DNA of 64,000 nt from Halarchaeum rubridurum (lineage in GTDB: Archaea > Halobacteriota > Halobacteria > Halobacteriales > Halobacteriaceae): contig NZ_BMOO01000002.1 in assembly GCF_014647115.1 (NCBI RefSeq), positions 186,001 through 250,000 on the forward strand, in the 5' to 3' direction. This document shows, in pieces, positions 1-64,000 of this stretch (position 1 is its first letter; every line of letters begins with the position of its first letter). Made by a program: the position numbers and the translations under genes. The notes beneath the pieces were generated by a model. The model saw only the letters and a program-made list of their open reading frames with translations. It was not told where the DNA came from and did not search any database.

Positions 1-24
1 ACGGCGAAGGAGTGGGAGTACTGA
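1..24 (+). CDS. 3' end of an unidentified gene
   Basis: The first 24 bases read in one frame as seven codons ending in Glu-Tyr and a TGA stop at 22-24. It would be the tail of a plus-strand gene convergent with hemG. Only the C-terminus is present, so no function can be given, and the frame could be chance. Confidence 0.35.
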   Translation, partial: TAKEWEY

Positions 25-40
25 CCGACCGAAAACGAGG

Positions 41-1423
41 TTACGCGAGGTCGTCGGCGACGCGCTCGGCCTCCCGGACCCGCCCGGGGACGCCGACGCG
101 TGCCGTGTAGTTCGTGGCGAGCGTGAGCCCCGCAGGGAGGGCGAGGCGGTCGAGCGCCGCCCACGACTCGTCGTACGCGGGGAGGGCGCGCCGGTCGACC
201 CAGACGTCCCGGACGTGCGCGGCGGCGTCCATCACGGCCTCGAATTCGTCGGCGGCGATGTCGCCGATGTCGTCGGGGGCCGCCTCGACGATCCGCTCGT
301 CCTCCATCCCGCCGAGGAAGGCCGTGTACTGCCCGGTGCGCCCGAAGAGGCTGTGGTGCCACGAGACGCCGAGCGTCCGCAGCGACTCGGTGCGTCGCAC
401 CTGGTAGCCGAAGCCGTCGCGGCGCGCGTCCGAGTACATCGTCACGACGGCGAGCGGGTTGTACCGGAGTTCGGCGAGCGCGGCCGCCGAATCGGGCGCG
501 ACGCCCTCCAAGAGATCGGCGGCGGCGGGCGCGGGGACGGTGAGCACGACGTCGTCCGCGAGAATCTCCCCGTCGGGCGTCGACACCGCATAGCGCTCGC
601 CGTCGCGCTCGATTCCGGTCGCGGGCGTGTCGAGGCGCACGCGGTCGGCGTGGCGTTCGGCGAGCGCGCGCGGGAGGCGCTGGAGGCCGCCCGCGATGGT
701 GACCGGCGGCGGGGCCTCCCGCTCGCCGGTCGCGCGCCGGAGGAGCGGGCGGAGGAGGTTGCCGTGTTCGTCCTGCATCCGCAACAGCGCCGGGAGGGCG
801 CGCTTCACGGGCATCCGGTCGGGGTCGGAACCGTACGTCCCGCCGTAGATGGGCTCGACGAGGTTGCGGTAGGCCGTGGTGCCGAAGGCCCGCCGAATCG
901 CGCGCCCGACGGACTCGTCGGGACGAACGTCGCCCGTGAGCGGTTCGGCGAGGACGCGGAGTTTCGCGTGCCACGGCAGGAGGTCGGTGCGGAGGAAGGT
1001 GGAGAGGTCGAAGGGGACCTCGCGGAGCGCCCCGTCCGCGTAGACGTAGAGCGGGAGATCGTCGTCGGCGACGACGAGGTCCGCGCGGAGCCCCGCGGCC
1101 TCGACGAGCGCCTCGATTCCGTCGGTCAGCCGGATGCGGTTCGGGCCGCGTTCGGCGACGAGGCCGTCGTCGAGGGGTTTCGAGTCGATGACGCCGCCGG
1201 CCTCGTCGCCGGCTTCGAGCGTGACGCAGGGGACGCCGCGCTCGGCGAGGGCGTGCGTGAGCGCGAGGCCGGTTATCCCAGCGCCGATAACGACGACGTC
1301 GGTGTCGGTCGCGGCGTCCGACCCGCCGTCGGTCGCGGCGTCGCGCGCATCGGCGTCGCTCGCACTCGCGCCCGCGCCTGCGGGCACGGTTACTCGGACT
1401 CGGCGCGCGGCGCGTTCAGACAC
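41..1423 (-). CDS. hemG: Protoporphyrinogen/coproporphyrinogen oxidase (HemG/HemY type)
   Basis: FAD-dependent oxidase of late heme synthesis, about 460 residues. After a roughly 38-residue Ala/Ser/Asp-rich N-terminal segment comes the dinucleotide-binding motif VVVIGAGITGLALTHALAER, then the family's substrate-binding region, ending in a C-terminal FAD-contact stretch (LATNYTARVGVPG). I chose GTG at 1423 because GGAGG lies about 8 bases upstream. It overlaps the 3' end of hemH by 34 bases, indicating translational coupling; a second GTG at 1387, just past the hemH stop, is the alternative. Family knowledge does not separate protoporphyrinogen from coproporphyrinogen as substrate. Longer reading to 1714 is low-complexity Arg-rich sequence in the shadow of hemH and was rejected. 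Confidence 0.88.
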   Translation of the reverse strand: MSERAARRVRVTVPAGAGASASDADARDAATDGGSDAATDTDVVVIGAGITGLALTHALAERGVPCVTLEAGDEAGGVIDSKPLDDGLVAERGPNRIRLTDGIEALVEAAGLRADLVVADDDLPLYVYADGALREVPFDLSTFLRTDLLPWHAKLRVLAEPLTGDVRPDESVGRAIRRAFGTTAYRNLVEPIYGGTYGSDPDRMPVKRALPALLRMQDEHGNLLRPLLRRATGEREAPPPVTIAGGLQRLPRALAERHADRVRLDTPATGIERDGERYAVSTPDGEILADDVVLTVPAPAAADLLEGVAPDSAAALAELRYNPLAVVTMYSDARRDGFGYQVRRTESLRTLGVSWHHSLFGRTGQYTAFLGGMEDERIVEAAPDDIGDIAADEFEAVMDAAAHVRDVWVDRRALPAYDESWAALDRLALPAGLTLATNYTARVGVPGRVREAERVADDLA

Positions 1424-2445
1424 ATCGCGCCCTCCTCGGCTGCGCACTGACACTCCCGGAGCTGGTAGTACTCGGGGTCGACGTCGGCCGCGAACGGCTC
1501 GACGAGGTCGGCGAGCAGCTCCGCGAAGCGCGGGTCGTCGTGCGGGACCGGCACCCGGTAGAGCTCCTTGCCCGCCTCCTCGACCTCCTCGCGGAGCTCG
1601 ATGTCGAGTTCGGAGAGCGTCTCGGACTGCTCGTGCATGAAGCTCACCGGCTCGACGACGACGCGCTCGGCGTCGATTTCGACGGCGACGTCCTCCGTCT
1701 CGGGTTCGGTCCACGGGATGTCGCGGTTCTCGTGGTTCTGGTAGCCGACGGTGTACTCCGAAACGCCGAGGAGGTGGGCGAGCGCCGTCGTGAACTCGTC
1801 GACGTAGACGTCGTAGCGCGAGCCCTCCTCGAGGTAGTGCGTCGGCGTCCCGTGTGCGGAGAAGAGGACGGCCGTGTCGTCGTCGTCGAGGTCGAGGCCC
1901 TCGCGCTCGGCGTACGCGCGGACGTTGTCAGCGCGCAGGCGGGTGTACGCCGGGTGGCGGTGCCAGCCGGAGACCCGCTCGACGGGGACGTCCCAGTCGG
2001 CGTCCGCGACGGCGCCGTTGAGGTCCGCGAGGGCGTCGACGGTCGTCGAGGGGCCACAGAGCGGGTAGATGGGGAGCCCGACGAGGCGGTCGACGCCGTC
2101 GGCCTTCGCGGCCGCGACGGCGTCCGCGATGGTCGGCTCGGAGAACTGCGTGCCGAGGTAGCCGGTGACGTCGAAGCCACGCTCGGTGAGGACGTCGACG
2201 ACGGCGTCGACCTGCGCCTTCGCCTGCGGGTTCAGCGGGGAGCCGCCGATGTCCTCGTACTCCTCGATGAGGCTGGGGGCGCGCTTCTCCGCGAGTTCGC
2301 GCGAGCGCTCGCGGGCCTGCGCCTCGGGCATGTCGCCTTCGAGGAAGCGGTTGTTGTAGAAGATGCGTTCGAGATAGGGGACGACCTCCTCGCGCGTCGG
2401 CTCGGACGGTTCGCCGAAGTTCAGGAGGATGACTCCTGTCGTCAT
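1390..2445 (-). CDS. hemH: Ferrochelatase
   Basis: Inserts ferrous iron into porphyrin, the last step of heme synthesis. It is 351 residues long and starts MTTGVILLNFGEP, the ferrochelatase N-terminal signature. SFMHEQSETLSELDIE holds the conserved active-site region, with the catalytic His supplied earlier by LFSAHGTP. The C-terminus carries three cysteines (CQC, then a third ten residues on), which could ligate an Fe-S cluster as some ferrochelatases do; this is inference. It is co-directional with and overlaps hemG, forming a two-gene unit; the uroporphyrinogen decarboxylase gene is not adjacent. Confidence 0.92.
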   Translation of the reverse strand: MTTGVILLNFGEPSEPTREEVVPYLERIFYNNRFLEGDMPEAQARERSRELAEKRAPSLIEEYEDIGGSPLNPQAKAQVDAVVDVLTERGFDVTGYLGTQFSEPTIADAVAAAKADGVDRLVGLPIYPLCGPSTTVDALADLNGAVADADWDVPVERVSGWHRHPAYTRLRADNVRAYAEREGLDLDDDDTAVLFSAHGTPTHYLEEGSRYDVYVDEFTTALAHLLGVSEYTVGYQNHENRDIPWTEPETEDVAVEIDAERVVVEPVSFMHEQSETLSELDIELREEVEEAGKELYRVPVPHDDPRFAELLADLVEPFAADVDPEYYQLRECQCAAEEGAMCLNAPRAESE

Positions 2446-2565
2446 ACGCGTTCGTTGGGGTTGGGCCGGCCAAAAGGTATCGGTTGCCGAACGCCCCGTA
2501 CGGCCGCCGAACCGGTCGATATATGGCGAGCGCGCCCCTCGAAGGACGGCCGCGTCCGCGGGCCG

Positions 2566-3579
2566 TCAGCGCTCGTCGGGGCGCTCGGCCTCGTGGAGGA
2601 CGAACTCGCCCGTCGTGAGCGTCCACTCGACGATGGTGACGATGCGGAGGACGTACGCGACGAGCACGAGGAAGGGGACGACGGCGACCGTCGCGGCGGC
2701 GGCGACGGCGAGCAGGAGCAGGTCGACCCCGAGGACGCTCCCGACGAGGTCCGCGGCGTCGAGGAAGAAGACGGCGGCGAGCGCGATGCCGAGCGCGGGG
2801 ACGGCGGCGGTGAGGATGACCCGGGAGAGCTTCACGAGTTCGGCCTGGAAGTAGAGCCCGCGGACGTGCTCGCGGGCCGGGCCGAGGAAGCGCAGCGCGT
2901 CGAGGACGTCGTCGACGGCGTCGCGCTGTCGGTCGGTCATCACGCTCTCGAACTCGTGGCGGATGCGGCGGGCCTCGTTCACCCGGTAGGCGTAGTCGTA
3001 TTCGAGGGCGGCGCGGAGCGCGCCGAAGCGGAGGTACCGGGCGTCGAGGCGGGCGTCGACGGCGGTCGCGGCGCGGGCGTGGCCGGCGACGAAGCGCGTG
3101 ACGGCGGCCTCGAACGCCGGGTCCCCGCCGGTCGCGGCCCGCCGGAGGTCGTCGGCGCGCCGGTCGGCCGTGTCGACGAGCGCGGCGATGAACGCGCCGG
3201 GTTCCGCGGGGCTCGTGTCCTCGACGAGCGTCTCGACCTCGCGGCGGAACTGGAGGGACTCGTCGAGCTGTTCGCGCTGGTCGGCGAGCGGCGCGAGCTG
3301 CTGGGAGAGGACGAGCTGGTCGATGGTGACGACGAGCGTCACGCCGGTGATGATGCCGGTGGCGAGGCCCGCGAACACCGTCTCGATGGGGTCCTTCGCG
3401 GCGACGGCGGCGCGGAAGCCACCGTCGAGCGTCCCGAGGAGGACGAGCGCGACGAAGAGCGTACACGCGAGCGCGCCCGCGAGCACCCATCGGTCGCCAT
3501 CGAGCAGTATCCACCGTCGGACCGACCCGAGGGTCGTCTCCTCGCCGTGTCCGTATCGCCGGGCGGTCCGTTCGGTCAC
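2566..3579 (-). CDS. Four-TM membrane protein of unknown function
   Basis: About 337 residues. Two hydrophobic helices lie near residues 30-50 and 68-90 (GLATGIITGVTLVVTIDQLV). A long charged, mostly helical region of about 165 residues follows, then two more helices near 255-280 and 285-312. This looks like a soluble domain held between two hairpins. I do not recognise a family with known function. GTG at 3579 was chosen because a TATA-like GGTTTTCTAC lies at 3601-3610, about 27 bases upstream, consistent with a leaderless mRNA; the longer reading to 3684 would pass through that promoter. It is divergent from the lipoprotein operon at 3693 and sits upstream of hemH with a 120-bp gap. Confidence 0.7.
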   Translation of the reverse strand: MTERTARRYGHGEETTLGSVRRWILLDGDRWVLAGALACTLFVALVLLGTLDGGFRAAVAAKDPIETVFAGLATGIITGVTLVVTIDQLVLSQQLAPLADQREQLDESLQFRREVETLVEDTSPAEPGAFIAALVDTADRRADDLRRAATGGDPAFEAAVTRFVAGHARAATAVDARLDARYLRFGALRAALEYDYAYRVNEARRIRHEFESVMTDRQRDAVDDVLDALRFLGPAREHVRGLYFQAELVKLSRVILTAAVPALGIALAAVFFLDAADLVGSVLGVDLLLLAVAAAATVAVVPFLVLVAYVLRIVTIVEWTLTTGEFVLHEAERPDER

Positions 3580-3600
3580 GCGTGGCAGTAGCCCCCGGGG

Positions 3601-3610
3601 GTAGAAAACC
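3601..3610 (-). promoter_or_regulatory. TATA-like box for the membrane protein at 3579
   Basis: Minus-strand GGTTTTCTAC lies 22-31 bases before the proposed GTG at 3579, the spacing expected for leaderless haloarchaeal transcription. Confidence 0.45.
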
Positions 3611-3658
3611 GCCGGGGCCGAGCGGGTGGTCGAGCGACCGACCACGACCCGACACGAA

Positions 3659-3666
3659 CTATTATG
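3659..3666 (+). promoter_or_regulatory. TATA box for the lipoprotein operon
   Basis: CTATTATG lies 27-34 bases before the ATG at 3693 in otherwise GC-rich DNA, consistent with a leaderless transcript for the 3693-6356 operon. Confidence 0.5.
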
Positions 3667-3692
3667 CCAGACGCCCCGAGCCATGTAGACGG

Positions 3693-4376
3693 ATGCCCCG
3701 CAGCACGAAACGATGTGCCCTCGCCCTCGGGCTCGTCGGCGCCCTCCTCCTCGCCGGTTGCTCGACGCTTCCCACGGGCGGCCTGGACGCCGACGCGGTC
3801 GGCGACCAGGTCCAGCATCGCTACAACACCATCGAGGAGTACAGCGCGACCGTCACGAAGACGGTCGAGACGACGGACGGGACGTCGACGCTCCGCGCGC
3901 ACGTCTCGGCGGACACGGACGGCGCGACGACCGTCACGTACCGGAGCGGCCCCGACGCGGGGACGACGGTGCGATACGAGACGGCGACGCGCGCGCCCGT
4001 CCTCTCGACCGGGCGACACGACGCCGCGACCCGCGACGCGACGTACGGCGCGCTCGCGGCCTCGCTCGTCCGGACGAGTGACGTCTCGCTCGACGGGACG
4101 GCGATACTCGACGGCCACCGGACCGCGGTCGTCTCGCTCGCCCCCGCACGCGAGAACGCCGGCGCGGACGCGAACGCGACGACCGAGGGGTCGGCCGGCG
4201 TCGAGCGCCGCGTCTGGGTCGACACCGAGCGCCGGATTCCGCTGCGCGTCGAGACGACGTGGACGGCGGCGGACGGCACGAGCGTCACGGAGACGGTCAG
4301 CTACGAGAACGTGACCCTACACGAGACGGGTGACGCGACCGACGCGACGGCACGGAACACGGTGAGCGCGACGTGA
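3693..4376 (+). CDS. Secreted lipoprotein, LolA-like fold family
   Basis: 227 residues. It starts MPRSTKRC followed by a hydrophobic stretch and a lipobox LLLAGCS (Cys about residue 23), so it is probably a lipid-anchored protein on the outer face of the membrane. The mature part begins with the pattern of a short helix followed by RYNTIEEYSATVTKTVET and continues in alternating beta-rich sequence, resembling the haloarchaeal proteins annotated as LolA-like/outer membrane lipoprotein-sorting homologs; there is no outer membrane here, so the name reflects the fold only. Its TGA overlaps the GTG of the SppA-like gene by 4 bases. The first of three overlapping genes. Confidence 0.75.
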   Translation: MPRSTKRCALALGLVGALLLAGCSTLPTGGLDADAVGDQVQHRYNTIEEYSATVTKTVETTDGTSTLRAHVSADTDGATTVTYRSGPDAGTTVRYETATRAPVLSTGRHDAATRDATYGALAASLVRTSDVSLDGTAILDGHRTAVVSLAPARENAGADANATTEGSAGVERRVWVDTERRIPLRVETTWTAADGTSVTETVSYENVTLHETGDATDATARNTVSAT

Positions 4377-5275
4377 GCGACGCCGACGGTTCGCGCGTCG
4401 GGCGCGTCGTCCTCGTCGGTGCGGTGATCGGGCTGCTCGTCGGCGCGGCGGTCGCACCCACCGTCTGGGACCGCGCGAGCGGCCCGGACGGGAGCGTGGC
4501 CGTCGTCGAGCTCCACTCGACGATCACGAGCGACACCGCGAGCACGGTCATCGACAACCTCCGCGAGGCGAGACAGAACGACTCCATCGAGGCCGTCGTC
4601 CTCGACATCGACAGCCCGGGCGGTGCGGCGGCGGCGAGCGAGCAGCTCTACCTCGCGGTCAAACGCACGAAGCAGGTGATGCCCGTCGTGACGAGCGTGA
4701 CGGGGATGGCCGCCTCGGGCGGCTACTACACCGCGGTCGCCTCGGACGAAATCTACGTGACGCCCGCGAGCAGCGTCGGGAGCGTCGGCGTTCGGGCGAC
4801 CATCCCGACCGCGGGCGTGCCGGCGGGCGAAATCGTCACCGGCCCGGATAAGGGTTCGACGGCGACGCGGACGGAGGTCCGCCAGCGCGTCGAGGCGCTC
4901 CGGCGGGCGTTCGTCGGGAGCGTGGTGGCGGAGCGAAACGACTCGCTCGCGCTGAGTGCGAGCGAACTCTCCTACGCGAAGCTCTACTCGGGCGCGCGCG
5001 GCGTCGAGTTGGGGCTCGCGGACTCCGTCGGCGGAATCGACACCGCGATACGCGCGGCGGCGAGCGACGCCGGCCTCTCGGAGTACCGCGTGGTGCGCAT
5101 GGAGTCGCCGACCCCGAGCGTCCTCAGCCAACTCGGCCTGAGCGCGGACGCGGACGGGACGGCGAGCGCGAGCGCGACGTTCGGCAATCAGGGCGTCGAG
5201 ACGGTCCACTACCTGATGCTCCACGGTTCGGTCGCGGCCCCGAAGACGGAGGTGGTCGCGAATGCGAGCGCCTGA
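4373..5275 (+). CDS. sppA: SppA-like S49 membrane serine protease
   Basis: 300 residues with one N-terminal membrane helix (residues 10-30) and an S49 protease domain outside the cell. The nucleophile is Ser115 in GMAASGGYYTA. The family uses a Ser-Lys dyad, and Lys160 in EIVTGPDKGS sits at about the spacing seen in SppA, so it is the likely general base. The oxyanion segment DSPGG is at residues 80-84. The family degrades leftover signal peptides and membrane-associated peptides. GTG start at 4373 overlaps the upstream stop by 4 bases; the gene overlaps the next one by 14 bases, so all three are probably translated together. Confidence 0.83.
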   Translation: MSDADGSRVGRVVLVGAVIGLLVGAAVAPTVWDRASGPDGSVAVVELHSTITSDTASTVIDNLREARQNDSIEAVVLDIDSPGGAAAASEQLYLAVKRTKQVMPVVTSVTGMAASGGYYTAVASDEIYVTPASSVGSVGVRATIPTAGVPAGEIVTGPDKGSTATRTEVRQRVEALRRAFVGSVVAERNDSLALSASELSYAKLYSGARGVELGLADSVGGIDTAIRAAASDAGLSEYRVVRMESPTPSVLSQLGLSADADGTASASATFGNQGVETVHYLMLHGSVAAPKTEVVANASA

Positions 5276-6353
5276 ACTGCGACGCGGCCTCGGCGCGTTC
5301 GTCGCCGTCCTCCTCGCCGCCGTCGTCGTGACGGCCGGGGCGGGCGTCGCCAGCGACGCGCTCGGCGGACGCGACACGACACAACCCGACGCGCCCGCGT
5401 ACGACACGAGCGACCTCCTGCCGACGCCGGTGGACGACGGCGGCGCCGTCCCGGTTGCGGACGCGGGGACGCAGAAGACCGTGATCGTCGACGCCGCCCA
5501 CGGGAACGCCGTCGGGCGCGCGGACATGCAACCGCTCGTGAACGCCCTGGTCGAGGGCGGCCACGAGGTGCGCTTCTACACGGGTGGGGGTTCCTCGTCG
5601 CTCATCTCGGCGTCGGGGACGTCGGCGCTGAACGAGACGCTCGACGACGCGGACGCGTTCGTCGTCGCGGACCCCGCGGCGGCGTATAGTTCGAGCGAGG
5701 CGGACGCCGTCTCGGCGTTCGCGGACGACGGCGGGCGGGTCCTCCTGCTCGGCGACACGCCGACGACGGCGACGAGCACGTCGTCGCTCCTCGGGCTCTC
5801 GACGAGCGCGACGACGGCCGGGAGCGGGCAGCCGAACGCCGTCGCCGCCCGGCACGGGCTGTCGTTCAACGCCGACTACCTCTACGACATGACGGAGAAC
5901 GCGAACAACTTCCAGTACGTCTACGGGTCGCCGAGTGGCGAGAGCGGCCTCGCCGCGGGCGTCGACCGCACGGTCTTCGACGCCGCGGTAGCAGTGACAC
6001 ACGGCGACGCGGCGACCGCGGCCATCAGCGCCGAGAACGTCAGCCGCGAGAGCACGCGGACGACCGGGACGTACGCCGTCGCGGTGCGGAGCGGGAACGT
6101 CGCCGCGATCGGCGACACGTGGTTCCTCTCGCCGGACGGCGCGACCGTCGCGGACAACGAGGTCCTCGTCGGGAACGTCGCCGACTTCCTCGTGAGCGGG
6201 ACGAAGACCGGCTCGATGGGCGGGTCGGGCGGCCCGACGGTTCGACCGGGCGCGCTCACGACCCGCGGGACGGGTGCCCTCGGCGGTTCGTCGGGCGCGT
6301 CTGACGCGTCGGGTGCGTCGAACGCGACGAACACGACGAACGCCTCGGCGTAG
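5262..6353 (+). CDS. DUF4350-type GldG-like secreted/membrane protein
   Basis: 363 residues. An N-terminal hydrophobic segment (residues 9-31) is followed by a Rossmann-like domain with VIVDAAHGNAVGRADMQPLVNALVEGGHEVRFY and LNETLDDADAFVVADP, matching the DUF4350/GldG-like pattern of haloarchaeal proteins next to S49 proteases. A Gly/Ser/Asn/Thr-rich tail ends the protein, with several NAT/NTT potential N-glycosylation sequons, suggesting a surface location. It overlaps sppA by 14 bases. The biochemical role is unknown; co-translation with SppA and the lipoprotein suggests a joint envelope function. Confidence 0.7.
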   Translation: MRAPELRRGLGAFVAVLLAAVVVTAGAGVASDALGGRDTTQPDAPAYDTSDLLPTPVDDGGAVPVADAGTQKTVIVDAAHGNAVGRADMQPLVNALVEGGHEVRFYTGGGSSSLISASGTSALNETLDDADAFVVADPAAAYSSSEADAVSAFADDGGRVLLLGDTPTTATSTSSLLGLSTSATTAGSGQPNAVAARHGLSFNADYLYDMTENANNFQYVYGSPSGESGLAAGVDRTVFDAAVAVTHGDAATAAISAENVSRESTRTTGTYAVAVRSGNVAAIGDTWFLSPDGATVADNEVLVGNVADFLVSGTKTGSMGGSGGPTVRPGALTTRGTGALGGSSGASDASGASNATNTTNASA

Positions 6354-6446
6354 CGAGCGACGGGACACGACGACCGTCCCGACCCGAGCGGACGGCTCGG
6401 CCGCGGGAGGCGAAACGCTTGTGTCGCCCTCCCGCGAAGCGCGCAC

Positions 6447-6656
6447 ATGACGAGTGACGACGAGCCGCCGACCGCCCCGGTCGTCTGCGAGGCGTGCGGG
6501 ACCACGAATCGCGTGCCGCTCTCTGAGGTCGCCGAGACCGTCGAGCGGCACAACGAGCGCGTCCACGACGGGGCCGCGGAGGCCGAAGTCGACCCCGACG
6601 TCGCCGACCAACTCGCGGACCTCGTCGCACGCGACCTCGGATTTCTCGACGACTGA
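6447..6656 (+). CDS. Small CxxC protein
   Basis: 69 residues, acidic, with a single CEACG zinc-ribbon-like half (Cys14 and Cys17) near the N-terminus and a helical C-terminal half (VADQLADLVARDLGFLDD). I do not recognise the family. Its last 20 codons, stop codon and 24 bases beyond form the first unit of an 87-bp perfect tandem duplication, so the C-terminal coding segment is present again, in the same frame, directly after the stop. Confidence 0.65.
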   Translation: MTSDDEPPTAPVVCEACGTTNRVPLSEVAETVERHNERVHDGAAEAEVDPDVADQLADLVARDLGFLDD

Positions 6657-6767
6657 GACGGTGACCGCGACGCAGTCGATCCCGACGTCGCCGACCAACT
6701 CGCGGACCTCGTCGCACGCGACCTCGGATTTCTCGACGACTGAGACGGTGACCGCGACGCAGTCGAT
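6594..6767 (+). repeat. 87-bp perfect tandem duplication
   Basis: Two identical 87-bp units, 6594-6680 and 6681-6767. Each holds the last 20 codons and TGA of the small CxxC gene plus 24 bases. AGTCGA occurs just before unit 1 and at the end of each unit, the microhomology expected for slippage or unequal exchange. The lack of any difference indicates a recent event. Confidence 0.95.
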
Positions 6768-6916
6768 CGAGCTTTTGAGCAGTCTGTCCAGTAATACTGT
6801 CTGGTGTTACTGCCCAGAAATGCTATTTTCGCGGTTCGTTCCGACGGAGTGGCCGACACGTCTCACCGCGTTGCGGGCCCGATACTCGGGGGTAGAAGCC
6901 GCAGTAGCCGGAAACG
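6768..6916. other. AT-richer noncoding stretch with hairpin
   Basis: Between the tandem duplication and the SDR stop. It holds an inverted repeat, CAGTAATAC at 6789-6797 and GTGTTACTG at 6804-6812 (one G-T pair, 6-base loop), in sequence poorer in G+C than the surroundings. It could be a terminator region or a remnant of a small transposable element; nothing decides between them. Confidence 0.4.
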
Positions 6917-7660
6917 CTACCAGTCGATAAACTTGTCGCGGCGGAAGAGGTCGAGTTCCTGGACGACGTTCGGGTCCTCCCGGGCGGCCGCGAAGGCGAT
7001 GGCGCGCGCGACGTCAGCGGGTTCGGCGGCCTCGCCGGGGTCGATGGCGTCGGCGAACTGTTCGCCGTCCTCGCTCCCGAACTCCGTCCGGACCTCGGTG
7101 GGATTGATGACCGTCACGCCCACGCCCGCGTCGCCGACGCTGCCCTGGAGGCTGAGCGCGAACCCGCGCGTCCACCACTTCGTCGCGGCGTAGACGGGCG
7201 CGCCGGGGCGCGGATACTGGCCGGCCATGCTCCCGAGGAAGAGCAGGTTCCCCGAACACTCCGTCAAGTGCGGCATGGCGGCGCGCGCGACGTGGAACAT
7301 CCCGTCGCAGTTGACGTCCATCATCTGCCGGTAGGCGTCGAGGTCGAGGTCCTCGATGGCCGTCTCGGTGCGCCCGAGGCCGGCGTTGCTCACGACGACG
7401 TCGAGACCGCCGAAGCGCTCGACGGTTGCGTCGACGAGCGCCTCGACGGCGACGGCATCGGTCACGTCCGTCGGGTGGGCGACGGCCTCAGCGCCGTGGT
7501 CGTCGGTTATCTCGGCCGCGAGCGTTTCGAGGCGTTCCTCGCGGCGCGCGCTCAGGACGACGTTCGCGCCGCGCGAGGCGAGTTCGCGGGCGGTCGCCGC
7601 GCCGATGCCGGAACTCGCGCCCGTGACGAGCGCCGTCGCGTCGGTCAGCGTGTCCGTCAT
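6917..7660 (-). CDS. SDR family oxidoreductase
   Basis: 247 residues, classical short-chain dehydrogenase. Cofactor motif TGASSGIG at residues 14-21, NAG at about 90-92, catalytic Ser in FLGSMAG and the YAATK catalytic pair near residues 154-158. SARREERL after beta-2 favours NADP(H). Substrate unknown; such enzymes are often annotated as ketoreductase/alcohol dehydrogenase. Monocistronic by position, with a possible weak TATA (GGTTAAGCC on the minus strand, 7682-7690) about 25 bases before ATG 7660. Confidence 0.88.
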   Translation of the reverse strand: MTDTLTDATALVTGASSGIGAATARELASRGANVVLSARREERLETLAAEITDDHGAEAVAHPTDVTDAVAVEALVDATVERFGGLDVVVSNAGLGRTETAIEDLDLDAYRQMMDVNCDGMFHVARAAMPHLTECSGNLLFLGSMAGQYPRPGAPVYAATKWWTRGFALSLQGSVGDAGVGVTVINPTEVRTEFGSEDGEQFADAIDPGEAAEPADVARAIAFAAAREDPNVVQELDLFRRDKFIDW

Positions 7661-7741
7661 GTCCGTGAGCGGTGCGGCGAGCGGCTTAACCGTTCGGGGA
7701 CCCGGTGACGCGAAGCAGTCAGCGGCTTCGGGGAGGGGGCA

Positions 7742-8677
7742 TCACTCGTCCGCGGCATCGACGAGCGTGAGCGCGCGCTCGACGGCGTCGCGGGCGTCCG
7801 CGCCGAAGACGTAGCAGACGGGCTCGATGCCGTACGCGCCGTCGTGGTAGGCGACGGTCGGCACGCCGTCGGCGAACGCGTCGCGGAGTTCGGCCGCGCG
7901 GTCCTCGTAGCCGGCGTCGAACGCGACGGGGTCGTGTCCGCGCGCCCGGGCGGCGTCGAGGAGCGCGTCGCTCGTGGCGAGGTTCAGGGCGCCGCCGACG
8001 GTGTCGCCGACGTCGGCCGCGACGAGGAGCGCGCTCGCCACGTGATGCGACGCCCCGAACGCCGGGTCGGAGGGGACCTCGACCCGCCCCCGCACGGCGT
8101 GGAGTCGGCCGGGGACGGCGGCGACGTCCGCGGGGTCGGCGGCCTCGGGAAGCGCGCTCGCCACGTTCGTCCCGACGTTGGGGACGTGGGCGGGCGTCGC
8201 GTCCGCGGCGGCGAAGCGCCGGACGGCCGTGCGGACGTCGCGGAGCGTCTCGCGCTCGCGCGCGGCCGCCCCGTCGCGCCCGCGGACGCAGAGGTCGCAC
8301 TCGCGGCCGTCGAGGGCGGGCATCGCGTCCTCGTGGAGCGCGCAGACCGGCCCGCGGTCGACGAACGCGGCGAGGAGCTCGCGGACCTCGACGAGCGCGT
8401 CGTAGCCGGAGAGCTCGTCCGCGACCCAGCCGTCGGCGACGCGCTCGACCGTCGACGCGAAGCGCTCGTCGTCCGCGAGTCGGTCGGTCGTGCGGGCCTC
8501 GCCGGCGAGGTAGTTGCTCACCGCGGCCTGCGTGACGCCGAGGAAGCCCGCGATTTCGCGCTGCGAGCAGCCGCGCTCGGCGAGCGCGCGGGCGAGTTCG
8601 ACGCGCATCGTGGGGACGAACTCGTCGGCGATCACCTCGGCGGGGAGGACGAGCCCGTCGTCGCGTGTCGTTGCCAT
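7742..8677 (-). CDS. thiR: HTH-ThiN thiamine regulator ThiR
   Basis: 311 residues. An N-terminal helix-turn-helix (about residues 25-60, GCSQREIAGFLGVTQAAVSNYL) is joined to a C-terminal ThiN domain (about 165-305; HVPNVGTNVASALPEA and GGALNLATSDALLDAARARGHDP). Free-standing ThiN is a thiamine-phosphate synthase; in HTH-ThiN proteins of archaea (ThiR) it senses thiamine phosphates. A Cys-rich insert (CALHEDAMPALDGRECDLCV) lies between. It is divergent from tenA with only 58 bp between starts and a shared TATA region, so it very likely regulates the salvage operon and itself. Confidence 0.87.
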   Translation of the reverse strand: MATTRDDGLVLPAEVIADEFVPTMRVELARALAERGCSQREIAGFLGVTQAAVSNYLAGEARTTDRLADDERFASTVERVADGWVADELSGYDALVEVRELLAAFVDRGPVCALHEDAMPALDGRECDLCVRGRDGAAARERETLRDVRTAVRRFAAADATPAHVPNVGTNVASALPEAADPADVAAVPGRLHAVRGRVEVPSDPAFGASHHVASALLVAADVGDTVGGALNLATSDALLDAARARGHDPVAFDAGYEDRAAELRDAFADGVPTVAYHDGAYGIEPVCYVFGADARDAVERALTLVDAADE

Positions 8678-8701
8678 CGGTGATAATCCAGTTATACCAC
8701 T

Positions 8702-8711
8702 AAATTATATA
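8702..8711. promoter_or_regulatory. Shared bidirectional TATA of thiR and tenA
   Basis: AAATTATATA lies almost midway between the two starts: its centre is about 29 bases from both thiR ATG (8677) and tenA ATG (8736). One AT box could serve both directions, both mRNAs leaderless. The flanking sequence (TTATACC on one side, AGGTGA on the other) is a candidate place for ThiR binding. Confidence 0.55.
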
Positions 8712-8735
8712 GGTGACGATGGCGAGGGGACCGAT

Positions 8736-9401
8736 ATGGGATACACCGAGACGCTGGCCGAGGTCGCCGACCCGATCTGGGACGCCATCGAGGCGCACCC
8801 GATGGTGTCGGGGCTCGGCGACGGCACGCTCGACGTCGAGCCCTTCCGGTACTGGGTGCGACAGGACTACGTCTACCTCGTCGAGTACTGCCGCGTGTTC
8901 GCGTACGGGGCGGCGCGCGCGCCCGACCTCGCCACCCTGCGGCGCTTCGCCGAGCTGCTCGGCGAGACTGCGGAGACCGAGATGGCGCTCCACCGCGAGT
9001 ACGCCGCGGAGTTCGGCATCACCGAGGCCGAACTGGAGGCGACCGAGGCGTCGCCGACCACACGGGCGTACACGGACTTCCTCGTCCGCACCGCCGCGAC
9101 GGGCACCTTCGGCGACCTCGTCGCCGCGCTCCTCCCCTGCATGTGGGGGTTCAACGAGACCGCAAAGCGCCTCGAAGCCGGCGGCCTCCCGGACGACGAG
9201 CGCTACGCCGAGTGGGTCCGCACCTACGCGGGCGACGAGTTCGCCGAGCTCGCCGCGTGGTGCAAGGACCTCATGGACGACGTCGCCGCCGAGTCGAGCG
9301 ACGCCGAGCGCGAGCGCTACCGCGAGATATTCGAGACCTCGGCGCGCTACGAGTACCGCTTCTGGGACGCCGCGTGGCGCGAGGAGGGGTGGGAGGCGTG
9401 A
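8736..9401 (+). CDS. tenA: Aminopyrimidine aminohydrolase TenA, Cys type
   Basis: 221 residues, TenA/thiaminase II fold. The nucleophile is Cys135 in LLPCMWGFN, and the C-terminal segment YEYRFWDAAW supplies the conserved acidic residue. The family hydrolyses aminopyrimidine breakdown products to hydroxymethylpyrimidine for thiamine salvage. ATG 8736 is preceded by the shared TATA. The TGA overlaps the next GTG by 4 bases. First gene of a four-gene salvage operon under likely ThiR control. Confidence 0.92.
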   Translation: MGYTETLAEVADPIWDAIEAHPMVSGLGDGTLDVEPFRYWVRQDYVYLVEYCRVFAYGAARAPDLATLRRFAELLGETAETEMALHREYAAEFGITEAELEATEASPTTRAYTDFLVRTAATGTFGDLVAALLPCMWGFNETAKRLEAGGLPDDERYAEWVRTYAGDEFAELAAWCKDLMDDVAAESSDAERERYREIFETSARYEYRFWDAAWREEGWEA

Positions 9402-10045
9402 GCCACACCGACGACTTGCGCGCCGCGAGCGCGTGGGACGACGCCGTCGAGCACGCGTTCGTCGCCAAACTGGAGGCGGGGACGCTCGACGACGCGGTCT
9501 TCCGGGACTACCTCGAACGCGACTACGCGTTCGTCGAGACCCTCGCGGGCCACCTGGGGCACGCCGTCGCGGACGCCCCCGACATGGCGCGCAAGCGGCG
9601 GTTCGCGGACTTCCTCGCCACCGTCGTCGGCCCCGAGGACGACTACTTCGCCCGGTCGTTCGACGCCCTCCCCGGCCCGGCGCTCGCCGACGCGACCATC
9701 GAGGGCGGCGACGTCGGCGACGCCTTCGCGGACCTGTTCGCACACGCCGCGAGCGTCGGCGGCTACGCGGAGACGCTCGCCGTCCTCGTCCCCGTCGAGT
9801 GGGCCTACCTCGACTGGGCGAGCGGAATCGAGGGCGACCCCGAGGCCGTCTACCACCGCGAGTGGGTCGAGTTGCACGACAACGAGGCGTTCCGGTCGCT
9901 CGTCGCGTGGCTCCGCGAGGAGCTGGAACGGGAACTCGCGGACGTCGGAGAGCGCCGACGGGCGCGCGTCGAGCGCTTCTTCACGCGGGCCGTCGACCTC
10001 GAAGTCGCGTTCTTCGACGCCGCGATGGCGGGTGGGGAGCGATGA
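9398..10045 (+). CDS. TenA-family paralog lacking the active-site Cys
   Basis: 215 residues, clearly TenA-like in order of helices (VFRDYLERDYAFVETLAGHLGHAVADAPD; C-terminal VDLEVAFFDAAM), but the nucleophile position reads LAVLVPVEWAYLDW with no Cys. This matches the TenA_E class, which in plants and bacteria has a salvage role on formylated or amino pyrimidines. Pairing a Cys and a non-Cys TenA in one overlapping operon suggests two successive salvage steps. GTG start in a 4-base overlap with tenA; its TGA overlaps the symporter ATG by 4 bases. Confidence 0.85.
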   Translation: MSHTDDLRAASAWDDAVEHAFVAKLEAGTLDDAVFRDYLERDYAFVETLAGHLGHAVADAPDMARKRRFADFLATVVGPEDDYFARSFDALPGPALADATIEGGDVGDAFADLFAHAASVGGYAETLAVLVPVEWAYLDWASGIEGDPEAVYHREWVELHDNEAFRSLVAWLREELERELADVGERRRARVERFFTRAVDLEVAFFDAAMAGGER

Positions 10046-11523
10046 TCGACGCGACGCTCACGCTCGGCGTCGTCGTCGCCGCGCTCGCCCTCACGGCCCT
10101 CGTCGGGGTGTGGTACGCCAAGCGGGGCGACCTGTCGCTCGACGCGCTGTTGACCGCGCGCGGGAGCGCGAGCGAGGGGACGACCGTCGCCTCCGTCGTC
10201 GGCTCCGTGATGGGCGCGTGGATTCTCCTCAGCCCCGCGGAGGCCGGCGCGGCCTACGGCGGGCTCACGGCCGTCCTCGGCTACGCGCTCGGGAGCGCCG
10301 CGCCGCTCCTCCTCTTCGTCCCCGTCGCCGCGCGCGTCCGCGACGTGATGCCGGACGGCCACTCGCTCACGGAGTACGTCCGCGCGCGCTTCGGGACGAC
10401 CTTCTACCTGTTCGTCGTCGTCGTCTCCGTCTTCTACATGTTCGTCTTCCTCGCGGCGGAGATGACGGGCGTCACCGCGGCGCTCGCGCTCGTCGCCGGC
10501 GTCCCCGCGTGGGCGACCGCGGTCGTCATCGGCGGCTTCGTCCTCGCCTACACCGCCTACGGCGGCCTCGTCGCCAGCCTCGTCACCGACACCGTCCAGA
10601 CCGCCGTCGCGCTCCCACTCCTCGTCGTCGCCGCCGTCGGCGCGCTCTGGCGGCTGGGCGGGACCGACGCCGTCCACGCGACCGCGGCGAGCGAGGCCCC
10701 CCAGCTCATCACGCTCACGAACCCGGCCGCGCTCGCCTTCGGCTTCTACGTTGTCTTCGCCGTCCTCGGCGCGAACGTCCTCCATCAGGGCGTCTGGCAG
10801 CGCATCTGGGCCGCCGAAAGCACGAGCTCGGTGAAGCGCGCGTTCGGCGTCAGCGCCGTCGCCGTCGTCCCGATGATCGTCCTCGCGGGCGTGTTCGGCG
10901 TCGTCGCCGCCGCGCGCGGCCTCGTCGACGGCAACGCCGGCGTCTCCTTCTTCCTCGTCGTGAACGACGTCTTCTCGACGCCGCTCGCGCTCGGCGTCGT
11001 CGTGCTCGCCGTCCTCCTCGTCGCCAGCACCGCCGACACCGTGTTGAACGGTATCGCAAGCGTCGTCACCGTCGACCTCGCGGCGTTCACGGACGCCGAC
11101 GCCGAGACGCTCACGCGGACCGCCCGGGCCGCCACCGTCGTCGTCGCCCTCGCCGCCATCGTCGTCGGCGCGCGCGGCTACGACGTCCTCACGCTCTTCT
11201 TCCTCGCCGACCTCCTCGGTGCCGCTACCTTCGCGCCGTTCGTCCTCGGCCTCTACCTCCCGACGCTCGGCGAACGCGGCGCGCTCCTCGCGTCCGTCTC
11301 GGGGTTGGTCGTCGGTCTCACGTACTTCCCCGGTCTCGGAATCGGGAGCGCGCTCGCCGCCCTCGGCGTCCCCATCACACCCTCGTTCTTCTGGGTGTTC
11401 GTCGGCTCCACGGGTGTCTCCGTCGGGCTCACACTCCTCGCGGCCGCCCTCGGTCGCGACGAGTACGACGTGCGCGCGCTCCGCCGCGTCGGCGAGCGCC
11501 TCACGGAGGTGAACGAACGGTGA
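10042..11523 (+). CDS. Sodium:solute symporter, probable thiamine-precursor uptake
   Basis: 493 residues, about 13 hydrophobic helices, SSS family. The N-terminus runs straight into helix 1 (TLGVVVAALALTALVGVWYAKRG), followed by the family's GSVMGAWILLSPAEAGAAYGG and NVLHQGVWQRIWAAES regions. The gene overlaps the TenA paralog by 4 bases and the small membrane peptide by 4, so it belongs to the thiamine-salvage operon. Transport of a hydroxymethylpyrimidine precursor or thiamine breakdown product is inferred from that context, not from sequence. Confidence 0.85.
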   Translation: MIDATLTLGVVVAALALTALVGVWYAKRGDLSLDALLTARGSASEGTTVASVVGSVMGAWILLSPAEAGAAYGGLTAVLGYALGSAAPLLLFVPVAARVRDVMPDGHSLTEYVRARFGTTFYLFVVVVSVFYMFVFLAAEMTGVTAALALVAGVPAWATAVVIGGFVLAYTAYGGLVASLVTDTVQTAVALPLLVVAAVGALWRLGGTDAVHATAASEAPQLITLTNPAALAFGFYVVFAVLGANVLHQGVWQRIWAAESTSSVKRAFGVSAVAVVPMIVLAGVFGVVAAARGLVDGNAGVSFFLVVNDVFSTPLALGVVVLAVLLVASTADTVLNGIASVVTVDLAAFTDADAETLTRTARAATVVVALAAIVVGARGYDVLTLFFLADLLGAATFAPFVLGLYLPTLGERGALLASVSGLVVGLTYFPGLGIGSALAALGVPITPSFFWVFVGSTGVSVGLTLLAAALGRDEYDVRALRRVGERLTEVNER

Positions 11524-11615
11524 TTTCGACGCTCGGGTTCGCCGCCGTCGTCTGGGGGTCGGTCGTCCTCACCGCCGGCGTCTTCGCGTACGTCCTCCTG
11601 ACGCTCCGACGGTGA
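11520..11615 (+). CDS. 31-residue symporter accessory membrane peptide
   Basis: GTG start at 11520 in a 4-base overlap with the symporter stop; 31 residues with one membrane helix (GFAAVVWGSVVLTAGVFAYV) and a basic end LRR. Small single-helix proteins encoded just after sodium:solute symporters are a recurring arrangement in prokaryotes (small accessory subunits). Size, overlap and hydrophobic pattern support a real gene; its function with this symporter is inferred. Confidence 0.7.
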   Translation: MISTLGFAAVVWGSVVLTAGVFAYVLLTLRR

Positions 11616-11963
11616 GAGCACCCCCTCCCCCTCAGTAGAAGGACCCATATCAAAATAAGAATGTCATTTTGATATGTATATCTACCAGACCGTTGAGAAA
11701 CCGTGGTTGGCATCTCTCCGGATTTTAGCGATTCAAATATCTTTTACCCGCGTATCTCCTCCTAAAGTATATAATAGAAATCAGATAAATCGTAAGAAGG
11801 GTCTTATTTCCGATGATTTTCACGCCGGCCAAAGTGGCCGTCGAGGACGACGGGTCCGCGCCGGCGCGGTGCGTCCATATCGGGCCACCGTCTTCGAGAG
11901 ACGGAGCGTCCGTCGCGTCTGACGAACAGCAGGTACTTCACCGTGGACGACGGTACGTCACGT
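11616..11963. other. 348-bp intergenic region
   Basis: Apart from the inverted repeat at 11646-11676, it holds a strongly AT-rich block (about 11690-11820, including AAGTATATAATAGAAATCAGATAAATC) in GC-rich surroundings. TATA-like sequence near 11767-11773 could start a transcript leading into the IclR gene with a long leader. No convincing open reading frame. Confidence 0.5.
11646..11676. repeat. Perfect 11-bp inverted repeat after the salvage operon
   Basis: CATATCAAAAT at 11646-11656 and ATTTTGATATG at 11666-11676 pair perfectly around a 9-base loop, 31 bases past the small-peptide stop. It may be a terminator structure or an operator; no poly-T run follows directly. Confidence 0.6.
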
Positions 11964-12731
11964 ATGGACGACGACGCCTCGCCGCGGTCGCCGGTGAAGA
12001 CGGCGCAGACGACGCTCCGGGTCGTCGAGGCGCTGAAGGAGCGCGACGGCGCGACCGTCACGGAGGTCGCGGACGACCTCGACCTCCCGAAGAGCAGCGC
12101 CCACAACTACCTCCGGACGCTCGAACACGAGGGGTACGTGGTGAAGGAGGACCAGCAGTACCGAGTGGGGCTGCGCTTCCTCGACCTCGGCGCGCACGCC
12201 CGGACGCGGGAGCCGCTCTACACCGTCGCGAAGCCCGAACTCGAATCGGTGGCGGAGCGGACGGGCGAGCACGCGAACCTCCTCGTCGAGGAGCACGGCC
12301 TCGGTGTCTTCCTCCTGCGCGCGCAGGGCGAGAACGCCGTCGGCGTCAACTCCCACGTCGGCCAGTGCGTCCCGCTGCACACGACGGCGCTCGGGAAGTC
12401 CATCCTCGCGCACCTCCCGGCGGAGCGCCGCGACGAGATTTTCGCGCGTCACGAGCTCGACGCGAAGACGGAGGCGACGATTACGGACCGCGAGACGCTC
12501 GAAGCCGAACTCGCGGAGGTCAGGGAGCACGGCGTCGCGTACGACCGCGAGGAGGGGGTTCGGGGCCTGAAGTGCGTCGCCGTCCCCGTGCTCTCCGACG
12601 AGGAGGTCCTCGGGGCGGTGAGCGTCTCCGGGCCGACGAGTCGGATGGGCGACGAGCGCATCGAGGAGGAACTGCTTCCACAACTCCGCGACGCGGTCAA
12701 CGTCATCGAGCTGAACCGCGCGTACTCCTGA
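11964..12731 (+). CDS. IclR family transcriptional regulator (first of three)
   Basis: 255 residues from ATG 11964 (a GTG at 11943 would add seven residues). Winged HTH at about residues 10-65 (TTLRVVEALKERDGATVTEV, then LPKSSAHNYLRTLEHEGYV) and a C-terminal IclR effector domain (TTALGKSILAHLP; REHGVAYDREEGVRGLKCVAVPV; GAVSVSGPTSRM). The family binds small aromatic or glyoxylate-type ligands and controls catabolic genes. It stands alone upstream of the PDH and catabolic regions. A 24-bp motif shared with the two other IclR loci lies 123 bp past its stop. Confidence 0.9.
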   Translation: MDDDASPRSPVKTAQTTLRVVEALKERDGATVTEVADDLDLPKSSAHNYLRTLEHEGYVVKEDQQYRVGLRFLDLGAHARTREPLYTVAKPELESVAERTGEHANLLVEEHGLGVFLLRAQGENAVGVNSHVGQCVPLHTTALGKSILAHLPAERRDEIFARHELDAKTEATITDRETLEAELAEVREHGVAYDREEGVRGLKCVAVPVLSDEEVLGAVSVSGPTSRMGDERIEEELLPQLRDAVNVIELNRAYS

Positions 12732-12853
12732 GTCGTCGAAAGCGCACGTCCGTTCCCGAGAGCCGAACGAGCTGACGGGTGTCGTCGGTGGCACGCGGAG
12801 ACGACCGGATGCGTGTGTCCGCGTTCCGCGATGCCCCCCGCGAACGCGCCAAA

Positions 12854-12877
12854 TTTTACACACATATCGTTGTAATC
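12854..12877 (+). promoter_or_regulatory. IclR-associated motif, copy 1
   Basis: Begins TTTTACAC (12854-12861), has TAT-CG at 12865-12869 and ends GTAATC (12872-12877). It is 20/24 identical to the copy at 36207-36230. The embedded ATAT at 12864-12867 is 27-30 bases before an ATG at 12894, so it may overlap a core promoter. Confidence 0.6.
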
Positions 12878-12893
12878 TGCTCCGTCGGTAGTG

Positions 12894-12971
12894 ATGGAGC
12901 ACCGGTGGACCGGCACGCACGAGTGGCAGTTCGTCCAGGAGCATTCTCAGTTCGTCTTTACCGAACGATAA
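12894..12971 (+). CDS. Candidate 25-residue protein
   Basis: ATG to TAA, 25 residues rich in Trp, Phe, His and Gln (contains EWQFVQEHSQFVF). Support is indirect: its ATG is at leaderless spacing from the AT core of the 12854 motif, and the stop is followed by a convergent gene end. No family is recognised and a chance frame of this length is possible. Confidence 0.35.
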   Translation: MEHRWTGTHEWQFVQEHSQFVFTER

Positions 12972-13058
12972 CGAGCCATTCGGGAACGGACGCGTGTAGC
13001 TCATCGGCAGTCGGGGCCGTCTTCGTGTCGTGCGACGCCGAGTTCGTCGCTGACGAAC

Positions 13059-14003
13059 TCAGACGACGCGGTTCCACGGCTCGCGGCCGGCCGCGAGCCG
13101 CGTCGCGTTCGTCTCGACGAGGCGGGCGAGTTTCTCGCCGTGGTTCGACGACTGCGCGGCGGCGTGGGGCGTGACGACGACGTCGGAGCGCTCCCAGAGC
13201 GGGGACGACTCGGGGAGCGGTTCCGCCTCGAAGACGTCGAGGGCCGCGCCCGCGAGTTCGCCGGCTTCGAGGGCCGCGAGGAGCGCGTCCTCCTCGACGA
13301 CTTCGCCGCGGCTGACGTTCACGAGGTAGGCGTCGTCGCGCATCGCCGCGAGGACGTCCGCGTCGACGAGCCCGCGCGTGTCGGGCGTCAGCGGCGTCGT
13401 GAGCACGACGAAGCGGCTGTCGGCGACCGCGTGTTCGAGGTCCGTCACGTCGTGGACGGCCTCCAAGCCGAGCTGGGAGACGGGGCGCACGTCGACGCCC
13501 GTGACGGTCATCCCGAGCGCGTTCGCCCGCGACGCGACGCTCTCGCCGAGCTGGCCGAGACCCACGACGCAGACCGACGAGCGCCCGAGTTCGAACGGGC
13601 GCTCGACGGGGAGGCGCGCCCACTCGCCGGCCGCCTGCTGGTCGCGGTACAGGTGGAACCCCTTCGCCAGCGACAGGAGGAGCGCGATGGCGGACTCGCC
13701 GACGAGGTCGCCAGCGACGCCGGTGCTGTTCGTCAACAGAACGCCCGCGTCCTCGTACGCGTCGAGAGGGAAGTCGTCGTAACCCGAGCGGACGCAGTGG
13801 ACCCACTCGACGGCGTCGGGAAACGCGTCGTGGTGGTAGAGCGTCACGACGGCGTCGCAGTCGTCGAGCGCGTCGGCCTCGCGGACGACGTATTCGCGCG
13901 CGTCGTCGGCCGCGGCGAGCAGGTCGCGGAGGTCGCTCGGGTAGCAGGGGTGAGAGCCCCAGTCGTGGATCGCTACGCGGTCGAGGTCGGTTGAGGTCGC
14001 CAT
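13059..14003 (-). CDS. D-2-hydroxyacid dehydrogenase
   Basis: About 314 residues from ATG 14003. NAD-binding VCVVGLGQLGESVASRA near residues 145-160; catalytic Arg in NVSRGEVV, Glu in FEAEPLPE and His in TPHAA. Helix-turn to GVDVRPVSQ suggests NAD(H) or NADP(H) cannot be fixed. Reduces 2-oxoacids or glyoxylate/hydroxypyruvate, or oxidises the D-hydroxyacids; exact substrate unknown. Convergent with the first IclR gene; immediately downstream (in gene order) of nothing obvious, with the E3 gene stop at 14100 on the same strand. Confidence 0.87.
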   Translation of the reverse strand: MATSTDLDRVAIHDWGSHPCYPSDLRDLLAAADDAREYVVREADALDDCDAVVTLYHHDAFPDAVEWVHCVRSGYDDFPLDAYEDAGVLLTNSTGVAGDLVGESAIALLLSLAKGFHLYRDQQAAGEWARLPVERPFELGRSSVCVVGLGQLGESVASRANALGMTVTGVDVRPVSQLGLEAVHDVTDLEHAVADSRFVVLTTPLTPDTRGLVDADVLAAMRDDAYLVNVSRGEVVEEDALLAALEAGELAGAALDVFEAEPLPESSPLWERSDVVVTPHAAAQSSNHGEKLARLVETNATRLAAGREPWNRVV

Positions 14004-14099
14004 ACCCACCCGCTCGCACGCCGCCGCGATAAGCCCTCGCCTCGGTCGACGCGTGCGTCGCGTGTGTCGCGTGTGCCGCGGACGTCGCGGGTTCTCAGC

Positions 14100-15527
14100 T
14101 CACTCGTTCAGCGTGTGAATCGCCTCACCGAGCGCGTTCTCGGCGGCCTCCAGCAGCGTCTCGGAGAGCGTCGGATGCGTGTGTATCGTGCCCGCGAGGT
14201 CGTCGAGGCGCGCGCCCATCTCGACGGCGAGCGCGGCCTCCGCGATCAGTTCGCTGGCCTCCGGGGCGACGATCTGCGCGCCGAGCACGAACCCCGCGTC
14301 CGCCTCGGCGACGATCCGCACGAAGCCCTCCGTCTCGTCCATCGTGAGGGCGCGGCCGTTCGCGCGCAGCGGCATCTCGCCCACGAGCGGGTCGAAGCCG
14401 GCCTCCTCGGCTTCGGCCTCCGTCAGCCCGACCGTCGCGATTTCGGGGTCCGTGAAGACCGCCGCGGGAATCGCGCGGGCGTCGAACGCCGCGTTCTCGC
14501 CCGCGGCGACCTCCGCGGCGACGATGCCCTCCGCGCTGGCCTTGTGCGCGAGCATCGGTTCGCCCGCGACGTCGCCGACGGCGAAGACGTGGTCGAGGTC
14601 GGTCCGCGCCCGGTCGTCCGTCCGGAGGAAGCCATCGTCGTCCGGCGCGAGGTCGATCTCCTCCAGTTCGAGCGTGTCCGTCACGGGTTCGCGTCCGACC
14701 GCGACGAGCACGCGGTCGGCCTCGTAGGTCGACTCGGTCCCGTCCTCCGTCTCCGTGTGGACGGCGATTCGGCCGTCAGACGTCTCCTCCCAGCCACTCG
14801 CGCCCTCGCCGAAGGTGAAGTCGATTCCGAGGTCGTCCGCGCGTCGGCGGACGACGCTCGACACGTCCTCCTCGTAGGCGGGCAGGACGTCGTCCAGCAT
14901 CTCGACGACGGTCACGTCCGCGCCGAGCTTCGCGAACGTCGTCGAGAGCTCCATCCCGATGTAGCCCGCGCCGACCACGACGAGGTCGTCCGGTACCGTC
15001 TCGGCCGCGAGCGCGTCGCGCGACGACCAGACCGGCTCGTCGGCGAAGTCGAACCCCGGAATCTCGACGGGCCGCGAGCCGGTCGCCACGATGGCCTGCT
15101 CGAACTCGACCGTCTCCATCCCCTGCCCCTCGCCGCCGTGTGCGATTCGGACGGTGTGCTCGTCCTCGAACGCCGCCGTCCCCTCGATGAGGTCGACGCC
15201 GTTCGCCTCGCAGAGCTGTTCGACGCCGCCCGTCAGACGGTCGACGACGTCGTCCTTCCACGCCGCGAGTTCGCCCATGTCGACCTCGGGGTCGGCGTAG
15301 ACGCCCATCCCGCTCGCGTTCGCCGCCTCGTCGGCGACGTCCGCGGCCGTGATGAACGCCTTCGAGGGGATACAGCCGTGGTTCAGGCACGCCCCGCCGT
15401 AGTGGTCCTTCTCCACGAGCGTCGTCGCGAGGCCGCGCTGTGCCGCGCGGATCGCGGCCACGTAGCCGCCCGGACCGCCACCGATGACTACCACGTCGGT
15501 CCCGGTCGTAATGTCGCCCATTACCAT
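14100..15527 (-). CDS. lpdA: Dihydrolipoyl dehydrogenase (E3)
   Basis: 475 residues. FAD motif VVVIGGGPGGYVAAI, redox disulfide Cys47/Cys52 in GGACLNHGCIPSK, NAD motif VVVGAGYIGMEL, second FAD motif VFAVGDVAG and the catalytic His-Glu pair in HTHPTLSE near the C-terminus. Reoxidises dihydrolipoamide of E2. An alternative ATG lies two codons in (15521). TATA-like CTTTTTA on the minus strand at 15551-15557 suits a separate leaderless transcript. Downstream of E2 with a 154-bp gap in the E1 alpha-E1 beta-E2-E3 order. Confidence 0.94.
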   Translation of the reverse strand: MVMGDITTGTDVVVIGGGPGGYVAAIRAAQRGLATTLVEKDHYGGACLNHGCIPSKAFITAADVADEAANASGMGVYADPEVDMGELAAWKDDVVDRLTGGVEQLCEANGVDLIEGTAAFEDEHTVRIAHGGEGQGMETVEFEQAIVATGSRPVEIPGFDFADEPVWSSRDALAAETVPDDLVVVGAGYIGMELSTTFAKLGADVTVVEMLDDVLPAYEEDVSSVVRRRADDLGIDFTFGEGASGWEETSDGRIAVHTETEDGTESTYEADRVLVAVGREPVTDTLELEEIDLAPDDDGFLRTDDRARTDLDHVFAVGDVAGEPMLAHKASAEGIVAAEVAAGENAAFDARAIPAAVFTDPEIATVGLTEAEAEEAGFDPLVGEMPLRANGRALTMDETEGFVRIVAEADAGFVLGAQIVAPEASELIAEAALAVEMGARLDDLAGTIHTHPTLSETLLEAAENALGEAIHTLNE

Positions 15528-15681
15528 ACCTCGCCAGTCGCGTTCCTGTGTAAAAAGTTCACCCGGTTTCGCGGGGCCGGCAGGTGCCGAGATGGTGGCC
15601 CCCGTCGGGTCGTCGGGCCGTCAACCCGTCACCCGACCGCGGTCGGCCCGTCACCCAGTTCGTCGACCCGTCACGCCGGCG

Positions 15682-17262
15682 TCACTCCAGCACGAGGCGC
15701 GCGGGGTCCGCGAGGAGCGTCTGGACGTGGTTGGTGAACTGCGCGGCCTCCGCGCCGTCGACGAGCCGGTGGTCGACGGACATCGAGATGGTCATCGTCT
15801 TGCGCGCGACGACCTCGTCGTCAACGACCCACGGGCGCTTCTTGATCGGCCCCATGGCGAAGATGCCGGCCTCCGGGTAGTTGATGATGGGCGAGGAGTA
15901 CTCGCCGCCGATGACGCCGATGTTCGTGATGGTGAACGTCCCGCCGCGCATCGCCTCGCGCGGGAGCGAGCGCTCGCGCGCCTGCGTCGCCAGCTCGTCG
16001 ATCTCGCGTGCGAGCTCCTTCAGCCCCTTCCGGTCCGCGTGCTTGATGACGGGCACGAGGAGGCCGTCGTCGGTCGCCACCGCGATGCCGATGTTGTACT
16101 CGTCGTGGAGGACGATCTCGCCCGCCTCCTCGTCGAGGCTCGCGTTGAGGTACGGCACCTCCTTGAGCGCCGACGTCACGGCCTTCACGACGAACGGGAG
16201 GTAGGTGAGGTTCACGTCCTCCTCGTCGGCGATCTCCGCGAGCTCCGCGCGGAGGTCGACGAGCCCCGAGGCGTCGAACTCGTCGTGGTGGGTGACGTGC
16301 GGTGCCGTGAACTTCGACTGCGCCATCTGCTCGCCGATGGTCCGCCGGATGCCCCGATAGGGGACGCGCTCGCCGCCGGGCGACGCCGCCGCGCCCGCGT
16401 CGCCGGTGTTCGTGCCCGCGCCCGTCCCGCCGGCCGCCGCGCCGGCGCTCGCGCTCGCACCCCGTTCCGCGCTCGCGCCCGTCTCCGCCGCCGACCCGCC
16501 CGACTCGACGTACGCCTCGACGTCCGCGGGCGTGACGAACGGTTCGCCCTCGCGCTCCTCGCTCGCGGGGACGTCGTTGATGTCGACGCCGCGCTCGCGG
16601 GCGAGCCGTCGCGTCGCCGGCATCGCCAGCGTCCGCTCGCGCTTCGTCCCGCCCGCGCTCTCCACGACGACCGGCTCCGCCTCGCTCGGCGTCGCGTCGG
16701 CACCCGACGCCGGTTCGCTCGCACCCGACTCGGACGCCGATTCGGCCGCCCGCCGGACGTCCGACTCCGTCACGCGCCCGCCCGCGCCGGTGCCCTCGAC
16801 CGTCTCGATGTCGACGTCGAGGTCGCGCGCGAGCGAGCGCGTGCTCGGTGCGGCGAAGACGCGTCCGCCGGGCGCGCCGCCCGCCTCGGACGCCTCCGCG
16901 CCGCCCTCCGTCGCCTCGGCCGTCTCCAGCTCCGCGGATTCGGCCTCGACGGTCCCCGCGTCCACAGGCGTGCTCGACTCGTCCGTCTCCGCCTCGGTCC
17001 CGGCCGGTTCGGCGTCGCTCGCGTCGATCTCGAACGTGGCGATGACGTAGTCGACCGGCACCATCTCGCCCTCCTCGGCGTGGAGTTCGGTCACCGTCCC
17101 GTCGTAGGGCGAGGGGACCTCAACGAGCGCCTTGTCCGTCTCGACCTCCGCGATCACCTGGTCCTGCTCGACGTGATCGCCGGGCGCGACGGCCCACGCC
17201 ACCAGCTCGCCCTCCGCGATACCCTCGCCTAAGTCCGGCAGTTCGAACGATTGCTCGACCAT
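15682..17262 (-). CDS. pdhC: Dihydrolipoamide acyltransferase (E2)
   Basis: 526 residues. Lipoyl domain 1-78 with lipoyl-Lys44 in ETDKALVEV; an acidic Thr/Ser/Glu linker; a first peripheral subunit-binding domain near 130-175 (APSTRSLARDLDVDIETVEG); a second near 212-260 (MPATRRLARERGVDINDVPA); an Ala/Gly/Thr linker; then the acyltransferase core from about 300 (YRGIRRTIGEQMAQSKFTAP) to the catalytic DHRLVDG (His about 498). Two binding domains are more than the usual single one. Acyl-group specificity (pyruvate or branched-chain) is not fixed. Starts 151 bp after E1 beta stop, with its own TATA-like CACTAAAAG (minus, 17286-17294). Confidence 0.94.
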   Translation of the reverse strand: MVEQSFELPDLGEGIAEGELVAWAVAPGDHVEQDQVIAEVETDKALVEVPSPYDGTVTELHAEEGEMVPVDYVIATFEIDASDAEPAGTEAETDESSTPVDAGTVEAESAELETAEATEGGAEASEAGGAPGGRVFAAPSTRSLARDLDVDIETVEGTGAGGRVTESDVRRAAESASESGASEPASGADATPSEAEPVVVESAGGTKRERTLAMPATRRLARERGVDINDVPASEEREGEPFVTPADVEAYVESGGSAAETGASAERGASASAGAAAGGTGAGTNTGDAGAAASPGGERVPYRGIRRTIGEQMAQSKFTAPHVTHHDEFDASGLVDLRAELAEIADEEDVNLTYLPFVVKAVTSALKEVPYLNASLDEEAGEIVLHDEYNIGIAVATDDGLLVPVIKHADRKGLKELAREIDELATQARERSLPREAMRGGTFTITNIGVIGGEYSSPIINYPEAGIFAMGPIKKRPWVVDDEVVARKTMTISMSVDHRLVDGAEAAQFTNHVQTLLADPARLVLE

Positions 17263-17413
17263 GAACGCAAGGTCAACGCAAATCCCTTTTAGTGTTTCCC
17301 TGCTGATCGGCGGGATCGGGCCCGTGGTCGGGGGCGAAACGGGAGCGACCCGGCAGCGGGACGAGAACGAGGCGAGAGCGAGGCGAGAACGAAATGAGAC
17401 GGATCGCGACCGC

Positions 17414-18379
17414 TCAGACGTCGAGGGCGCGCTCGATGCCCGCGGCGATCCGCGGCGGGTTCGGGAAGTAGAAGTCCTCCATCGAGAGCATCGGCACCTG
17501 CGTGTCGAAGCCCGTGACGCGCTCGACGGGGGCTTCGAGGTACATCAGCGCCTCGTCGTTGATTCGGGCGACGACGTCGCTGCCGACGCCGCCGGTCCGC
17601 GGGCCCTCGTGGACGACGACCGCGCGGCCCGTCTTCTTCACGGACTCGACGACCGTCTCCGAGTCCATCGGCGAGATGGTACGGAGGTCGACGAGTTCGA
17701 CGTCGGCCTCGACGTTCGCCGCGGCCTCCTCGGCCATCGGCATCATCGACCCCCAGGAGACGACGGTGACGTCCTCGCCCTCCTCGCGGACCGCGGCCTC
17801 GCCGAGGGGGACCTCGTAGTCGCCCTCGGGGACCTCCTCGCGGAAGGAGCGATAGATGCGCTTTGGCTCCATGAAGAGGACGGGGTCGGGGTCGCGGATC
17901 GCGGCCGTGAGCAGCCCCTTCGTGTCGCTCGGGGTGCTCGGGATGACGACCTTCAGCCCCGGGATGTGGGCGTAGCTGCCCTCCATGCTCTCGGAGTGGT
18001 GTTCGAGCGCGCGGACGCCCGCGCCGTAGGGCATCCGGGCGACCATCGAGGCCGTGAACTCCCCGCGGGTCCGCCAGCGCATCCGGCTCGCGTTCGAGAC
18101 GAGCTGGTCGAACGCCGGCGGGAGGAAGCCGGAGAACTGAATCTCCGCGACGGGGCGGTAGCCGTACATCGCCAACCCGGTCGCGCTCCCGATGATGGCG
18201 ATTTCGGAGAGCGGCGTGTCGACGACGCGGTCGTTCCCGAACTCCTCCATGAGGCCCTCGGTGGCCCGGAAGACGCCGCCGCTCCGGGCGACGTCCTCGC
18301 CGAAGACGAGCACGCGCTCGTCGGCCGCCATCTCCGTGTGCAGTGCGTCGTTGACCGCCTCTACGATAGTCGCGTTCAT
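17414..18379 (-). CDS. pdhB: 2-oxoacid dehydrogenase E1 beta
   Basis: 321 residues. Contains FGEDVARSGGVFRATEGL, DTPLSEIAIIGSATGLAMYG and HHSESMEGSYAHIPGLKVV, the thiamine-diphosphate (pyrimidine-side) and interface motifs of transketolase-like beta subunits, and a C-terminal VTGFDTQVPM. Works with E1 alpha to decarboxylate a 2-oxoacid. ATG lies immediately against the E1 alpha stop (18380-18382), so the two are co-translated. Confidence 0.93.
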   Translation of the reverse strand: MNATIVEAVNDALHTEMAADERVLVFGEDVARSGGVFRATEGLMEEFGNDRVVDTPLSEIAIIGSATGLAMYGYRPVAEIQFSGFLPPAFDQLVSNASRMRWRTRGEFTASMVARMPYGAGVRALEHHSESMEGSYAHIPGLKVVIPSTPSDTKGLLTAAIRDPDPVLFMEPKRIYRSFREEVPEGDYEVPLGEAAVREEGEDVTVVSWGSMMPMAEEAAANVEADVELVDLRTISPMDSETVVESVKKTGRAVVVHEGPRTGGVGSDVVARINDEALMYLEAPVERVTGFDTQVPMLSMEDFYFPNPPRIAAGIERALDV

Positions 18380-19546
18380 TTATCCCTTGGGCCGCTGGTC
18401 GATGTAGTCGTACGCCTCGGGGTGCTCCTCGAGGAACTGTTCGAACTCGGTGAGCTGGCGTCTGAGTTCCGGGGGGAGCTCCTCGTAGACGTGCGCGAAC
18501 ATCTCGGAGACGTCGCGCTCGGCGAAGTCGTTCGCGGCCGCGAGCGCCGCGTCGAACTCGTCGTTTATCTCCTCGACGATGGCGTCGTGGTCGATGTCGT
18601 CCCAGAGCCCCTCGGATTCGAGGAACGAGCGGTAGCGCTCGATGGGGTCGTTCTCCTCCCACGCCTGCTCTTCTTCCTCCGTGCGATAGCGATGCGGGTC
18701 GTCGGAGGTCGTGTGCGCGTCGAGGCGGTAGGTGACGGATTCGATGAAGACCGGTTCGCCCCGCTTGACGCGCTCGCGGGCCTCCATGACGGCGTCGTAG
18801 ACGGCGAGGACGTCCTGGCCGTCGACGCGAATCGCGTCGATACCGTAGCCGAGCGCCTTCTGCGCGATGGTGTTCGCGCCGGTCTGCTCGGAGAACGGCA
18901 TCGAGATCGCGTACTGGTTGTTCTGGCAGAAGAACAGCGCGGGGACTTCGAGGGCGCCGGCGAGGTTGAGCCCCTCGTGGACGACGCCGGTGCTCGTCGC
19001 GCCGTCGCCGAGGTACGCCATCGTGATCTCATCGGCGTCGCGGATGTCCATCCCCCACGCGGTACCGGCGGCGAGCGGGAGGTGCGCGCCGACGGCGATG
19101 GCGACCTGGGAGTTGTGCTCCGCGAAGGACTGCTGGCTCTCCTCGATGCCGCGCCAGAAGAGAATCATGTCGCGCATCGGGACGCCGCGCATGAACATCG
19201 CGGTCCACGCCCGCCCGAGGTACATCCAGTCGTCGGGCGCGATGGTGTACGCGCTCCCGACGATGCTGGCCTCCTGGCCGCGCGTCGTCCCGAACGTGCC
19301 GAGTTCGCCGCGACGCTGAATCTTCACCATCCGGCGGTTGAACACCCGGTCGGAGACCATCCATCGGTAGAGGTCCCGGAAGGCCTCGTCGTCGAGGTCC
19401 GGGATCGACGATTCGTCGTACTCCCCGTCCGGCGTGACGAGCTGGTGAGTCGGCACCCGCAGGTCGTCCTGCGAGAGGTACTCGACCGGCCCACCGTACG
19501 ACTCCGGCTCCGGTGGAGTGAGGTCGGTTCGCTGTCTATCAGTCAT
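18380..19546 (-). CDS. pdhA: 2-oxoacid dehydrogenase E1 alpha
   Basis: 388 residues. Thiamine-diphosphate motif GDGATSTGVVHEGLNLAGAL with closing FFCQNNQYAIS, and the phosphorylation-loop-like segment YRLDAHTTSDDPHRYRTEEE that contacts E1 beta. Head gene of the complex; on the minus strand a TATA (GATTTTAATA, 19576-19585) lies about 30-39 bases before ATG 19546. Haloarchaeal complexes of this type often have uncertain in vivo substrate. The nearby thiamine-salvage locus supplies its cofactor and lipA/lplA (30156-31979) its lipoyl groups. Confidence 0.93.
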   Translation of the reverse strand: MTDRQRTDLTPPEPESYGGPVEYLSQDDLRVPTHQLVTPDGEYDESSIPDLDDEAFRDLYRWMVSDRVFNRRMVKIQRRGELGTFGTTRGQEASIVGSAYTIAPDDWMYLGRAWTAMFMRGVPMRDMILFWRGIEESQQSFAEHNSQVAIAVGAHLPLAAGTAWGMDIRDADEITMAYLGDGATSTGVVHEGLNLAGALEVPALFFCQNNQYAISMPFSEQTGANTIAQKALGYGIDAIRVDGQDVLAVYDAVMEARERVKRGEPVFIESVTYRLDAHTTSDDPHRYRTEEEEQAWEENDPIERYRSFLESEGLWDDIDHDAIVEEINDEFDAALAAANDFAERDVSEMFAHVYEELPPELRRQLTEFEQFLEEHPEAYDYIDQRPKG

Positions 19547-19650
19547 TCGACGGCCGGAAGGTTGTGAGTAAGTCGTATTAAAATCGTGGGGTATTCGAGG
19601 GGGTCGAGGGGGTCGAAGGATAGTCGTCGCCCCCTAACCTTCACGAAGAT

Positions 19651-19658
19651 TTATTATG
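19651..19658 (+). promoter_or_regulatory. TATA box upstream of amidohydrolase
   Basis: TTATTATG, flanked by GATT and TCG, lies about 36-43 bases before a six-codon leader ORF at 19694 and 53-60 before the amidohydrolase ATG. The same TTATTAT core recurs at 21218 and 43018. Confidence 0.45.
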
Positions 19659-19710
19659 TCGTCCAGGGTACAGACGTGGTGGTACTACGACACATGACGG
19701 TGAGACACAG

Positions 19711-20799
19711 ATGATCGAACCGGCGGAGCACCTCGTCGTCGACTGCGACTGGCACTACGCGGACACCTTCGAACAGGTCGCCCCGTACATGCCCGAGCCG
19801 TGGAAGACGAAGTTCCGGAACAGCGGGTGGGACAGCACGGGCGTGAATCAGGGGTTGAGCGCGTTCTTCCCGACGTCGACGGGGAACCGGTCGAACTACG
19901 GGAAGATCGACCGGGAGTTCTCGGAGTACCCGCAGGGCGGCGACGACAAGGCGGACGTCGTCGAGGGGATGGAGTTCCTCGACGTCGACGCCACCCTCCA
20001 AATCTCCCATCTCATCCTGGCGATGGGCGGCGTCACGGCCGACGACCGTCGCGTCGAGTCGTTCATCAAGGGGTACATCGACTACATGCTCGCGGAGGTG
20101 CTCGACCCCGACGCGGGCATCTACGGCCTCGCGCCGCTCCCCTACCACGACATCGACGCGTCGATGGACGTCCTCGACCGAATCGAGGACGAGGAGACGT
20201 TCAAGGGCGTCGTGATGGTCACCGCGGGCGCGAGCCCGCCGCTCGGGAACCGGAAGTACGACCCGATCTACGAGCGCTGCGAGGCCCTCGGGCTCCCCGT
20301 CGTCTACCACACCGGCGGCTCCGGCCTCGACGACTACGTCCGGGCGGGCTACGAGGAGATGATCGAGACGCACACGCTGGGCTTCCTCGAATCGAACATG
20401 TCCCAGATCGTCAGCGTCGCCTGCCAGGGCGTCCCCGAGAAGTTCCCGGACCTCGACATCGTCTTCATGGAGTCCGGCGTCACCTACCTCCCGGGGCTCA
20501 TCAGCCGCCTCGACGAGGAGTACCTCAAGCGCGCCGAGGAAGCGCCGCTGTTGGAGGCCCCGCCGGGCGACTACATCAGCGACTTCTACTTCGGCACCCA
20601 GCCCCTGGAGGAGTCCGCGCGCCCCGACCTCCTCGAAATCTGCTTCGACATGCTCGGCACGGAGCACCTCCTCTACGCCTCCGACTACCCCCACTGGGAC
20701 TACGACAGCCCGAGCATCATCACGGACCTCCCGATGCTGGACGACGAGCAGCGAAAGGACATCCTCGGGCGGAACGCCGCGGAGGTGTTCGACCTGTGA
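19711..20799 (+). CDS. Amidohydrolase-superfamily probable decarboxylase
   Basis: 362 residues, metal-dependent amidohydrolase 2 (ACMSD/gamma-resorcylate decarboxylase-like) pattern. N-terminal VVDCDWHY replaces the usual DxHxH; VVYHTGGSG near residue 198 and LYASDYPHWDYDSP near 325 provide the His and the conserved Asp. Such enzymes remove non-oxidatively a carboxyl from aromatic acids or hydrolyse ring-derived products. It is translationally coupled to a Rieske ferredoxin (4-base overlap) and followed by a solute-binding protein, so a role in breakdown of an imported aromatic-like acid is likely. Start ATG overlaps the TGA of a six-codon leader ORF. Confidence 0.8.
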   Translation: MIEPAEHLVVDCDWHYADTFEQVAPYMPEPWKTKFRNSGWDSTGVNQGLSAFFPTSTGNRSNYGKIDREFSEYPQGGDDKADVVEGMEFLDVDATLQISHLILAMGGVTADDRRVESFIKGYIDYMLAEVLDPDAGIYGLAPLPYHDIDASMDVLDRIEDEETFKGVVMVTAGASPPLGNRKYDPIYERCEALGLPVVYHTGGSGLDDYVRAGYEEMIETHTLGFLESNMSQIVSVACQGVPEKFPDLDIVFMESGVTYLPGLISRLDEEYLKRAEEAPLLEAPPGDYISDFYFGTQPLEESARPDLLEICFDMLGTEHLLYASDYPHWDYDSPSIITDLPMLDDEQRKDILGRNAAEVFDL

Positions 20800-21167
20800 G
20801 CGACGGGGAAATCGCGGTCGGCGCGGCGGACGACTTCGACGACGGCGACGTGGAAATCGTCGAGGTCGGACGCGCCGAGGTCGGCGTCATCAGGGCCGAC
20901 GGGGAGTTCTACGCGCTCCGGAACCAGTGTCCGCACGACGGCGGCCCGACCTGTGAGGGGAAGGTCGAAAAGCGCCTCGTCGGCGAGTGGGGCGGCCCCG
21001 GCGAGCGCGTCGAGCAGCGCTACGGCGACGACTGCATCGTCTCCTGTCCGTGGCACGGGTGGTCGTTCGACCTCGATACGGGCGAACACATCGGCGACGA
21101 CAGCTACGTCGTCCCGACGTACGACGTGGTCGTCCGCGACGGCGTCGTCTACGTGCAGACGGACTGA
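20796..21167 (+). CDS. Rieske [2Fe-2S] ferredoxin
   Basis: 123 residues, single Rieske domain: CPHDGG (Cys and His ligands at about 48-50) and SCPWHGW (about 86-91), with a 17-residue insert (LVGEWGGPGERVEQRYG) between them. Electron carrier of the type that serves ring-hydroxylating oxygenases. No oxygenase catalytic subunit is visible in this window, so its partner is unknown. GTG start overlaps the amidohydrolase TGA by 4 bases. Confidence 0.9.
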   Translation: MSDGEIAVGAADDFDDGDVEIVEVGRAEVGVIRADGEFYALRNQCPHDGGPTCEGKVEKRLVGEWGGPGERVEQRYGDDCIVSCPWHGWSFDLDTGEHIGDDSYVVPTYDVVVRDGVVYVQTD

Positions 21168-21217
21168 CGGGACGCGCGGTCTCGCGTCGTCCACGCGGGG
21201 GGGCGCGGGGCAAAAGC

Positions 21218-21227
21218 TTATTATAAA
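21218..21227 (+). promoter_or_regulatory. TATA box for the solute-binding protein gene
   Basis: TTATTATAAA lies 23-32 bases before the ATG at 21250, consistent with a strong leaderless promoter. Confidence 0.6.
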
Positions 21228-21249
21228 TCAGTAGGTATCGTCGAGTACG

Positions 21250-22266
21250 ATGTCTCGATACAACAGGCGCGACTACCTCAAGGCGGCCGGAATCGCGGGT
21301 GCGGCCGGCCTCACCGGGTTCGCGGGATGCACAGGTGGCGGTGGCGGCGGTGGCGGCGGCACGCCGACTATCAACTTCAACTACGTCGTCCCCATCGAGA
21401 ACGCGGCGTCGCTGCTCGCCGTCCCGGAGATTCGCAGCGAGCTCCCGAACGCCGGTTCGGCCTACGAGCTCAACGTCACGCGGAACTCCGGGACGCCGAC
21501 CTCGCTGAACCAGATGGCGGCGGGGAGCGCGGACGTCGTGATGACCTCCACGGTGAGTTTCGCCTCGGCGGTCAACCAGAACGCCATCCCGGAGGGAATC
21601 TCCGTCGTCGGCGTCGACTTCTGGGACGCCTCACCCGAGAACTACGACGTATCGGTCTTCTCCGCACCGGACTCGGGTATCACGGAGGTCGCGGACCTCG
21701 AGGGCAAGACGGTCGCCGTCAACGCCCTCGGGACCGGCGTCCACTCCGTCTACGTCAAGGGGCTGCGGAGCGCCGGGCTCACGCGCGACGACGTCGAGTT
21801 CGTCGAGATGGGCTTCCCGACGTACACCGCGGCGCTCAACGAGGGGAAGATCGACGCGGGCATCTATCCCGCGCTCTTCGCGGTCGGCGCGCGCGCCGAG
21901 GGGTTCAACCACGTCTTCGGCTCCGCTGACGTCTGGTCGCAGCAGTACCCCTTCACGTACGCGACCGCCGCGAAGCGCGCGCTCAACAACAAACCCGACG
22001 CCATGGCCGCGTGGGCGGAGGACTACGGCGCGCTCTTCGAGTACGTCCGCAACAACCGCAGCGAGGCCGCGACCGCCGCCGCGAACCACTTCGAGCTCCC
22101 GACGGAGACCGTCGAGTCGTACTTCTTCACCGAGAACGACTACCACCGCGACCTCACCGTCGACCAGGACGCCCTCCAGTTCATCATCGACGACCTCGTC
22201 GAACTCGACTTCATCGACGACTCCTTCGACGTCACGGAGCACTCGACGAACGAGTACCAGGGCTGA
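21250..22266 (+). CDS. TauA/NMT1-type solute-binding lipoprotein
   Basis: 338 residues. Tat leader NRRDYLKAAG with lipobox GFAGC (Cys about 27) and a Gly-rich linker, then a periplasmic-binding fold of the NMT1/THI5-TauA-SsuA class (QMAAGSADVVMTS; DLEGKTVAVNALGTG; LNEGKIDAGIYP). Ligands in this class include sulfonates, thiamine precursors, phthalate-like and other aromatic acids. It is probably the binding component for the permeases and ATPase at 22468-24810, which are encoded on the opposite strand, convergently. Context with the amidohydrolase suggests an aromatic or related carboxylate ligand. Confidence 0.87.
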   Translation: MSRYNRRDYLKAAGIAGAAGLTGFAGCTGGGGGGGGGTPTINFNYVVPIENAASLLAVPEIRSELPNAGSAYELNVTRNSGTPTSLNQMAAGSADVVMTSTVSFASAVNQNAIPEGISVVGVDFWDASPENYDVSVFSAPDSGITEVADLEGKTVAVNALGTGVHSVYVKGLRSAGLTRDDVEFVEMGFPTYTAALNEGKIDAGIYPALFAVGARAEGFNHVFGSADVWSQQYPFTYATAAKRALNNKPDAMAAWAEDYGALFEYVRNNRSEAATAAANHFELPTETVESYFFTENDYHRDLTVDQDALQFIIDDLVELDFIDDSFDVTEHSTNEYQG

Positions 22267-22467
22267 GCGGTCGCACCGCGGCCGTCTCGCCGTTCCCTTC
22301 GTTCCCGCTTTTTCTCCGGTCGACGAGCGAACGCGCCGCGACGCGACGGCGAGCGACGCGGCGGGTGGAGTCGGGGGTGACGATGGAAGCGGCCGAATGG
22401 CGACGGGCGAAGCGCAACGACGGCGAAAGCGGACGGGCGGGAACGGAGAGAGGGAGTGAGTGGCCGC

Positions 22468-23244
22468 TCAGGTCCAGTCGAGGAGACGGGTCCGGGCGGC
22501 GCGGAGGAGCCGGTCGAGCACGAGGCCGATGGCGATGATGGCGAAGATCACGGCGTAGGTCTGCGCGGAGTTGAAGCCGCGAACGCCGGCGATTTCGAGC
22601 GCGCCGAGACCGCCGCCACCGGCGACCATCTCGAAGACGAACGTGATGATGAGCGCGATGGGCGTGGCTATCTGCAGGCCCGTGAAGATGCCGGGCGAGG
22701 CCGCGGGGAGGATGACGCGCCAGAGGAGACGCCGGTCACCCGTCCCCATCATCCGCGCGGAGCGGATGAGGTTCTGCTCGACCTGCCGAGTGGCGTCGCG
22801 GGCGTTGACCGCGATGGGCCAGAACGTCCCGACGGCGACCATGATTATCTTCGAGACGTCGCCGATGCCGAACCAGAGCATGAACACCGGGACGAGCGAG
22901 ATGACGGGCACCGGGTAGCCGATCTTGATGAGCGGGTCGAAGAACCACTCGAAGAGCGCGTTGCGCGCGCAGAGTATCCCGACGGCGACGCCGGCGACGG
23001 CGGCACCCGCGAGACCGACGAACGCGCGCATCAGCGTCAGGTACGCGGCGTGTATCATCTGTCCCGTCGACACCAGCACCACGAACTCGTGGATCACGAC
23101 GGAGAGCTGCGGGAGGAAGTACGGGTATATCAACCCCATCCGCGTCACGGCCTCCCAGAGAACGAGGAGGAGGACGAGCGAGTAGATGGACTTGAGGGAG
23201 TCCACGATGGACGACGCGCCGAGCGAGCGGACGTCTACGTCCAT
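22468..23244 (-). CDS. ABC transporter permease (SsuC/TauC type), second
   Basis: 258 residues, six hydrophobic helices, with the coupling-loop motif NARDATRQVEQNLIRSARMMGTGDRRLLWRVILPAASPGIF (EAA loop). Overlaps the upstream permease by 10 bases. The two permeases share the LIRSARMMGT loop and probably form a heterodimer. Last gene of the ATPase-permease-permease operon, converging on the binding-protein gene across a 200-bp gap in which I see no gene. Confidence 0.87.
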   Translation of the reverse strand: MDVDVRSLGASSIVDSLKSIYSLVLLLVLWEAVTRMGLIYPYFLPQLSVVIHEFVVLVSTGQMIHAAYLTLMRAFVGLAGAAVAGVAVGILCARNALFEWFFDPLIKIGYPVPVISLVPVFMLWFGIGDVSKIIMVAVGTFWPIAVNARDATRQVEQNLIRSARMMGTGDRRLLWRVILPAASPGIFTGLQIATPIALIITFVFEMVAGGGGLGALEIAGVRGFNSAQTYAVIFAIIAIGLVLDRLLRAARTRLLDWT

Positions 23245-24026
23245 ACTAACACCCGTTCACGGACCTGTTCGAACCCGTACACCGCGGTGTAGGCCACCGC
23301 GGAGATGATGACGATGGTGGCGAACATCGCGGGGTAGCGCCCGAGCGACCCGGCGTCGCGGATGAGACGCCCCATCCCCTGCTCGGAGGCGATCAGTTCC
23401 GCGCTGATGAGCGAGATGAAGGCGAAGGGAATCGCCTGCCGGATGCCGGTCAGTATCTCCGGAATCGTCGCCGGGATGACGACCTTCCAGAAGAGCCGGC
23501 GGTCGCTCGTCCCCATCATCCGCGCGGAGCGGATGAGGTTTCGGTCGACGTTCTCGGCGGCGTTGTTCGCGTTCATCACGATGGGGAGGAGACACGCGAG
23601 GAAGACGATGAGGACCGCCGTCTTCGTCCCGATGCCGAGCCAGAGAAGCGCGAGCGGGACGAGCGCGGTCTTCGGGAGCGGGTAGATGAGCGAGAGGAAG
23701 ACGTCGAAGAAGTTCTCGACGGCCTCCGATTGGGACATCCCGATGCCGAGGAGCACGCCGACGACGATGCTGAGCGACAGCCCGACGCCGACGCGGAGGA
23801 GCGAGACGGCGAGGTGTGGGACGACCTCACCGGTGGCGAAGAGGTCGACGGTCGCCGCGGCGACGGCGGTGGGCGGCGGGAGGACGGACTCGGAGACCGC
23901 GCGCCCGCTCACGACCTCCCAGCCGAGCACCAGGAGGAGCAGCGGAATCCAGTCGAAGAGGAGCTTCGCAACGCCCGCGAACGGGTCGGGAATCCGCTCG
24001 GGGGTCCAGAGCTCGTTGGTCGCCAC
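23235..24026 (-). CDS. ABC transporter permease (SsuC/TauC type), first
   Basis: 263 residues, six helices, EAA loop NVDRNLIRSARMMGTSDRRL then FWKVVIPATIPEI. N-terminal cytoplasmic segment MATNELWTPERIPDP. Partner of the permease that follows; starts one base after the ATPase stop, so they are one operon. Confidence 0.88.
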   Translation of the reverse strand: MATNELWTPERIPDPFAGVAKLLFDWIPLLLLVLGWEVVSGRAVSESVLPPPTAVAAATVDLFATGEVVPHLAVSLLRVGVGLSLSIVVGVLLGIGMSQSEAVENFFDVFLSLIYPLPKTALVPLALLWLGIGTKTAVLIVFLACLLPIVMNANNAAENVDRNLIRSARMMGTSDRRLFWKVVIPATIPEILTGIRQAIPFAFISLISAELIASEQGMGRLIRDAGSLGRYPAMFATIVIISAVAYTAVYGFEQVRERVLVWT

Positions 24027-24027
24027 G

Positions 24028-24810
24028 CTACGGTTGCACCTCCGACTTCGTCTCCTCGCGGAGGGAGCGCCAGACCTCGTTCTTCTTCCGCGTGAACTCG
24101 TCGGACGTGACGATGTCCTCGCGCGGCCCCGAACGGTCGAGGTCGACCTCGGTGACGGTCTTCTTCGTCCCGGGGTGGCGGGTCATTATCATCACGCGCT
24201 CGGAGAGGTAGACGGCCTCCTCGACGTCGTGCGTGATGAAGACGACCGTCTTGTCGAGGTCGCCCCAGATGTCGATGAGCTGGTCCTGGAGCGTCTCGCG
24301 CAGCGGCTGGTCGAGCGCGCCGAAGGGCTCGTCCATCAGGAGTATCTTCGGGTCGTAGGCGAGCGTCCGCGCGAGCGCGACGCGCTGTTTCATCCCCCCG
24401 GAGAGCTCCTTGGGGTACTTGTTCTCGAACCCGGAGAGGTCCATCATGTCGATGAAGCGCTGGGCCGTCGCGTCCGCCTCCTCGTCCGGGACGCCGGCCT
24501 CCTCCAGCCCGTAGAGGACGTTCTCCTTCACCGTCCGCCACGGGAAGAGCGCGTAGTCCTGGAAGACGACGCCGCGGTCGGTCCCCGGCCCGTCGATGGG
24601 CGTGCCGTCGACGGAGACGGTCCCGTCCGTGATGTCGAGGAACCCCGCGATGATGTAGAGGAGGGTGCTCTTCCCACAGCCGCTGGGGCCGACGACGCTG
24701 ACGAACTCGCCGCCGTCGATGTCGAAGGAGAGGTCGTCGATGGCCTTCGTGCGTTCGGTCCCCTCGCCGTACACCTTCTCGAGGTTCGAGATGCCGATGC
24801 TGCCGTCCAT
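24028..24810 (-). CDS. ABC transporter ATPase (SsuB/TauB type)
   Basis: 260 residues from ATG 24810. Walker [11 protein letters not shown]-loop [11 protein letters not shown], signature [15 protein letters not shown], Walker [13 protein letters not shown] and switch His in FITHD. Energises import through the two downstream permeases. A longer reading to 24993 would start inside the promoter and add low-complexity sequence; rejected. A TATA element at 24978-24987 would give a leader of about 140 bases. Confidence 0.9.
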
Positions 24811-24977
24811 CACCGGCCCCCACGTACGGTCGGTTCGGTCGCGCCACCGGCGGCCGCCCGGCGTCGGCCGTCCGTGGTGCGACGGTTCGCGTCCTCGATA
24901 GCGGGCGGTCGCTGCAGGGGTACCCCACAGACGACCCTCGTACTCTCTAACACAGTAGCGACATACATCAGCGGGGG

Positions 24978-24987
24978 TATAAAATTT
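24978..24987 (-). promoter_or_regulatory. Promoter of the ABC transporter operon
   Basis: Minus-strand AAATTTTATA. Directly upstream is GACAATAGTGAACA (24987-25000 read on the minus strand); on the plus strand this is TGTTCACTATTGTC, similar to TGTTCACGATAGTC at 32513-32526 before the Liv operon (12/14). Confidence 0.5.
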
Positions 24988-25085
24988 GTTCACTATTGTC
25001 AGCCAAATTCCGGTGGCGGCACGACGACGCGGTGGCGACGGCGCGACGGTGACGGCGAAGGGACGTGACTGCGTCGTGCCCCGCG

Positions 25086-27296
25086 TCAGCGACCGCCGGG
25101 CGCGACGAGCTCGACGGGGTGGGGAACGCCGTCGAAGGCGAGCGCGAGGAGCTGTTCGTGACAGGACGCCCCGCTGGCGGCGACGCGGCGACCCGCCGCG
25201 TCCGGGCGCTCGAACTGCTCACGGAGGTCCGCCCCGACGTCCATCGAGAGCTCGTAATACTCCGACTTGTAGCCGAACGACCCCGCCATCCCGCAGCACT
25301 CGACGTCACTCGTGACGACGTCGTGGCCGGCCCGCCGGAGGACGGCCTCGGTGTAGCCCGCGAGGTCGAGGGTGCGCTGCTGGCAGTGGCCGTGGTAGGC
25401 GACGTCGTCGCCGCCGACGAGCGCGTCCGCGTCCGCGCCGTTCTCCAGGAGGCCGTAGACGTACTCCATAATCTCGTAGCTGTTCGCGGCGAGGCGCTCG
25501 TGCGTCGCGTCGTCGAGGAGTTTCTCGTACTCGCCGCGGAACATGGCGACGTCCGAGGGTTCGACGACGACGACGTCCCGGCCGTCGTCGAGGGCGGGCG
25601 CGAGCGCGTCGCTCACCCGCTCGGCCTGCGTGCGCGCCGTCTCGATCATCCCCTGACTGAGCGGCGCGCGCCCGCTCTCGTGGCAGGGCGCGAGCGTCAC
25701 GTCGACGCCGAGGACCTCGAGCGTCCGCACGGCCGCCTTCCCGCGCTCGGTGAGCGCGTAGTTCGTGTAGGCGTCGGGGTAGAGGACGGCCGCGCGGTCC
25801 GCGGTGCCGGCGCTCGGGAGGGGGTCGCGCGCGGCGAACCAGTCGGCGAGCGTCTCGCGCTCGAACGTCGGGAGGTCGCGCCGGCGGTCGACGCCGAGCC
25901 AGCGGTCCATCGCCGCGCGGACGGGTGCGCGCCGAGACAGCCAGTTCGAGAGGGGCGCCGTCTCGCTCCCGAGTCGCGCGAGCGTCCCGAAGTTCCCGAA
26001 GAGGCGCTTTTGGAGGTCGACGCCCGCGGGGTCGTCGTCGGGCGTCAGCCCGGAGACGAGGTGGTCGAACGCGTCGGGGTCGGCACCGCGGTTGCGCCGG
26101 TCGCGGACGACCGTGTTTATCCACGGGATGTCGATCTCGACGGGGCAGGCGTCGACGCAACGCGAACACCCTGTACAGAGGTCGTTGAAGTCGTCCGTCG
26201 CGTCCTCGCCGCGGATGCCGGCCTCCCAGCCGGTGGCGATGCCGCCCGTGTAGGTCTCACCGCCGAAGGCGTGGCCGCCGACGTGCTGGAAGTTCGCGCA
26301 CGAGTTGCCACACGCCCCACAGCGGATGCAGTAGAGCGTCTCCCTCAGCTGGTCGTCCTCGCGCATGTCGAGGCGGCCGTTGTCGACGAGCACGAGGTGG
26401 AACGACCGGTCCGCGGGATCGCCGAGGGGTTCGTCCGGCGCGTCGAAGTCGATGGTCGGCGAGTCGACGGGCGGCGTGAGGAGGGAGAGGTACGTGGCGA
26501 CGTCCTGCCCGCCGGCGGCCTTGGCGATGAGTTCGGCGAACGGCGGCAGGTCGGCCGCGGAGGGCAGGAGTTTCTCGACGCCCGCGACCGCGACGTGCGT
26601 GTCGGGCGTGACGGCGCACTTGCGGGCGTTCCCCTCGTTCGTCACGAGCGCGATGCTCCCGGAGTCGGCGAGCACGAAGTTCGCGCCCGTCATCCCGACG
26701 TCCGCGCGCTCGATGCGTTCGCCGACGTGGTCGCGGGCGAAGCGCGTGAGGTCCGCCGCGGTCTCCAGGGGCACGTCCGGGTCGAACACCTCGTTGAACA
26801 GCGCGGTTATCTCCTCGCGCGACTTGTGAATGGCGGGGCCGACGAGGTGCGAGGGGGCCTCGTCGGCGACCTGCACGACGAACTCCCCGAGGTCCGTCTC
26901 GTGGACGTCGACGCCGGCGTCGAGGAGCGCGTCGTTCACGCCGAGTTCCTCCGTCGTCATCGACTTCGACTTCACGACGGAGTCGGCGTCCGCGTCGTCG
27001 CAGACGCGCTCGATGTAGGCGTTCGCGTCCGCGGCGTCGTCCGCGACGTAGACCTCCCCGCCGTTCGCCGCGACGGTCTCGCGCACCCGCTCGACGAGCT
27101 CCGGGAGGCGCTCGATGGCGTCCTCCTTGATGGCGCGCGCCTCCGCGCGGAGGGCGTCGATGTCCCCGCCGGCCGCGTTCGCCTCGTAGCGCACGCGGTT
27201 CAGGTGCGTGGTGTTCTCGTGGACGGCGTCGCCCTCGGTTTCGAGCAGGGCGCGGATGCGCGCGGCCTTCGCGGCGCGCGTCGACTCCCCGCTCAT
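25086..27296 (-). CDS. LutB-LutA fusion, Fe-S lactate/oxidoreductase subunit
   Basis: 736 residues. The N-terminal two-thirds is LutB/LldF-like: a LUD domain (about 60-290), then Fe-S motifs [12 protein letters not shown] and [13 protein letters not shown] (near 340-405). The C-terminal third is LutA/LldE-like with two CCG modules, seen as LAPCHESG and [11 protein letters not shown], and [12 protein letters not shown]. LutABC oxidises L-lactate in bacteria using three proteins; here B and A are fused. Substrate could also be D-lactate or another hydroxyacid. It is followed by LutC with a 1-base gap between coding regions (27296/27298). Confidence 0.88.
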
Positions 27297-27297
27297 C

Positions 27298-27804
27298 TCA
27301 GCGGTCCTCCACGAGGACGGCGCGGACGGTTCGGGGGCCGTGGACGCCGTGGACGAGTTCGCCCATGTCCGCGGTCGCGCTCGCGCCCGTGGCGAGAATC
27401 GCGCTCTCGCCCCCCGCGAGCGACCCCTCCAGCTCGTCGAAGGCCGCCGTGAAGTCCGCGTGGAGGTCGCTCGCCCGGACGACGCCGACGTGCGTCGGCG
27501 GGTAGAGGCTCACCGGCTCGGAGCCGTTCGCGTCGCTCCGGAGGACGAAGGTCCCGTGTTCGACGACTCCGGCCGCGACGGGGGTCACGCCCGTCTCGGC
27601 GCGTTTGAGGCGACGCGGCGTCGGCGGCGTCTCGACGACCGTCTCGTCCAGCGAGACGCCGTCGATGCCGAGCGGGACGCCGACGGCCGGCGGCTCGACG
27701 AGGCGGTCGAGCGCGTCGGCGAGGTCGGCCGCCTCGACGCGGGTCGCCGCGACGCCCGCCGCGTCGAGCGACGACTCGAAGCGACTCACTTCCCGTACTG
27801 TCAT
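27298..27804 (-). CDS. lutC: LutC-like LUD domain protein
   Basis: 168 residues from ATG 27804 (a GTG four codons upstream is possible). LUD fold: GVPLGIDGVSLDETVV, ETGVTPVAAGVVEHGTF, YPPTHVGVVRASDL and the closing HGPRTVRAVLVED. Third component of the LutABC system; encoded just before the LutBA fusion, so transcription runs lutC then lutBA. Confidence 0.85.
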   Translation of the reverse strand: MTVREVSRFESSLDAAGVAATRVEAADLADALDRLVEPPAVGVPLGIDGVSLDETVVETPPTPRRLKRAETGVTPVAAGVVEHGTFVLRSDANGSEPVSLYPPTHVGVVRASDLHADFTAAFDELEGSLAGGESAILATGASATADMGELVHGVHGPRTVRAVLVEDR

Positions 27805-27846
27805 AAACGATGGCACAGGTCCGGCGGGGTTAGCTCTGTCGGTCGC

Positions 27847-28353
27847 TCAGGTCTCGGACATGACGGTGAGGACGGGTTGCTCGGCGTCGAGGAGTATCGA
27901 CTGCGTCGTGCTCCCGAAGAGCGCCTTCCCGACCGGCGTCCGCTTGCGGCCGCCGATGACGAGGTAGCGCGCGTCGCGCCGGTCGGCCTCCGCGAGTATC
28001 TCCGCGACGGGGTCGCCGACGCGACCCTGAATCACGAGGGCCCGGTCGTCGGCGTCGTCGAACGTCCCCTCGACGACGTCGCGGGCGACCCCGCGAGCGT
28101 GGCGCTCCGCGTCCTCGACCGTGTACTCCCCGCCGCGCCCGCCGCCGACCGCGCCGTCGCCCTCGCCGTACGACGCTGACGAGGCGAACGGCGCGCCGCC
28201 GCTCCCGGTCGACCCGCGGAACTCCTCGAAGACGTCCTGGGGCATCACGTGCAACACGACGTGTGGCTCCTCGAAGCGGTCCGCCAGGAGTTGGCCCTCG
28301 CGGACCGGGTTGCTCGGAATCGACTCGCCGTCGACCGCGGTGAGAACTGCCAT
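27847..28353 (-). CDS. Universal stress protein UspA family
   Basis: 168 residues from ATG 28353. Nucleotide-binding end motif VIGGRKRTPVGKALFGSTTQSILLDA with the UspA G-x2-G-x9-G(S/T) pattern. A Gly/Ser-rich insert sits in the middle (STGSGGAPFASSASYGEGDG). Function in this family is stress-related and non-specific. It has the same direction as lutC and the CoA ligase upstream. Confidence 0.85.
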   Translation of the reverse strand: MAVLTAVDGESIPSNPVREGQLLADRFEEPHVVLHVMPQDVFEEFRGSTGSGGAPFASSASYGEGDGAVGGGRGGEYTVEDAERHARGVARDVVEGTFDDADDRALVIQGRVGDPVAEILAEADRRDARYLVIGGRKRTPVGKALFGSTTQSILLDAEQPVLTVMSET

Positions 28354-28420
28354 ACCCGTTCTGCGCCCAGCGGGACCGTGAATCTTGCCCCGCCCACGCG
28401 TCGTCTCCGCGTCTCCGTCG

Positions 28421-28472
28421 CTCGTCTCGTCTACACGTCTCCCTCGCTCGTCTCGTCTACACGTCTCCCTCG
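28421..28472. repeat. 26-bp perfect tandem repeat over a stop codon
   Basis: Two identical 26-bp units, 28421-28446 and 28447-28472, each containing CTCGTCTCGTCTACACGTCT. The TAG stop of the CoA ligase gene (28457-28459) lies in the second unit, so a second copy of the gene's last codons and stop lies downstream. A degenerate part-copy precedes. Confidence 0.85.
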
Positions 28473-30085
28473 CTCGCGTCGTCACCACCCGCGTCCGTCC
28501 CCTCGAAGCGCTCGCGGAGCGCGCGCTTGTCGAACTTCCCGGTCGTCGTCAGCGGGATGGACTCGCGGACGACGTAGCGGTCGGGGAGCCACCACGAGGG
28601 GAACGACTCCCGGAGGTGCGCGTCGAGCGCGTCCGTTCCCGGGGGGTCGTCGCCGTCGCGGGGCACGACGACGGCGAGCGGGCGCTCGCCCCACGTCTCG
28701 TCCGCCACGGGGACGATGGCCGCCTCGGCGACGCCCGCGTGCGCCATCAGCTCGTCCTCCAGTTCGATGCTCGATATCCACTCCCCGCCGGAGTTGATGA
28801 GGTCGTCCGTGCGGTCGACGACGTCGACGTAGCCGTCGGCGTTCCACGTCGCCACGTCGCCCGTGCGGAGCCAGCCGTCGTCGGTGAGCGGCGACTCGAC
28901 CTCGCGCGTCCGCGAGGCGTAGCCGTCCGTCACCCACGGCCCCCGGACCTGGAGTTCGCCCATCGCCTCGCCGTCGCGGGCGACCCGCTCGCCGTCGTCG
29001 TCCACGACGCGCGCCGAGATACCGGGAACGGGCCGTCCCTCGGTCGTCCGCGGTGGCGTCCCGTCGCCCGGTTCGGGGTCGAGCGGCGTCAGGAGCCCGA
29101 GCGGCGACGTCTCCGTCATCCCCCACCCCTGCTGGACGGTGACGTCGTGGGCGTCGTCGTAGGTGCGGATGAGCGAGGCGGGGACGGACGCGCCGCCGAC
29201 GACGAGGCGCTCCACGGGGTCGAGGTCGGCCGCGGGCGTCTCGTCGAGGTGCGCGGCGAGGCGTCGCCAGACGGTCGGGACGCCGGCGGCGACCGTGACG
29301 CCCTCCCCGGCGAGGAGGTCGGCGAGCGGTTCGGGGTCGGTCTGCGCGCCGGGGAGCACGAGGTCCGCGCCGGCGAACGCCGCGGCGTACGGGAACCCCC
29401 ACGCGTTGACGTGGAACATGGGGACGACGGGGCAGACGGTGTCGCGCGCGCCGATGGCGTACGTGTCGACGTGGCCGTTCATCATCGTGTGGAGGGCGAG
29501 CGCGCGGTGCGTGTACGTCACGCCCTTCGGCCGACCCGTGGTGCCCGTCGTGTAGCAGAGCCCGCACTCCCGTTCCTCGTCGAGCGTCGGCCAGTCGTAG
29601 GTCGGCGACTGCCCGGCGAGCAGGTCCTCGTAGGCGACGACGGGGTCGAGGGTCGTCTCCGGCACCGACTCGGCGAGGACGACGTACTGCTCGACGGTGT
29701 CGAGGTCGTCGGCGACGGCCTCGACCCGTTCGAGGAACGCGGGGTCGACGAACAGCACCTCGTCGCCGGCGTCCCGGATCGTCGCGGCGAGGTCGGCCGC
29801 GGGGAGCCGAACGTTCCCCATGTGGAGGCTCCGGCCGGCGCAGGCGGGCGCGAAGTAGAGCTCGAAGTGCCGGTGGTGGTTGCGCGCGAGGGTGCCGACG
29901 CGGGCGTCCGAGGAGACGCCGAGGTCGTCGAGCGCGCCCGCGAGGCGGGCGATGCGGTCCGCGGCGTCGCCGTACGTGTAGCGATGACGGCTCCCGTCCG
30001 GGCGGGCGCTCACGATCTCGCGGTCGGCGAACAGCGAGTCCGCGCGGTCGAGGACGTCGGTGAGCGTGAAGTCGCTCTCCAGCAT
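28457..30085 (-). CDS. Acyl-CoA synthetase (AMP-forming)
   Basis: 542 residues, ANL superfamily. P-loop motif CYTTGTTGRPKGVTYTHRA (about 180-195), A5 QGWGMTETSPL, A7 GWLRTGDVATWNADGYV, A8 DRTDDLINSGGEWIS and an intact A10 lysine in PLTTTGKFDKRAL. Most similar in layout to medium/long-chain fatty acyl-CoA synthetases. Forms CoA thioesters of carboxylic acids. C-terminus is short acidic sequence encoded within a 26-bp tandem repeat. Substrate unknown; could act on fatty or arylalkanoic acids. Confidence 0.88.
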   Translation of the reverse strand: MLESDFTLTDVLDRADSLFADREIVSARPDGSRHRYTYGDAADRIARLAGALDDLGVSSDARVGTLARNHHRHFELYFAPACAGRSLHMGNVRLPAADLAATIRDAGDEVLFVDPAFLERVEAVADDLDTVEQYVVLAESVPETTLDPVVAYEDLLAGQSPTYDWPTLDEERECGLCYTTGTTGRPKGVTYTHRALALHTMMNGHVDTYAIGARDTVCPVVPMFHVNAWGFPYAAAFAGADLVLPGAQTDPEPLADLLAGEGVTVAAGVPTVWRRLAAHLDETPAADLDPVERLVVGGASVPASLIRTYDDAHDVTVQQGWGMTETSPLGLLTPLDPEPGDGTPPRTTEGRPVPGISARVVDDDGERVARDGEAMGELQVRGPWVTDGYASRTREVESPLTDDGWLRTGDVATWNADGYVDVVDRTDDLINSGGEWISSIELEDELMAHAGVAEAAIVPVADETWGERPLAVVVPRDGDDPPGTDALDAHLRESFPSWWLPDRYVVRESIPLTTTGKFDKRALRERFEGTDAGGDDASEGDV

Positions 30086-30155
30086 GGCGGAGACGACCGC
30101 GTCGGCGGTGGTAAAGGTTTCCCGAGCGCCGCGTCACGCGTCGCGGTCGGTATCG

Positions 30156-31118
30156 TCACACATCGCGGTCGCGTCCCGTATCGTCCGTGCGCGCGCGTTC
30201 GGCACGCGCTCGGGCCTCCGCGACGGACGCGCCGTCCCGGATGAGCGCCGAGGCGAACAGTTCGCCGGCCTTGTACGACGAGCGGACCATCGGGCCGCTC
30301 GCGCAGTAGAGGAAGTCGAGTTCCTCCTCCGCGACGGCCTTCCACGTCTCGAACTTGTGGGGGTGGACGTAGGTCTCGACGTCGAGGTGGCTCGCGGAGG
30401 GCTGGAGGTACTGGCCGAACGTGACGACGTCGACGCCGGCGTCGCGGAGGTCGACGAGCGTCTCGTACACCTCGTGGTCGCGCTCGCCGACGCCGAGCAT
30501 CAGCGACGTCTTCGTGTAGACGTCGGCGTCGCGCTCGACCTGCCGGAGGACGGAGAGGGACTGCTCGTAGCCCGCGCGGGGGTCGCGCACGGGCCGCTGG
30601 AGGCGCTCGACGGTCTCGACGTTGTGCGCTATCACGTCCGGGCCGGCGTCGACGATTTCGCCGACGAGAGCCTCCTCGCCCTGGAAGTCGGGAATGAGGG
30701 TCTCGACGAGTATCGAGGGGTCGCGGCGCTTTATCTCGCGGACGGTCCGCGCGAAGTGCGCGGCCCCCTGGTCGTCGAGGTCGTCGCGGTCGACGGAGGT
30801 GAGGACGACGTAGTCGAGGCCGATCTCCGCGACCGCGGCCGCGACCTCCTCGGGCTCGTCCGGGTCGAGGGGCTCCATCCCGCCCGTGGCGACGTCGCAG
30901 AAGTTACAGCCGCGCGAGCAGCGATGGCCCATCAGCATGAACGTCGCCGTTCCCGGGCCGTCGCGCCCGCTCCAGCACTCGCTGCGGTTCGGGCAGCTCG
31001 CCTCCTCGCAGACCGTGGTGATGTCGTGGTCGTCGAGGACGCGCTCTATCTCCGCGAACCGCTCGCCGCCGGGCGGACGGATACGTAGCCAATCCGGCTT
31101 CCGCGCGCGAGACTCCAT
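30156..31118 (-). CDS. lipA: Lipoyl synthase
   Basis: About 320 residues from ATG 31118. N-terminal auxiliary cluster ligands Cys37, Cys42, Cys48 (CEEASCPNRSEC) and radical-SAM ligands Cys67, Cys71, Cys74 (RCSRGCNFC), the two [4Fe-4S] clusters of LipA. Inserts sulfur at C6 and C8 of octanoyl groups on E2. Needed for the E2 at 15682. Downstream of the lplA-like gene on the same strand (61-bp gap). Confidence 0.95.
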   Translation of the reverse strand: MESRARKPDWLRIRPPGGERFAEIERVLDDHDITTVCEEASCPNRSECWSGRDGPGTATFMLMGHRCSRGCNFCDVATGGMEPLDPDEPEEVAAAVAEIGLDYVVLTSVDRDDLDDQGAAHFARTVREIKRRDPSILVETLIPDFQGEEALVGEIVDAGPDVIAHNVETVERLQRPVRDPRAGYEQSLSVLRQVERDADVYTKTSLMLGVGERDHEVYETLVDLRDAGVDVVTFGQYLQPSASHLDVETYVHPHKFETWKAVAEEELDFLYCASGPMVRSSYKAGELFASALIRDGASVAEARARAERARTDDTGRDRDV

Positions 31119-31178
31119 GCTCCCACCGAACACGGAGAGCCACAAATACCTGTCTCCGTTCGCGTCGCCGCGCCCCGC

Positions 31179-31979
31179 TCACCCCTCGCGGTGTCGCACC
31201 CACGACTCCGCGCCGTACTTCGCGTCGGCGAGCGCGCGCGCCCGGTCGAGTTCGTCGGACGTCCACGACCCCTCCTCGGCGTCCGCCCACGACGCGAGCG
31301 ACGACAGCAGGGCGTCCACCGCCTCCGCGCGCGTGACGTCCGCGTAGTCGTCGATGGCACCGACGCGCTCGCGGAACGCGTCGGGGTCGAGGGCCGCGTC
31401 GAAGCAGTCGCAGTGGCGCTCGGCGCGCCGCGTGAAGGAGATGGAGCCGTGCTGGACGACGGCGTCGAGCGGCCGGTACTGCGCGTTCCCGCTCAGCTTC
31501 CGCCCGTCGGGCCCGACGACGTCGTGGGCGGGGTTGAGCCCGCGGAGGTAGCAGGCGGGCTCGTATATCTCGTCGCGGGGACCCTCGACGAAGTCGGCGT
31601 CGACGCCGAGGGCGGCGAGCGCGTCGAAGACGGGGTCGCAGATGTCCCGGTAGCTCTCCAGGAGGTCGCCGGCGACGGCGTCGCTCGGCGCGACGACGCT
31701 GTACGAGATGTCGCCGACGGCGTCGTGGTAGATGCCGCCGCCGCCCGTCTGGCGGCGCGTCACGCCGATGCCCTCGCGCCGGCAGAAGCCCCAGTCGACG
31801 CTCGCGGCGTCCTGCGCGACGCCGAGGGAGAGGGTGTCCGGCCACCGGTAGACGCGGACGGTCGCTGGCCCGCCGTCGACGGCCGTCTCGGCCGCCACCT
31901 CCTCCAGCGCCATCGTGAGCGGGCCGGGGTGTCGCTCCTCGCCGATCACCCGCCACCGCGGGTCGCTGCTGTCGCTCAT
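31179..31979 (-). CDS. Lipoate-protein ligase/octanoyltransferase family (LplA-like)
   Basis: 266 residues from ATG 31979. BPL/LplA fold: LGVAQDAASVDWGFCRREGIGVTRRQTGGGGIYHD carries the conserved RRxxGGGxxxH, then a Lys in GRKLSGNAQ. Attaches lipoate or octanoate to E2. Next to lipA, forming a lipoylation pair. Whether it acts as ligase or as octanoyltransferase is not clear from sequence; the adjacent lipA favours a role in attaching the octanoyl precursor. Confidence 0.85.
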   Translation of the reverse strand: MSDSSDPRWRVIGEERHPGPLTMALEEVAAETAVDGGPATVRVYRWPDTLSLGVAQDAASVDWGFCRREGIGVTRRQTGGGGIYHDAVGDISYSVVAPSDAVAGDLLESYRDICDPVFDALAALGVDADFVEGPRDEIYEPACYLRGLNPAHDVVGPDGRKLSGNAQYRPLDAVVQHGSISFTRRAERHCDCFDAALDPDAFRERVGAIDDYADVTRAEAVDALLSSLASWADAEEGSWTSDELDRARALADAKYGAESWVRHREG

Positions 31980-32527
31980 ACGGGCACGTACGCGGGCCGT
32001 CGCATAAACGTTGGAGCACCGACGCGCGACGGCGGGCGTCCCCCACGAACGGCGACACGGACGCCGACGGCGCGTCGGGAACCCATATTTATAAGTATAG
32101 TTACTAGAGTGAAGAAAGGACAGAATAAATGAATAGAGAAGAGAGACGGGCAGAAGGGTGTCAAGCCGGGAGCGGCGGTCGGTCGTCAAGAGCGAGTCGT
32201 ACGGATGGCCGGCGGCGTCGGTGGATCGTCGTGGTCCACGGTAAATCGGTCCTTACGGACCTGTCTACCGGTACGAGTCTGCGTCGTCGTCGCTCCTCCC
32301 GGCCGGGGCCCGACGGGGCAACGCGGTCCCGACCGAGCGCGTGGTGTAAGACGGTCCATCTGGAGGAGAGAGAAAGAATTAGCAACTAAAAATACATATC
32401 ATTTTATCGTTTACTCTATCGTCGATAAAGGCCGGCCGTCCGGTTCCGCGATTCGAAAAACGTCATGAACTATCGACCACGAGTGGGATAGGTTTATACC
32501 GGGGAAACCATATGTTCACGATAGTCG
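31980..32527. other. 548-bp intergenic region with promoter elements
   Basis: Between divergent genes. An AT-rich block at 32085-32140 contains ATATTTATAAG near 32087-32097, which could drive an unannotated plus-strand RNA. Further on, TTTATCG (32403-32409) and CGATAAA (32423-32429) form an inverted repeat. The end holds the Liv operon promoter. The short reading frames here are Arg-rich and not convincing. Confidence 0.5.
32491..32500 (+). promoter_or_regulatory. TATA box of the Liv-type operon
   Basis: GGTTTATACC, itself nearly palindromic, lies 28-37 bases before ATG 32528, giving a leaderless mRNA. TGTTCACGATAGTC (32513-32526) covers the expected transcription start and resembles the sequence upstream of the ABC operon at 24987-25000. 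Confidence 0.6.
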
Positions 32528-33277
32528 ATGTCATTGTTGAACTGTAACGGTGTCACGAAACGATTCGGCGGGGTCGTCGCGCTCGACGACGTCTCGTTCG
32601 AGGTCGAACGGGGGGAGACCGTGGGGTTGATCGGGCCGAACGGGGCCGGGAAGTCCACGCTCTTCAAGGTCATCACCGGGTCGCACGCGCCGACGGAGGG
32701 GAGCGTCCACTACGACGGGACGGACATCACGGGGTGGAGCCCGCACGACATCTGTCACGAGGGGCTCGTGAAGACCCACCAGATCGTCCGTCCGTTCGAG
32801 AACCTCTCCATCCACCAGAACGTCGAGGTCGGCGCGGAGTTCGGCGGTCGTCGCCCCGAGAACGTCGAGGAGCGCGCGTACGAGGCCCTGGAGTTCGTCG
32901 GACTCGACGAGCGCGCCCACGAGACGCCGACCGAACTCAGCGTCGGCGCGCTCAAGCGCCTCGAAATCGCGCGCGTGCTGGCGACCGACCCCGGTATCCT
33001 CCTCTTCGACGAGGTGGCCGGCGGGCTCGACCCCGAGGAGACCGAGGAGATCGTCTCGCTCATCGGCGACATCAAAGACCGGGGCAAGACGGTGTTCCTC
33101 ATCGACCACGTGATGCGCGCGCTGATGAACGTCAGCGAGCGCGTCTTCGTCCTCAACAACGGCGAGTTCATCGCCAAGGGGACGCCGGCGGAGATACAGA
33201 ACGACGAGCAGGTTATCGAGGCCTACCTCGGGACGAGCGCGGAGCGCGACGAGGGGCCGACGCGGGGCGAGGCGTAG
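32528..33277 (+). CDS. livG: Branched-chain-type ABC ATPase
   Basis: 249 residues. Walker A GPNGAGKST, LivG-type long insert (HQIVRPFENLSIHQNVEVG), signature LSVGALKRLEIARVLA (first residues of the usual LSGGQ altered to LSVGA), Walker B ILLFDEVAGGLD with Glu, and switch His in FLIDHVM. First gene of a livG-livF-livH-livM operon. The class imports branched-chain amino acids, urea or aromatic acids; the surrounding catabolic genes favour the last. Confidence 0.92.
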   Translation: MSLLNCNGVTKRFGGVVALDDVSFEVERGETVGLIGPNGAGKSTLFKVITGSHAPTEGSVHYDGTDITGWSPHDICHEGLVKTHQIVRPFENLSIHQNVEVGAEFGGRRPENVEERAYEALEFVGLDERAHETPTELSVGALKRLEIARVLATDPGILLFDEVAGGLDPEETEEIVSLIGDIKDRGKTVFLIDHVMRALMNVSERVFVLNNGEFIAKGTPAEIQNDEQVIEAYLGTSAERDEGPTRGEA

Positions 33278-33982
33278 ATGGCGCTCCTCGACGTCCAGGG
33301 CCTCGACGTGGCGTACGGCGACATCCACGTCATCTGGGACGTGGACTTCTCCGTGGACACCGGGGAGACGGTCGCGCTCCTCGGCGCGAACGGCGCGGGG
33401 AAGACGACGATACTCAAGACCATCTGCGGTGTGCTCTCGCCGCTCGACGGCGACGTCGTCTACGAGGGCGAGTCGATAACCGGTATCGCGCCCGAGGAGG
33501 CCGTCAGACGCGGAATCGCACACGTCCCCGAGGGCCGCGAAATCTTCGCGGACAGCACGGTCAAGCGCAACCTCCAGCTCGGGGCGTACACGAACCGCGG
33601 GGCGATGTCGGAGAACTTACAGCGGGTCTACGAAATCTTCCCGCGACTGGAGGAGCGCGCGGGCCAGCGCGCCGGCACGCTCAGCGGGGGCGAACAGCAG
33701 ATGCTCGCCATCGGGCGCGGCCTGATGAGCGAACCCGACCTCCTCCTCCTCGACGAGGCGAGCCTCGGGCTCGCGCCCGTCCTCGTCGACGACGTCTTCG
33801 AGGCCATCCAGCGGATCAACGACCAGGGGACGACGGTCTTCCTCGTCGAACAGGACATCCACAACGCCCTGCGCGTCGCCGACCGGGGGTACGTCCTCAA
33901 GAGCGGCCGGATCGAACTCTCCGGGAGCGCCGAGGAGCTCGCGGGCGACGAGCGCGTCGAGGCCTCCTACCTCGGTGAGTGA
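33278..33982 (+). CDS. livF: Branched-chain-type ABC ATPase
   Basis: 234 residues. Walker A GANGAGKTT, signature LSGGEQQMLAIGRGL, Walker B LLLLDEASLGLAP, switch position FLVEQD (LivF-type Gln). Starts directly after livG. A 140-bp gap with no recognisable gene separates it from livH. Confidence 0.93.
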   Translation: MALLDVQGLDVAYGDIHVIWDVDFSVDTGETVALLGANGAGKTTILKTICGVLSPLDGDVVYEGESITGIAPEEAVRRGIAHVPEGREIFADSTVKRNLQLGAYTNRGAMSENLQRVYEIFPRLEERAGQRAGTLSGGEQQMLAIGRGLMSEPDLLLLDEASLGLAPVLVDDVFEAIQRINDQGTTVFLVEQDIHNALRVADRGYVLKSGRIELSGSAEELAGDERVEASYLGE

Positions 33983-34122
33983 CGCCGTGAGCGCACCGTA
34001 CACCGACGCACGACACACGCCGCGCACGCGACGCACGGTCGCGTCGCCCGCGCTTCGGGCGTCCGCGACCGACCCGCAGTCCCGCCGCACCGCCACGCAG
34101 ACACCAACCACCCAACGAAACC

Positions 34123-35004
34123 ATGGTATCAATCGACCTCCTCGCACAGACAGTCAGTAACGGCATCCTCCTCGGCGGGATCTACGCGCTCGCCGCGCTG
34201 GGGCTCTCGCTCATCTTCGGGATCATGGACGTGGTCAACCTCGCGCACGGCCACCTGCTGATGCTCGGAGGGTACGTCGCCATCGTGCTGTTCACGATGG
34301 CCGGCCTCTCCCCGCTCGTCGGGATGCTCGCGGCGATGCTCGTGCTGTTCGTCATCGGCATCGTCCTCCAGCGCGCCCTGCTCGAACGCGTCGTCGACGA
34401 GGGGATCGAACAGCCCATCCTCGTGCTCTTCGGGGTCGCGCTCGTCTTCCAGAACCTCGGGCAGCACTTCCTCGGCTCGGACGCCCAGTCCACCGAGCTG
34501 ACGCTCGGTCTCGGCGGGCTGAACCTCGGGTCCGTGCTGCTCTCCCCGTCGCGGACGGTGACGTTCGTCATCGCCGTCCTGCTCGTCGTGCTGACGTGGC
34601 TGTTCCTCGAATACACCTCGACGGGCCACGCGATCCGCGCGACGTCGCAGAACCGGGCGGCCGCGCGGTACGTCGGCATCGACACCGACCGGATCTACAT
34701 GCTGACGATGGGGATCGGCGCGGCGCTGGCCGGCGCGGCCGGCTCGCTGCTCTCGATGCTGTTCCCGATCGACCCCTACGTCGGCTGGTCGTACCTCCTG
34801 AAGTCCTTCGCCGTGGTCGTCCTCGGCGGCGTCGGGAGCATCATCGGGACGCTCGTCGGCGGCGTCATCCTCGGCACGGCCGAGAACGTCACCGCGCTGT
34901 TCCTCGGCGGGAGCTACCGCGACGTGATGACGTTCACGATCTTCCTCCTCGTCCTCCTGCTGAAACCCGAGGGGCTCTTCGGTACCGGGGGTGGTGGCGA
35001 ATGA
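34123..35004 (+). CDS. livH: Branched-chain-type ABC permease
   Basis: 293 residues, about eight hydrophobic helices. LivH features: NGILLGGIYALAALGLSLIFGIMDVVNLAHG at the N-terminus and RAAARYVGIDTDRIYM in the coupling region. Overlaps livM by 4 bases. Confidence 0.93.
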   Translation: MVSIDLLAQTVSNGILLGGIYALAALGLSLIFGIMDVVNLAHGHLLMLGGYVAIVLFTMAGLSPLVGMLAAMLVLFVIGIVLQRALLERVVDEGIEQPILVLFGVALVFQNLGQHFLGSDAQSTELTLGLGGLNLGSVLLSPSRTVTFVIAVLLVVLTWLFLEYTSTGHAIRATSQNRAAARYVGIDTDRIYMLTMGIGAALAGAAGSLLSMLFPIDPYVGWSYLLKSFAVVVLGGVGSIIGTLVGGVILGTAENVTALFLGGSYRDVMTFTIFLLVLLLKPEGLFGTGGGGE

Positions 35005-36002
35005 ACACGGATCGCTTCATGCTCGGCGTGCCGTCCTCGAAGCGGACCGTGGCCGCCTCGCTCGTCGTGCTCGCGGCGATGCTCGTCGTCCCCTTCGTGA
35101 CGACGTCGTACTACACGGGGCTGGCGATGACCGCGCTCGTCTTCCTGATGCTCGGCGTCTCGTGGAACCTCCTCGCGGGCTACGCGGGGCAGATCTCGCT
35201 CGGGCACGCGGCCTTCTTCGGCCTCGGGGCGTACGTCGCCGCGTGGCTCACGACGCCGTCGGCCGCGGGCCTCCCCGCGATCCCCTTCCCGCTCTCGCAC
35301 CCGGTCGTCGCGCTCGTCCTCGGCGGCGTCGGCGCAGCGCTCGTCGCACTCGTGACCGGGCCCGTGATGTTCCGCCTGCGCGGACACTACTTCGCCATCG
35401 GGACGCTCGCGCTCGCGGCGATCATCCGGCTCATCCTCACGGACCAGCGCTCGATCAGCGGCGGGTCGACCGGCTACTACCTCAACGCGGGGATGGGCGA
35501 GATCCCGACGTACCTCCTCACGGTCGTCGTCGCCGCGCTCGCCACAATCGGCGTCTATCTCGTGGTGAACAGCCGCCTCGGTCTCGGGATGCGCGCGATC
35601 CACGACGACGAGACCGCCGCGAGCGGCCTCGGCGTCGACCCCCTGCGCTACAAGATGTACGCCTTCCTCATCTCCGCGTTCGTCGCGGGGCTCGCGGGGG
35701 CGGCGTACGCGCTGAACTCCCTCTACATCAACCCGACGTCGACGCTCGCGGTGACGTGGACGGTCGACACGCTCGTCATCGTCATCCTCGGCGGCATGGG
35801 GACGGTCGCCGGCCCGCTGTTCGGGACGGTGATCTTCATGATCATCGACAACGGGCTGGCGAGCGTGCTCGGCGGCCTGGCGACGACCGTCGAGGGCATC
35901 ATCATCATCCTCGTGGTCATCTTCCTCCCGAACGGCATCTACGGCTACCTCAAGTCGTACGTCGCACAGCGCCGGGAGGGCGACACCGCCACGAGTAGCT
36001 GA
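35001..36002 (+). CDS. livM: Branched-chain-type ABC permease
   Basis: 333 residues, about nine helices. LivM features: GVSWNLLAGYAGQISLGHAAFFGLGAY near residues 50-75 and GMRAIHDDETAASGLGVDPLRYK as the coupling loop. ATG at 35001 overlaps the livH TGA. End of the operon; the likely binding protein is at 47158-48435. Confidence 0.93.
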   Translation: MNTDRFMLGVPSSKRTVAASLVVLAAMLVVPFVTTSYYTGLAMTALVFLMLGVSWNLLAGYAGQISLGHAAFFGLGAYVAAWLTTPSAAGLPAIPFPLSHPVVALVLGGVGAALVALVTGPVMFRLRGHYFAIGTLALAAIIRLILTDQRSISGGSTGYYLNAGMGEIPTYLLTVVVAALATIGVYLVVNSRLGLGMRAIHDDETAASGLGVDPLRYKMYAFLISAFVAGLAGAAYALNSLYINPTSTLAVTWTVDTLVIVILGGMGTVAGPLFGTVIFMIIDNGLASVLGGLATTVEGIIIILVVIFLPNGIYGYLKSYVAQRREGDTATSS

Positions 36003-36104
36003 GACCGCGTCCGTCGGTCCCGTACACTTTTTCCTCTCGCCGCGCGCGAGCGACGACGCCCGGAGCGCCGCCTGCGCGCGCCTCGACGGCGCGAAAGGAC
36101 GATT

Positions 36105-36123
36105 CGTTTTGTACGTGAAAACG
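36105..36123 (+). promoter_or_regulatory. 19-bp palindromic operator, copy 1
   Basis: CGTTTTGTACGTGAAAACG: six-base arms CGTTTT/AAAACG around seven bases. Exact reverse complement of copy 2 at 36248-36266. Confidence 0.65.
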
Positions 36124-36206
36124 TATTGGGTCAACGTGCCGGCCGCCGGAGGAAGGAGGATGTGGATCGGCCGAACGACGGTCGAGTCGCGGCACCGACG
36201 ACCTCG

Positions 36207-36230
36207 TTTTACACGCGTATCGGCGTAATC
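36207..36230 (+). promoter_or_regulatory. IclR-associated motif, copy 2
   Basis: Begins TTTTACAC (36207-36214), TAT-CG at 36218-36222, ends GTAATC (36225-36230). 20/24 identical to copy 1 at 12854-12877. Confidence 0.6.
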
Positions 36231-36247
36231 GTTCTCGGAGCGCAATC

Positions 36248-36266
36248 CGTTTTCACGTACAAAACG
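36248..36266 (+). promoter_or_regulatory. 19-bp palindromic operator, copy 2
   Basis: CGTTTTCACGTACAAAACG, 58-76 bases before GTG 36324. Related to copy 3 upstream of the IclR gene at 37176. Confidence 0.65.
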
Positions 36267-36323
36267 ACCGGGGCGCGCCCGCGACCACAAACGTCTTTGC
36301 GGGCGGCGGGTCTCTGATAGATC

Positions 36324-37109
36324 GTGACACTCGACGACCGCACCATCGACGACATCGCGGAGTCGCTGTACGAGGCGTACCGGAGCGGCGAGCCGGTACC
36401 GAAGCTGACCGACGAGTACGACTTCGACGTCTCCGACGCCTACGAGATCCAGTCGCGCGTCATCGACGACCACGTCGCGGACGGCGCGAGCGTGGTCGGC
36501 CACAAGGTCGGCCTCACGAGCGAGGGCATCCAGACCCAGCTCGGCGTCGACGAACCCGACTTCGGGCGGCTGCTCGACACGATGTTCGTCGAGGAGGGGA
36601 GCGTCCCCGCCGGCGACCTCATCGCGCCGCGCGTCGAGCCCGAAGTCGGCTTCGTCATGGCGGAGACGCTGGAGCCGCCCGTGACGTACCTCGACGTGCT
36701 GGAGGCGACCCGCGGCGTCCTCCCCGTCCTGGAGATCATCGACAGCCGCGTGCGCGACTGGGACATCGACATCGAGGACACGGTCGCCGACAACGCCTCC
36801 TCGGCGCTCTACCTCACGGGCGAGACGCTGACGCCCGTCGACGGCCTCGACCTCTCGCTGGAGGGCGTCAAGCTCTACCGGAACGGCACCGTCGCGGACG
36901 CGGGCGTCGGGAGCGCCGTCCTCGGCCACCCCGCGCGCGCCGTCGCGTGGCTGGCGAACACCCTCGACGAGATGGACCAGCGGATCGAAGCGGGGAACCT
37001 CGTGCTCAGCGGCTCACTCACGCCCGCCACCGACATCGCGGCCGGCGACGTCCTCACCGCGGAGTTCACCTCCATCGGCTCCGTGACGACGCGCATCGGC
37101 GAGGAGTAA
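36324..37109 (+). CDS. 2-oxopent-4-enoate hydratase / 4-oxalocrotonate decarboxylase family (A)
   Basis: 261 residues, MhpD/DmpE-DmpH/XylI-XylJ family. Diagnostic features: VVGHKVGLTS (metal/substrate Lys), PRVEPEVGFVMA (acidic metal ligands), and HPARAVAWLANTLDEMDQRIEAGNLVLSGSLTPA. Family members either add water to 2-oxopent-4-enoate or decarboxylate 4-oxalocrotonate; sequence alone does not say which. A paralog at 37951 probably does the other step. GTG start; expression probably controlled from the operator cluster at 36105-36266. Confidence 0.88.
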   Translation: MTLDDRTIDDIAESLYEAYRSGEPVPKLTDEYDFDVSDAYEIQSRVIDDHVADGASVVGHKVGLTSEGIQTQLGVDEPDFGRLLDTMFVEEGSVPAGDLIAPRVEPEVGFVMAETLEPPVTYLDVLEATRGVLPVLEIIDSRVRDWDIDIEDTVADNASSALYLTGETLTPVDGLDLSLEGVKLYRNGTVADAGVGSAVLGHPARAVAWLANTLDEMDQRIEAGNLVLSGSLTPATDIAAGDVLTAEFTSIGSVTTRIGEE

Positions 37110-37123
37110 GCACGAGCGCGGAG

Positions 37124-37142
37124 TGTTTTCACATCGAAAACA
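37124..37142 (+). promoter_or_regulatory. 19-bp palindromic operator, copy 3
   Basis: TGTTTTCACATCGAAAACA: same six-base arm, seven-base spacer architecture as the copies at 36105 and 36248. It abuts the TATA (CTATTTA, 37145-37151) of the IclR gene starting at 37176, so binding would block or aid transcription factor recruitment. Confidence 0.7.
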
Positions 37143-37175
37143 ACCTATTTACGCGCGGGGCGTCTGGGGTCCGGT

Positions 37176-37946
37176 ATGGCGAAGGAAGCGAACCACCCCG
37201 TCCGGACGACCGAGAAGTCGCTGGCGCTGATCGAGCGGTTGCGCGAGGCGGACGGCGCGCGGATCCGCGACCTCGTCGGCGTCGCGGAGCTGAGCAAGGG
37301 CGCGGTGCACAACCACCTGAGCACCCTGCGCGAGCACGGCTACGTCACGAAGGAGGGCGAGGAGTACCGCTTGAGCCTCCAGTTCCTGACGCTCGGCGGG
37401 TACACACGGGGCCGGACGCCGCTCTACCGCTACGGGCGCTCGAAGGCCGACCAGCTCGCCGCCGACACGGGGATGTTGACGAACCTCGTCACGGAGGAGA
37501 ACGGCCGCGGCGTCTACCTCTACCAGGCCCGCGGCGACTACGCCGTCAACCTCGACACGCACGTCGGCTACCGCATCCGCCTGCACTACACGGGCGTCGG
37601 GAAGGCGATCCTCGCGTACCTCGACCCCGAGCGCGTCGACGAAATCGTCGACGAGTGGGGGCTTCCGATGGAGACGGAGAACACCATCACGGACCGGGGG
37701 GAACTCCACGCCGAACTCGACCGCATCCGCGCGCGCGGGTACGCGACCGACCACGAGGAGCGCACCGAGGGGTTGGCGTGCATCGCCGCGCCGATCCGCC
37801 TCGACGACGAGATTCTCGGCGCGATCAGCATCTCCGCACCGACCCAGCGACTCGGAAACGAGGGGTTCGACGAGGAGATAGTCGGGGAGGTCGAGAGCAC
37901 CGCGAACGAACTCGCGCTCGACCTCAAATACCGCTACGACGGCTGA
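37176..37946 (+). CDS. IclR family regulator (second of three)
   Basis: 256 residues. HTH at about 15-70 (RTTEKSLALIERLREADGAR; LSKGAVHNHLSTLREHGYV), C-terminal ligand domain (HYTGVGKAILAYLDPERVDE; RARGYATDHEERTEGLACIAAPI; GAISISAPTQRL). Leaderless start: TATA CTATTTA is 25-31 bases before ATG. The palindrome directly upstream is also present twice before the hydratase gene, so this protein is the natural candidate autoregulator and pathway regulator. Convergent with the second hydratase gene (4-bp gap). Confidence 0.92.
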   Translation: MAKEANHPVRTTEKSLALIERLREADGARIRDLVGVAELSKGAVHNHLSTLREHGYVTKEGEEYRLSLQFLTLGGYTRGRTPLYRYGRSKADQLAADTGMLTNLVTEENGRGVYLYQARGDYAVNLDTHVGYRIRLHYTGVGKAILAYLDPERVDEIVDEWGLPMETENTITDRGELHAELDRIRARGYATDHEERTEGLACIAAPIRLDDEILGAISISAPTQRLGNEGFDEEIVGEVESTANELALDLKYRYDG

Positions 37947-37950
37947 GTCG

Positions 37951-38724
37951 TTACTCGGCGCGGACGGAGATGGAGCCGATGTTGGCGAACTCGACCTCGT
38001 AGACGTCGCCGGGCTCGATGTCGATGGCGGCGGGGATACCGCCCGTCATGATGAGCTCGCCGGCTTCGAGTTTCTCGCCGCGGTCGGCGAGGCGGTTGAC
38101 GAGCCACGCGACGGCGCGCGCGGGGTTGCCCATGATGTCGCCGCCGATGCCCGTCGATTCGAGCTCGCCGTTGACGGAGACGGCGATGCTCTCCATCACG
38201 AGGTCGACCTCGGAGGGGTCCTTCATCGACTCGCCGAGGATGACGCCGCCGGCGGAGGTGAGGTCGGCGATGACGTCCTGCGCGGACGGAATCGCCCATC
38301 CCGCAAAGCGGCTCTCGAGAATCTCGACGACGGGGACGACCGCGTCCGTGGCCGTGACGACGTCGAGGGGCGTGACGGGCGCTTCGAGGTCCTCGCCGAG
38401 GACGAGGCCGATCTCGGCCTCGATGCGCGGCGCGATCATCTCGTCGACCTGAACGGGACCTTCGAGGAGGGTCTCCTCGACGACGGGCGCGAAGATGGGC
38501 TCGGGGATGCCGAGTTGCTCCTGTTTCGCCTCGCTCACGAGGCCGAGCTTGTGGCCGAGCGTGCCGCCATCGCTGATTCGCTCGAAGACGCGCTCCTGGA
38601 CCTCGTAGGCCTCCTCGGTGGTGAACTCCGTCTCGTCGCTGAGGGGCTCGATGGGGTCTTTCGTGTCGTACGCCTCGTAGAGTGTGTCGGCGAGCTCGTC
38701 GAGCTCCGACTGGCTGAGAGCCAT
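37951..38724 (-). CDS. 2-oxopent-4-enoate hydratase / 4-oxalocrotonate decarboxylase family (B)
   Basis: 257 residues, same family as 36324-37109 but well diverged: GTLGHKLGLVSEAKQ, PRIEAEIGLVLGE, NPARAVAWLVNRLADRGEKLEAG, MTGGIPAAIDI. Having two family members fits a pathway needing both 4-oxalocrotonate decarboxylase and 2-oxopent-4-enoate hydratase. Divergent from the aldehyde dehydrogenase gene (110 bp between starts); a TATA-like ATTAAGTA lies on the minus strand near 38744-38752. Confidence 0.87.
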   Translation of the reverse strand: MALSQSELDELADTLYEAYDTKDPIEPLSDETEFTTEEAYEVQERVFERISDGGTLGHKLGLVSEAKQEQLGIPEPIFAPVVEETLLEGPVQVDEMIAPRIEAEIGLVLGEDLEAPVTPLDVVTATDAVVPVVEILESRFAGWAIPSAQDVIADLTSAGGVILGESMKDPSEVDLVMESIAVSVNGELESTGIGGDIMGNPARAVAWLVNRLADRGEKLEAGELIMTGGIPAAIDIEPGDVYEVEFANIGSISVRAE

Positions 38725-38800
38725 ACGGCACAGTGGCCGGAGCCAGTACTTAATCGTACCGTCCGCGTTCCTCGACGGGAATCGTGGCTTCCGGTATCCC

Positions 38801-38806
38801 TATATG
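38801..38806 (+). promoter_or_regulatory. TATA box of the aldehyde dehydrogenase gene
   Basis: TATATG lies 28-33 bases before ATG 38834. Confidence 0.5.
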
Positions 38807-38833
38807 CGTGAGTTCCGAGGTACGAACACGAAG

Positions 38834-40330
38834 ATGAGTGACGCAGCCTCGACCGTGGAGGGAAGCGAGATCGCACTGGACGCCGACTGGAACGCCGCCT
38901 ACATCGACGGTGAGTGGCGACGGCTGGAGGGGCGCGAGCGCATCGACGTGACCAACCCCTCGACCGGCGAGGTCATCACGCAGGTCCCCGCGGCCTCGCG
39001 CGACGACGTCGACGAGGCGTTCGCGGCCGCGAAGGAAGCGCAGGTCGAGTGGGAGGACACCTCCCTCGAAGCGCGCGCGTCGGTCGTCCGCAACGTCGCC
39101 AAGCTCCTCGAGGAGTACGAGGACGAGGTCCGCGAGATTCTCGCCGCCGAGGGCGGCAGCGCGAAGTCCAAGCAGGACATCGAGTGGGGCGGCTCGGTCT
39201 CCTTCGGCTACGACGCCGCGCAGTACGCGTATCGCGCCGACGGCCGCCACGCGCAGTCCCAGATTCCCGGCAAGGAGAACATCGTCGAGCGAAAGCCCGT
39301 CGGCGTCGTCGGCGTCATCTCGCCGTGGAACGTCCCGCTGAAGCTCTCGTTCCGCGCGGTCGCGCCCGCCATCGCCACCGGGAACAGCGTCGTCTTGAAG
39401 CCCGCCGAGGACACGTCCATCTCCGGCGGCCTGCTCCTCGCGCGCCTCTTCGAGGAGGCCGGCCTCCCCGACGGCGTCCTGAACGTCGTCCCGGGCGAGG
39501 GCGCGACCGCCGGCGACCAGGCGGCCTCCCACCCCGACTGCGACGTCATGGCGTTCACCGGCTCGACGCGGGCCGGCCGTATCGTCGGGAAGAACGTCGT
39601 CGATCACTTCGGCTTCCCCGCGCTCGAACTCGGCGGGAACAACCCCCACGTCGTCCTCGAAGACGCCGACCTCGACAAGGCCGTGGACGCCGGGACCTTC
39701 GGTTCCTTCTGGAACCAGGGGCAGGTCTGCATCTCCATCAACCGCCACATCGTCCACGAGGACGTCTACGACGAGTACGCGGAGCGCCTCGCGGAGCGCG
39801 CGAAGGAGCTGAAGGTCGGGAATCCCGTGGGCGACGACGACGTCGTCGTGGGCCCGATCATCAACGAGAGCCAGCGCGACCAGATGATGGAGTACGTCGA
39901 GGAGACCGTCGAGGCCGGCGGCGAGGTCCTCGCCGGCGGCGAGGCCGACGGCCTGTTCGTCGAGCCGACCGTCATCACGAACGTCACGAACGACATGGCG
40001 GCGGCGTGCAACGAGCACTTCGGCCCCATCGTCCCCGTCATCCCCTTCAGCGACGACGAGGAAGCCGTCGAAATCGCCAACGACACCGAGTACGGCCTCG
40101 CCGGCTCGGTCCACTCGGGCGACCTCGGCCGCGCGCGCGACGTCGCCGACCAGATCGACGTCGGGATGATGCACGTGAACGACCAGACGGTCAACGTCGA
40201 GCCCCACATGCCCTTCGGCGGCATGAAGGAGTCCGGCATCGGCCGCTACAACGGCGAGTACATCATCGACGAGTTCACCGAGGTCAAGTGGACGTCGGTC
40301 CAGCGCGAGGACCGCGGCTACCCGTTCTAA
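38834..40330 (+). CDS. Aldehyde dehydrogenase, probably 2-hydroxymuconic semialdehyde or aromatic aldehyde
   Basis: 498 residues, NAD(P)-dependent ALDH. Asn166 in SPWNVPL, Glu265 in LELGGNNPH, catalytic Cys299 in NQGQVCISI, and C-terminal HMPFGGMKESGIGRYNGEYI. Next to meta-cleavage genes it fits oxidation of 2-hydroxymuconic semialdehyde to 2-hydroxymuconate (4-oxalocrotonate enol), but the sequence also resembles benzaldehyde/vanillin dehydrogenases, so an aromatic aldehyde is the alternative. Confidence 0.9.
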   Translation: MSDAASTVEGSEIALDADWNAAYIDGEWRRLEGRERIDVTNPSTGEVITQVPAASRDDVDEAFAAAKEAQVEWEDTSLEARASVVRNVAKLLEEYEDEVREILAAEGGSAKSKQDIEWGGSVSFGYDAAQYAYRADGRHAQSQIPGKENIVERKPVGVVGVISPWNVPLKLSFRAVAPAIATGNSVVLKPAEDTSISGGLLLARLFEEAGLPDGVLNVVPGEGATAGDQAASHPDCDVMAFTGSTRAGRIVGKNVVDHFGFPALELGGNNPHVVLEDADLDKAVDAGTFGSFWNQGQVCISINRHIVHEDVYDEYAERLAERAKELKVGNPVGDDDVVVGPIINESQRDQMMEYVEETVEAGGEVLAGGEADGLFVEPTVITNVTNDMAAACNEHFGPIVPVIPFSDDEEAVEIANDTEYGLAGSVHSGDLGRARDVADQIDVGMMHVNDQTVNVEPHMPFGGMKESGIGRYNGEYIIDEFTEVKWTSVQREDRGYPF

Positions 40331-40538
40331 CGCCGACGCCGTCCACGACGCGGCCCTCGGCCGCGTGCGTGTGACACTCTCCACTTCCACTACGTCCGCG
40401 TCCTCGGCGTCCGCCACTTCCACGTCCGCGACCGGCGCGGGCCGCTTTCCGCCCCCTGCACCGCGCCGTCGCCGCTCGTCGCTATCGAGCGGGGTCGACG
40501 CGCCCGGTTCCGCGGACATCGTCTCGCGTGACCGGCAG

Positions 40539-40561
40539 ATTTATGAGAAAGTCTCATAAAT
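40539..40561. promoter_or_regulatory. Perfect 10-bp inverted repeat over the aldolase operon promoter
   Basis: ATTTATGAGA (40539-40548) and TCTCATAAAT (40552-40561) around AAG. The first arm includes ATTTATG, 28-34 bases before ATG 40573, where the TATA box should lie. A protein bound here would block TBP, so it is a likely repressor operator. Different in sequence from the two IclR-linked motifs. Confidence 0.65.
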
Positions 40562-40572
40562 ATACCTTATAC

Positions 40573-41514
40573 ATGACCGTAGACGCGGCTATCGTCGGGC
40601 CCGGGAACATCGGGACCGACCTCATGTACAAGATATTGGACCGGGGGGAGCGCGTCAACCTCCAGCGGATGATCGGCATCTTCCCCGTGGAGGAGTCGGA
40701 CGGGCTCCAGGCCGCCGTCGACGAGGGCATCGACGTCGGGACGGAGGGCATCGACAGCGTCCGGGAGCACGCCGACGAGTTCGACGTCGTCTTCGAGGCG
40801 ACGAGCGCCGGCGTCCACGAGCAGAACGCGCCGGTGTACGAGGAACTCGACCTCTTCGCCATCGACCTCACGCCCGCCGCCGTCGGCCCCTACACGGTGC
40901 CGGTCGTGAACGTCGAGGACGTCCTCGGCGAGACGAACAACATCAACATGGTCACCTGCGGCGGGCAGGCGACCATCCCGATGGTACACGCCGTCGATCG
41001 CGTCGCGGACGTCGAGTACGCCGAGATGGTCTCGCACATCGCCTCGAAGTCCGCCGGCCCCGGCACGCGGCAGAACATCGATAAGTTCACGCAGACGACC
41101 GCCGCCGGCCTCGAAGAGGTCGGCGGTGCCGACGACGGGAAGGCGATCATCACGCTCAACCCCGCCGAACCACCGATCATGATGCGCAACACCGTCCACA
41201 CCCAGGTCACCGACAGCGTCGACGTCGCGGAAGTGCGGGACTCCGTCGAGGACATCGCCGCGGAGATACAGTCCTACGTCCCCGGCTACGAGGTCACGCT
41301 CGAACCGACCGTCAAGGACCAGGACGACGTCGGCTTCGACCTCGGCGACACCGTCATCCTCACGACGCAACTCGAAGTCGAGGGCGAGGGCCAACACCTC
41401 CCGCCGTACGCGGGCAACCTCGACATCATGACGAGCGCGGCGCTCGGCGCGGCCGAGCGGGTCGCCGAGCAGTGGGAGACCGAGGCGGCCGTCGGGGGTG
41501 GGCAGGATGACTAA
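40573..41514 (+). CDS. mhpF: Acetaldehyde dehydrogenase (acylating)
   Basis: 313 residues, MhpF/DmpF/BphJ family. NAD motif AAIVGPGNIGTDLMYKIL; catalytic Cys129 in NMVTCGGQATIPMVHA; ASKSAGPGTRQNIDKFT and NTVHTQV conserved. Converts acetaldehyde plus CoA to acetyl-CoA and in bacteria receives acetaldehyde through a channel from the aldolase encoded next. ATG chosen at leaderless spacing from the TATA in the 40539 repeat. Overlaps the aldolase start by 8 bases. Confidence 0.95.
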   Translation: MTVDAAIVGPGNIGTDLMYKILDRGERVNLQRMIGIFPVEESDGLQAAVDEGIDVGTEGIDSVREHADEFDVVFEATSAGVHEQNAPVYEELDLFAIDLTPAAVGPYTVPVVNVEDVLGETNNINMVTCGGQATIPMVHAVDRVADVEYAEMVSHIASKSAGPGTRQNIDKFTQTTAAGLEEVGGADDGKAIITLNPAEPPIMMRNTVHTQVTDSVDVAEVRDSVEDIAAEIQSYVPGYEVTLEPTVKDQDDVGFDLGDTVILTTQLEVEGEGQHLPPYAGNLDIMTSAALGAAERVAEQWETEAAVGGGQDD

Positions 41515-42541
41515 CTCGCCGCGCGTCGTCGACATGACGCTGCGCGACGGGATGCACGCCGTCGACCACCAGTTCACGCCCGACCAGATGGCGGAGATCG
41601 CGGGCGCGCTCGACGCCGCCGACATGGACGTCGTCGAGGTCTCGCACGGCGACGGGATGGGCGGCTCCTCTATCAACTACGGGATGGCCGCGGCCTCCAC
41701 CGAGGAGTACCTCGAAGCCGTCGCCCCCCAGCTCAGCGACACCGAACTCTCCGTCCTCCTCCTCCCCGGCATCGGCACCGTCGAGGAACTCGACATGGCG
41801 GCCGACCACGGCGCGGACATCTGCCGGATCGCCACGCACGCCACCGAGGCCGACATCTCGCAGGACCACTTCGAGTACGTCAAAGAGCGCGGTCTGGAGG
41901 CCAACGGCCTGCTGATGCTCTCGCACATGGCGACGCCGGAGACGCTCTTAGAGCAGGCCCAGCTCATGGAGGAGTACGGCGCGGACGCCGTCTACCTCAT
42001 GGACTCCGCCGGGGCGCTCCTCCCGGGGGACGTGCGCGAGCGCGTCAGCCTGCTCGTCGACGGCCTCGACATCGACGTGGGCTTCCACGCGCACAACAAC
42101 CTCGGGCTCGCCGTCGGCAACACCCTCGCCGCGCTCGACGAGGGCGCGGTCACCGTCGACGGCTGTCTGCGCGGCCTCGGCGCGGGGTCGGGCAACACCC
42201 AGATGGAGGTGCTCGTCGGCGCGCTCGACCGGGCCGGCTACGACGTCAGCCCGGACCTCTACGGCACGATGGACGCCGCCGAAGAGGTCCTGCTGCCGAT
42301 GCTCGACGACGACACGATGCCCGAGCTCGACAACGACTCGCTGATGCTCGGCTACGCGGGCGTCTACTCCTCGTTCCTCCGGCACGCGCGCCGCGAGGGG
42401 AAGCGCTACGGCGTCGACCCGCGCGACATCCTCGTCGAACTCGGCGAGATGGAGGTCGTCGGCGGCCAGGAGGACCTCATCACGGACGTCGCGGAGCGAC
42501 TCGCGGAAGAACAGGGGAACGCCGTCGAAGCCGACGACTGA
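41507..42541 (+). CDS. mhpE: 4-hydroxy-2-oxovalerate aldolase
   Basis: 344 residues, DmpG/MhpE type of the HMGL-like TIM barrel. DMTLRDGMHAVDHQF holds the metal/substrate Arg-Asp-His, VEVSHGDGMGGSSINYG, GFHAHNNLGLAVGNTLAA the His ligands, and GLGAGSGNTQMEVLV. The C-terminal part includes the interface for MhpF. Cleaves 4-hydroxy-2-oxovalerate to pyruvate and acetaldehyde. Overlaps mhpF. Confidence 0.95.
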   Translation: MTNSPRVVDMTLRDGMHAVDHQFTPDQMAEIAGALDAADMDVVEVSHGDGMGGSSINYGMAAASTEEYLEAVAPQLSDTELSVLLLPGIGTVEELDMAADHGADICRIATHATEADISQDHFEYVKERGLEANGLLMLSHMATPETLLEQAQLMEEYGADAVYLMDSAGALLPGDVRERVSLLVDGLDIDVGFHAHNNLGLAVGNTLAALDEGAVTVDGCLRGLGAGSGNTQMEVLVGALDRAGYDVSPDLYGTMDAAEEVLLPMLDDDTMPELDNDSLMLGYAGVYSSFLRHARREGKRYGVDPRDILVELGEMEVVGGQEDLITDVAERLAEEQGNAVEADD

Positions 42542-42551
42542 GGCGAGCGCC

Positions 42552-42944
42552 TCAGCCGTCGAACGCGTCGTCGTCGATGAGTTCGATGCCGTAGCCGTTC
42601 GGGTCCTCGATGAAGGCGATGCGCGCGCCCGCGCCCTCGGAGTCGAGCGGGCCGCGCACGTGCGTACAGCCCGCCTCCTCGACGAGGTGCTCGACGGTCG
42701 CGTCGACGTCGTCGACGCCGAAGGCGAGGTGGTCGAGCGCGGTCGGCTCGATGGGTTCGTCGTTGTCGTGGTCGGGATGGTACTTGAACTGGAGGACGAC
42801 GCCGTTGTCGCCTTCGAGGTAGACGTTCGTCGCGCCGTCGCCGCCCTCGAACTCGGTGAGCTTCGTCAGGCCGATCTCGGTCTCGTAGAACTCGAGGGTC
42901 GATTCGAGGTCCGACACCCACAGGGCGCTGTGTAACACGTCCAT
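42552..42944 (-). CDS. VOC/glyoxalase family protein
   Basis: 130 residues from ATG 42944, one vicinal-oxygen-chelate module pair. Metal ligands of glyoxalase I type: His5 (VLHSALWVSD), Glu in VVLQFKYHPDH region, His in LDHLAFGVDD and Glu in GYGIELIDD. Could be a glyoxalase I-like lyase detoxifying methylglyoxal, or a dioxygenase accessory. Its TATA (minus GATTTATCA, 42968-42976) gives a leaderless start. Divergent from the dioxygenase unit. Confidence 0.83.
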   Translation of the reverse strand: MDVLHSALWVSDLESTLEFYETEIGLTKLTEFEGGDGATNVYLEGDNGVVLQFKYHPDHDNDEPIEPTALDHLAFGVDDVDATVEHLVEEAGCTHVRGPLDSEGAGARIAFIEDPNGYGIELIDDDAFDG

Positions 42945-42967
42945 GTCCGGGCGGAGACGAGCACCGA

Positions 42968-42976
42968 TGATAAATC
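42968..42976 (-). promoter_or_regulatory. TATA box of the VOC protein gene
   Basis: Minus-strand GATTTATCA lies 24-32 bases before ATG 42944. Confidence 0.5.
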
Positions 42977-43012
42977 GACCGGGTTCACCCGCCACGGGCG
43001 CGTCGCACACAC

Positions 43013-43026
43013 AATATTTATTATAG
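43013..43026 (+). promoter_or_regulatory. TATA box upstream of the dioxygenase unit
   Basis: AATATTTATTATAG, 23-36 bases before the ATG of a 25-codon ORF at 43049, not before the dioxygenase ATG (97 bases away). Confidence 0.6.
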
Positions 43027-43048
43027 ATCGTCGGGACTACTGAGACAT

Positions 43049-43126
43049 ATGACCACGGGTACGGCGAAAGCCACGTCCACGACCAGCGGGAGGAACACGC
43101 GGCCGCACCGGGAGGGAGACGAATGA
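43049..43126 (+). CDS. 25-residue leader ORF coupled to the dioxygenase
   Basis: ATG 43049 is at leaderless distance from a strong TATA box, and its TGA (43124-43126) overlaps the dioxygenase ATG (43123) as ATGA. The product is Thr/Ser/Arg-rich (begins MTTGTAKATSTTSGR) and hydrophilic. It could be a leader peptide that controls dioxygenase translation by coupling, or a small protein of its own. No homology is recognised. Confidence 0.5.
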   Translation: MTTGTAKATSTTSGRNTRPHREGDE

Positions 43127-44082
43127 GCCGGTGGGAGTCGCCCATCGCCAAGCTCGGCCACGTGGCGACGCACACGACGGACCTCGATGAGTCGATCTGG
43201 TTCTTCCGCGACGTGCTCGGACTCAAGCTCACGGAGCGCGAGGACGGCGTCGCGTACTTCCGCGGACTGCGCGACTGGGAACACCACACGCTCGCCGTCA
43301 TCGACTCCGGGCAGACCGGCGTCGACCACATCGCCTTCCGCACGAAGACGCCGGAGGCCGTCGACGACCTCGCGGAGTCCTTCGAGGCGAACGGCGACGA
43401 CGTGACGTACGTCGAGGCCGGCGAGGAGACGGGGCAGGGCGAGGCGATCCGCGTCGAGAAGTTCGGCCACCCCTTCGAGTTCTACTACGACGTCGAGAAG
43501 CCGCCCGCGCCCGAGGGCGAGCGCTCCCGCCTGAAGAACCGCGTCTACAGCGAGGCCTCGGGCAACCGCATCGCCCCGCGACGCATCGACCACGCGCACG
43601 TGCAGGACTCCGTCTCGCCCGCGCACGCCGACTGGCTGCAGGACGACCTCGGCTTCCAGCTCAACGAGAAGTACCTCACCGACGACGACGAGACGTGGGG
43701 CTGGTGGTTCTCCGTCACGCCGCTCCCCCACGACTTCGCCATCCACCGCCTGGAGGCGGGTGCAGAGCCGATGTTCGACCACCTCTCCTACCACCTCGAC
43801 AGCCTCAACGACCTCTGGGAGGCCGGGAAGGTGCTCGCCGAACACGGTATCGAGCCGGACGCGTGGCCGGGCAAGCACGCGATCACGAGCGCGGACTACC
43901 TCTACGTCACCGACCCCGCGAGCGGGCTCTGCATCGAGTTCTTCGCCGGGCCGGGCTACCTCAACTTCGAGCCCGACTGGGACCCCATCGAGTGGCACGA
44001 GTCCGAAATCGGCGGCGAGACGAGCCACCAGTTCATCGGCGAGGGCCCCGGCTGGGACGGGCTCGCGTACCCCGACGAGTAG
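43123..44082 (+). CDS. Extradiol ring-cleavage dioxygenase (catechol 2,3-dioxygenase-like)
   Basis: 319 residues, two VOC modules (about 1-125 and 150-280). The iron triad fits His157 (IDHAHV), His220 (FDHLSYH) and Glu272 (CIEFFAGPG), the type I extradiol arrangement, with His203/His208 and Tyr259/Tyr261 nearby as possible active-site acid/base. Cleaves a catechol next to the hydroxyl pair, giving a 2-hydroxymuconic semialdehyde, which the ALDH, decarboxylase, hydratase and aldolase of this cluster could process. Exact catechol unknown. Translated from an ATGA overlap with a 25-codon leader. Confidence 0.88.
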   Translation: MSRWESPIAKLGHVATHTTDLDESIWFFRDVLGLKLTEREDGVAYFRGLRDWEHHTLAVIDSGQTGVDHIAFRTKTPEAVDDLAESFEANGDDVTYVEAGEETGQGEAIRVEKFGHPFEFYYDVEKPPAPEGERSRLKNRVYSEASGNRIAPRRIDHAHVQDSVSPAHADWLQDDLGFQLNEKYLTDDDETWGWWFSVTPLPHDFAIHRLEAGAEPMFDHLSYHLDSLNDLWEAGKVLAEHGIEPDAWPGKHAITSADYLYVTDPASGLCIEFFAGPGYLNFEPDWDPIEWHESEIGGETSHQFIGEGPGWDGLAYPDE

Positions 44083-44199
44083 AGCGTCGTCGCCGCGTCA
44101 CTCCTGCCGTCGGTGACTCGCGGCGCACGCGACCGTCGCGCGCGTCCACGTCGCAAGGGAGGCCAAAGAACTATGCCCGCGTTTGGTTTAGCGTGAGGT

Positions 44200-45171
44200 A
44201 TGCCGGAGATAATCGACGGGTACACCCACGTGCTGACTGAGGAGTTCTTCGACACGATCACCGAGGAGTTCGGCTTCCAGGGCCTCGATGGCCGCCCCGA
44301 GTTCCTCTGGGACATCGAGCAGCGCAAGGTCGACATGGCCGATTACGGCGTCGACAAGCAGGTCATCACGCTCGCGCTCCCGACGATGTTCCAGGGGATG
44401 GAGCACGACCTCGCGCTGGAGATAACGAAGCTCGCCAACGACGAGATTCGACGACTCGCCGACGAGCACGAGGAGTTCATCCCCGTCGGCACGATTCCGA
44501 AGGTCAGCGAGGAGTTCATGGCGGAGTTCGAGCGCTGCGTCGAGGACCTCGGGATGGTCGGCATCCAGATGTTCTCGAACATCGACGGCCGGCCGCTCGA
44601 CGACCCCGAGTTTCGACCGCTCTTCGAGCGCGCGGCCGCGACGGACACGCCGCTCTGGATGCACCCCCAGCTCTGGGACTGGTACGACTGGGCCTCCGAG
44701 TACATGGAGCACCGGCTCTTCGGCTGGCCGTTCGACACGACGCTCGCGCTCTCGCGGCTCGTCTTCGGCGGCGTGATGGAGGAGTTCCCGTCCCTCGACC
44801 TCGTCTCGCATCACGGCGGCGGGATGGTCCCCTTCTACGGCGAGCGCATCGCCATGTTCTACCGACAGCGCCAGAACTACCCGGAGAACTACGCGGGCTT
44901 CCACGAGAACGCGGCCGAGCTCTCGAAGCCCGCCGAGGAGTACTTCGAGCGCTTCCACGCCGACACCGCGGTGTCGGGCTCCGCGCCGGCGCTCGACTGC
45001 GCGTCCTCCTTCTTCGGCTCCGAGAACGTGATATTCGGAACCGACTACCCGTTCAGCCCCGAGCGCGGCCGCGAGACGGTCGAGCTCACCATCGAGGCCG
45101 TCGAGGACATGCGCCTCGACGGGGACGCGCGCGAGGACGTCTACGCGGGGAACCTCCGCGACCTCATCTGA
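44200..45171 (+). CDS. Amidohydrolase-superfamily probable decarboxylase (ACMSD-like)
   Basis: 323 residues. Same superfamily as 19711-20799. N-terminal IIDGYTHVLT in place of DxHxH; WMHPQLWDWYDWASEYM with His near residue 153; VSHHGGGMVPFYGERI near 207 (the ACMSD-type HxGG); IFGTDYPFSPERG near 286 with the conserved Asp. ACMSD-like enzymes decarboxylate 2-amino-3-carboxymuconate semialdehyde, and relatives decarboxylate hydroxybenzoates. Located straight after the dioxygenase (117-bp gap), so it may form the catechol or act on a carboxylated ring-cleavage product. Confidence 0.85.
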   Translation: MPEIIDGYTHVLTEEFFDTITEEFGFQGLDGRPEFLWDIEQRKVDMADYGVDKQVITLALPTMFQGMEHDLALEITKLANDEIRRLADEHEEFIPVGTIPKVSEEFMAEFERCVEDLGMVGIQMFSNIDGRPLDDPEFRPLFERAAATDTPLWMHPQLWDWYDWASEYMEHRLFGWPFDTTLALSRLVFGGVMEEFPSLDLVSHHGGGMVPFYGERIAMFYRQRQNYPENYAGFHENAAELSKPAEEYFERFHADTAVSGSAPALDCASSFFGSENVIFGTDYPFSPERGRETVELTIEAVEDMRLDGDAREDVYAGNLRDLI

Positions 45172-45279
45172 GGCGGGACGGCGGCTCGCGACCCGAGCGG
45201 TGAGGGGGCGGCGCGCGGGCGGACCGACGCGCCGTCGGGGCGTACCGGTCCCGGTTCCGTCGCCCGCGGTATCGCGTCG

Positions 45280-45678
45280 CTACGTCGGACCGGGAGCGAG
45301 GACGACCGGACGGTCGGCGTCGTGGAGAATCGCCTGTGCGGTGCTGCCGAACATGACCTTCCCCGCCGCGGAGCGCCGGCGGCCGCCCAGACAGACGAGG
45401 TCGGCGTCGAGTTCAGCGGCGGCCTCCAGCACCTCCGAGGCGGGTTCCCCGCTTCGCTCGTGGACCTCGACGTCGAAACTGGCCTCTTCGAGGTACTCGC
45501 TGACGTGTCTGACCGAGGAGAGTTGCGCGGCGCTCGCGCCCTCGGGGTTCTCGGTGAAACAGTGGACAAGGCCGATCTCGACCTCGTCGGCCTCGTAGAG
45601 CCGTTCGACGGTCTCGCTGACGCGAATCGCGTCGTCCTCGTCGCGCGAGACGGCGACGAGTATGGTGCGTGTCGACAT
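45280..45678 (-). CDS. Universal stress protein UspA family
   Basis: 132 residues from ATG 45678: RTILVAVSRDEDD at the N-terminus and LVCLGGRRRSAAGKVMFGSTAQAILHDADRPVVL with the G-x2-G-x9-GS/T nucleotide motif. Shares the pattern with the UspA at 27847. Lies downstream of the DASS permease gene on the same strand (gap 104 bp), a common pairing of a transporter with a UspA. Confidence 0.88.
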   Translation of the reverse strand: MSTRTILVAVSRDEDDAIRVSETVERLYEADEVEIGLVHCFTENPEGASAAQLSSVRHVSEYLEEASFDVEVHERSGEPASEVLEAAAELDADLVCLGGRRRSAAGKVMFGSTAQAILHDADRPVVLAPGPT

Positions 45679-45782
45679 CGTTCGGGGTTGCGTCGGCCAG
45701 CGGCAAAAACCCCCACCCCATCCCATCCCACCCGCCCCTCTTCTTCCCTCAGTTCGCCGTGCCGTCCCCACGGGGTCGGCCC

Positions 45783-47141
45783 TCAGAGAGTGAGGTAGCC
45801 GATTTCCGCGGGGAGGAGGAGGAGGATGGTGGCGAGCGAGAGCACGGACGCGGTGCGGACGACGTCTCGGGTCTCCACGAGGTCGGCGCGGAGGATGACG
45901 ACGAGGACCGCGGACTGGTACGGGAAGAAGAACGTAGCGAGCGCGCTCGCCTCGACGTAGGCGACGTGGTCGACGGGGATGCCGGCGCTCGCGGCGAACG
46001 TCACGAGTATCGGCGTGAGGACGCTCGACACCGCGACACCCTCGATGACGAAGGTGAGTGCGGTCGTCACGAAGAAGACGCAGGCGAGGACGACGGCGCT
46101 CGGCGCGTCGGCGGGGATGAACCGGAGGAGGGCGTTCGCGGCCGTCTCGGTGAAGCCCGTCTCGGCGAGTGCGGCGGAGACGGCGAAGACCGCGCCGACG
46201 AAGAAGACGACGGAGAAATCGACGTCCTCGACCGCGTCGTAGTTCATGACGCCGACGCGGGGGAGGAGGGCGAGGACGGCGACGAGGAGCGCGCCGAACA
46301 TCGGGTGGAGGCCGTGGACGGCGTCGCTCGCCCAGAAGACGACGCCGACGAAGAGCAGACAGAGCATCCGGCGGGCGTCACCCGTCTCGACGTCCGCGGC
46401 GGTGGGCGGGGAGAGCGCGGCGTCGGCGGCCGGCCGGTAGAGGACGCCGACGACCGCGAAGATGAGGAGGACGCGCCCGAGGCTCATCACGGGGAAGAGC
46501 GAGACGAACCACTGGCTCCACGTGATGGAGACGCCGGCGATGGACTCGACGATGCCCGTGATGATGACGTTCGGGAGGTTCGCGGTGAGGATGCCCGACG
46601 CGCCGTAGTAGGTGGCGAACAGCGGCGCGAAGAAGACGCCGAGGCGCGGCCGGCGGTCCTCGAAGACGGACCCGACCTCGACGAGGACGGGGATGGCGAT
46701 GAGGACGCGGACGAGCGCCGCCGGCAGGAGGAGCGCGAACGCGAGGCCGACCGCGCACAGCAGGGCGAGTAGCCGATAGTAGAGCCCGCGCGGGTCCGCG
46801 CCGTCGACGTCGAGGTGCCGGAAGACGAACGCCTGCGTCGCGGTGGCGAGGCCGCTGCGGCGCGTCGCCTCGCCGACGACGAGACCGAAGACGATGAGCC
46901 AGGTGGCGGGCGAGCCAAAGCCCGAGAGGGCGAGCGCTGGCGTCTGTGCCAGGCCGATGAGGCCGATGGCGGTGAGCCCCGTGACCCACGGCGGGACGGG
47001 CGCGGCGATCCAGGCGACGATGGCGAAAAGGGTGATAGCGAGGACGCGCGCCTGCGCGGTCGGCATCGGGGCCGCGAACACGACGGCGGCGGCCAGCGCG
47101 ACGCCGAGGCAGGTGGCGAGCCACGCCCGCGTCCGGGTCAT
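45783..47141 (-). CDS. DASS/SLC13-family anion permease
   Basis: 452 residues, about 11-12 hydrophobic segments. Family cues: AAPVPPWVTGLTAIGLIGLA, ASGILTANLPNVIITGIVES (SNT-like motif region altered to TAN), and FIEGVAVSSVLTPIL near the second half. Likely imports di- or tricarboxylates, sulfate or related anions with sodium. Downstream of the livK-type gene (16-bp gap), which places it in the same operon; with the catabolic genes, an organic acid is the likely substrate. Confidence 0.85.
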   Translation of the reverse strand: MTRTRAWLATCLGVALAAAVVFAAPMPTAQARVLAITLFAIVAWIAAPVPPWVTGLTAIGLIGLAQTPALALSGFGSPATWLIVFGLVVGEATRRSGLATATQAFVFRHLDVDGADPRGLYYRLLALLCAVGLAFALLLPAALVRVLIAIPVLVEVGSVFEDRRPRLGVFFAPLFATYYGASGILTANLPNVIITGIVESIAGVSITWSQWFVSLFPVMSLGRVLLIFAVVGVLYRPAADAALSPPTAADVETGDARRMLCLLFVGVVFWASDAVHGLHPMFGALLVAVLALLPRVGVMNYDAVEDVDFSVVFFVGAVFAVSAALAETGFTETAANALLRFIPADAPSAVVLACVFFVTTALTFVIEGVAVSSVLTPILVTFAASAGIPVDHVAYVEASALATFFFPYQSAVLVVILRADLVETRDVVRTASVLSLATILLLLPAEIGYLTL

Positions 47142-47157
47142 CGCCGCCGCGTCGTCG

Positions 47158-48435
47158 TCAGCGCTCGCTCCACGGCGTGAGCGGGTACTCGAAGTCGACG
47201 GCCGCGTCGCCCTCGGTGTCCGGGTAGGCGAGGTGCTGGCCGCCGTCGCGCCACTGGCCGATGGGCGCGGTGAGTTGGCCCTTCTCGGGGAGGCCGTTGT
47301 CCTCGAAGCCGAAGGTACCCATCACGGTCTCGAACGTCGTGGACCGCAGGGCCTCCTGGAGCGCGGCGGGTTCGGTGGAGTCGGCGGCGCGGAAGGCCTG
47401 GTCGGCGACCTGCGCGACGTTGAACGAGGAACCGACCATCACGGGCAGGAGCTTGTCGTCGGGGTAGTCGTAGGTCTGCGCGTGCAGTTCCTGGAGGGTG
47501 TCGTTGCCGTTGCCGGTGAGACCGGGCACCCACCCGGGGCACATCGTGACGCCCTCGCCGGTACTGCCAAGCGCGGACCAGAAGGCGTTCGGGTCCGCGC
47601 CGCGGACGAACTGGACGGCCGTCGGGGAGAAGTCGCTGGACTTCATCTGCTTCATCGCGGTGATGGCGCCGGGCGGCGTCGGCACCGAGAGCAGGACCTC
47701 GACGTTCGCGCTCTTCGACTGCGAGATGAGCGTGGAGAAGTCCTGCGTTCCGAGGCTGTACTTCTCGCGCAGGACGACGTCGTAGCCGGCGGACGAGAGC
47801 GCGTCGTCCCAGTAGTTGGACTGCTCCTCGCCCCAGCCGGTGTTGGGCTCCCAGATGCCGATGTTCGTCGGCTGCTGGTCGTCGGGGAGCATTCCGAGCA
47901 TCCCGACGGTCGCTGCGGCGACGTCGCGCGACTTCGCCATCGGCGCGAACGTCCACTCGTAGTTCTTCTCGATGTGGGGAGCCATGTAGGCGAACGCGGT
48001 GCCGACGAAGGGAATCCCCTGCTGCTCGGCGAAGGCGCTCCCCGCGGTGACGAGGAGGCTGGAGAAACTCCCCCACAGCATGTCGACGTCGTTGCTACTG
48101 GTGATCGACTGGAGGCTCGAACGGACCTTCTTCGGGTCGCTCTCGTCGTCCTTGAGGACGAGTTCGACCTCCTGGCCGTCGATACCACCGTTCTGATTCA
48201 TCAGCTGCACGCCGAGGCGGTACCCCTGTTCGAGGTCCTCGCCCAGCGAGGAGAACCGTCCCGTCCGAGGCACGGTCCCGCCGATGGTGATGGTGTCGCT
48301 CCCGCCGCCACCGCCGCCGCTCCCACCGCCACCGCCGAGGGTGCAGCCGGCCAATCCGGTCAGTCCCGCGACGCCAGCGATTCCGCTCGTCTTCAGGTAC
48401 GCGCGCCGTCCCAGCGCGCCGTCTCTCGAAGTCAT
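47158..48435 (-). CDS. livK: Liv-type solute-binding lipoprotein
   Basis: 425 residues. Tat leader GRRAYLKTSGIAGVAGLTGLAGC with lipobox Cys31, then a Gly/Ser linker (GGGGGSGGGGGG) and a type I periplasmic-binding fold: ITIGGTVPRTGRFSSLGEDL, VELVLKDDESDPKKV, FSSLLVTAGSAFAEQQGIPFVGTA. Likely binding partner for the Liv-type transporter at 32528-36002. Upstream TATA (TCTTTATCTT on the minus strand, 48461-48470) gives a leaderless start. Followed by the DASS permease. Confidence 0.9.
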   Translation of the reverse strand: MTSRDGALGRRAYLKTSGIAGVAGLTGLAGCTLGGGGGSGGGGGGSDTITIGGTVPRTGRFSSLGEDLEQGYRLGVQLMNQNGGIDGQEVELVLKDDESDPKKVRSSLQSITSSNDVDMLWGSFSSLLVTAGSAFAEQQGIPFVGTAFAYMAPHIEKNYEWTFAPMAKSRDVAAATVGMLGMLPDDQQPTNIGIWEPNTGWGEEQSNYWDDALSSAGYDVVLREKYSLGTQDFSTLISQSKSANVEVLLSVPTPPGAITAMKQMKSSDFSPTAVQFVRGADPNAFWSALGSTGEGVTMCPGWVPGLTGNGNDTLQELHAQTYDYPDDKLLPVMVGSSFNVAQVADQAFRAADSTEPAALQEALRSTTFETVMGTFGFEDNGLPEKGQLTAPIGQWRDGGQHLAYPDTEGDAAVDFEYPLTPWSER

Positions 48436-48460
48436 CCTGAACGAAAGATTGTGGTAGAAG

Positions 48461-48470
48461 AAGATAAAGA
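48461..48470 (-). promoter_or_regulatory. TATA box of the livK-type gene
   Basis: Minus-strand TCTTTATCTT lies 26-35 bases before ATG 48435. Confidence 0.5.
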
Positions 48471-48559
48471 CTATGATTGTCTGTGTAGGATACGGGTGCC
48501 GAGAGTGGGCAAGGAACGGCGCGGGGCACGAGCCGCTCGCACGCGGGTCGAGAGAGCCG

Positions 48560-49801
48560 TCAGACGAAGAGGTCGGCGAGGGAGTCGGCCATGACGCGCC
48601 GGAGATGCATCCGCCGGTCGGCCTCGCTCAGGTAGTTCTCGACCACGACGGAGGCGTCCGCGGAGCCCTGCGCCTCCGCGACCGGCGTGAAGCGTTCGGC
48701 GACCTCGACGACGGCCTCGCCGTAGCGCGCGTACCAGAAGCGTCGGCCGTACTTCGGCGTCGGGGGCTCGTCGCGGACCGTCACGTCCGCGCGCGCGACG
48801 AGGTCGGCGAACCACCGCCGCAGGGTATCGACGTGGACGTGACCGCTCGCCGCGGCGTCGGACGGGAAGACGTAGCCCGTCCACCCCTCGCAGTCGGCGA
48901 CCGCGTCGAGGCGGCGGTCGAGCACCCCGTCGCCGGCGAGCATCGCCACCGTCCCCGGGCCGTTCTTCCGGTCGCCGTCGCGGAAGTCGAGGTACGGGTA
49001 GTCGTCGTCCGCGGGGTCGAGGACGGCCTGCCGGACGTGGAGCGCCGCGAGCTCGGAGGGTCGCAACCCCCACCCGCAGAGGCCGACGACGAGCAGGCGC
49101 TCGCGGACCGAGTCGGCCGCCTCCCAGAGCGCCTCGACGTCCGCGGCGGCGAGCGCGGGGTTGTCCCACTCGGGGACGTCGAGACCGAGGCGGGTCTCCA
49201 TGCGCCGCATCGGGTTGTAGGAGACGTAGCCGGCGTCGCGGAGTTCGCGGTAGAATCGCCGGACGTCCTCGACGTACTTGCGCCGCGCCGCCGGCGTGTC
49301 GAGCGTCCGGTCGAGCACCTTGCAGACCGCGAAGGTGCGGTCGATCTCCGCGGCGCGTCGGGACTCGTCGCGGAGGCCATCGAGCAGGTCGGGTCCGTGG
49401 AGGTCGCAGTAGAGCCGGACGTACTTCTTCAGCCGCGAGCGGTAGGGGCGAATCGTCGTCTCCGGATGCCCCCGGTAGCGGAGTTCGTCGAGGTGCGCGT
49501 TCAGTCGCTCGCGCGTGCGCGCGGCGGCGTCGCCCGACGGGAGCCCCCAGTCGTAGCCGTCGGCGGACTCGTCGTCGCCGTCGAGGACGCGCTCGCGGTA
49601 GAACGCGGCGGGCGAGGCGTCGAAGGCGCGCTGGAGGTGCTTGACGAAGCCGGGGTAGCGGCCGTTGAGCCAGCGGTACGTCGGTGGGTCCTCGTCCGGG
49701 CGACGGTCGCAGTCCGGGTCGGTGCGCATCTCGGGGACGACGGTCTCGCGGAGGAAGGCGGCGCAGTCGGCGCGATCCATCGTCGAGTATCGGTCGGTCA
49801 T
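48560..49801 (-). CDS. Tyrosine recombinase/integrase
   Basis: 413 residues from ATG 49801. N-terminal SAM-like DNA-binding region with ETTIRPYRSRLKKYVRLYCDLHG (residues about 98-120); C-terminal catalytic part with Arg in GWGLRPSELAALH, basic strand RDGDRKNG, RRFWYARY as box II, and the likely nucleophile Tyr in VVENYLSEADRRMHLRR. Haloarchaeal site-specific integrases often look like this and are found on integrated elements. No element-like neighbours, tRNA or IS accompany it, and base composition is like that of the surroundings, so it may be a domesticated or orphan recombinase. A remarkable inverted-repeat structure lies 80 bp upstream. Confidence 0.78.
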   Translation of the reverse strand: MTDRYSTMDRADCAAFLRETVVPEMRTDPDCDRRPDEDPPTYRWLNGRYPGFVKHLQRAFDASPAAFYRERVLDGDDESADGYDWGLPSGDAAARTRERLNAHLDELRYRGHPETTIRPYRSRLKKYVRLYCDLHGPDLLDGLRDESRRAAEIDRTFAVCKVLDRTLDTPAARRKYVEDVRRFYRELRDAGYVSYNPMRRMETRLGLDVPEWDNPALAAADVEALWEAADSVRERLLVVGLCGWGLRPSELAALHVRQAVLDPADDDYPYLDFRDGDRKNGPGTVAMLAGDGVLDRRLDAVADCEGWTGYVFPSDAAASGHVHVDTLRRWFADLVARADVTVRDEPPTPKYGRRFWYARYGEAVVEVAERFTPVAEAQGSADASVVVENYLSEADRRMHLRRVMADSLADLFV

Positions 49802-50208
49802 GGCGGAAACGGTGGGGTGGCGGCCGTTCAAGCCGCGCGATTTCGCTGGATAGCGAGAGACGGTCAGCGGACTTAGTAGTTGTCTTGTACCGTTGTCCGC
49901 AGCCAGACAACCGCGCAAGACAGATGTGGAGCGCTCGGCGACCGAAATCCGATATACTGTATGTAGCTATATCAAATCAGGGCGGTCGGACCACAGTGGC
50001 GCTCGGACCAGCGGCGCGACGGAGGGCCGAACGCGTCGTTTCGGAGGCGGTACTCGGTGGCGTCGCGCCATCGGCGTCGCTACAGGGTATCGACATAAAG
50101 CAGAACGACGCGGACGGGGCGGTCGCGTATCGGCGAGCGACGCGCTCGACGGCTGATGAGAGGAGAGACGAGCGGCGAGAGACGGAGAGAGGGAAAGAGC
50201 CGCCGTCG
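49802..50208. other. 407-bp intergenic region upstream of integrase
   Basis: Contains the nested inverted repeat at 49881-49922 and an AT-rich block with GATATA (49951-49956) and TATATC (49968-49973), which includes plausible TATA sequence for the integrase on the minus strand. No convincing gene. Confidence 0.55.
49881..49922. repeat. Nested inverted repeat, possible recombinase core or RNA hairpin
   Basis: TGTCTTG (49881-49887) pairs with CAAGACA (49916-49922); inside, GTTGTC (49892-49897) pairs with GACAAC (49906-49911) around the eight bases CGCAGCCA. The internal gaps are four bases on both sides. The inner part looks like two recombinase arms around an 8-bp spacer. Confidence 0.65.
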
Positions 50209-51303
50209 CTAGTTCGGTTGGGCCTCCGCGTAGAGGTTGAACGACTCGAAGACCGGACGGTCGGTCATGCCGAGGAGGATGGCCTCGCCGTCGGGGTCGT
50301 GGTGGTGGATTGCGTCGCGGGGGACGACGAAGATGTCGCGCTCGCTCCACTCGAAGGCCTCGTCGCCGACGTGGGTGACGCCCTCGCCCTCGATGACGAA
50401 GTAGATGTCGACGGTGTTGTGGAAGTGGGGGTCGGTCTCCTCCTGGAGGAGCTGGGCGCGAAAGGACATCGTCGGGAAGAGCGGCGGGCTCCCGGTCGCG
50501 GGGTTGACGTAGGAGACGCTGTAGCCGTCGTGGGGGTCGGGGTCGTCGTTCTCGGCGCGCTGGCGGAGCGTCTGAAGGGTGTCCTGCCAGCTGAAGCGAT
50601 ACGGCGGCGTCGCCTCGCGGTTGCCCTGGAACGGACCCGGGATGTCGCTCTGCGTTCGCGACTCCGTGGGGCGCGCGCGGCCGTACTGGGACTCCCAGTA
50701 GCCCTGGGACTTCGTGACGGGCTGGCGTTCGAGCTCGTGGTTCTCGAAGGCCTGCCGGGTGTTGAGCGAGTCGAGGACGAGCGGGAGGTCGAGGACGTCG
50801 AGCCACGTCGCGGTCTCGTCGGAGTCGTTGACGTGGTCGTGCCACTCCCACTGCGGCGTCGTGATGAGGTCGCCGTCGCGCATCGGGAACTCCTCGCCGG
50901 CGACGACCGTCTTCATGTCCTCGCTGCCGTCGATGGTGAAACGGAGGGCGTTCGCGGAGTGGCGATGCGAGGGAGCGGTCTCGCCGGGAGAGACGGTCTG
51001 GACGCCGACGTAGATGGTGTTCGAGATGGCGTTGTTGTAGCCGCCGGTGTTGAGGGGGACGGCGACGCGGCGCTGGAAGCCCGGCGGGAGGTCGGCGATG
51101 GGGACGTCGCGCTCGATGCCGTCGATGGCGGCCTGGATGTCCTCCCACTTCCAGATGTCGGCCTCGAGGTCCTCGGTCTCGTTCCCGAGGTCGTCCTCGA
51201 CCTCCCACAGCGGCCGGAGGTCGTTCTCGTCGAGGAGGCTCCGCGTGTCGTCACTCAGTTCGAGGAGGTCCTCCGGGTCTTCGTGTGACTCCTGCTGGGC
51301 CAT
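50209..51303 (-). CDS. Gentisate 1,2-dioxygenase
   Basis: 364 residues, bicupin. First cupin with SHRHSANALRF (His113, His115) and WEWHDH (His155/157), the iron ligands of gentisate dioxygenases; second cupin with DPHFHNTVDIYFVIEG and VPRDAIHHHDP. Opens gentisate to maleylpyruvate. Haloarchaea are known to degrade benzoate, cinnamate and hydroxybenzoate through gentisate. TATA on the minus strand at 51325-51337 gives a leaderless start. Nearby fumarylpyruvate hydrolase-like protein (54425) would do a later step; no maleylpyruvate isomerase is evident in this window. Confidence 0.92.
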   Translation of the reverse strand: MAQQESHEDPEDLLELSDDTRSLLDENDLRPLWEVEDDLGNETEDLEADIWKWEDIQAAIDGIERDVPIADLPPGFQRRVAVPLNTGGYNNAISNTIYVGVQTVSPGETAPSHRHSANALRFTIDGSEDMKTVVAGEEFPMRDGDLITTPQWEWHDHVNDSDETATWLDVLDLPLVLDSLNTRQAFENHELERQPVTKSQGYWESQYGRARPTESRTQSDIPGPFQGNREATPPYRFSWQDTLQTLRQRAENDDPDPHDGYSVSYVNPATGSPPLFPTMSFRAQLLQEETDPHFHNTVDIYFVIEGEGVTHVGDEAFEWSERDIFVVPRDAIHHHDPDGEAILLGMTDRPVFESFNLYAEAQPN

Positions 51304-51324
51304 GTTCGTCGTTAGTACATCATC

Positions 51325-51337
51325 AATAATAAATATC
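51325..51337 (-). promoter_or_regulatory. TATA box of the gentisate dioxygenase gene
   Basis: Minus-strand GATATTTATTATT lies 22-34 bases before ATG 51303. Confidence 0.6.
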
Positions 51338-51366
51338 GGGGTGGGCGGCCACGAGTCGAGAGTGGG

Positions 51367-51543
51367 TCAGGCCTCCACCTGCGCGTCGAAGACGTCGTCG
51401 GAGTCGAAGAGCGCGCCGCAGTCCTCGCAGACCATGCGGCCCTGGATGGCGTACTCCCAGAGTTTCCCGCCGCAGTCGAGGCAGTCGAAGTGCGCGCGGA
51501 CGAACGGGTCGGACTCGCTGTAGATGTTGTCGAACTCCGCCAT
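51367..51543 (-). CDS. Small zinc-ribbon protein
   Basis: 58 residues from ATG 51543 with two CxxC pairs (CLDC and CEDC, 17 residues apart: CGGKLWEYAIQGRMVCEDC spans the second half), a typical zinc ribbon. Acidic tail. It sits between the IclR gene and the gentisate dioxygenase, 63 bp before the dioxygenase, same strand. It may bind nucleic acid or act as a small partner of the enzyme; function unknown. Confidence 0.75.
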   Translation of the reverse strand: MAEFDNIYSESDPFVRAHFDCLDCGGKLWEYAIQGRMVCEDCGALFDSDDVFDAQVEA

Positions 51544-51642
51544 GAGTACCACTGACGGGGCGAGCGACAAAAGCGTGCCGCCGGCGGGCCGTCGGGGGCG
51601 GGGCGACGGGCGGACGGGAGGCGCGTCGCACGCGACGCGGCG

Positions 51643-52410
51643 CTACTGGTAGGCGAGGTTGACCTCGACGTCGTCCGTCGCGGTGAGCAGGCGCTCCGCG
51701 AGGTCGGCCTCGCGGTCGTCGCGGGCGAGTCGGCGGGCGGCCCCGGCGACGGCGAGCGCACCGCGGACGGCCCCGTCGTGACGAACCGGGGCGCCGATGG
51801 CGTGGATGCCGTGGAGGTCCTCGCTGCGGTTGACGGCGTAGCCGCGTTCGCGGATGCGGTCGAGTTCGGCGCGCAGTTCCCCGCGGTCCGTGACGGTGTT
51901 CTCGGTGCGCGCCGGGAGGCCGTGAGCGTCGAGTATCCGCTCGACCTCGTCGTCGGGGAGGTGCGCGAGTATCGCCTTCCCGCCGGAGTTGACGTGGAGG
52001 TGGCGCCACGTCCCGACGATGGCCTCGACGCTGACGCCCGCGTCGCCCCGGGAGCCGTAGAGGTACATCGCGCGGCCGTTCTCCTCGACGATGAGCCACG
52101 CCATCTCGCCGGTCTCGGCGGCGAGGTCGTCGACGGGGTCCTTGGCCGCGTGGTAGATGTCGTAGCGGTCGCGGGCGTACTCGCCGGCGCGGAAGAACTC
52201 CAGGCCGACGTGGTACGTCCCGTCGCGGTTGACCGCGTAGCCGTGTTCGACCATCGTCCGGAGGTGCTTGTGGACGCTGCTCTTCGCCAACCCGAGCCCC
52301 GCCGCGAGTTCCGTCACGCCGGCACCGTCGCGCTCCCGAAGTTGTTCTATGATGGCGAACAGCGTCTCGTCCGACCCGACCGTCGCGCCGTCGGTTCCGT
52401 TCCGAGCCAT
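51643..52410 (-). CDS. IclR family regulator (third of three)
   Basis: 255 residues. HTH at about 15-65 (SDETLFAIIEQLRERDGAGV; LAKSSVHKHLRTMVEHGYAV), effector domain (HVNSGGKAILAHLPDDEVER; RERGYAVNRSEDLHGIHAIGAPV; GALAVAGAARRL). Divergent from the CoA ligase gene and upstream of the zinc ribbon and gentisate dioxygenase, so it probably controls the gentisate branch. Copy 3 of the IclR-associated motif lies 125 bp upstream. Confidence 0.92.
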   Translation of the reverse strand: MARNGTDGATVGSDETLFAIIEQLRERDGAGVTELAAGLGLAKSSVHKHLRTMVEHGYAVNRDGTYHVGLEFFRAGEYARDRYDIYHAAKDPVDDLAAETGEMAWLIVEENGRAMYLYGSRGDAGVSVEAIVGTWRHLHVNSGGKAILAHLPDDEVERILDAHGLPARTENTVTDRGELRAELDRIRERGYAVNRSEDLHGIHAIGAPVRHDGAVRGALAVAGAARRLARDDREADLAERLLTATDDVEVNLAYQ

Positions 52411-52534
52411 ATCGAATTCAGGTACGAGCGGCTACTTAGGCCCTTCGTCGGTGTGTCCACAGCGTGTTCTCCAGGAGCGAACAGATTTTCTCGACCGTGT
52501 GACGACGCCCGGACGGACGGTGAATCGGACACGC

Positions 52535-52558
52535 TATTACGTCCATATTCGTGTAAAT
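52535..52558 (-). promoter_or_regulatory. IclR-associated motif, copy 3
   Basis: On the minus strand it begins ATTTACAC (52558-52551), has TAT at 52547-52545 and ends GTAATA (52540-52535). Shares TTTACAC, TAT-x-G and GTAAT with copies at 12854 and 36207. Confidence 0.55.
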
Positions 52559-52690
52559 CGGTCGTCCCACTCCGACGAACTGGGGCGGTCTCGGACCACT
52601 CTTGTTCCCCTACAGCGAACGTGTTTCGGCACCATCTGCCGGTAGCGTCGCGTCGGGCGGTTTCGACCCGCGTGTGCGTACCCGAGCCAT

Positions 52691-52700
52691 TATGTATTAT
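52691..52700 (+). promoter_or_regulatory. TATA region of the CoA ligase gene
   Basis: TATGTATTAT lies 30-39 bases before ATG 52730. Confidence 0.5.
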
Positions 52701-52729
52701 CGTGCTGGATTGGTTCGTACTCAAAGACC

Positions 52730-54316
52730 ATGAACTACATCGACGGGTTCGAACGAACGGTGCGGTGCTACGGCGGGGAGACTGCGCTCGTCAGCGCGGA
52801 CGGCGGGGAGCGGACGTACGAGGAACTCGACCGCGAGAGCACGGCGCTCGCCAACGCGGTCCACGAGCGGATTCCCGAACAGCGGTGTGCGACGCTCGCG
52901 CTCAACGGCATCGAGACGGTCGCGTCGATGCTCGCGGGCCAGAAGCGCGGGCGCGGGAACGTCCAGCTGCCCTACCGCGCCGGGGTGGACGAGCTCGTGC
53001 GGATGGTCGACGACGCGGACGTCGGCGGTATCCTCTTCGACGACGCGAACGCCGACTTAGCGCTCGACGTCGCCGAGCGGGCGGACCTGGACCTGGCGAT
53101 TCACGCGGGCGACGCGTCACTCGACGGCGGTCGCGTGGTCTCCTACGACGCGTTCCTCGACGCGGCGGCGGACGAACGCGTCGTCGAGCGGGCGGACACG
53201 AACGAGTACGGCATCTTCTACACGAGCGGGACGACGAGCCGGCCGAAGGGCGTGCCGTTCGACCAGGAGTCGATGTGGCTCGGCGCGACGCAGGTCGTCA
53301 TGGAGATGAGCCTCGAACCGACCGACACGGCGCTCGTGACGACGCCGTGGTACCACATGGTGACGTCCGACGCGTGGATTCTCCCGCACCTCCTCACGGG
53401 CGCGACGCTCGTCATCCAGCCGACCTTCGAGCCCGACGAGGCGCTCGACCTCGTCGCCGAACACGACGTCACGGGGATGCTCGCGGTCCCGACGCAGCTC
53501 AACGTCCTCGCGGACCGGCAGGCCGAGCGCGGCCTCGACATCGACACGCTCGACTACATCCGGACCGGCGGAGCCGTCGTCAGCGCGCGGCTGATCGAGC
53601 GCGCCGCCGAACACCTCACGGAGAACGTCTACAACAGCTACGGGATGACGGAGGGCGGTCCGAACCTCGCGTACGCCCACCCCGAAGTGCAGGACGAACA
53701 CACCGGCACCGTCGGCAAGGAGTCCTACGCGTGGGAACTCCGCGTCGTCGACTCCGTCCCGCCGGACGAGGACCCGGACCCCGAGGCCGTCGTCGAGCCC
53801 GGCGGCACGGGCGAGATTCTCGCGCGCTGTGAGGGGATGTGCGAGGGCTACCTCGACAACCCCGAGGCCGAAGAGGAGCTGTTCGTGGACGGCTGGCTCC
53901 GCACGCACGACGTCGCGGACGTCGACGAGGACGGCTACCTCTACATCGTGGACCGGGTCGACAACATGATACTCAGCGGCGGGGAGAACGTCTATCCCCA
54001 GGAGGTGGAGCAGATTCTGCTCGAACACGACGGCGTCGACGACGTCGGCGTCGTCGGCCTCGACGACGACCACTGGGGCGAGGTCGTCGCGGCCGTCGTC
54101 TCCACCAGCAGTGACGTCGGGGCGGACGAACTCGACCAGTTCTGCGTCGACCACGGCTCGCTCGCGAACTTCAAGCGCCCGCGTCGCTACGTCGTCACGA
54201 CGGATGAGCTCCCGCGGACCGACACGGGGACGCTCGAACGCTCGACGGTCGAGGAGACGTACTTCTCGGCGGTCGGCGACGGCGGCGCGCACGCGGAGGG
54301 CGAGAACACGACCTGA
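52730..54316 (+). CDS. Acyl-/aryl-CoA synthetase lacking the A10 lysine
   Basis: 528 residues, ANL superfamily. P-loop FYTSGTTSRPKGVPFD, A5 NSYGMTEGGPNL, A7 GWLRTHDVADVDEDGY (Gly of TGD replaced: THD), A8 DRVDNMILSGGENVYPQEVE. The usual catalytic lysine in the C-terminal PRTxxGK motif is replaced: PRTDTGTLERS. Divergent from the IclR and gentisate genes, so probably an aromatic or related acid ligase. The missing lysine suggests altered adenylation chemistry, a different catalytic residue, or an enzyme that only does the thioester half-reaction. Confidence 0.85.
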   Translation: MNYIDGFERTVRCYGGETALVSADGGERTYEELDRESTALANAVHERIPEQRCATLALNGIETVASMLAGQKRGRGNVQLPYRAGVDELVRMVDDADVGGILFDDANADLALDVAERADLDLAIHAGDASLDGGRVVSYDAFLDAAADERVVERADTNEYGIFYTSGTTSRPKGVPFDQESMWLGATQVVMEMSLEPTDTALVTTPWYHMVTSDAWILPHLLTGATLVIQPTFEPDEALDLVAEHDVTGMLAVPTQLNVLADRQAERGLDIDTLDYIRTGGAVVSARLIERAAEHLTENVYNSYGMTEGGPNLAYAHPEVQDEHTGTVGKESYAWELRVVDSVPPDEDPDPEAVVEPGGTGEILARCEGMCEGYLDNPEAEEELFVDGWLRTHDVADVDEDGYLYIVDRVDNMILSGGENVYPQEVEQILLEHDGVDDVGVVGLDDDHWGEVVAAVVSTSSDVGADELDQFCVDHGSLANFKRPRRYVVTTDELPRTDTGTLERSTVEETYFSAVGDGGAHAEGENTT

Positions 54317-54424
54317 GGCCTCGCGCCCACAGGGCTCGTCGCGACCCGTCACGGCCCTCTCCGCTCGGTTCTGCCGTCGCGTCGTACCGCCGTACCGACG
54401 CACCGAAAAACGACGGTCGTCGCG

Positions 54425-55303
54425 TTATTCGTTGCCGTGCTTCTCGACGTCGACGTCGGCGAAGGAGACGTCGCGTTCCTCGACGCCGACGGTCAGCGAG
54501 CCGACGTTCTCAATCTCGGCGTCGACGGTGTCGCCGTCGCGGAGCGGGCCGACGCCCTCCGGCGTCCCGGTCGTGATGACGTCACCGGCTTCAAGCGTCG
54601 CGCCGATGGAGGCGTACTGGACGACGTCCGCACACGTGTAGACCATGTCGCTCGTGTTCGCGGACTGCCGGACGTCGCCGTTGACGGCGAGTTCGAGGTC
54701 GAGGTCCTGCGGGTCGCCGACCTCGTCGGGCGTGACGACGTACGGGCCGACGACGGTGAACGTGTCGTAGGACTTGCGGTTCGAGCGGTCCTGGTCGCCG
54801 CGCACGGAGATGTCGAGCAGAATCGTGTAGCCGAAGATGCTCTCCCAGGCCTCGTCGTTGTCGGCGTCCTTCGTCTCCTCGCCGATGACGAACCCGAGTT
54901 CGACCTCGTGGTCTATCCGGCGGTCGTCGAACGGGATGACGATGTTCTCCTCGACGCCGATGACGCTGGAGGGGGCCTTGAGGAAGTAGCCCTTGTCCTC
55001 GATGGAGAACCACTCGTCGGTCGTGATGTCTTGGTCGGCGATGGCCTCCTCGATGTGCTTCTCGTAGTTGAGCGGCGCGGCGATGACCTTCCCCGGCCGC
55101 TCGACGGGCGCTTCGACCGTGACGTCGTCGAGCGCGTGGTCGGCGTCGGCGTCCGCGTACTTGCTCGCGTCGTAGTCGCCCTCCATGTACTCGACGAGCG
55201 GTTCCTCGCTTCCCAGACCGAGTCGATCCGTGAGGTCGACGACGCCGTCGCCGTCCTCGCTCACCAGGCCGAGTCTGTCGCCGTCGAACGTGACGAACTT
55301 CAT
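54425..55303 (-). CDS. Fumarylacetoacetate hydrolase family, probable fumarylpyruvate hydrolase
   Basis: 292 residues. FAH-fold core: KVIAAPLNYEKHIEEA, DHEVELGFVIGEE with the acidic metal ligands, LLDISVRGDQDRSNRKSYDTF, ITTGTPEGVGPL. Near gentisate dioxygenase, it fits hydrolysis of fumarylpyruvate (or maleylpyruvate directly) to fumarate and pyruvate. TATA-like GATTTAAGA on the minus strand (55328-55336) is 25-33 bases before ATG 55303. Convergent with the CoA ligase gene. Confidence 0.88.
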   Translation of the reverse strand: MKFVTFDGDRLGLVSEDGDGVVDLTDRLGLGSEEPLVEYMEGDYDASKYADADADHALDDVTVEAPVERPGKVIAAPLNYEKHIEEAIADQDITTDEWFSIEDKGYFLKAPSSVIGVEENIVIPFDDRRIDHEVELGFVIGEETKDADNDEAWESIFGYTILLDISVRGDQDRSNRKSYDTFTVVGPYVVTPDEVGDPQDLDLELAVNGDVRQSANTSDMVYTCADVVQYASIGATLEAGDVITTGTPEGVGPLRDGDTVDAEIENVGSLTVGVEERDVSFADVDVEKHGNE

Positions 55304-55414
55304 GCGTTCGAACGTTCACCCCCGTCCTCTTAAATCACGTCGGTCCGTGTCGATAGTTCGTGTCCTTCGACGACGGAGCAAACTCTTTGTCGGCCGGGGA
55401 CGCACGCTCGGAGC

Positions 55415-55921
55415 GTGCGACACAGTTTCGAGGGCGTCGAGCCGATCCTCGCGTCGAGCGCGTCCGTCTCACCGATGGCCGCCGTCGTCGGGGACGTCGC
55501 GGTCAGGGAGCGCGCGAGCCTCTGGCCGTTCGCCTGCCTCCGCGGCGACCGCGGGCCGGTGACGGTCGGGAGCGACACGAACGTCCAGGAGTTCGCGATG
55601 CTCCACGGGGCCGACGTCGGCGACCGGGTGAGCGTCGGACACGGGGCGACGGTCGACTTCGCGACGGTCGAGGACGACGTCGTCGTCGGGATGGGGAGTC
55701 GCGTCCTCGGCGGCGCGCGCGTCGAGTCTGAGTGCATCGTCGCCGCGAACGCCGTCGTCACGCGGGACCAGACGGTGCCGTCGGGCCACCTCGCCTCCGG
55801 CGTCCCGGCGGAGACCCAGCCGCTCACCGACGCCCAGCGCGAGGGGATCGAGGAGAACTGGCGTCACTACGTCGACCTCGGCGAGCGGTTCGTCGCGGAC
55901 GGGCCGCACGAACGTCCGTGA
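55415..55921 (+). CDS. Gamma-carbonic-anhydrase-like hexapeptide protein
   Basis: 168 residues, left-handed beta-helix. GTG start chosen because the segment VRHSFEGVEP continues directly into the repeat. In gamma carbonic anhydrases zinc is bound by three His; here the equivalents are His64 (MLHGAD), His76 (VGHGAT) and Asp81 in place of the third His (GHGATVD instead of GHxxxxH). Remaining coils (VVVGMGSRVLGGARVESECIV) are normal. The altered ligand suggests a non-carbonic-anhydrase role, for example a PaaY-like CoA thioesterase, but this is inference. Confidence 0.82.
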   Translation: MRHSFEGVEPILASSASVSPMAAVVGDVAVRERASLWPFACLRGDRGPVTVGSDTNVQEFAMLHGADVGDRVSVGHGATVDFATVEDDVVVGMGSRVLGGARVESECIVAANAVVTRDQTVPSGHLASGVPAETQPLTDAQREGIEENWRHYVDLGERFVADGPHERP

Positions 55922-55975
55922 GACGCGAGACGAAGCAGAACCGGGCGGCCGAAGAGAGGGCGAGAACGGTGCGCT

Positions 55976-56935
55976 TCAGGCGAGCCGATACCGGTCGCCG
56001 TCCGGTCCGGCCTCGCGGACGGCAACCCCGCGGTTGACGAGGTCGCAGAGCGCGGCGAGCACCTCCGGGAAGAGGTAGACGAGGTCGTGGTCGCCGACGA
56101 CGGCGTCCGCGACCTCGACGGCGGTCCCCGGGCCGTCCGCGAGCACTGCTCGGACGCCGTCGATTCGGTGTTCGAGGCTCCCGCGGTCGCGTTCGAGCGT
56201 CGCCGCGAACGACTCGTGGACCGGGCCGTGGCCGGGGTAGACGCGGTCGAGGGACAGGTCGTCGAGTCGGTCGAGCGTCCGCCGGAAGTCCGCGACGGCG
56301 CGGTGGCGTTCGAGATCGAGGCGGTCGTTGAGGAGCGCGGGACGGAACGGTTCGATGGCGATGTCGCCCGAGAACGCCACGCGCTCGTCGCCGAGGTCCG
56401 TGACGTAGCAGAGGTGGTCGGCCTGATGACCCGGCGTCCAGACGGCGTCGATGGCGCGTTCGCCGACGGTGACGCGCTGGTCGTCCACGACCCAGTCGTC
56501 GACCGCGTCGAGCGGGAAGTCGCGGCGGATGCGGTCGCGAATCGAGCGCTCCTCCTCACGCATCGTCGCCCGCGTGTCCGCGTCGGCACCGCTCGCGGCG
56601 ATTGTCTGTCGCGTCCGCTCGGCGACGACCTCGGGGGGGCGTCGGACGCGGTCGCTCGCGGTGAGCGGCGCGTGCACGACGGGGTCGCCGGCCTCGACGA
56701 CCGCGCGCAGGTGGCCGATGTGGTCCGGGTGGGGGTGCGTGAGGAAGACGTGGTCGATGTCCGCGAGGGCGTAGCCGCTGCGCTCCGCGAAGGACGCGCC
56801 GTCGACGCGCTCGGGCGGGACGCCGCCGTCGAACAGGATCGTCTCCGCGCCGTCGAGGACGTACACCGCGACGTGGCCGGGCGGCCACTCCATGTCGAAC
56901 TCGACGCGCGTGACGGTCGCCGACTCCTGTGTCAT
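55976..56935 (-). CDS. MBL-fold metallohydrolase
   Basis: 319 residues from ATG 56935. Metal motif FLTHPHPDHIGHL, further ligands in WTPGHQADHLCY, FSGDIAI and VYPGHGPV. A C-terminal winged-helix-like segment (HDLVYLFPEVLAALCDLVNRG) is typical of LACTB2/glyoxalase II-related hydrolases. Substrate unknown; thioester or phosphodiester hydrolysis is possible. Confidence 0.85.
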   Translation of the reverse strand: MTQESATVTRVEFDMEWPPGHVAVYVLDGAETILFDGGVPPERVDGASFAERSGYALADIDHVFLTHPHPDHIGHLRAVVEAGDPVVHAPLTASDRVRRPPEVVAERTRQTIAASGADADTRATMREEERSIRDRIRRDFPLDAVDDWVVDDQRVTVGERAIDAVWTPGHQADHLCYVTDLGDERVAFSGDIAIEPFRPALLNDRLDLERHRAVADFRRTLDRLDDLSLDRVYPGHGPVHESFAATLERDRGSLEHRIDGVRAVLADGPGTAVEVADAVVGDHDLVYLFPEVLAALCDLVNRGVAVREAGPDGDRYRLA

Positions 56936-57197
56936 GTCACGGGGTTCTATCGCTCGCCGTATAGGTCCTTCCGTGCCGGCGCGTGCCGGACGGGACGACG
57001 CGAACGGCGAGGCGAGACGCGAGCGATGGCGGAGGAGCGGGTATCGAGTGTGTCCGATAGGTCTCCGATACTGTCGATTGGTGTAGTCGTCATCTTGCCT
57101 CCCAAGCCCGCTAACGTCGTCCCGGGAGCCTCTCAATGGACGTATCCTATGAGTGGTGTCGGCTCCCAGCTAGTTCTGTTCTGCCGAGTATTTTCGT

Positions 57198-57794
57198 TCA
57201 GAGATCGTCCCAGTAGTCGGGTTCGTTCCCCTCGCGCCACTTGATCGTGCAGCCCCGCGACGGCCGGAAGTCGGCGTCGACGTCCCCGCCGGCGAGGACG
57301 CTGTCGATGACGTCGCGCATCTCGAAGCCGGGGTCGCCCGACGGGTCCGCGTCGGGGGTCAGCGCGTCGTCGAGGCGGCCGTGGTAGACGAGCTCGAAGG
57401 CGTCGCCGCGGCGGGCGAAGAGGTAGGGGTCGGGAGTGCAGACCGCGCCGTAGGCCGCCGCGACGTCCTGCGACTCGTCGCGGAGGTAGGCGTCGTAGGC
57501 GATCCGGCCCGACTCGACCTCCTCGCGCATCCCCTCGACGGAGTCGGCGGGGTAGGCCTCGGCGTCGTTCGGGTTGATGCCGACGACCGCGACGTCGTCG
57601 TAGTCGGCCGCGATGGCGTTCAGCGCGGGGTGTTTCGCCTTCGCGTACGGGCAGTGGTTGCAGGTGAAGACGACGAGGAGCGCCTCGTTGTCCGCGAAGT
57701 CATCGAGGGCGTACGTCTCGCCGTCGACGCCCGGCAGGGAGAACGCCGGGGCGTCGTCGCCGCGTTCGAGCACGCGCGTGGATTCGCCGGCCAT
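57198..57794 (-). CDS. Thioredoxin-fold AhpC/TSA-like protein
   Basis: 198 residues from ATG 57794. APAFSLPGVDGETYALDDF then VVFTCNHCPYAKAKHPAL with a redox CxxC (CNHC), the arrangement of the thioredoxin-family peroxiredoxin-like proteins. A third Cys lies in GAVCTPDPYLF. Probably a cytoplasmic thiol oxidoreductase; substrate unknown. Confidence 0.85.
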   Translation of the reverse strand: MAGESTRVLERGDDAPAFSLPGVDGETYALDDFADNEALLVVFTCNHCPYAKAKHPALNAIAADYDDVAVVGINPNDAEAYPADSVEGMREEVESGRIAYDAYLRDESQDVAAAYGAVCTPDPYLFARRGDAFELVYHGRLDDALTPDADPSGDPGFEMRDVIDSVLAGGDVDADFRPSRGCTIKWREGNEPDYWDDL

Positions 57795-57901
57795 ATCGGC
57801 AAATCGGCGTCGCGGGCGAAAAAAGGTACGCCCGCGCGCCGGCGACGAAGGGCCCGAAAAAGTGGCGCGGGGGCGCGGGGCGGGCGGTCGGGCCGGGAGC
57901 C

Positions 57902-58555
57902 CTACGGCGCGCGGAAGACGCGGATGGTGTCGCGTTTCGTGGGTTCGGCCAGCAGGTGAGCGAGGCCGAGGTCGCCGAATATCGCCTTCCAGTCGCGGTG
58001 GTAGAGCGGGAAATCGTCGTTGACGTAGCTCACTTCGCGGCCCTCGCGGCCGCGCTGGGGGCCGTTCCCCTCGTTCTCGGCGGTGACGAGGAGGTCGGAG
58101 GTGACGCGCACGAGGTCCTCGAAGACCCACGCGTCGTCGGGGTGGACGTGCTGGAGCGTCTCGACGGAGTAGACGACGTCGAAGGCGTCGTCGTCGAACT
58201 CGGGGACGACGTCCTCGATGGCGCCGACGCGGAAGGTCCCGGTGTCGGCGAGCGCAGGGAACTCCGACTCCATCACGTCGAAGGCCTCGTCGTTGAGGTC
58301 GATACCGGTGAGGTTCTCGTAGCCGCCGCGGCGGAGGTGTTCGAGGTGTCGCCCGGAGCTACAGCCGACTTCGAGAATCGCGGCGTCCGTCGAGACGTAG
58401 TGGTCGAGGGCGTCGCGGATCGTCTCGCTCACCTCGTTCGGACCGAGATGGGCGTAGTAGGTCGGCGAGAACTCGCCCTCGCGCTCGGCCCAGTCCGCGC
58501 GGACGGCCTCGGGGTCCTCGGCGGTCTCGGGGTCCGTGGGGTCCTCGGGGTTCAT
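57902..58555 (-). CDS. SAM-dependent methyltransferase
   Basis: 217 residues, class I fold: ILEVGCSSGRHLEHLRRGGY as motif I, GIDLNDEAFDVM, and AFDVVYSVETLQHVHPDD as the post-motif segment. Acceptor unknown. The N-terminus is rich in Pro/Glu/Asp. Downstream on the minus strand is the thioredoxin-fold gene after a 107-bp gap. Confidence 0.85.
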   Translation of the reverse strand: MNPEDPTDPETAEDPEAVRADWAEREGEFSPTYYAHLGPNEVSETIRDALDHYVSTDAAILEVGCSSGRHLEHLRRGGYENLTGIDLNDEAFDVMESEFPALADTGTFRVGAIEDVVPEFDDDAFDVVYSVETLQHVHPDDAWVFEDLVRVTSDLLVTAENEGNGPQRGREGREVSYVNDDFPLYHRDWKAIFGDLGLAHLLAEPTKRDTIRVFRAP

Positions 58556-58611
58556 ACGCCGGGAAGGAACCGGGCGGTGAAAGGCCCCGCGGTCGGACGT
58601 GGCGGGCAGAC

Positions 58612-58674
58612 GGGTGCGACGGGCGCGACGGGTGCAACGGGCGCAGCAGGCGCAGCAGGCGCAGCGGGCGCGGC
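58612..58674. repeat. 9-bp tandem repeats
   Basis: Seven near-identical units of consensus GGGCGCRRC in the gap between the methyltransferase start and the BAT regulator stop. A simple-sequence array; possible length polymorphism. Confidence 0.85.
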
Positions 58675-58681
58675 GGCCGAC

Positions 58682-61621
58682 TCATCGCGGCGTCCCGAGG
58701 GCGTCGTCGAGGAGGCGACCGAGCGCCTTGCGGAGGTGTTGGTGGAAGGTCGGCCCGGCGACGCCGAGTTCGTCCGCGACGACCTCGCCCGTCGTCTCGC
58801 GGGGCCACTCGAAGTAGCCGCGGGCGTACGCGGTCCGGAGCGCCTGCAGTTGCTTGGCCGTCAGGACCTCCGAGAGGTCGTGGCGGAGGGCATTCGCCGC
58901 GGTGTCGCCCGCGGGCGCGCGGCGGCTGAGGTCCGCGCTCGGGAGGCGCTCGCCAATCGCGTCCGCGAACGCCCGGACGTCGGTCGTGGGACTGACCGCG
59001 ACCGTGACGGTTCCACCGGTCGGCGTCGCGCGGAGGCGGCGAATCGTCGCGTCGCGGTCCGCGAAGGCGCTGAGGACCGGGGAGTCGGAGACGACGATGG
59101 CGAGCATCGACCCGTCGTCGTCGGAGCGGACGACCTCGGCGTCGGCGACGGCGACGCGTCCCGTCGCGGCCTCGACGACCGGCGCGGGTTCGCCCGCGAC
59201 CGACGCGTGGAGGAGCCACCCGCCGTCGTGCGGGGCGATGGACGTCACATCGAGCGCGCGCCCCGCCCGCTCTGCGAGCGCGAACAGCGGGTCGTCGGTC
59301 GCGGTCAGCGAGAAGCGCAGTTCGAGCGACCGCCCGGAGAGGAGGGTCTCCGTCCGGTCGACGGCGGCGAGCGCGTCCGCGATGTGCGCGGCGAGCTCGT
59401 CGAGGACCTCGCGTTCCTCGCCCCCGAACGCGCCGGGGACGCGCGCGTAGAGTTCGAGAAAACCGTAGCGCCGGTCGCGGTGGGAGAGCGGGAGGCGTAT
59501 CGCGCTCCGGAAGCCGCGGCGCATCGCCTCGTCGCGCAGGTCGGCGAACGCGGGGTCGCGCAGCACGTCGTCGACGACGGTCGCGCGCTCGCGCGGGGCG
59601 GTGTCCGTCCTCGCCTCCTTCCCGGACCGCGCGAGCGGATGGTCCACACCGCGCTCGACGACGTGATCGAGGAACGACTCGCCGGCACCAGCCCACGCCT
59701 CGACGCGGGTCTCGTCGCCCTCGTGGCGGCCGATCCACGCGAGCGCGTAGCGGTCGTCCGCGGCGAGGTTCTCGCAGACGGCGTGCGTGACGCCGCCGCG
59801 CGATTCGGCGTCGACGAGCGCGCCCGTGATGTCGCGTATCACCCGATTCAGGCGGTTGAGACGCTGGAGTTCGGCGTTGCGATCGCGGAGTTCGTCCTCG
59901 GTCTCGCGGAGGCGGGCCTCGCGGGCGGCGCGTTCGAGCGCGCTCGTCGCGTACGTCACGATGAGGTCGACGAACTCGACGTCGCGGTCGTCGAGGGCGT
60001 CCGGGGTGGGCGCGGCGGCGACGAAGACGCCGTGTTCGCCGAGCGGGGCCGCGACGGCGCTGCGCGCGCCCGGCCACGGGGCCCGCGAGGGGTCGTCCGC
60101 GAGGTCGGCGGCGGCCGTCGTCTCCCCCTCCACGAAGGCCTCCCAGACGAGCCACCCGTCGGCCGTCGCGTCGACCACCGACGGGTCGACGTCGCCCGCG
60201 ACCGCGGAGGGGACGAGTCGCCCCGCCGCGTCCTCCCAGCGGTAGACCGCGAACCCGGGCGCGTCGACGACGCTCCGCGCGGCGTCGACGATTGTCTCGG
60301 CGACGGCCTCGGGGTCGGTCGCGCGCGCCAGCTCCGCCGAGCGGGCGTGGAGCGTGGCGAGCACGCGCTCCCGGTCGCGGAGGGCCGCGGTCCGCTCCAG
60401 GCGGTCGAGGGCGGCGGTCGCGTTCGCGGCGAGGATGCCGGCGAGCGTCCACGCGCGCGCCGCGTCGTCGTCGGTCTCGTCGAAGCCGAAGACGAGGACG
60501 CCGTGCGCTCCGAGTGGGAAGGCGGCGACGCTGTCGACGGCCCCGCGGTCCCGGCCGTCGTCGATGGCCGCGGTGGCGGCGCGCTCCGGGTCGCCGGAGC
60601 GATACACGCGCGCCGCCGGGACGTCCTCCGCGACGTCGTAGGTGAAGGCCGCGTCGTCGATGCCGTCGGTGGCCGCCGCGGGCACGAGCGTCCCGCTCGC
60701 GGGGTCGTGTCGGTAGACGACGCCGTAGGCGTCCGGGGCGACGTACTCGGCGGCCTCGGTCACGGCGACCGCAACGCCGTCCGGGTCGTCCGCGTCGAGG
60801 AGGCGACTCGTGGTTCGTTGGAGCCCTTCGAGGCCGCGCTCGTAGCGCTCGCGCTCCGTGAGGTCGCGCCCGATGCCGGCGATGCCGACGACGTCGCCGT
60901 CGTCCCCGTAGAGCGGTGCGGCGCTGAGTTCGAAGGGGACGGAGTCGCCCTCGCGCGGGGCGAGCGGGAGGCGCACCGTGACGGACGCGCCGCCCCGGAC
61001 CGTGTCGAGGGCGGCCGTCAGCGTCTCGTGTTCGGCCTCGGGGACGATGTCGTAGACCGTGAGGTGCGAGAGGTCGTCGTCGCCGTAGCCGGTGACGTCG
61101 CGCAGCGCGTCGCTCCAGTAGAGCGGCGTCCCGGAGGCGTCGACGACGTAGACGACGTCGTCGAGCGCGCCGAGGACGGACTCGACGAACGCGAGGTGTT
61201 CGTCGAGCGCGCGCCGGCGGTAGTACGCGCTCGCGGCGTCGGTGGCGGTCTCGGCGACGCGCTCGGCGAGCGCCGCGATGGACTCCTCGGCGTACTTCGA
61301 GAGGTAGCTGGTGACGTCGGCGTCGATGGCGTCGCTCGCCACGCGCTCGCTCCCGACGCCCGTGAGGAGGACGAAGGGGAGGTGTTCGTCGCGCTCGCGA
61401 ACGGCGTCGAGGAGGTCGAGCCCGCTCGACGCCGGCATCTCGTAGTCGCTCACGACGCAGTCGACCGTGCCGGCCTCGACGGCGTCGAGGACGCGCGTCG
61501 GGTCAGTCGTCGCCGTGACGTCGAGGGGCGTGTCCGTCCGTTCGAGCGCCGTTTCGAGGAGGTCGAGGTAGGCCTCGTCGTCGTCGACCACCGCGAGTCG
61601 GGTCGGTGACGCGTCCGTCAT
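58682..61621 (-). CDS. Receiver-PAS-GAF-BAT sensor regulator (bacterioopsin-activator type)
   Basis: 979 residues from ATG 61621. Receiver domain 1-120 with Asp in VDCVVSDYEMP; PAS about 150-265 (LDDVVYVVDASGTPLYWSDALRDVTGY); GAF domains about 275-430, 450-600 and 620-775; BAT domain about 790-900 (LELRFSLTATDDPLFALAERAG); C-terminal HTH_10 (LTAKQLQALRTAYARGYFEWPRETTGEVVADELGV). Likely a light- or redox-linked transcription regulator of haloarchaea. The ORF upstream of ATG 61621 is in the shadow of the DUF5305 gene. Confidence 0.9.
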   Translation of the reverse strand: MTDASPTRLAVVDDDEAYLDLLETALERTDTPLDVTATTDPTRVLDAVEAGTVDCVVSDYEMPASSGLDLLDAVRERDEHLPFVLLTGVGSERVASDAIDADVTSYLSKYAEESIAALAERVAETATDAASAYYRRRALDEHLAFVESVLGALDDVVYVVDASGTPLYWSDALRDVTGYGDDDLSHLTVYDIVPEAEHETLTAALDTVRGGASVTVRLPLAPREGDSVPFELSAAPLYGDDGDVVGIAGIGRDLTERERYERGLEGLQRTTSRLLDADDPDGVAVAVTEAAEYVAPDAYGVVYRHDPASGTLVPAAATDGIDDAAFTYDVAEDVPAARVYRSGDPERAATAAIDDGRDRGAVDSVAAFPLGAHGVLVFGFDETDDDAARAWTLAGILAANATAALDRLERTAALRDRERVLATLHARSAELARATDPEAVAETIVDAARSVVDAPGFAVYRWEDAAGRLVPSAVAGDVDPSVVDATADGWLVWEAFVEGETTAAADLADDPSRAPWPGARSAVAAPLGEHGVFVAAAPTPDALDDRDVEFVDLIVTYATSALERAAREARLRETEDELRDRNAELQRLNRLNRVIRDITGALVDAESRGGVTHAVCENLAADDRYALAWIGRHEGDETRVEAWAGAGESFLDHVVERGVDHPLARSGKEARTDTAPRERATVVDDVLRDPAFADLRDEAMRRGFRSAIRLPLSHRDRRYGFLELYARVPGAFGGEEREVLDELAAHIADALAAVDRTETLLSGRSLELRFSLTATDDPLFALAERAGRALDVTSIAPHDGGWLLHASVAGEPAPVVEAATGRVAVADAEVVRSDDDGSMLAIVVSDSPVLSAFADRDATIRRLRATPTGGTVTVAVSPTTDVRAFADAIGERLPSADLSRRAPAGDTAANALRHDLSEVLTAKQLQALRTAYARGYFEWPRETTGEVVADELGVAGPTFHQHLRKALGRLLDDALGTPR

Positions 61622-61680
61622 CCAAACCGTACTGTTTCGGCCGCCGACTTCTATCGGTCGGTCCCGTTTCGAGCGGTGAG

Positions 61681-62688
61681 TTACGCGTCGTCGCCGTCGG
61701 CGCGCGCGTCGTAGCGGTAGTGCGCCGCGGGCGTGACCACCACGTACCGGCCGCGTTCGGGGTCGTGGATGACGCGCGACCCCGCGTCGATTCCGACGTC
61801 GACGAGGTCTTCGAGCGTCGCCGTCTCGACCACGAGCGCGTCCCCCGGTTCCGGGACGCGGCCGGTCGATATCCACTCGTCGTGGCGGTGTCGGTGGACC
61901 GCCTCGGCGAGTCGCGGGACCGACGGCCGCCACGCGCGGTACCAGCCGACGACGAGGAGCGCCGCGAGCGCGAGGAGTCCGCCGGCGCCGGCGAGCGCCC
62001 ACGGCGGGACGAGGCGGGTCGAGGGCACCGCGACGGTGCGCGCGACCTCGTCGTCGTGACGTCGGGTGTCCGCGGCCGACTCGACGTCGTACCACGCGTC
62101 GCCGAACGCGAGCGGCGCGCTCGTCGAGAGCGACCCCTCGTAGCCCGCGACGCGGTACGTGGCCGTGGTCCTGACGGCGACGTCCACGCTCCCGGCGTCG
62201 CCCGCGGCCGCCCGGTAGTCGGCGAGGCGCTCGCGGACGCGCTCGGTGTCGATGCGCACGGGCGTCGTGACGCTCTCAGTATCCGTCGTCGCGTTCGACC
62301 CGAGCGGGACGGCGCGCGTCCAGAACGTCTCGTCGTCACGAGTCGCCGTGTAGACGAGCGTGACGTTCTGCGCGACGCGGGCGAACGACGCGTTCGTGCT
62401 CCCCGTCCGCGCCGTGTAGACGAGGTCGGGGGCGGCGCGCGGGTAGACCGCGGGGTCGTCGAGGACCGTCCCAGGGTCGTGGAGCGCGCCGTCGCCGGCG
62501 ACGGTCGCACGCCCGGACGTGTCGAGCGCGACGTGCTGGACGTTCGCGCGGTCCGTGACGGTCGTCGTCGGCGGATGGGCGGTCGTCCACGCGGCCGCGC
62601 CGAACGCGGCGAGCGCGAGCAGGGCGAGGACGAGCGCGACGGCCGGGCCGCGCTTTGCGAGCACGTATCTGAGTCGGGGTGGGAGCAC
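61681..62688 (-). CDS. DUF5305 membrane protein
   Basis: 335 residues. N-terminal helix (VALVLALLALAAFGAAAW), an extracellular domain with many NxT/S sites (GSTNASF, AQNVTLV, GSNATTD), a second helix near 222-245 and a cytoplasmic C-terminal part (RPSVPRLAEAVHRHRHDEWISTGRVPEPGD). Matches the DUF5305 family that accompanies signal peptidase I in haloarchaea. Probably a surface protein; role unknown. Last gene of the signal peptidase operon. Confidence 0.8.
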   Translation of the reverse strand: MLPPRLRYVLAKRGPAVALVLALLALAAFGAAAWTTAHPPTTTVTDRANVQHVALDTSGRATVAGDGALHDPGTVLDDPAVYPRAAPDLVYTARTGSTNASFARVAQNVTLVYTATRDDETFWTRAVPLGSNATTDTESVTTPVRIDTERVRERLADYRAAAGDAGSVDVAVRTTATYRVAGYEGSLSTSAPLAFGDAWYDVESAADTRRHDDEVARTVAVPSTRLVPPWALAGAGGLLALAALLVVGWYRAWRPSVPRLAEAVHRHRHDEWISTGRVPEPGDALVVETATLEDLVDVGIDAGSRVIHDPERGRYVVVTPAAHYRYDARADGDDA

Positions 62689-62694
62689 GGTGTG

Positions 62695-63189
62695 TCAGGT
62701 GGTAATCGCGGTCGATCTGTCGGGTGCCGAGACGGTGACGCCGCGCTCGCCGCTCGCGGTGACGTCGAAGCCGAGCGTGTCCAGCGTCGTGCCGGACGCG
62801 ACGCGGACGTCCACGGTGTCGCTCGCACCCGGGTCGAGGGCGAGCGTCGCCTCGTCGCCCACGCTCGTGTCGTCCACGACGAGGTCGGCGTCGTCGCGCG
62901 CGCTCTCGTGGAGCGAGACGGTCGCGCTCGCGGGCGCATCCAGGGTGTTCGTCACGGTGACGAGGCGACTCGTGTCGTTCGCTCGCACGGAGTCGTTCAC
63001 GTCGAGACCGACGACGCCGCCCTCGTCCGCGGCGACCGGGAGCGCGGAGCCGCGCTCGACGGCCGAGGTGGCGAACGCGCCGGTGCCCGCGCCGCCGACG
63101 GCGACGGCGACGATGACGGCGATTGCGAGCGCCGCGACGAGGAGCGCGCGACCGGAGGGCCCGCGCGAGCGGGTGCGTCGCCGGCTCAC
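62695..63189 (-). CDS. Small secreted protein, SipW-substrate/DUF1102-like
   Basis: 164 residues from GTG 63189, overlapping the signal peptidase TGA by 4 bases. A basic N-terminus (SRRRTRSRGPSGR), hydrophobic segment (ALLVAALAIAVIVAVAVG) and AFATSAVERG cleavage region, then a beta-sandwich-like mature part (LDVNDSVRANDTSRLVTVTNTLDAPASATVSLHES). Resembles proteins processed by the adjacent signal peptidase. Longer upstream reading is in the shadow of the peptidase gene. Confidence 0.7.
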   Translation of the reverse strand: MSRRRTRSRGPSGRALLVAALAIAVIVAVAVGGAGTGAFATSAVERGSALPVAADEGGVVGLDVNDSVRANDTSRLVTVTNTLDAPASATVSLHESARDDADLVVDDTSVGDEATLALDPGASDTVDVRVASGTTLDTLGFDVTASGERGVTVSAPDRSTAITT

Positions 63190-64000
63190 TCGAACCCCTC
63201 CGTGAGGAGTCGCCACCAGCGCGAACGCGACCCGCGGAGGCGTTCGCGACCGTCGACGAGGGCCGCGAGCGCGACGGCGGGCGAGAACGCGAGCGCCGCG
63301 GAGACGGCGGCCGCGAGCAGGGGTTCGGCGGCGTCGAGGCGCGCGAGCACCGAGTGCGGGAGCACGGCGGGGTAGCGCCGGACCGCGACCTCGACCGGTA
63401 TCGCCCCGGGTTCGGCGGGGGCGCGGACCCGCCCGGCGACCGTCAGCGTGGTGGCGTTCCGCGAGACGGCGACGTCGTGCAGTCCCGCGGTGTGGACGAC
63501 GCGGTCGGTCCACGGCCGCGACGGGACGGCGACGGTGTAGTTCAGCGCGTGCGTCGACCCCGTGGCGACGGTGGGAAGCGTACCGGTGCCGGTCGGGTCG
63601 TGGACGGCGACGATGGTCTCCGCGTGCGTCACGCCGCCGAGCGCGACGATGCCGGCCGTCCCCACCACGGCGGCGATGAGGAGCGGGAGGAGGACCGAGC
63701 GGGCGCTCGCGGGTCGGGTGGGACGCCCGGCCGAGCGGCCGCGACCGAGGAGCGCGGCGAGCCCGACGAGGCCGACGAGGAGCGCGACGTTGTCGTGGAC
63801 GAAGCGGACGGCGCGCCCGAGGTGCGGGACGACGACCGGCTCGTCGTTCCACGTCAGCACGCGCCCGACGACGGCGTCGCGCGGGACCGGCGGGTAGCCG
63901 GCGGCCTGGTCGGCGACGGGGTTGTTGTCGCCCTTCGTGCGGAAGCCGTCCGCGGTCTCGGCGACGACGCGGTGGGTCGTGTAGGCCCCGCGCGTCTCGC
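63186..64000 (-). CDS. Signal peptidase I (5' end outside the window)
   Basis: 3' part, 270 residues. Reading from 63998 backward it shows THRVVAETADG, the His box of archaeal/ER-type S26B peptidases, then RTKGDNNPVADQ with the GDNN box, followed by a hydrophobic helix and a long extracellular C-terminal extension including AETIVAVHDPTGTGTLP. The catalytic Ser lies upstream, off the window. The C-terminal extension of about 200 residues with further helices is longer than in minimal archaeal peptidases. First gene of an operon with the two proteins that follow, which may be its substrates or partners. Confidence 0.85.
   Translation of the reverse strand, partial: ETRGAYTTHRVVAETADGFRTKGDNNPVADQAAGYPPVPRDAVVGRVLTWNDEPVVVPHLGRAVRFVHDNVALLVGLVGLAALLGRGRSAGRPTRPASARSVLLPLLIAAVVGTAGIVALGGVTHAETIVAVHDPTGTGTLPTVATGSTHALNYTVAVPSRPWTDRVVHTAGLHDVAVSRNATTLTVAGRVRAPAEPGAIPVEVAVRRYPAVLPHSVLARLDAAEPLLAAAVSAALAFSPAVALAALVDGRERLRGSRSRWWRLLTEGFE

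Follow-up and report, generated by a model that had tools for sequence, protein, structure and literature searches.

Predicted operators of an IclR-family regulator in a haloarchaeal gene cluster for aromatic meta-cleavage

Three palindromes in the window (the whole stretch of 64,000 nucleotides of Halarchaeum rubridurum DNA analysed here) are, with a probability of about 0.87, operators belonging to the IclR-family regulator whose gene lies at 37176-37946. Judged from their sequence and placement, they would mediate autoregulation of the regulator gene, iclR, and most likely activation of the hydratase gene hydA. The system is a known type of gene switch, well conserved and otherwise ordinary. 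From the analysis of 20 loci, both the operator and the regulon of a haloarchaeal regulator for aromatic ring cleavage can be clearly predicted.

Results

Three palindromes upstream of hydA and iclR

A sequence-only reading of the window had described three palindromes with arms GTTTT/AAAAC and a 7-base spacer, two of them before a hydratase gene and the third abutting the TATA element of an iclR gene. We confirmed both the palindromes and their placement in the sequence (Table 1). Site 2 is the exact reverse complement of site 1, and its centre is located 67 bp ahead of the GTG start of hydA. Site 3 is followed within a few bases by the TATA-like CTATTTA, which lies 24-30 bp before the iclR ATG. 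In the window sites strict symmetry is confined to two 6-bp arms, the 7-bp centre being asymmetric.

Table 1. Features of the window and additional palindromes in related loci (L numbers denote loci of relatives).
Feature	Position	Strand	Comment
liv-type ABC transporter genes	32528-36002		
Operator 1 (predicted)	36105-36123	n/a	CGTTTTGTACGTGAAAACG; distal, upstream of hydA
Operator 2 (predicted)	36248-36266	n/a	CGTTTTCACGTACAAAACG; proximal, upstream of hydA
hydA, FAA-hydrolase-fold 2-oxopent-4-enoate hydratase/oxalocrotonate decarboxylase homologue	36324-37109	+	predicted target
Operator 3 (predicted)	37124-37142	n/a	TGTTTTCACATCGAAAACA; iclR promoter, against TATA-like CTATTTA
TATA-like element CTATTTA of iclR	37146-37152	+	seen in sequence; same layout in relatives
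iclR, IclR-family regulator (HTH_IclR + IclR_C)	37176-37946	+	predicted to bind all three sites
hydB, second hydratase/decarboxylase homologue	37951-38724	-	convergent with iclR; no operator
Aldehyde dehydrogenase (hydroxymuconic-semialdehyde-type)	38834-40330	+	no operator detected
Acetaldehyde dehydrogenase (acylating)	40576-41514	+	above equivalog cut-off
4-hydroxy-2-oxovalerate aldolase	41510-42541	+	above equivalog cut-off
VOC protein	42552-42935	-	
Extradiol (catechol 2,3-type) dioxygenase	43123-44082	+	
Amidohydro_2 protein, related to 2-amino-3-carboxymuconate-6-semialdehyde decarboxylases (ACMSD-like)	44200-45171	+	
Extra sites, part 1	L082:9498, L083:8311, L084:10656, L086:9290 and 9365, L088:9455, L089:12722		
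Extra sites, part 2	L090:9544 and 9619, L091:10070, L115:8424, L116:8448, L117:8395, L118:8262, L119:8616		

The pattern GTTTT-N7-AAAAC occurred 3 times in the window, compared to 0 occurrences expected from 100 dinucleotide shuffles. A search of the entire genome, as proposed in the sequence-only reading, returned these 3 matches and none outside the window, with 0 matches for the reversed-pattern control. Note that the genome-wide counts are pattern searches over 2,813,544 bp (99.9% complete). Allowing two mismatches gave 126 matches vs 89 in the control, mostly noise. When the window was scanned with a profile of the motif, the three sites scored 27.6-31.7 bits and the next best match only 7.3 bits. 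The liv promoter contains a weak match (32492, GTTTATACCGGGGAAAC), which was dropped as an operator because the TATA-like element within it probably accounts for its conservation.

From the exact-match sites of relatives we built the refined motif GTTTTS-N5-SAAAAC, or GTTTT(C>G)N5(G>C)AAAAC. G or C occupies positions 6 and 12 in nearly every site, although the search pattern left both free; window site 1 has G at both positions and window site 2 has C at both.

The gene cluster and its regulator

The genes between 36324 and 45171 encode meta-cleavage of an aromatic compound. hydA, with its GTG start at 36324, scores below curated cut-offs and was assigned as a 2-oxopent-4-enoate hydratase/4-oxalocrotonate decarboxylase homologue. 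ACMSD-like decarboxylases belong to the protocatechuate 2,3-cleavage pathway. In Paenibacillus, protocatechuate 2,3-cleavage is the function of the pra genes (PMC12455638). The cluster resembles this pathway, here in an archaeon, and our guess from the analogy is that protocatechuate may be its substrate.

The window IclR protein scored 37.4 bits with PF09339 (cut-off 22) and 126.9 bits with PF01614 (cut-off 24), placing it in the IclR family. It is not a member of the PcaR/PcaU/PobR group (TIGR02431, its second-best NCBIfam match), reaching 138.4 bits vs a cut-off of 284.75, nor of BhcR (NF045644), with 150.8 bits vs an equivalog cut-off of 350. Because it missed the cut-offs of these and the other named IclR models, we filed it as an IclR-family regulator without a subfamily. 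The genome encodes 11 proteins with an IclR_C domain, including two more in the window.

One further palindrome was observed in the window. GTTCTCCAGGAGCGAAC (52466-52482), of the form GTTC-N9-GAAC, agrees with the IclR group 1 consensus at its outer bases. It sits between a divergent IclR gene (51643-52410, minus strand) and an AMP-binding acyl-CoA ligase gene (52730, plus strand), and is a candidate operator of this second IclR regulator.

Conservation of the palindromes across haloarchaeal loci

In a sample of haloarchaeal genomes, the IclR orthologs were 69-96% identical to the window protein, plus one at 51%, and were nearly always accompanied by the same pathway genes. The recognition helix region HNHLSTLR was largely retained among them. 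The closest relative found was Halarchaeum nitratireducens JCM 16331, with an IclR protein 96% identical.

Besides the window genome, 19 related genomes have the palindrome next to this regulator gene. In all 20 loci, representing several genera, it lies upstream of iclR at 28-34 bp from the start codon (for L087 measured to three bases short of the ATG) and is directly followed by a TATA-like element. The iclR-promoter site has 0-2 mismatches over the ten arm positions in these loci, 9 of which come from one genus and are not independent. Six loci (L114-L119), retrieved only once the pattern was known, served as a test set; each contained the site. Autoregulation by the adjacent IclR protein, as proposed in the sequence-only reading, is thus strongly supported by the presence of the site at 20/20 iclR promoters.

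The same reading had predicted control of the pathway. All 10 loci with hydA beside iclR carry a site at most 250 bp upstream of hydA, some with one mismatch, and for the hydA promoter the prediction is therefore strongly supported. No site was found in this genome at the promoters of the liv transporter, hydB/aldehyde dehydrogenase, acetaldehyde dehydrogenase/aldolase or extradiol dioxygenase, so that direct control of the entire pathway is not demonstrated. In genus g35, hydA is relocated away from iclR and is without a site; in three loci of this genus (L091, L115 and L119), the acetaldehyde dehydrogenase gene is preceded at 80-100 bp by a site with one mismatch.

Clusters in genomes without an iclR ortholog (G319, G027 and G056) contained zero sites in 20 kb with one mismatch allowed, and kept the hydA TATA-like element (CTATTTG). 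The motif was likewise absent from same-genus genomes without the cluster. Across 14 ortholog-bearing genomes, 30 of the 37 genome-wide matches to GTTTTSNNNNNSAAAAC fell within cluster loci, the cluster windows of ~20 kb amounting to ~0.6% of the DNA of these genomes. Seven ortholog-less genomes yielded one match in total, and the reversed-pattern control 2 matches over 21 genomes. Shuffling the loci of relatives gave 0.00-0.08 expected exact matches, vs up to 4 observed per locus. The off-cluster matches in G107, G216, G255, G319, G345 and G348 were rejected as chance-like (intragenic, between convergent genes, or by unrelated-looking genes). What genome comparison shows is that the sites exist, that they are exclusive to this system, that their place at iclR is fixed and that they are linked with the ortholog.

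Between Halarchaeum nitratireducens and the window, no arm position differs (30/30 identical), compared to 11/21 identical in the spacers and 212/352 (~60%) in the other intergenic columns. This pattern suggests the footprint of a protein-binding site.

G093 has two sites ahead of an acyl-CoA ligase gene near the cluster, and G353 one site just downstream of a ligase gene resembling it. In L082, operator matches at 16977 and 17148 precede a minus-strand acyl-CoA ligase gene that probably starts near 16847 and adjoins a second IclR gene, which suggests that the regulon may extend to the CoA ligase in that genome. Separately, G129 contains a second pathway cluster (L085) of lower GC, in which the IclR protein is 59% identical and the iclR promoter is without the palindrome; two one-mismatch sites are present upstream of hydA and of the acetaldehyde dehydrogenase gene.

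Predicted mechanism and alternative explanations

In the model that we prefer, an IclR dimer would bind each GTTTTS-N5-SAAAAC site. At the iclR promoter, the 3' arm of the operator ends just before the TATA-like element, at the expected TFB (BRE) position, so that autoregulation would be expected, most likely repression. The dimer would lie against the TATA/BRE region and most likely hinder TFB/TBP. An operator abutting the TATA element is compatible with activation of iclR too. The hydA operator is found upstream of the TATA-like element by roughly 30-60 bp, varying between genera among the genomes compared, and this variable distance fits an activator better than a blocker. Here the dimer, positioned upstream of the TATA element, would most likely activate once an aromatic pathway metabolite is bound. 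Together with the activator status of the named haloarchaeal IclR regulators, the operator placements led us to prefer hydA activation combined with iclR autorepression. We infer physical binding, the effector, activation of hydA and repression of iclR from sequence.

Alternatively, the regulator may only repress, keeping hydA and iclR shut off until it binds an inducer, as classical IclR repressors do. Overlap of the iclR operator with the expected BRE position would be in line with such a mode of action, and the IclR family includes repressors, activators and dual regulators (PMC8222616). However, an operator placed tens of bp above the hydA TATA element at variable distance is poor for steric blocking, and the known haloarchaeal IclR regulators are activators (PMC11519228). 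We therefore regard repression alone as rather unlikely. This estimate bears on whether control is positive or negative and leaves the identity of the sites untouched, and hence is not exclusive of the core of the best explanation. That the sites are owned by a different transcription factor, either another of the 11 IclR proteins or a global regulator, appears improbable. The number of IclR_C proteins, two more of them in the window, would allow for such a factor, but a global regulator is excluded by the finding of three sites in the entire genome. Moreover, the motif tracks the iclR ortholog, being missing from clusters without it and from cluster-less genomes of the same genus, and the iclR gene itself always bears a site.

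An action of the palindromes in RNA, as hairpins or terminators, is very improbable. Site 3 does fold slightly better than shuffles (z -2.3), but folding of sites 1 and 2 is non-significant (z -1.2 and -0.8, site 1 by a different pairing), and the identical bases at positions 6 and 12 of these two sites cannot pair. Furthermore, site 3 precedes the iclR TATA-like element and hence the expected start of the transcript. Chance similarity of A/T-rich promoter patches, the null hypothesis, has nothing in its favour. It is practically negligible in light of 3 sites vs 0 expected in the window, the excess over shuffles in relatives, and a position kept in 20/20 loci.

Spacing of the hydA sites

The sequence-only reading had raised looping between the two hydA sites. 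These are 143 bp apart, or 13.6 turns at 10.5 bp per turn, which would place the dimers on opposite faces; in the sister species the spacing is 142 bp (13.5 turns). A helical repeat of 11.0 bp per turn would give 13.0 turns, and phase alone thus cannot exclude looping. In other genera the upstream sites are spaced by 26-27 bp or about 160-220 bp, or there is a single site. Looping across the 143 bp therefore found no positive support, the spacing being kept only within Halarchaeum.

Additional sites in the convergent region

A further site was found past the 3' end of iclR or, in g35, past that of the amidohydrolase gene after iclR, in 13 of the 20 loci (Table 1); in 4 of these 13 it matches only with one mismatch. 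The 3' end of hydB is at most about 230 bp from the extra site in most cases, with other sequence intervening in G345. In several genomes with hydA beside iclR, iclR is enclosed between the extra sites and the neighbouring operators, which are about 0.84-0.93 kb apart. Halarchaeum, where hardly any DNA separates iclR from hydB, is without the extra site.

No gene start or recognisable promoter accounts for the extra sites in the 13 loci, and a simple promoter model does not explain them. They might be auxiliary operators, looping with the iclR and hydA operators or acting as roadblocks to convergent transcription, a proposal that we consider doubtful. If true, such an auxiliary-operator architecture would be one not usually described for archaeal catabolic regulators.

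Comparison with known IclR systems

Bacterial IclR operators fall into two groups (Suvorova and Gelfand 2021, PMC8222616). The norm in the family is autoregulation plus control of one or two adjacent operons, with activators, repressors and dual regulators all occurring (PMC8222616). The ends of the GTT-11-AAC subgroup, a 17-bp palindrome, are present in each of the three window sites and in the exactly matching sites of relatives. The fifth-base C/G of group 1 (GKTYC...GRAMC) was not found in them; the three window sites and the sites of relatives have T/A. As the fifth-base C/G is a consensus preference, we filed the window sites as a variant that keeps the GTT-11-AAC ends.

Like the operators of this subgroup (PMC8222616), the haloarchaeal sites are odd-length 17-bp palindromes placed upstream of the regulator gene and of an adjacent catabolic operon. 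In contrast to the bacterial subgroup with its group consensus GKTYC/GRAMC (PMC8222616), their arms are GTTTT/AAAAC, and paired operators are 142-143, 75 or 26-27 bp apart instead of the usual tandem spacing of 18-22 bp. Whereas the promoters of the subgroup are bacterial, those of the haloarchaeal system are archaeal TATA/BRE promoters. These results suggest that the bacterial GTT-11-AAC class of IclR operators is also present with archaeal TATA/BRE promoters. A genome-wide regulon of three sites would offer a clean test system for a bacterial-type regulator acting on the archaeal basal transcription machinery. Neither the motif nor a haloarchaeal aromatic IclR operator was found in the openly readable literature.

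With PcaU, PobR and PcaR of bacteria, the window regulator shares the IclR fold and targets in aromatic ring cleavage. In contrast to these proteins, its cluster encodes extradiol (meta) cleavage and not the beta-ketoadipate pathway, and no three-box operator (with an extra direct repeat), as in PcaU/PobR/PcaR, was seen at the window regulator. XacR, GacR, RhcR and MscR are haloarchaeal IclR regulators that act as activators (PMC11519228). Like them, the window protein is a haloarchaeal IclR regulator of catabolic genes. They differ in pathway: the four known regulators serve sugar or sugar-alcohol catabolism, whereas that of the window belongs to an aromatic meta-cleavage cluster.
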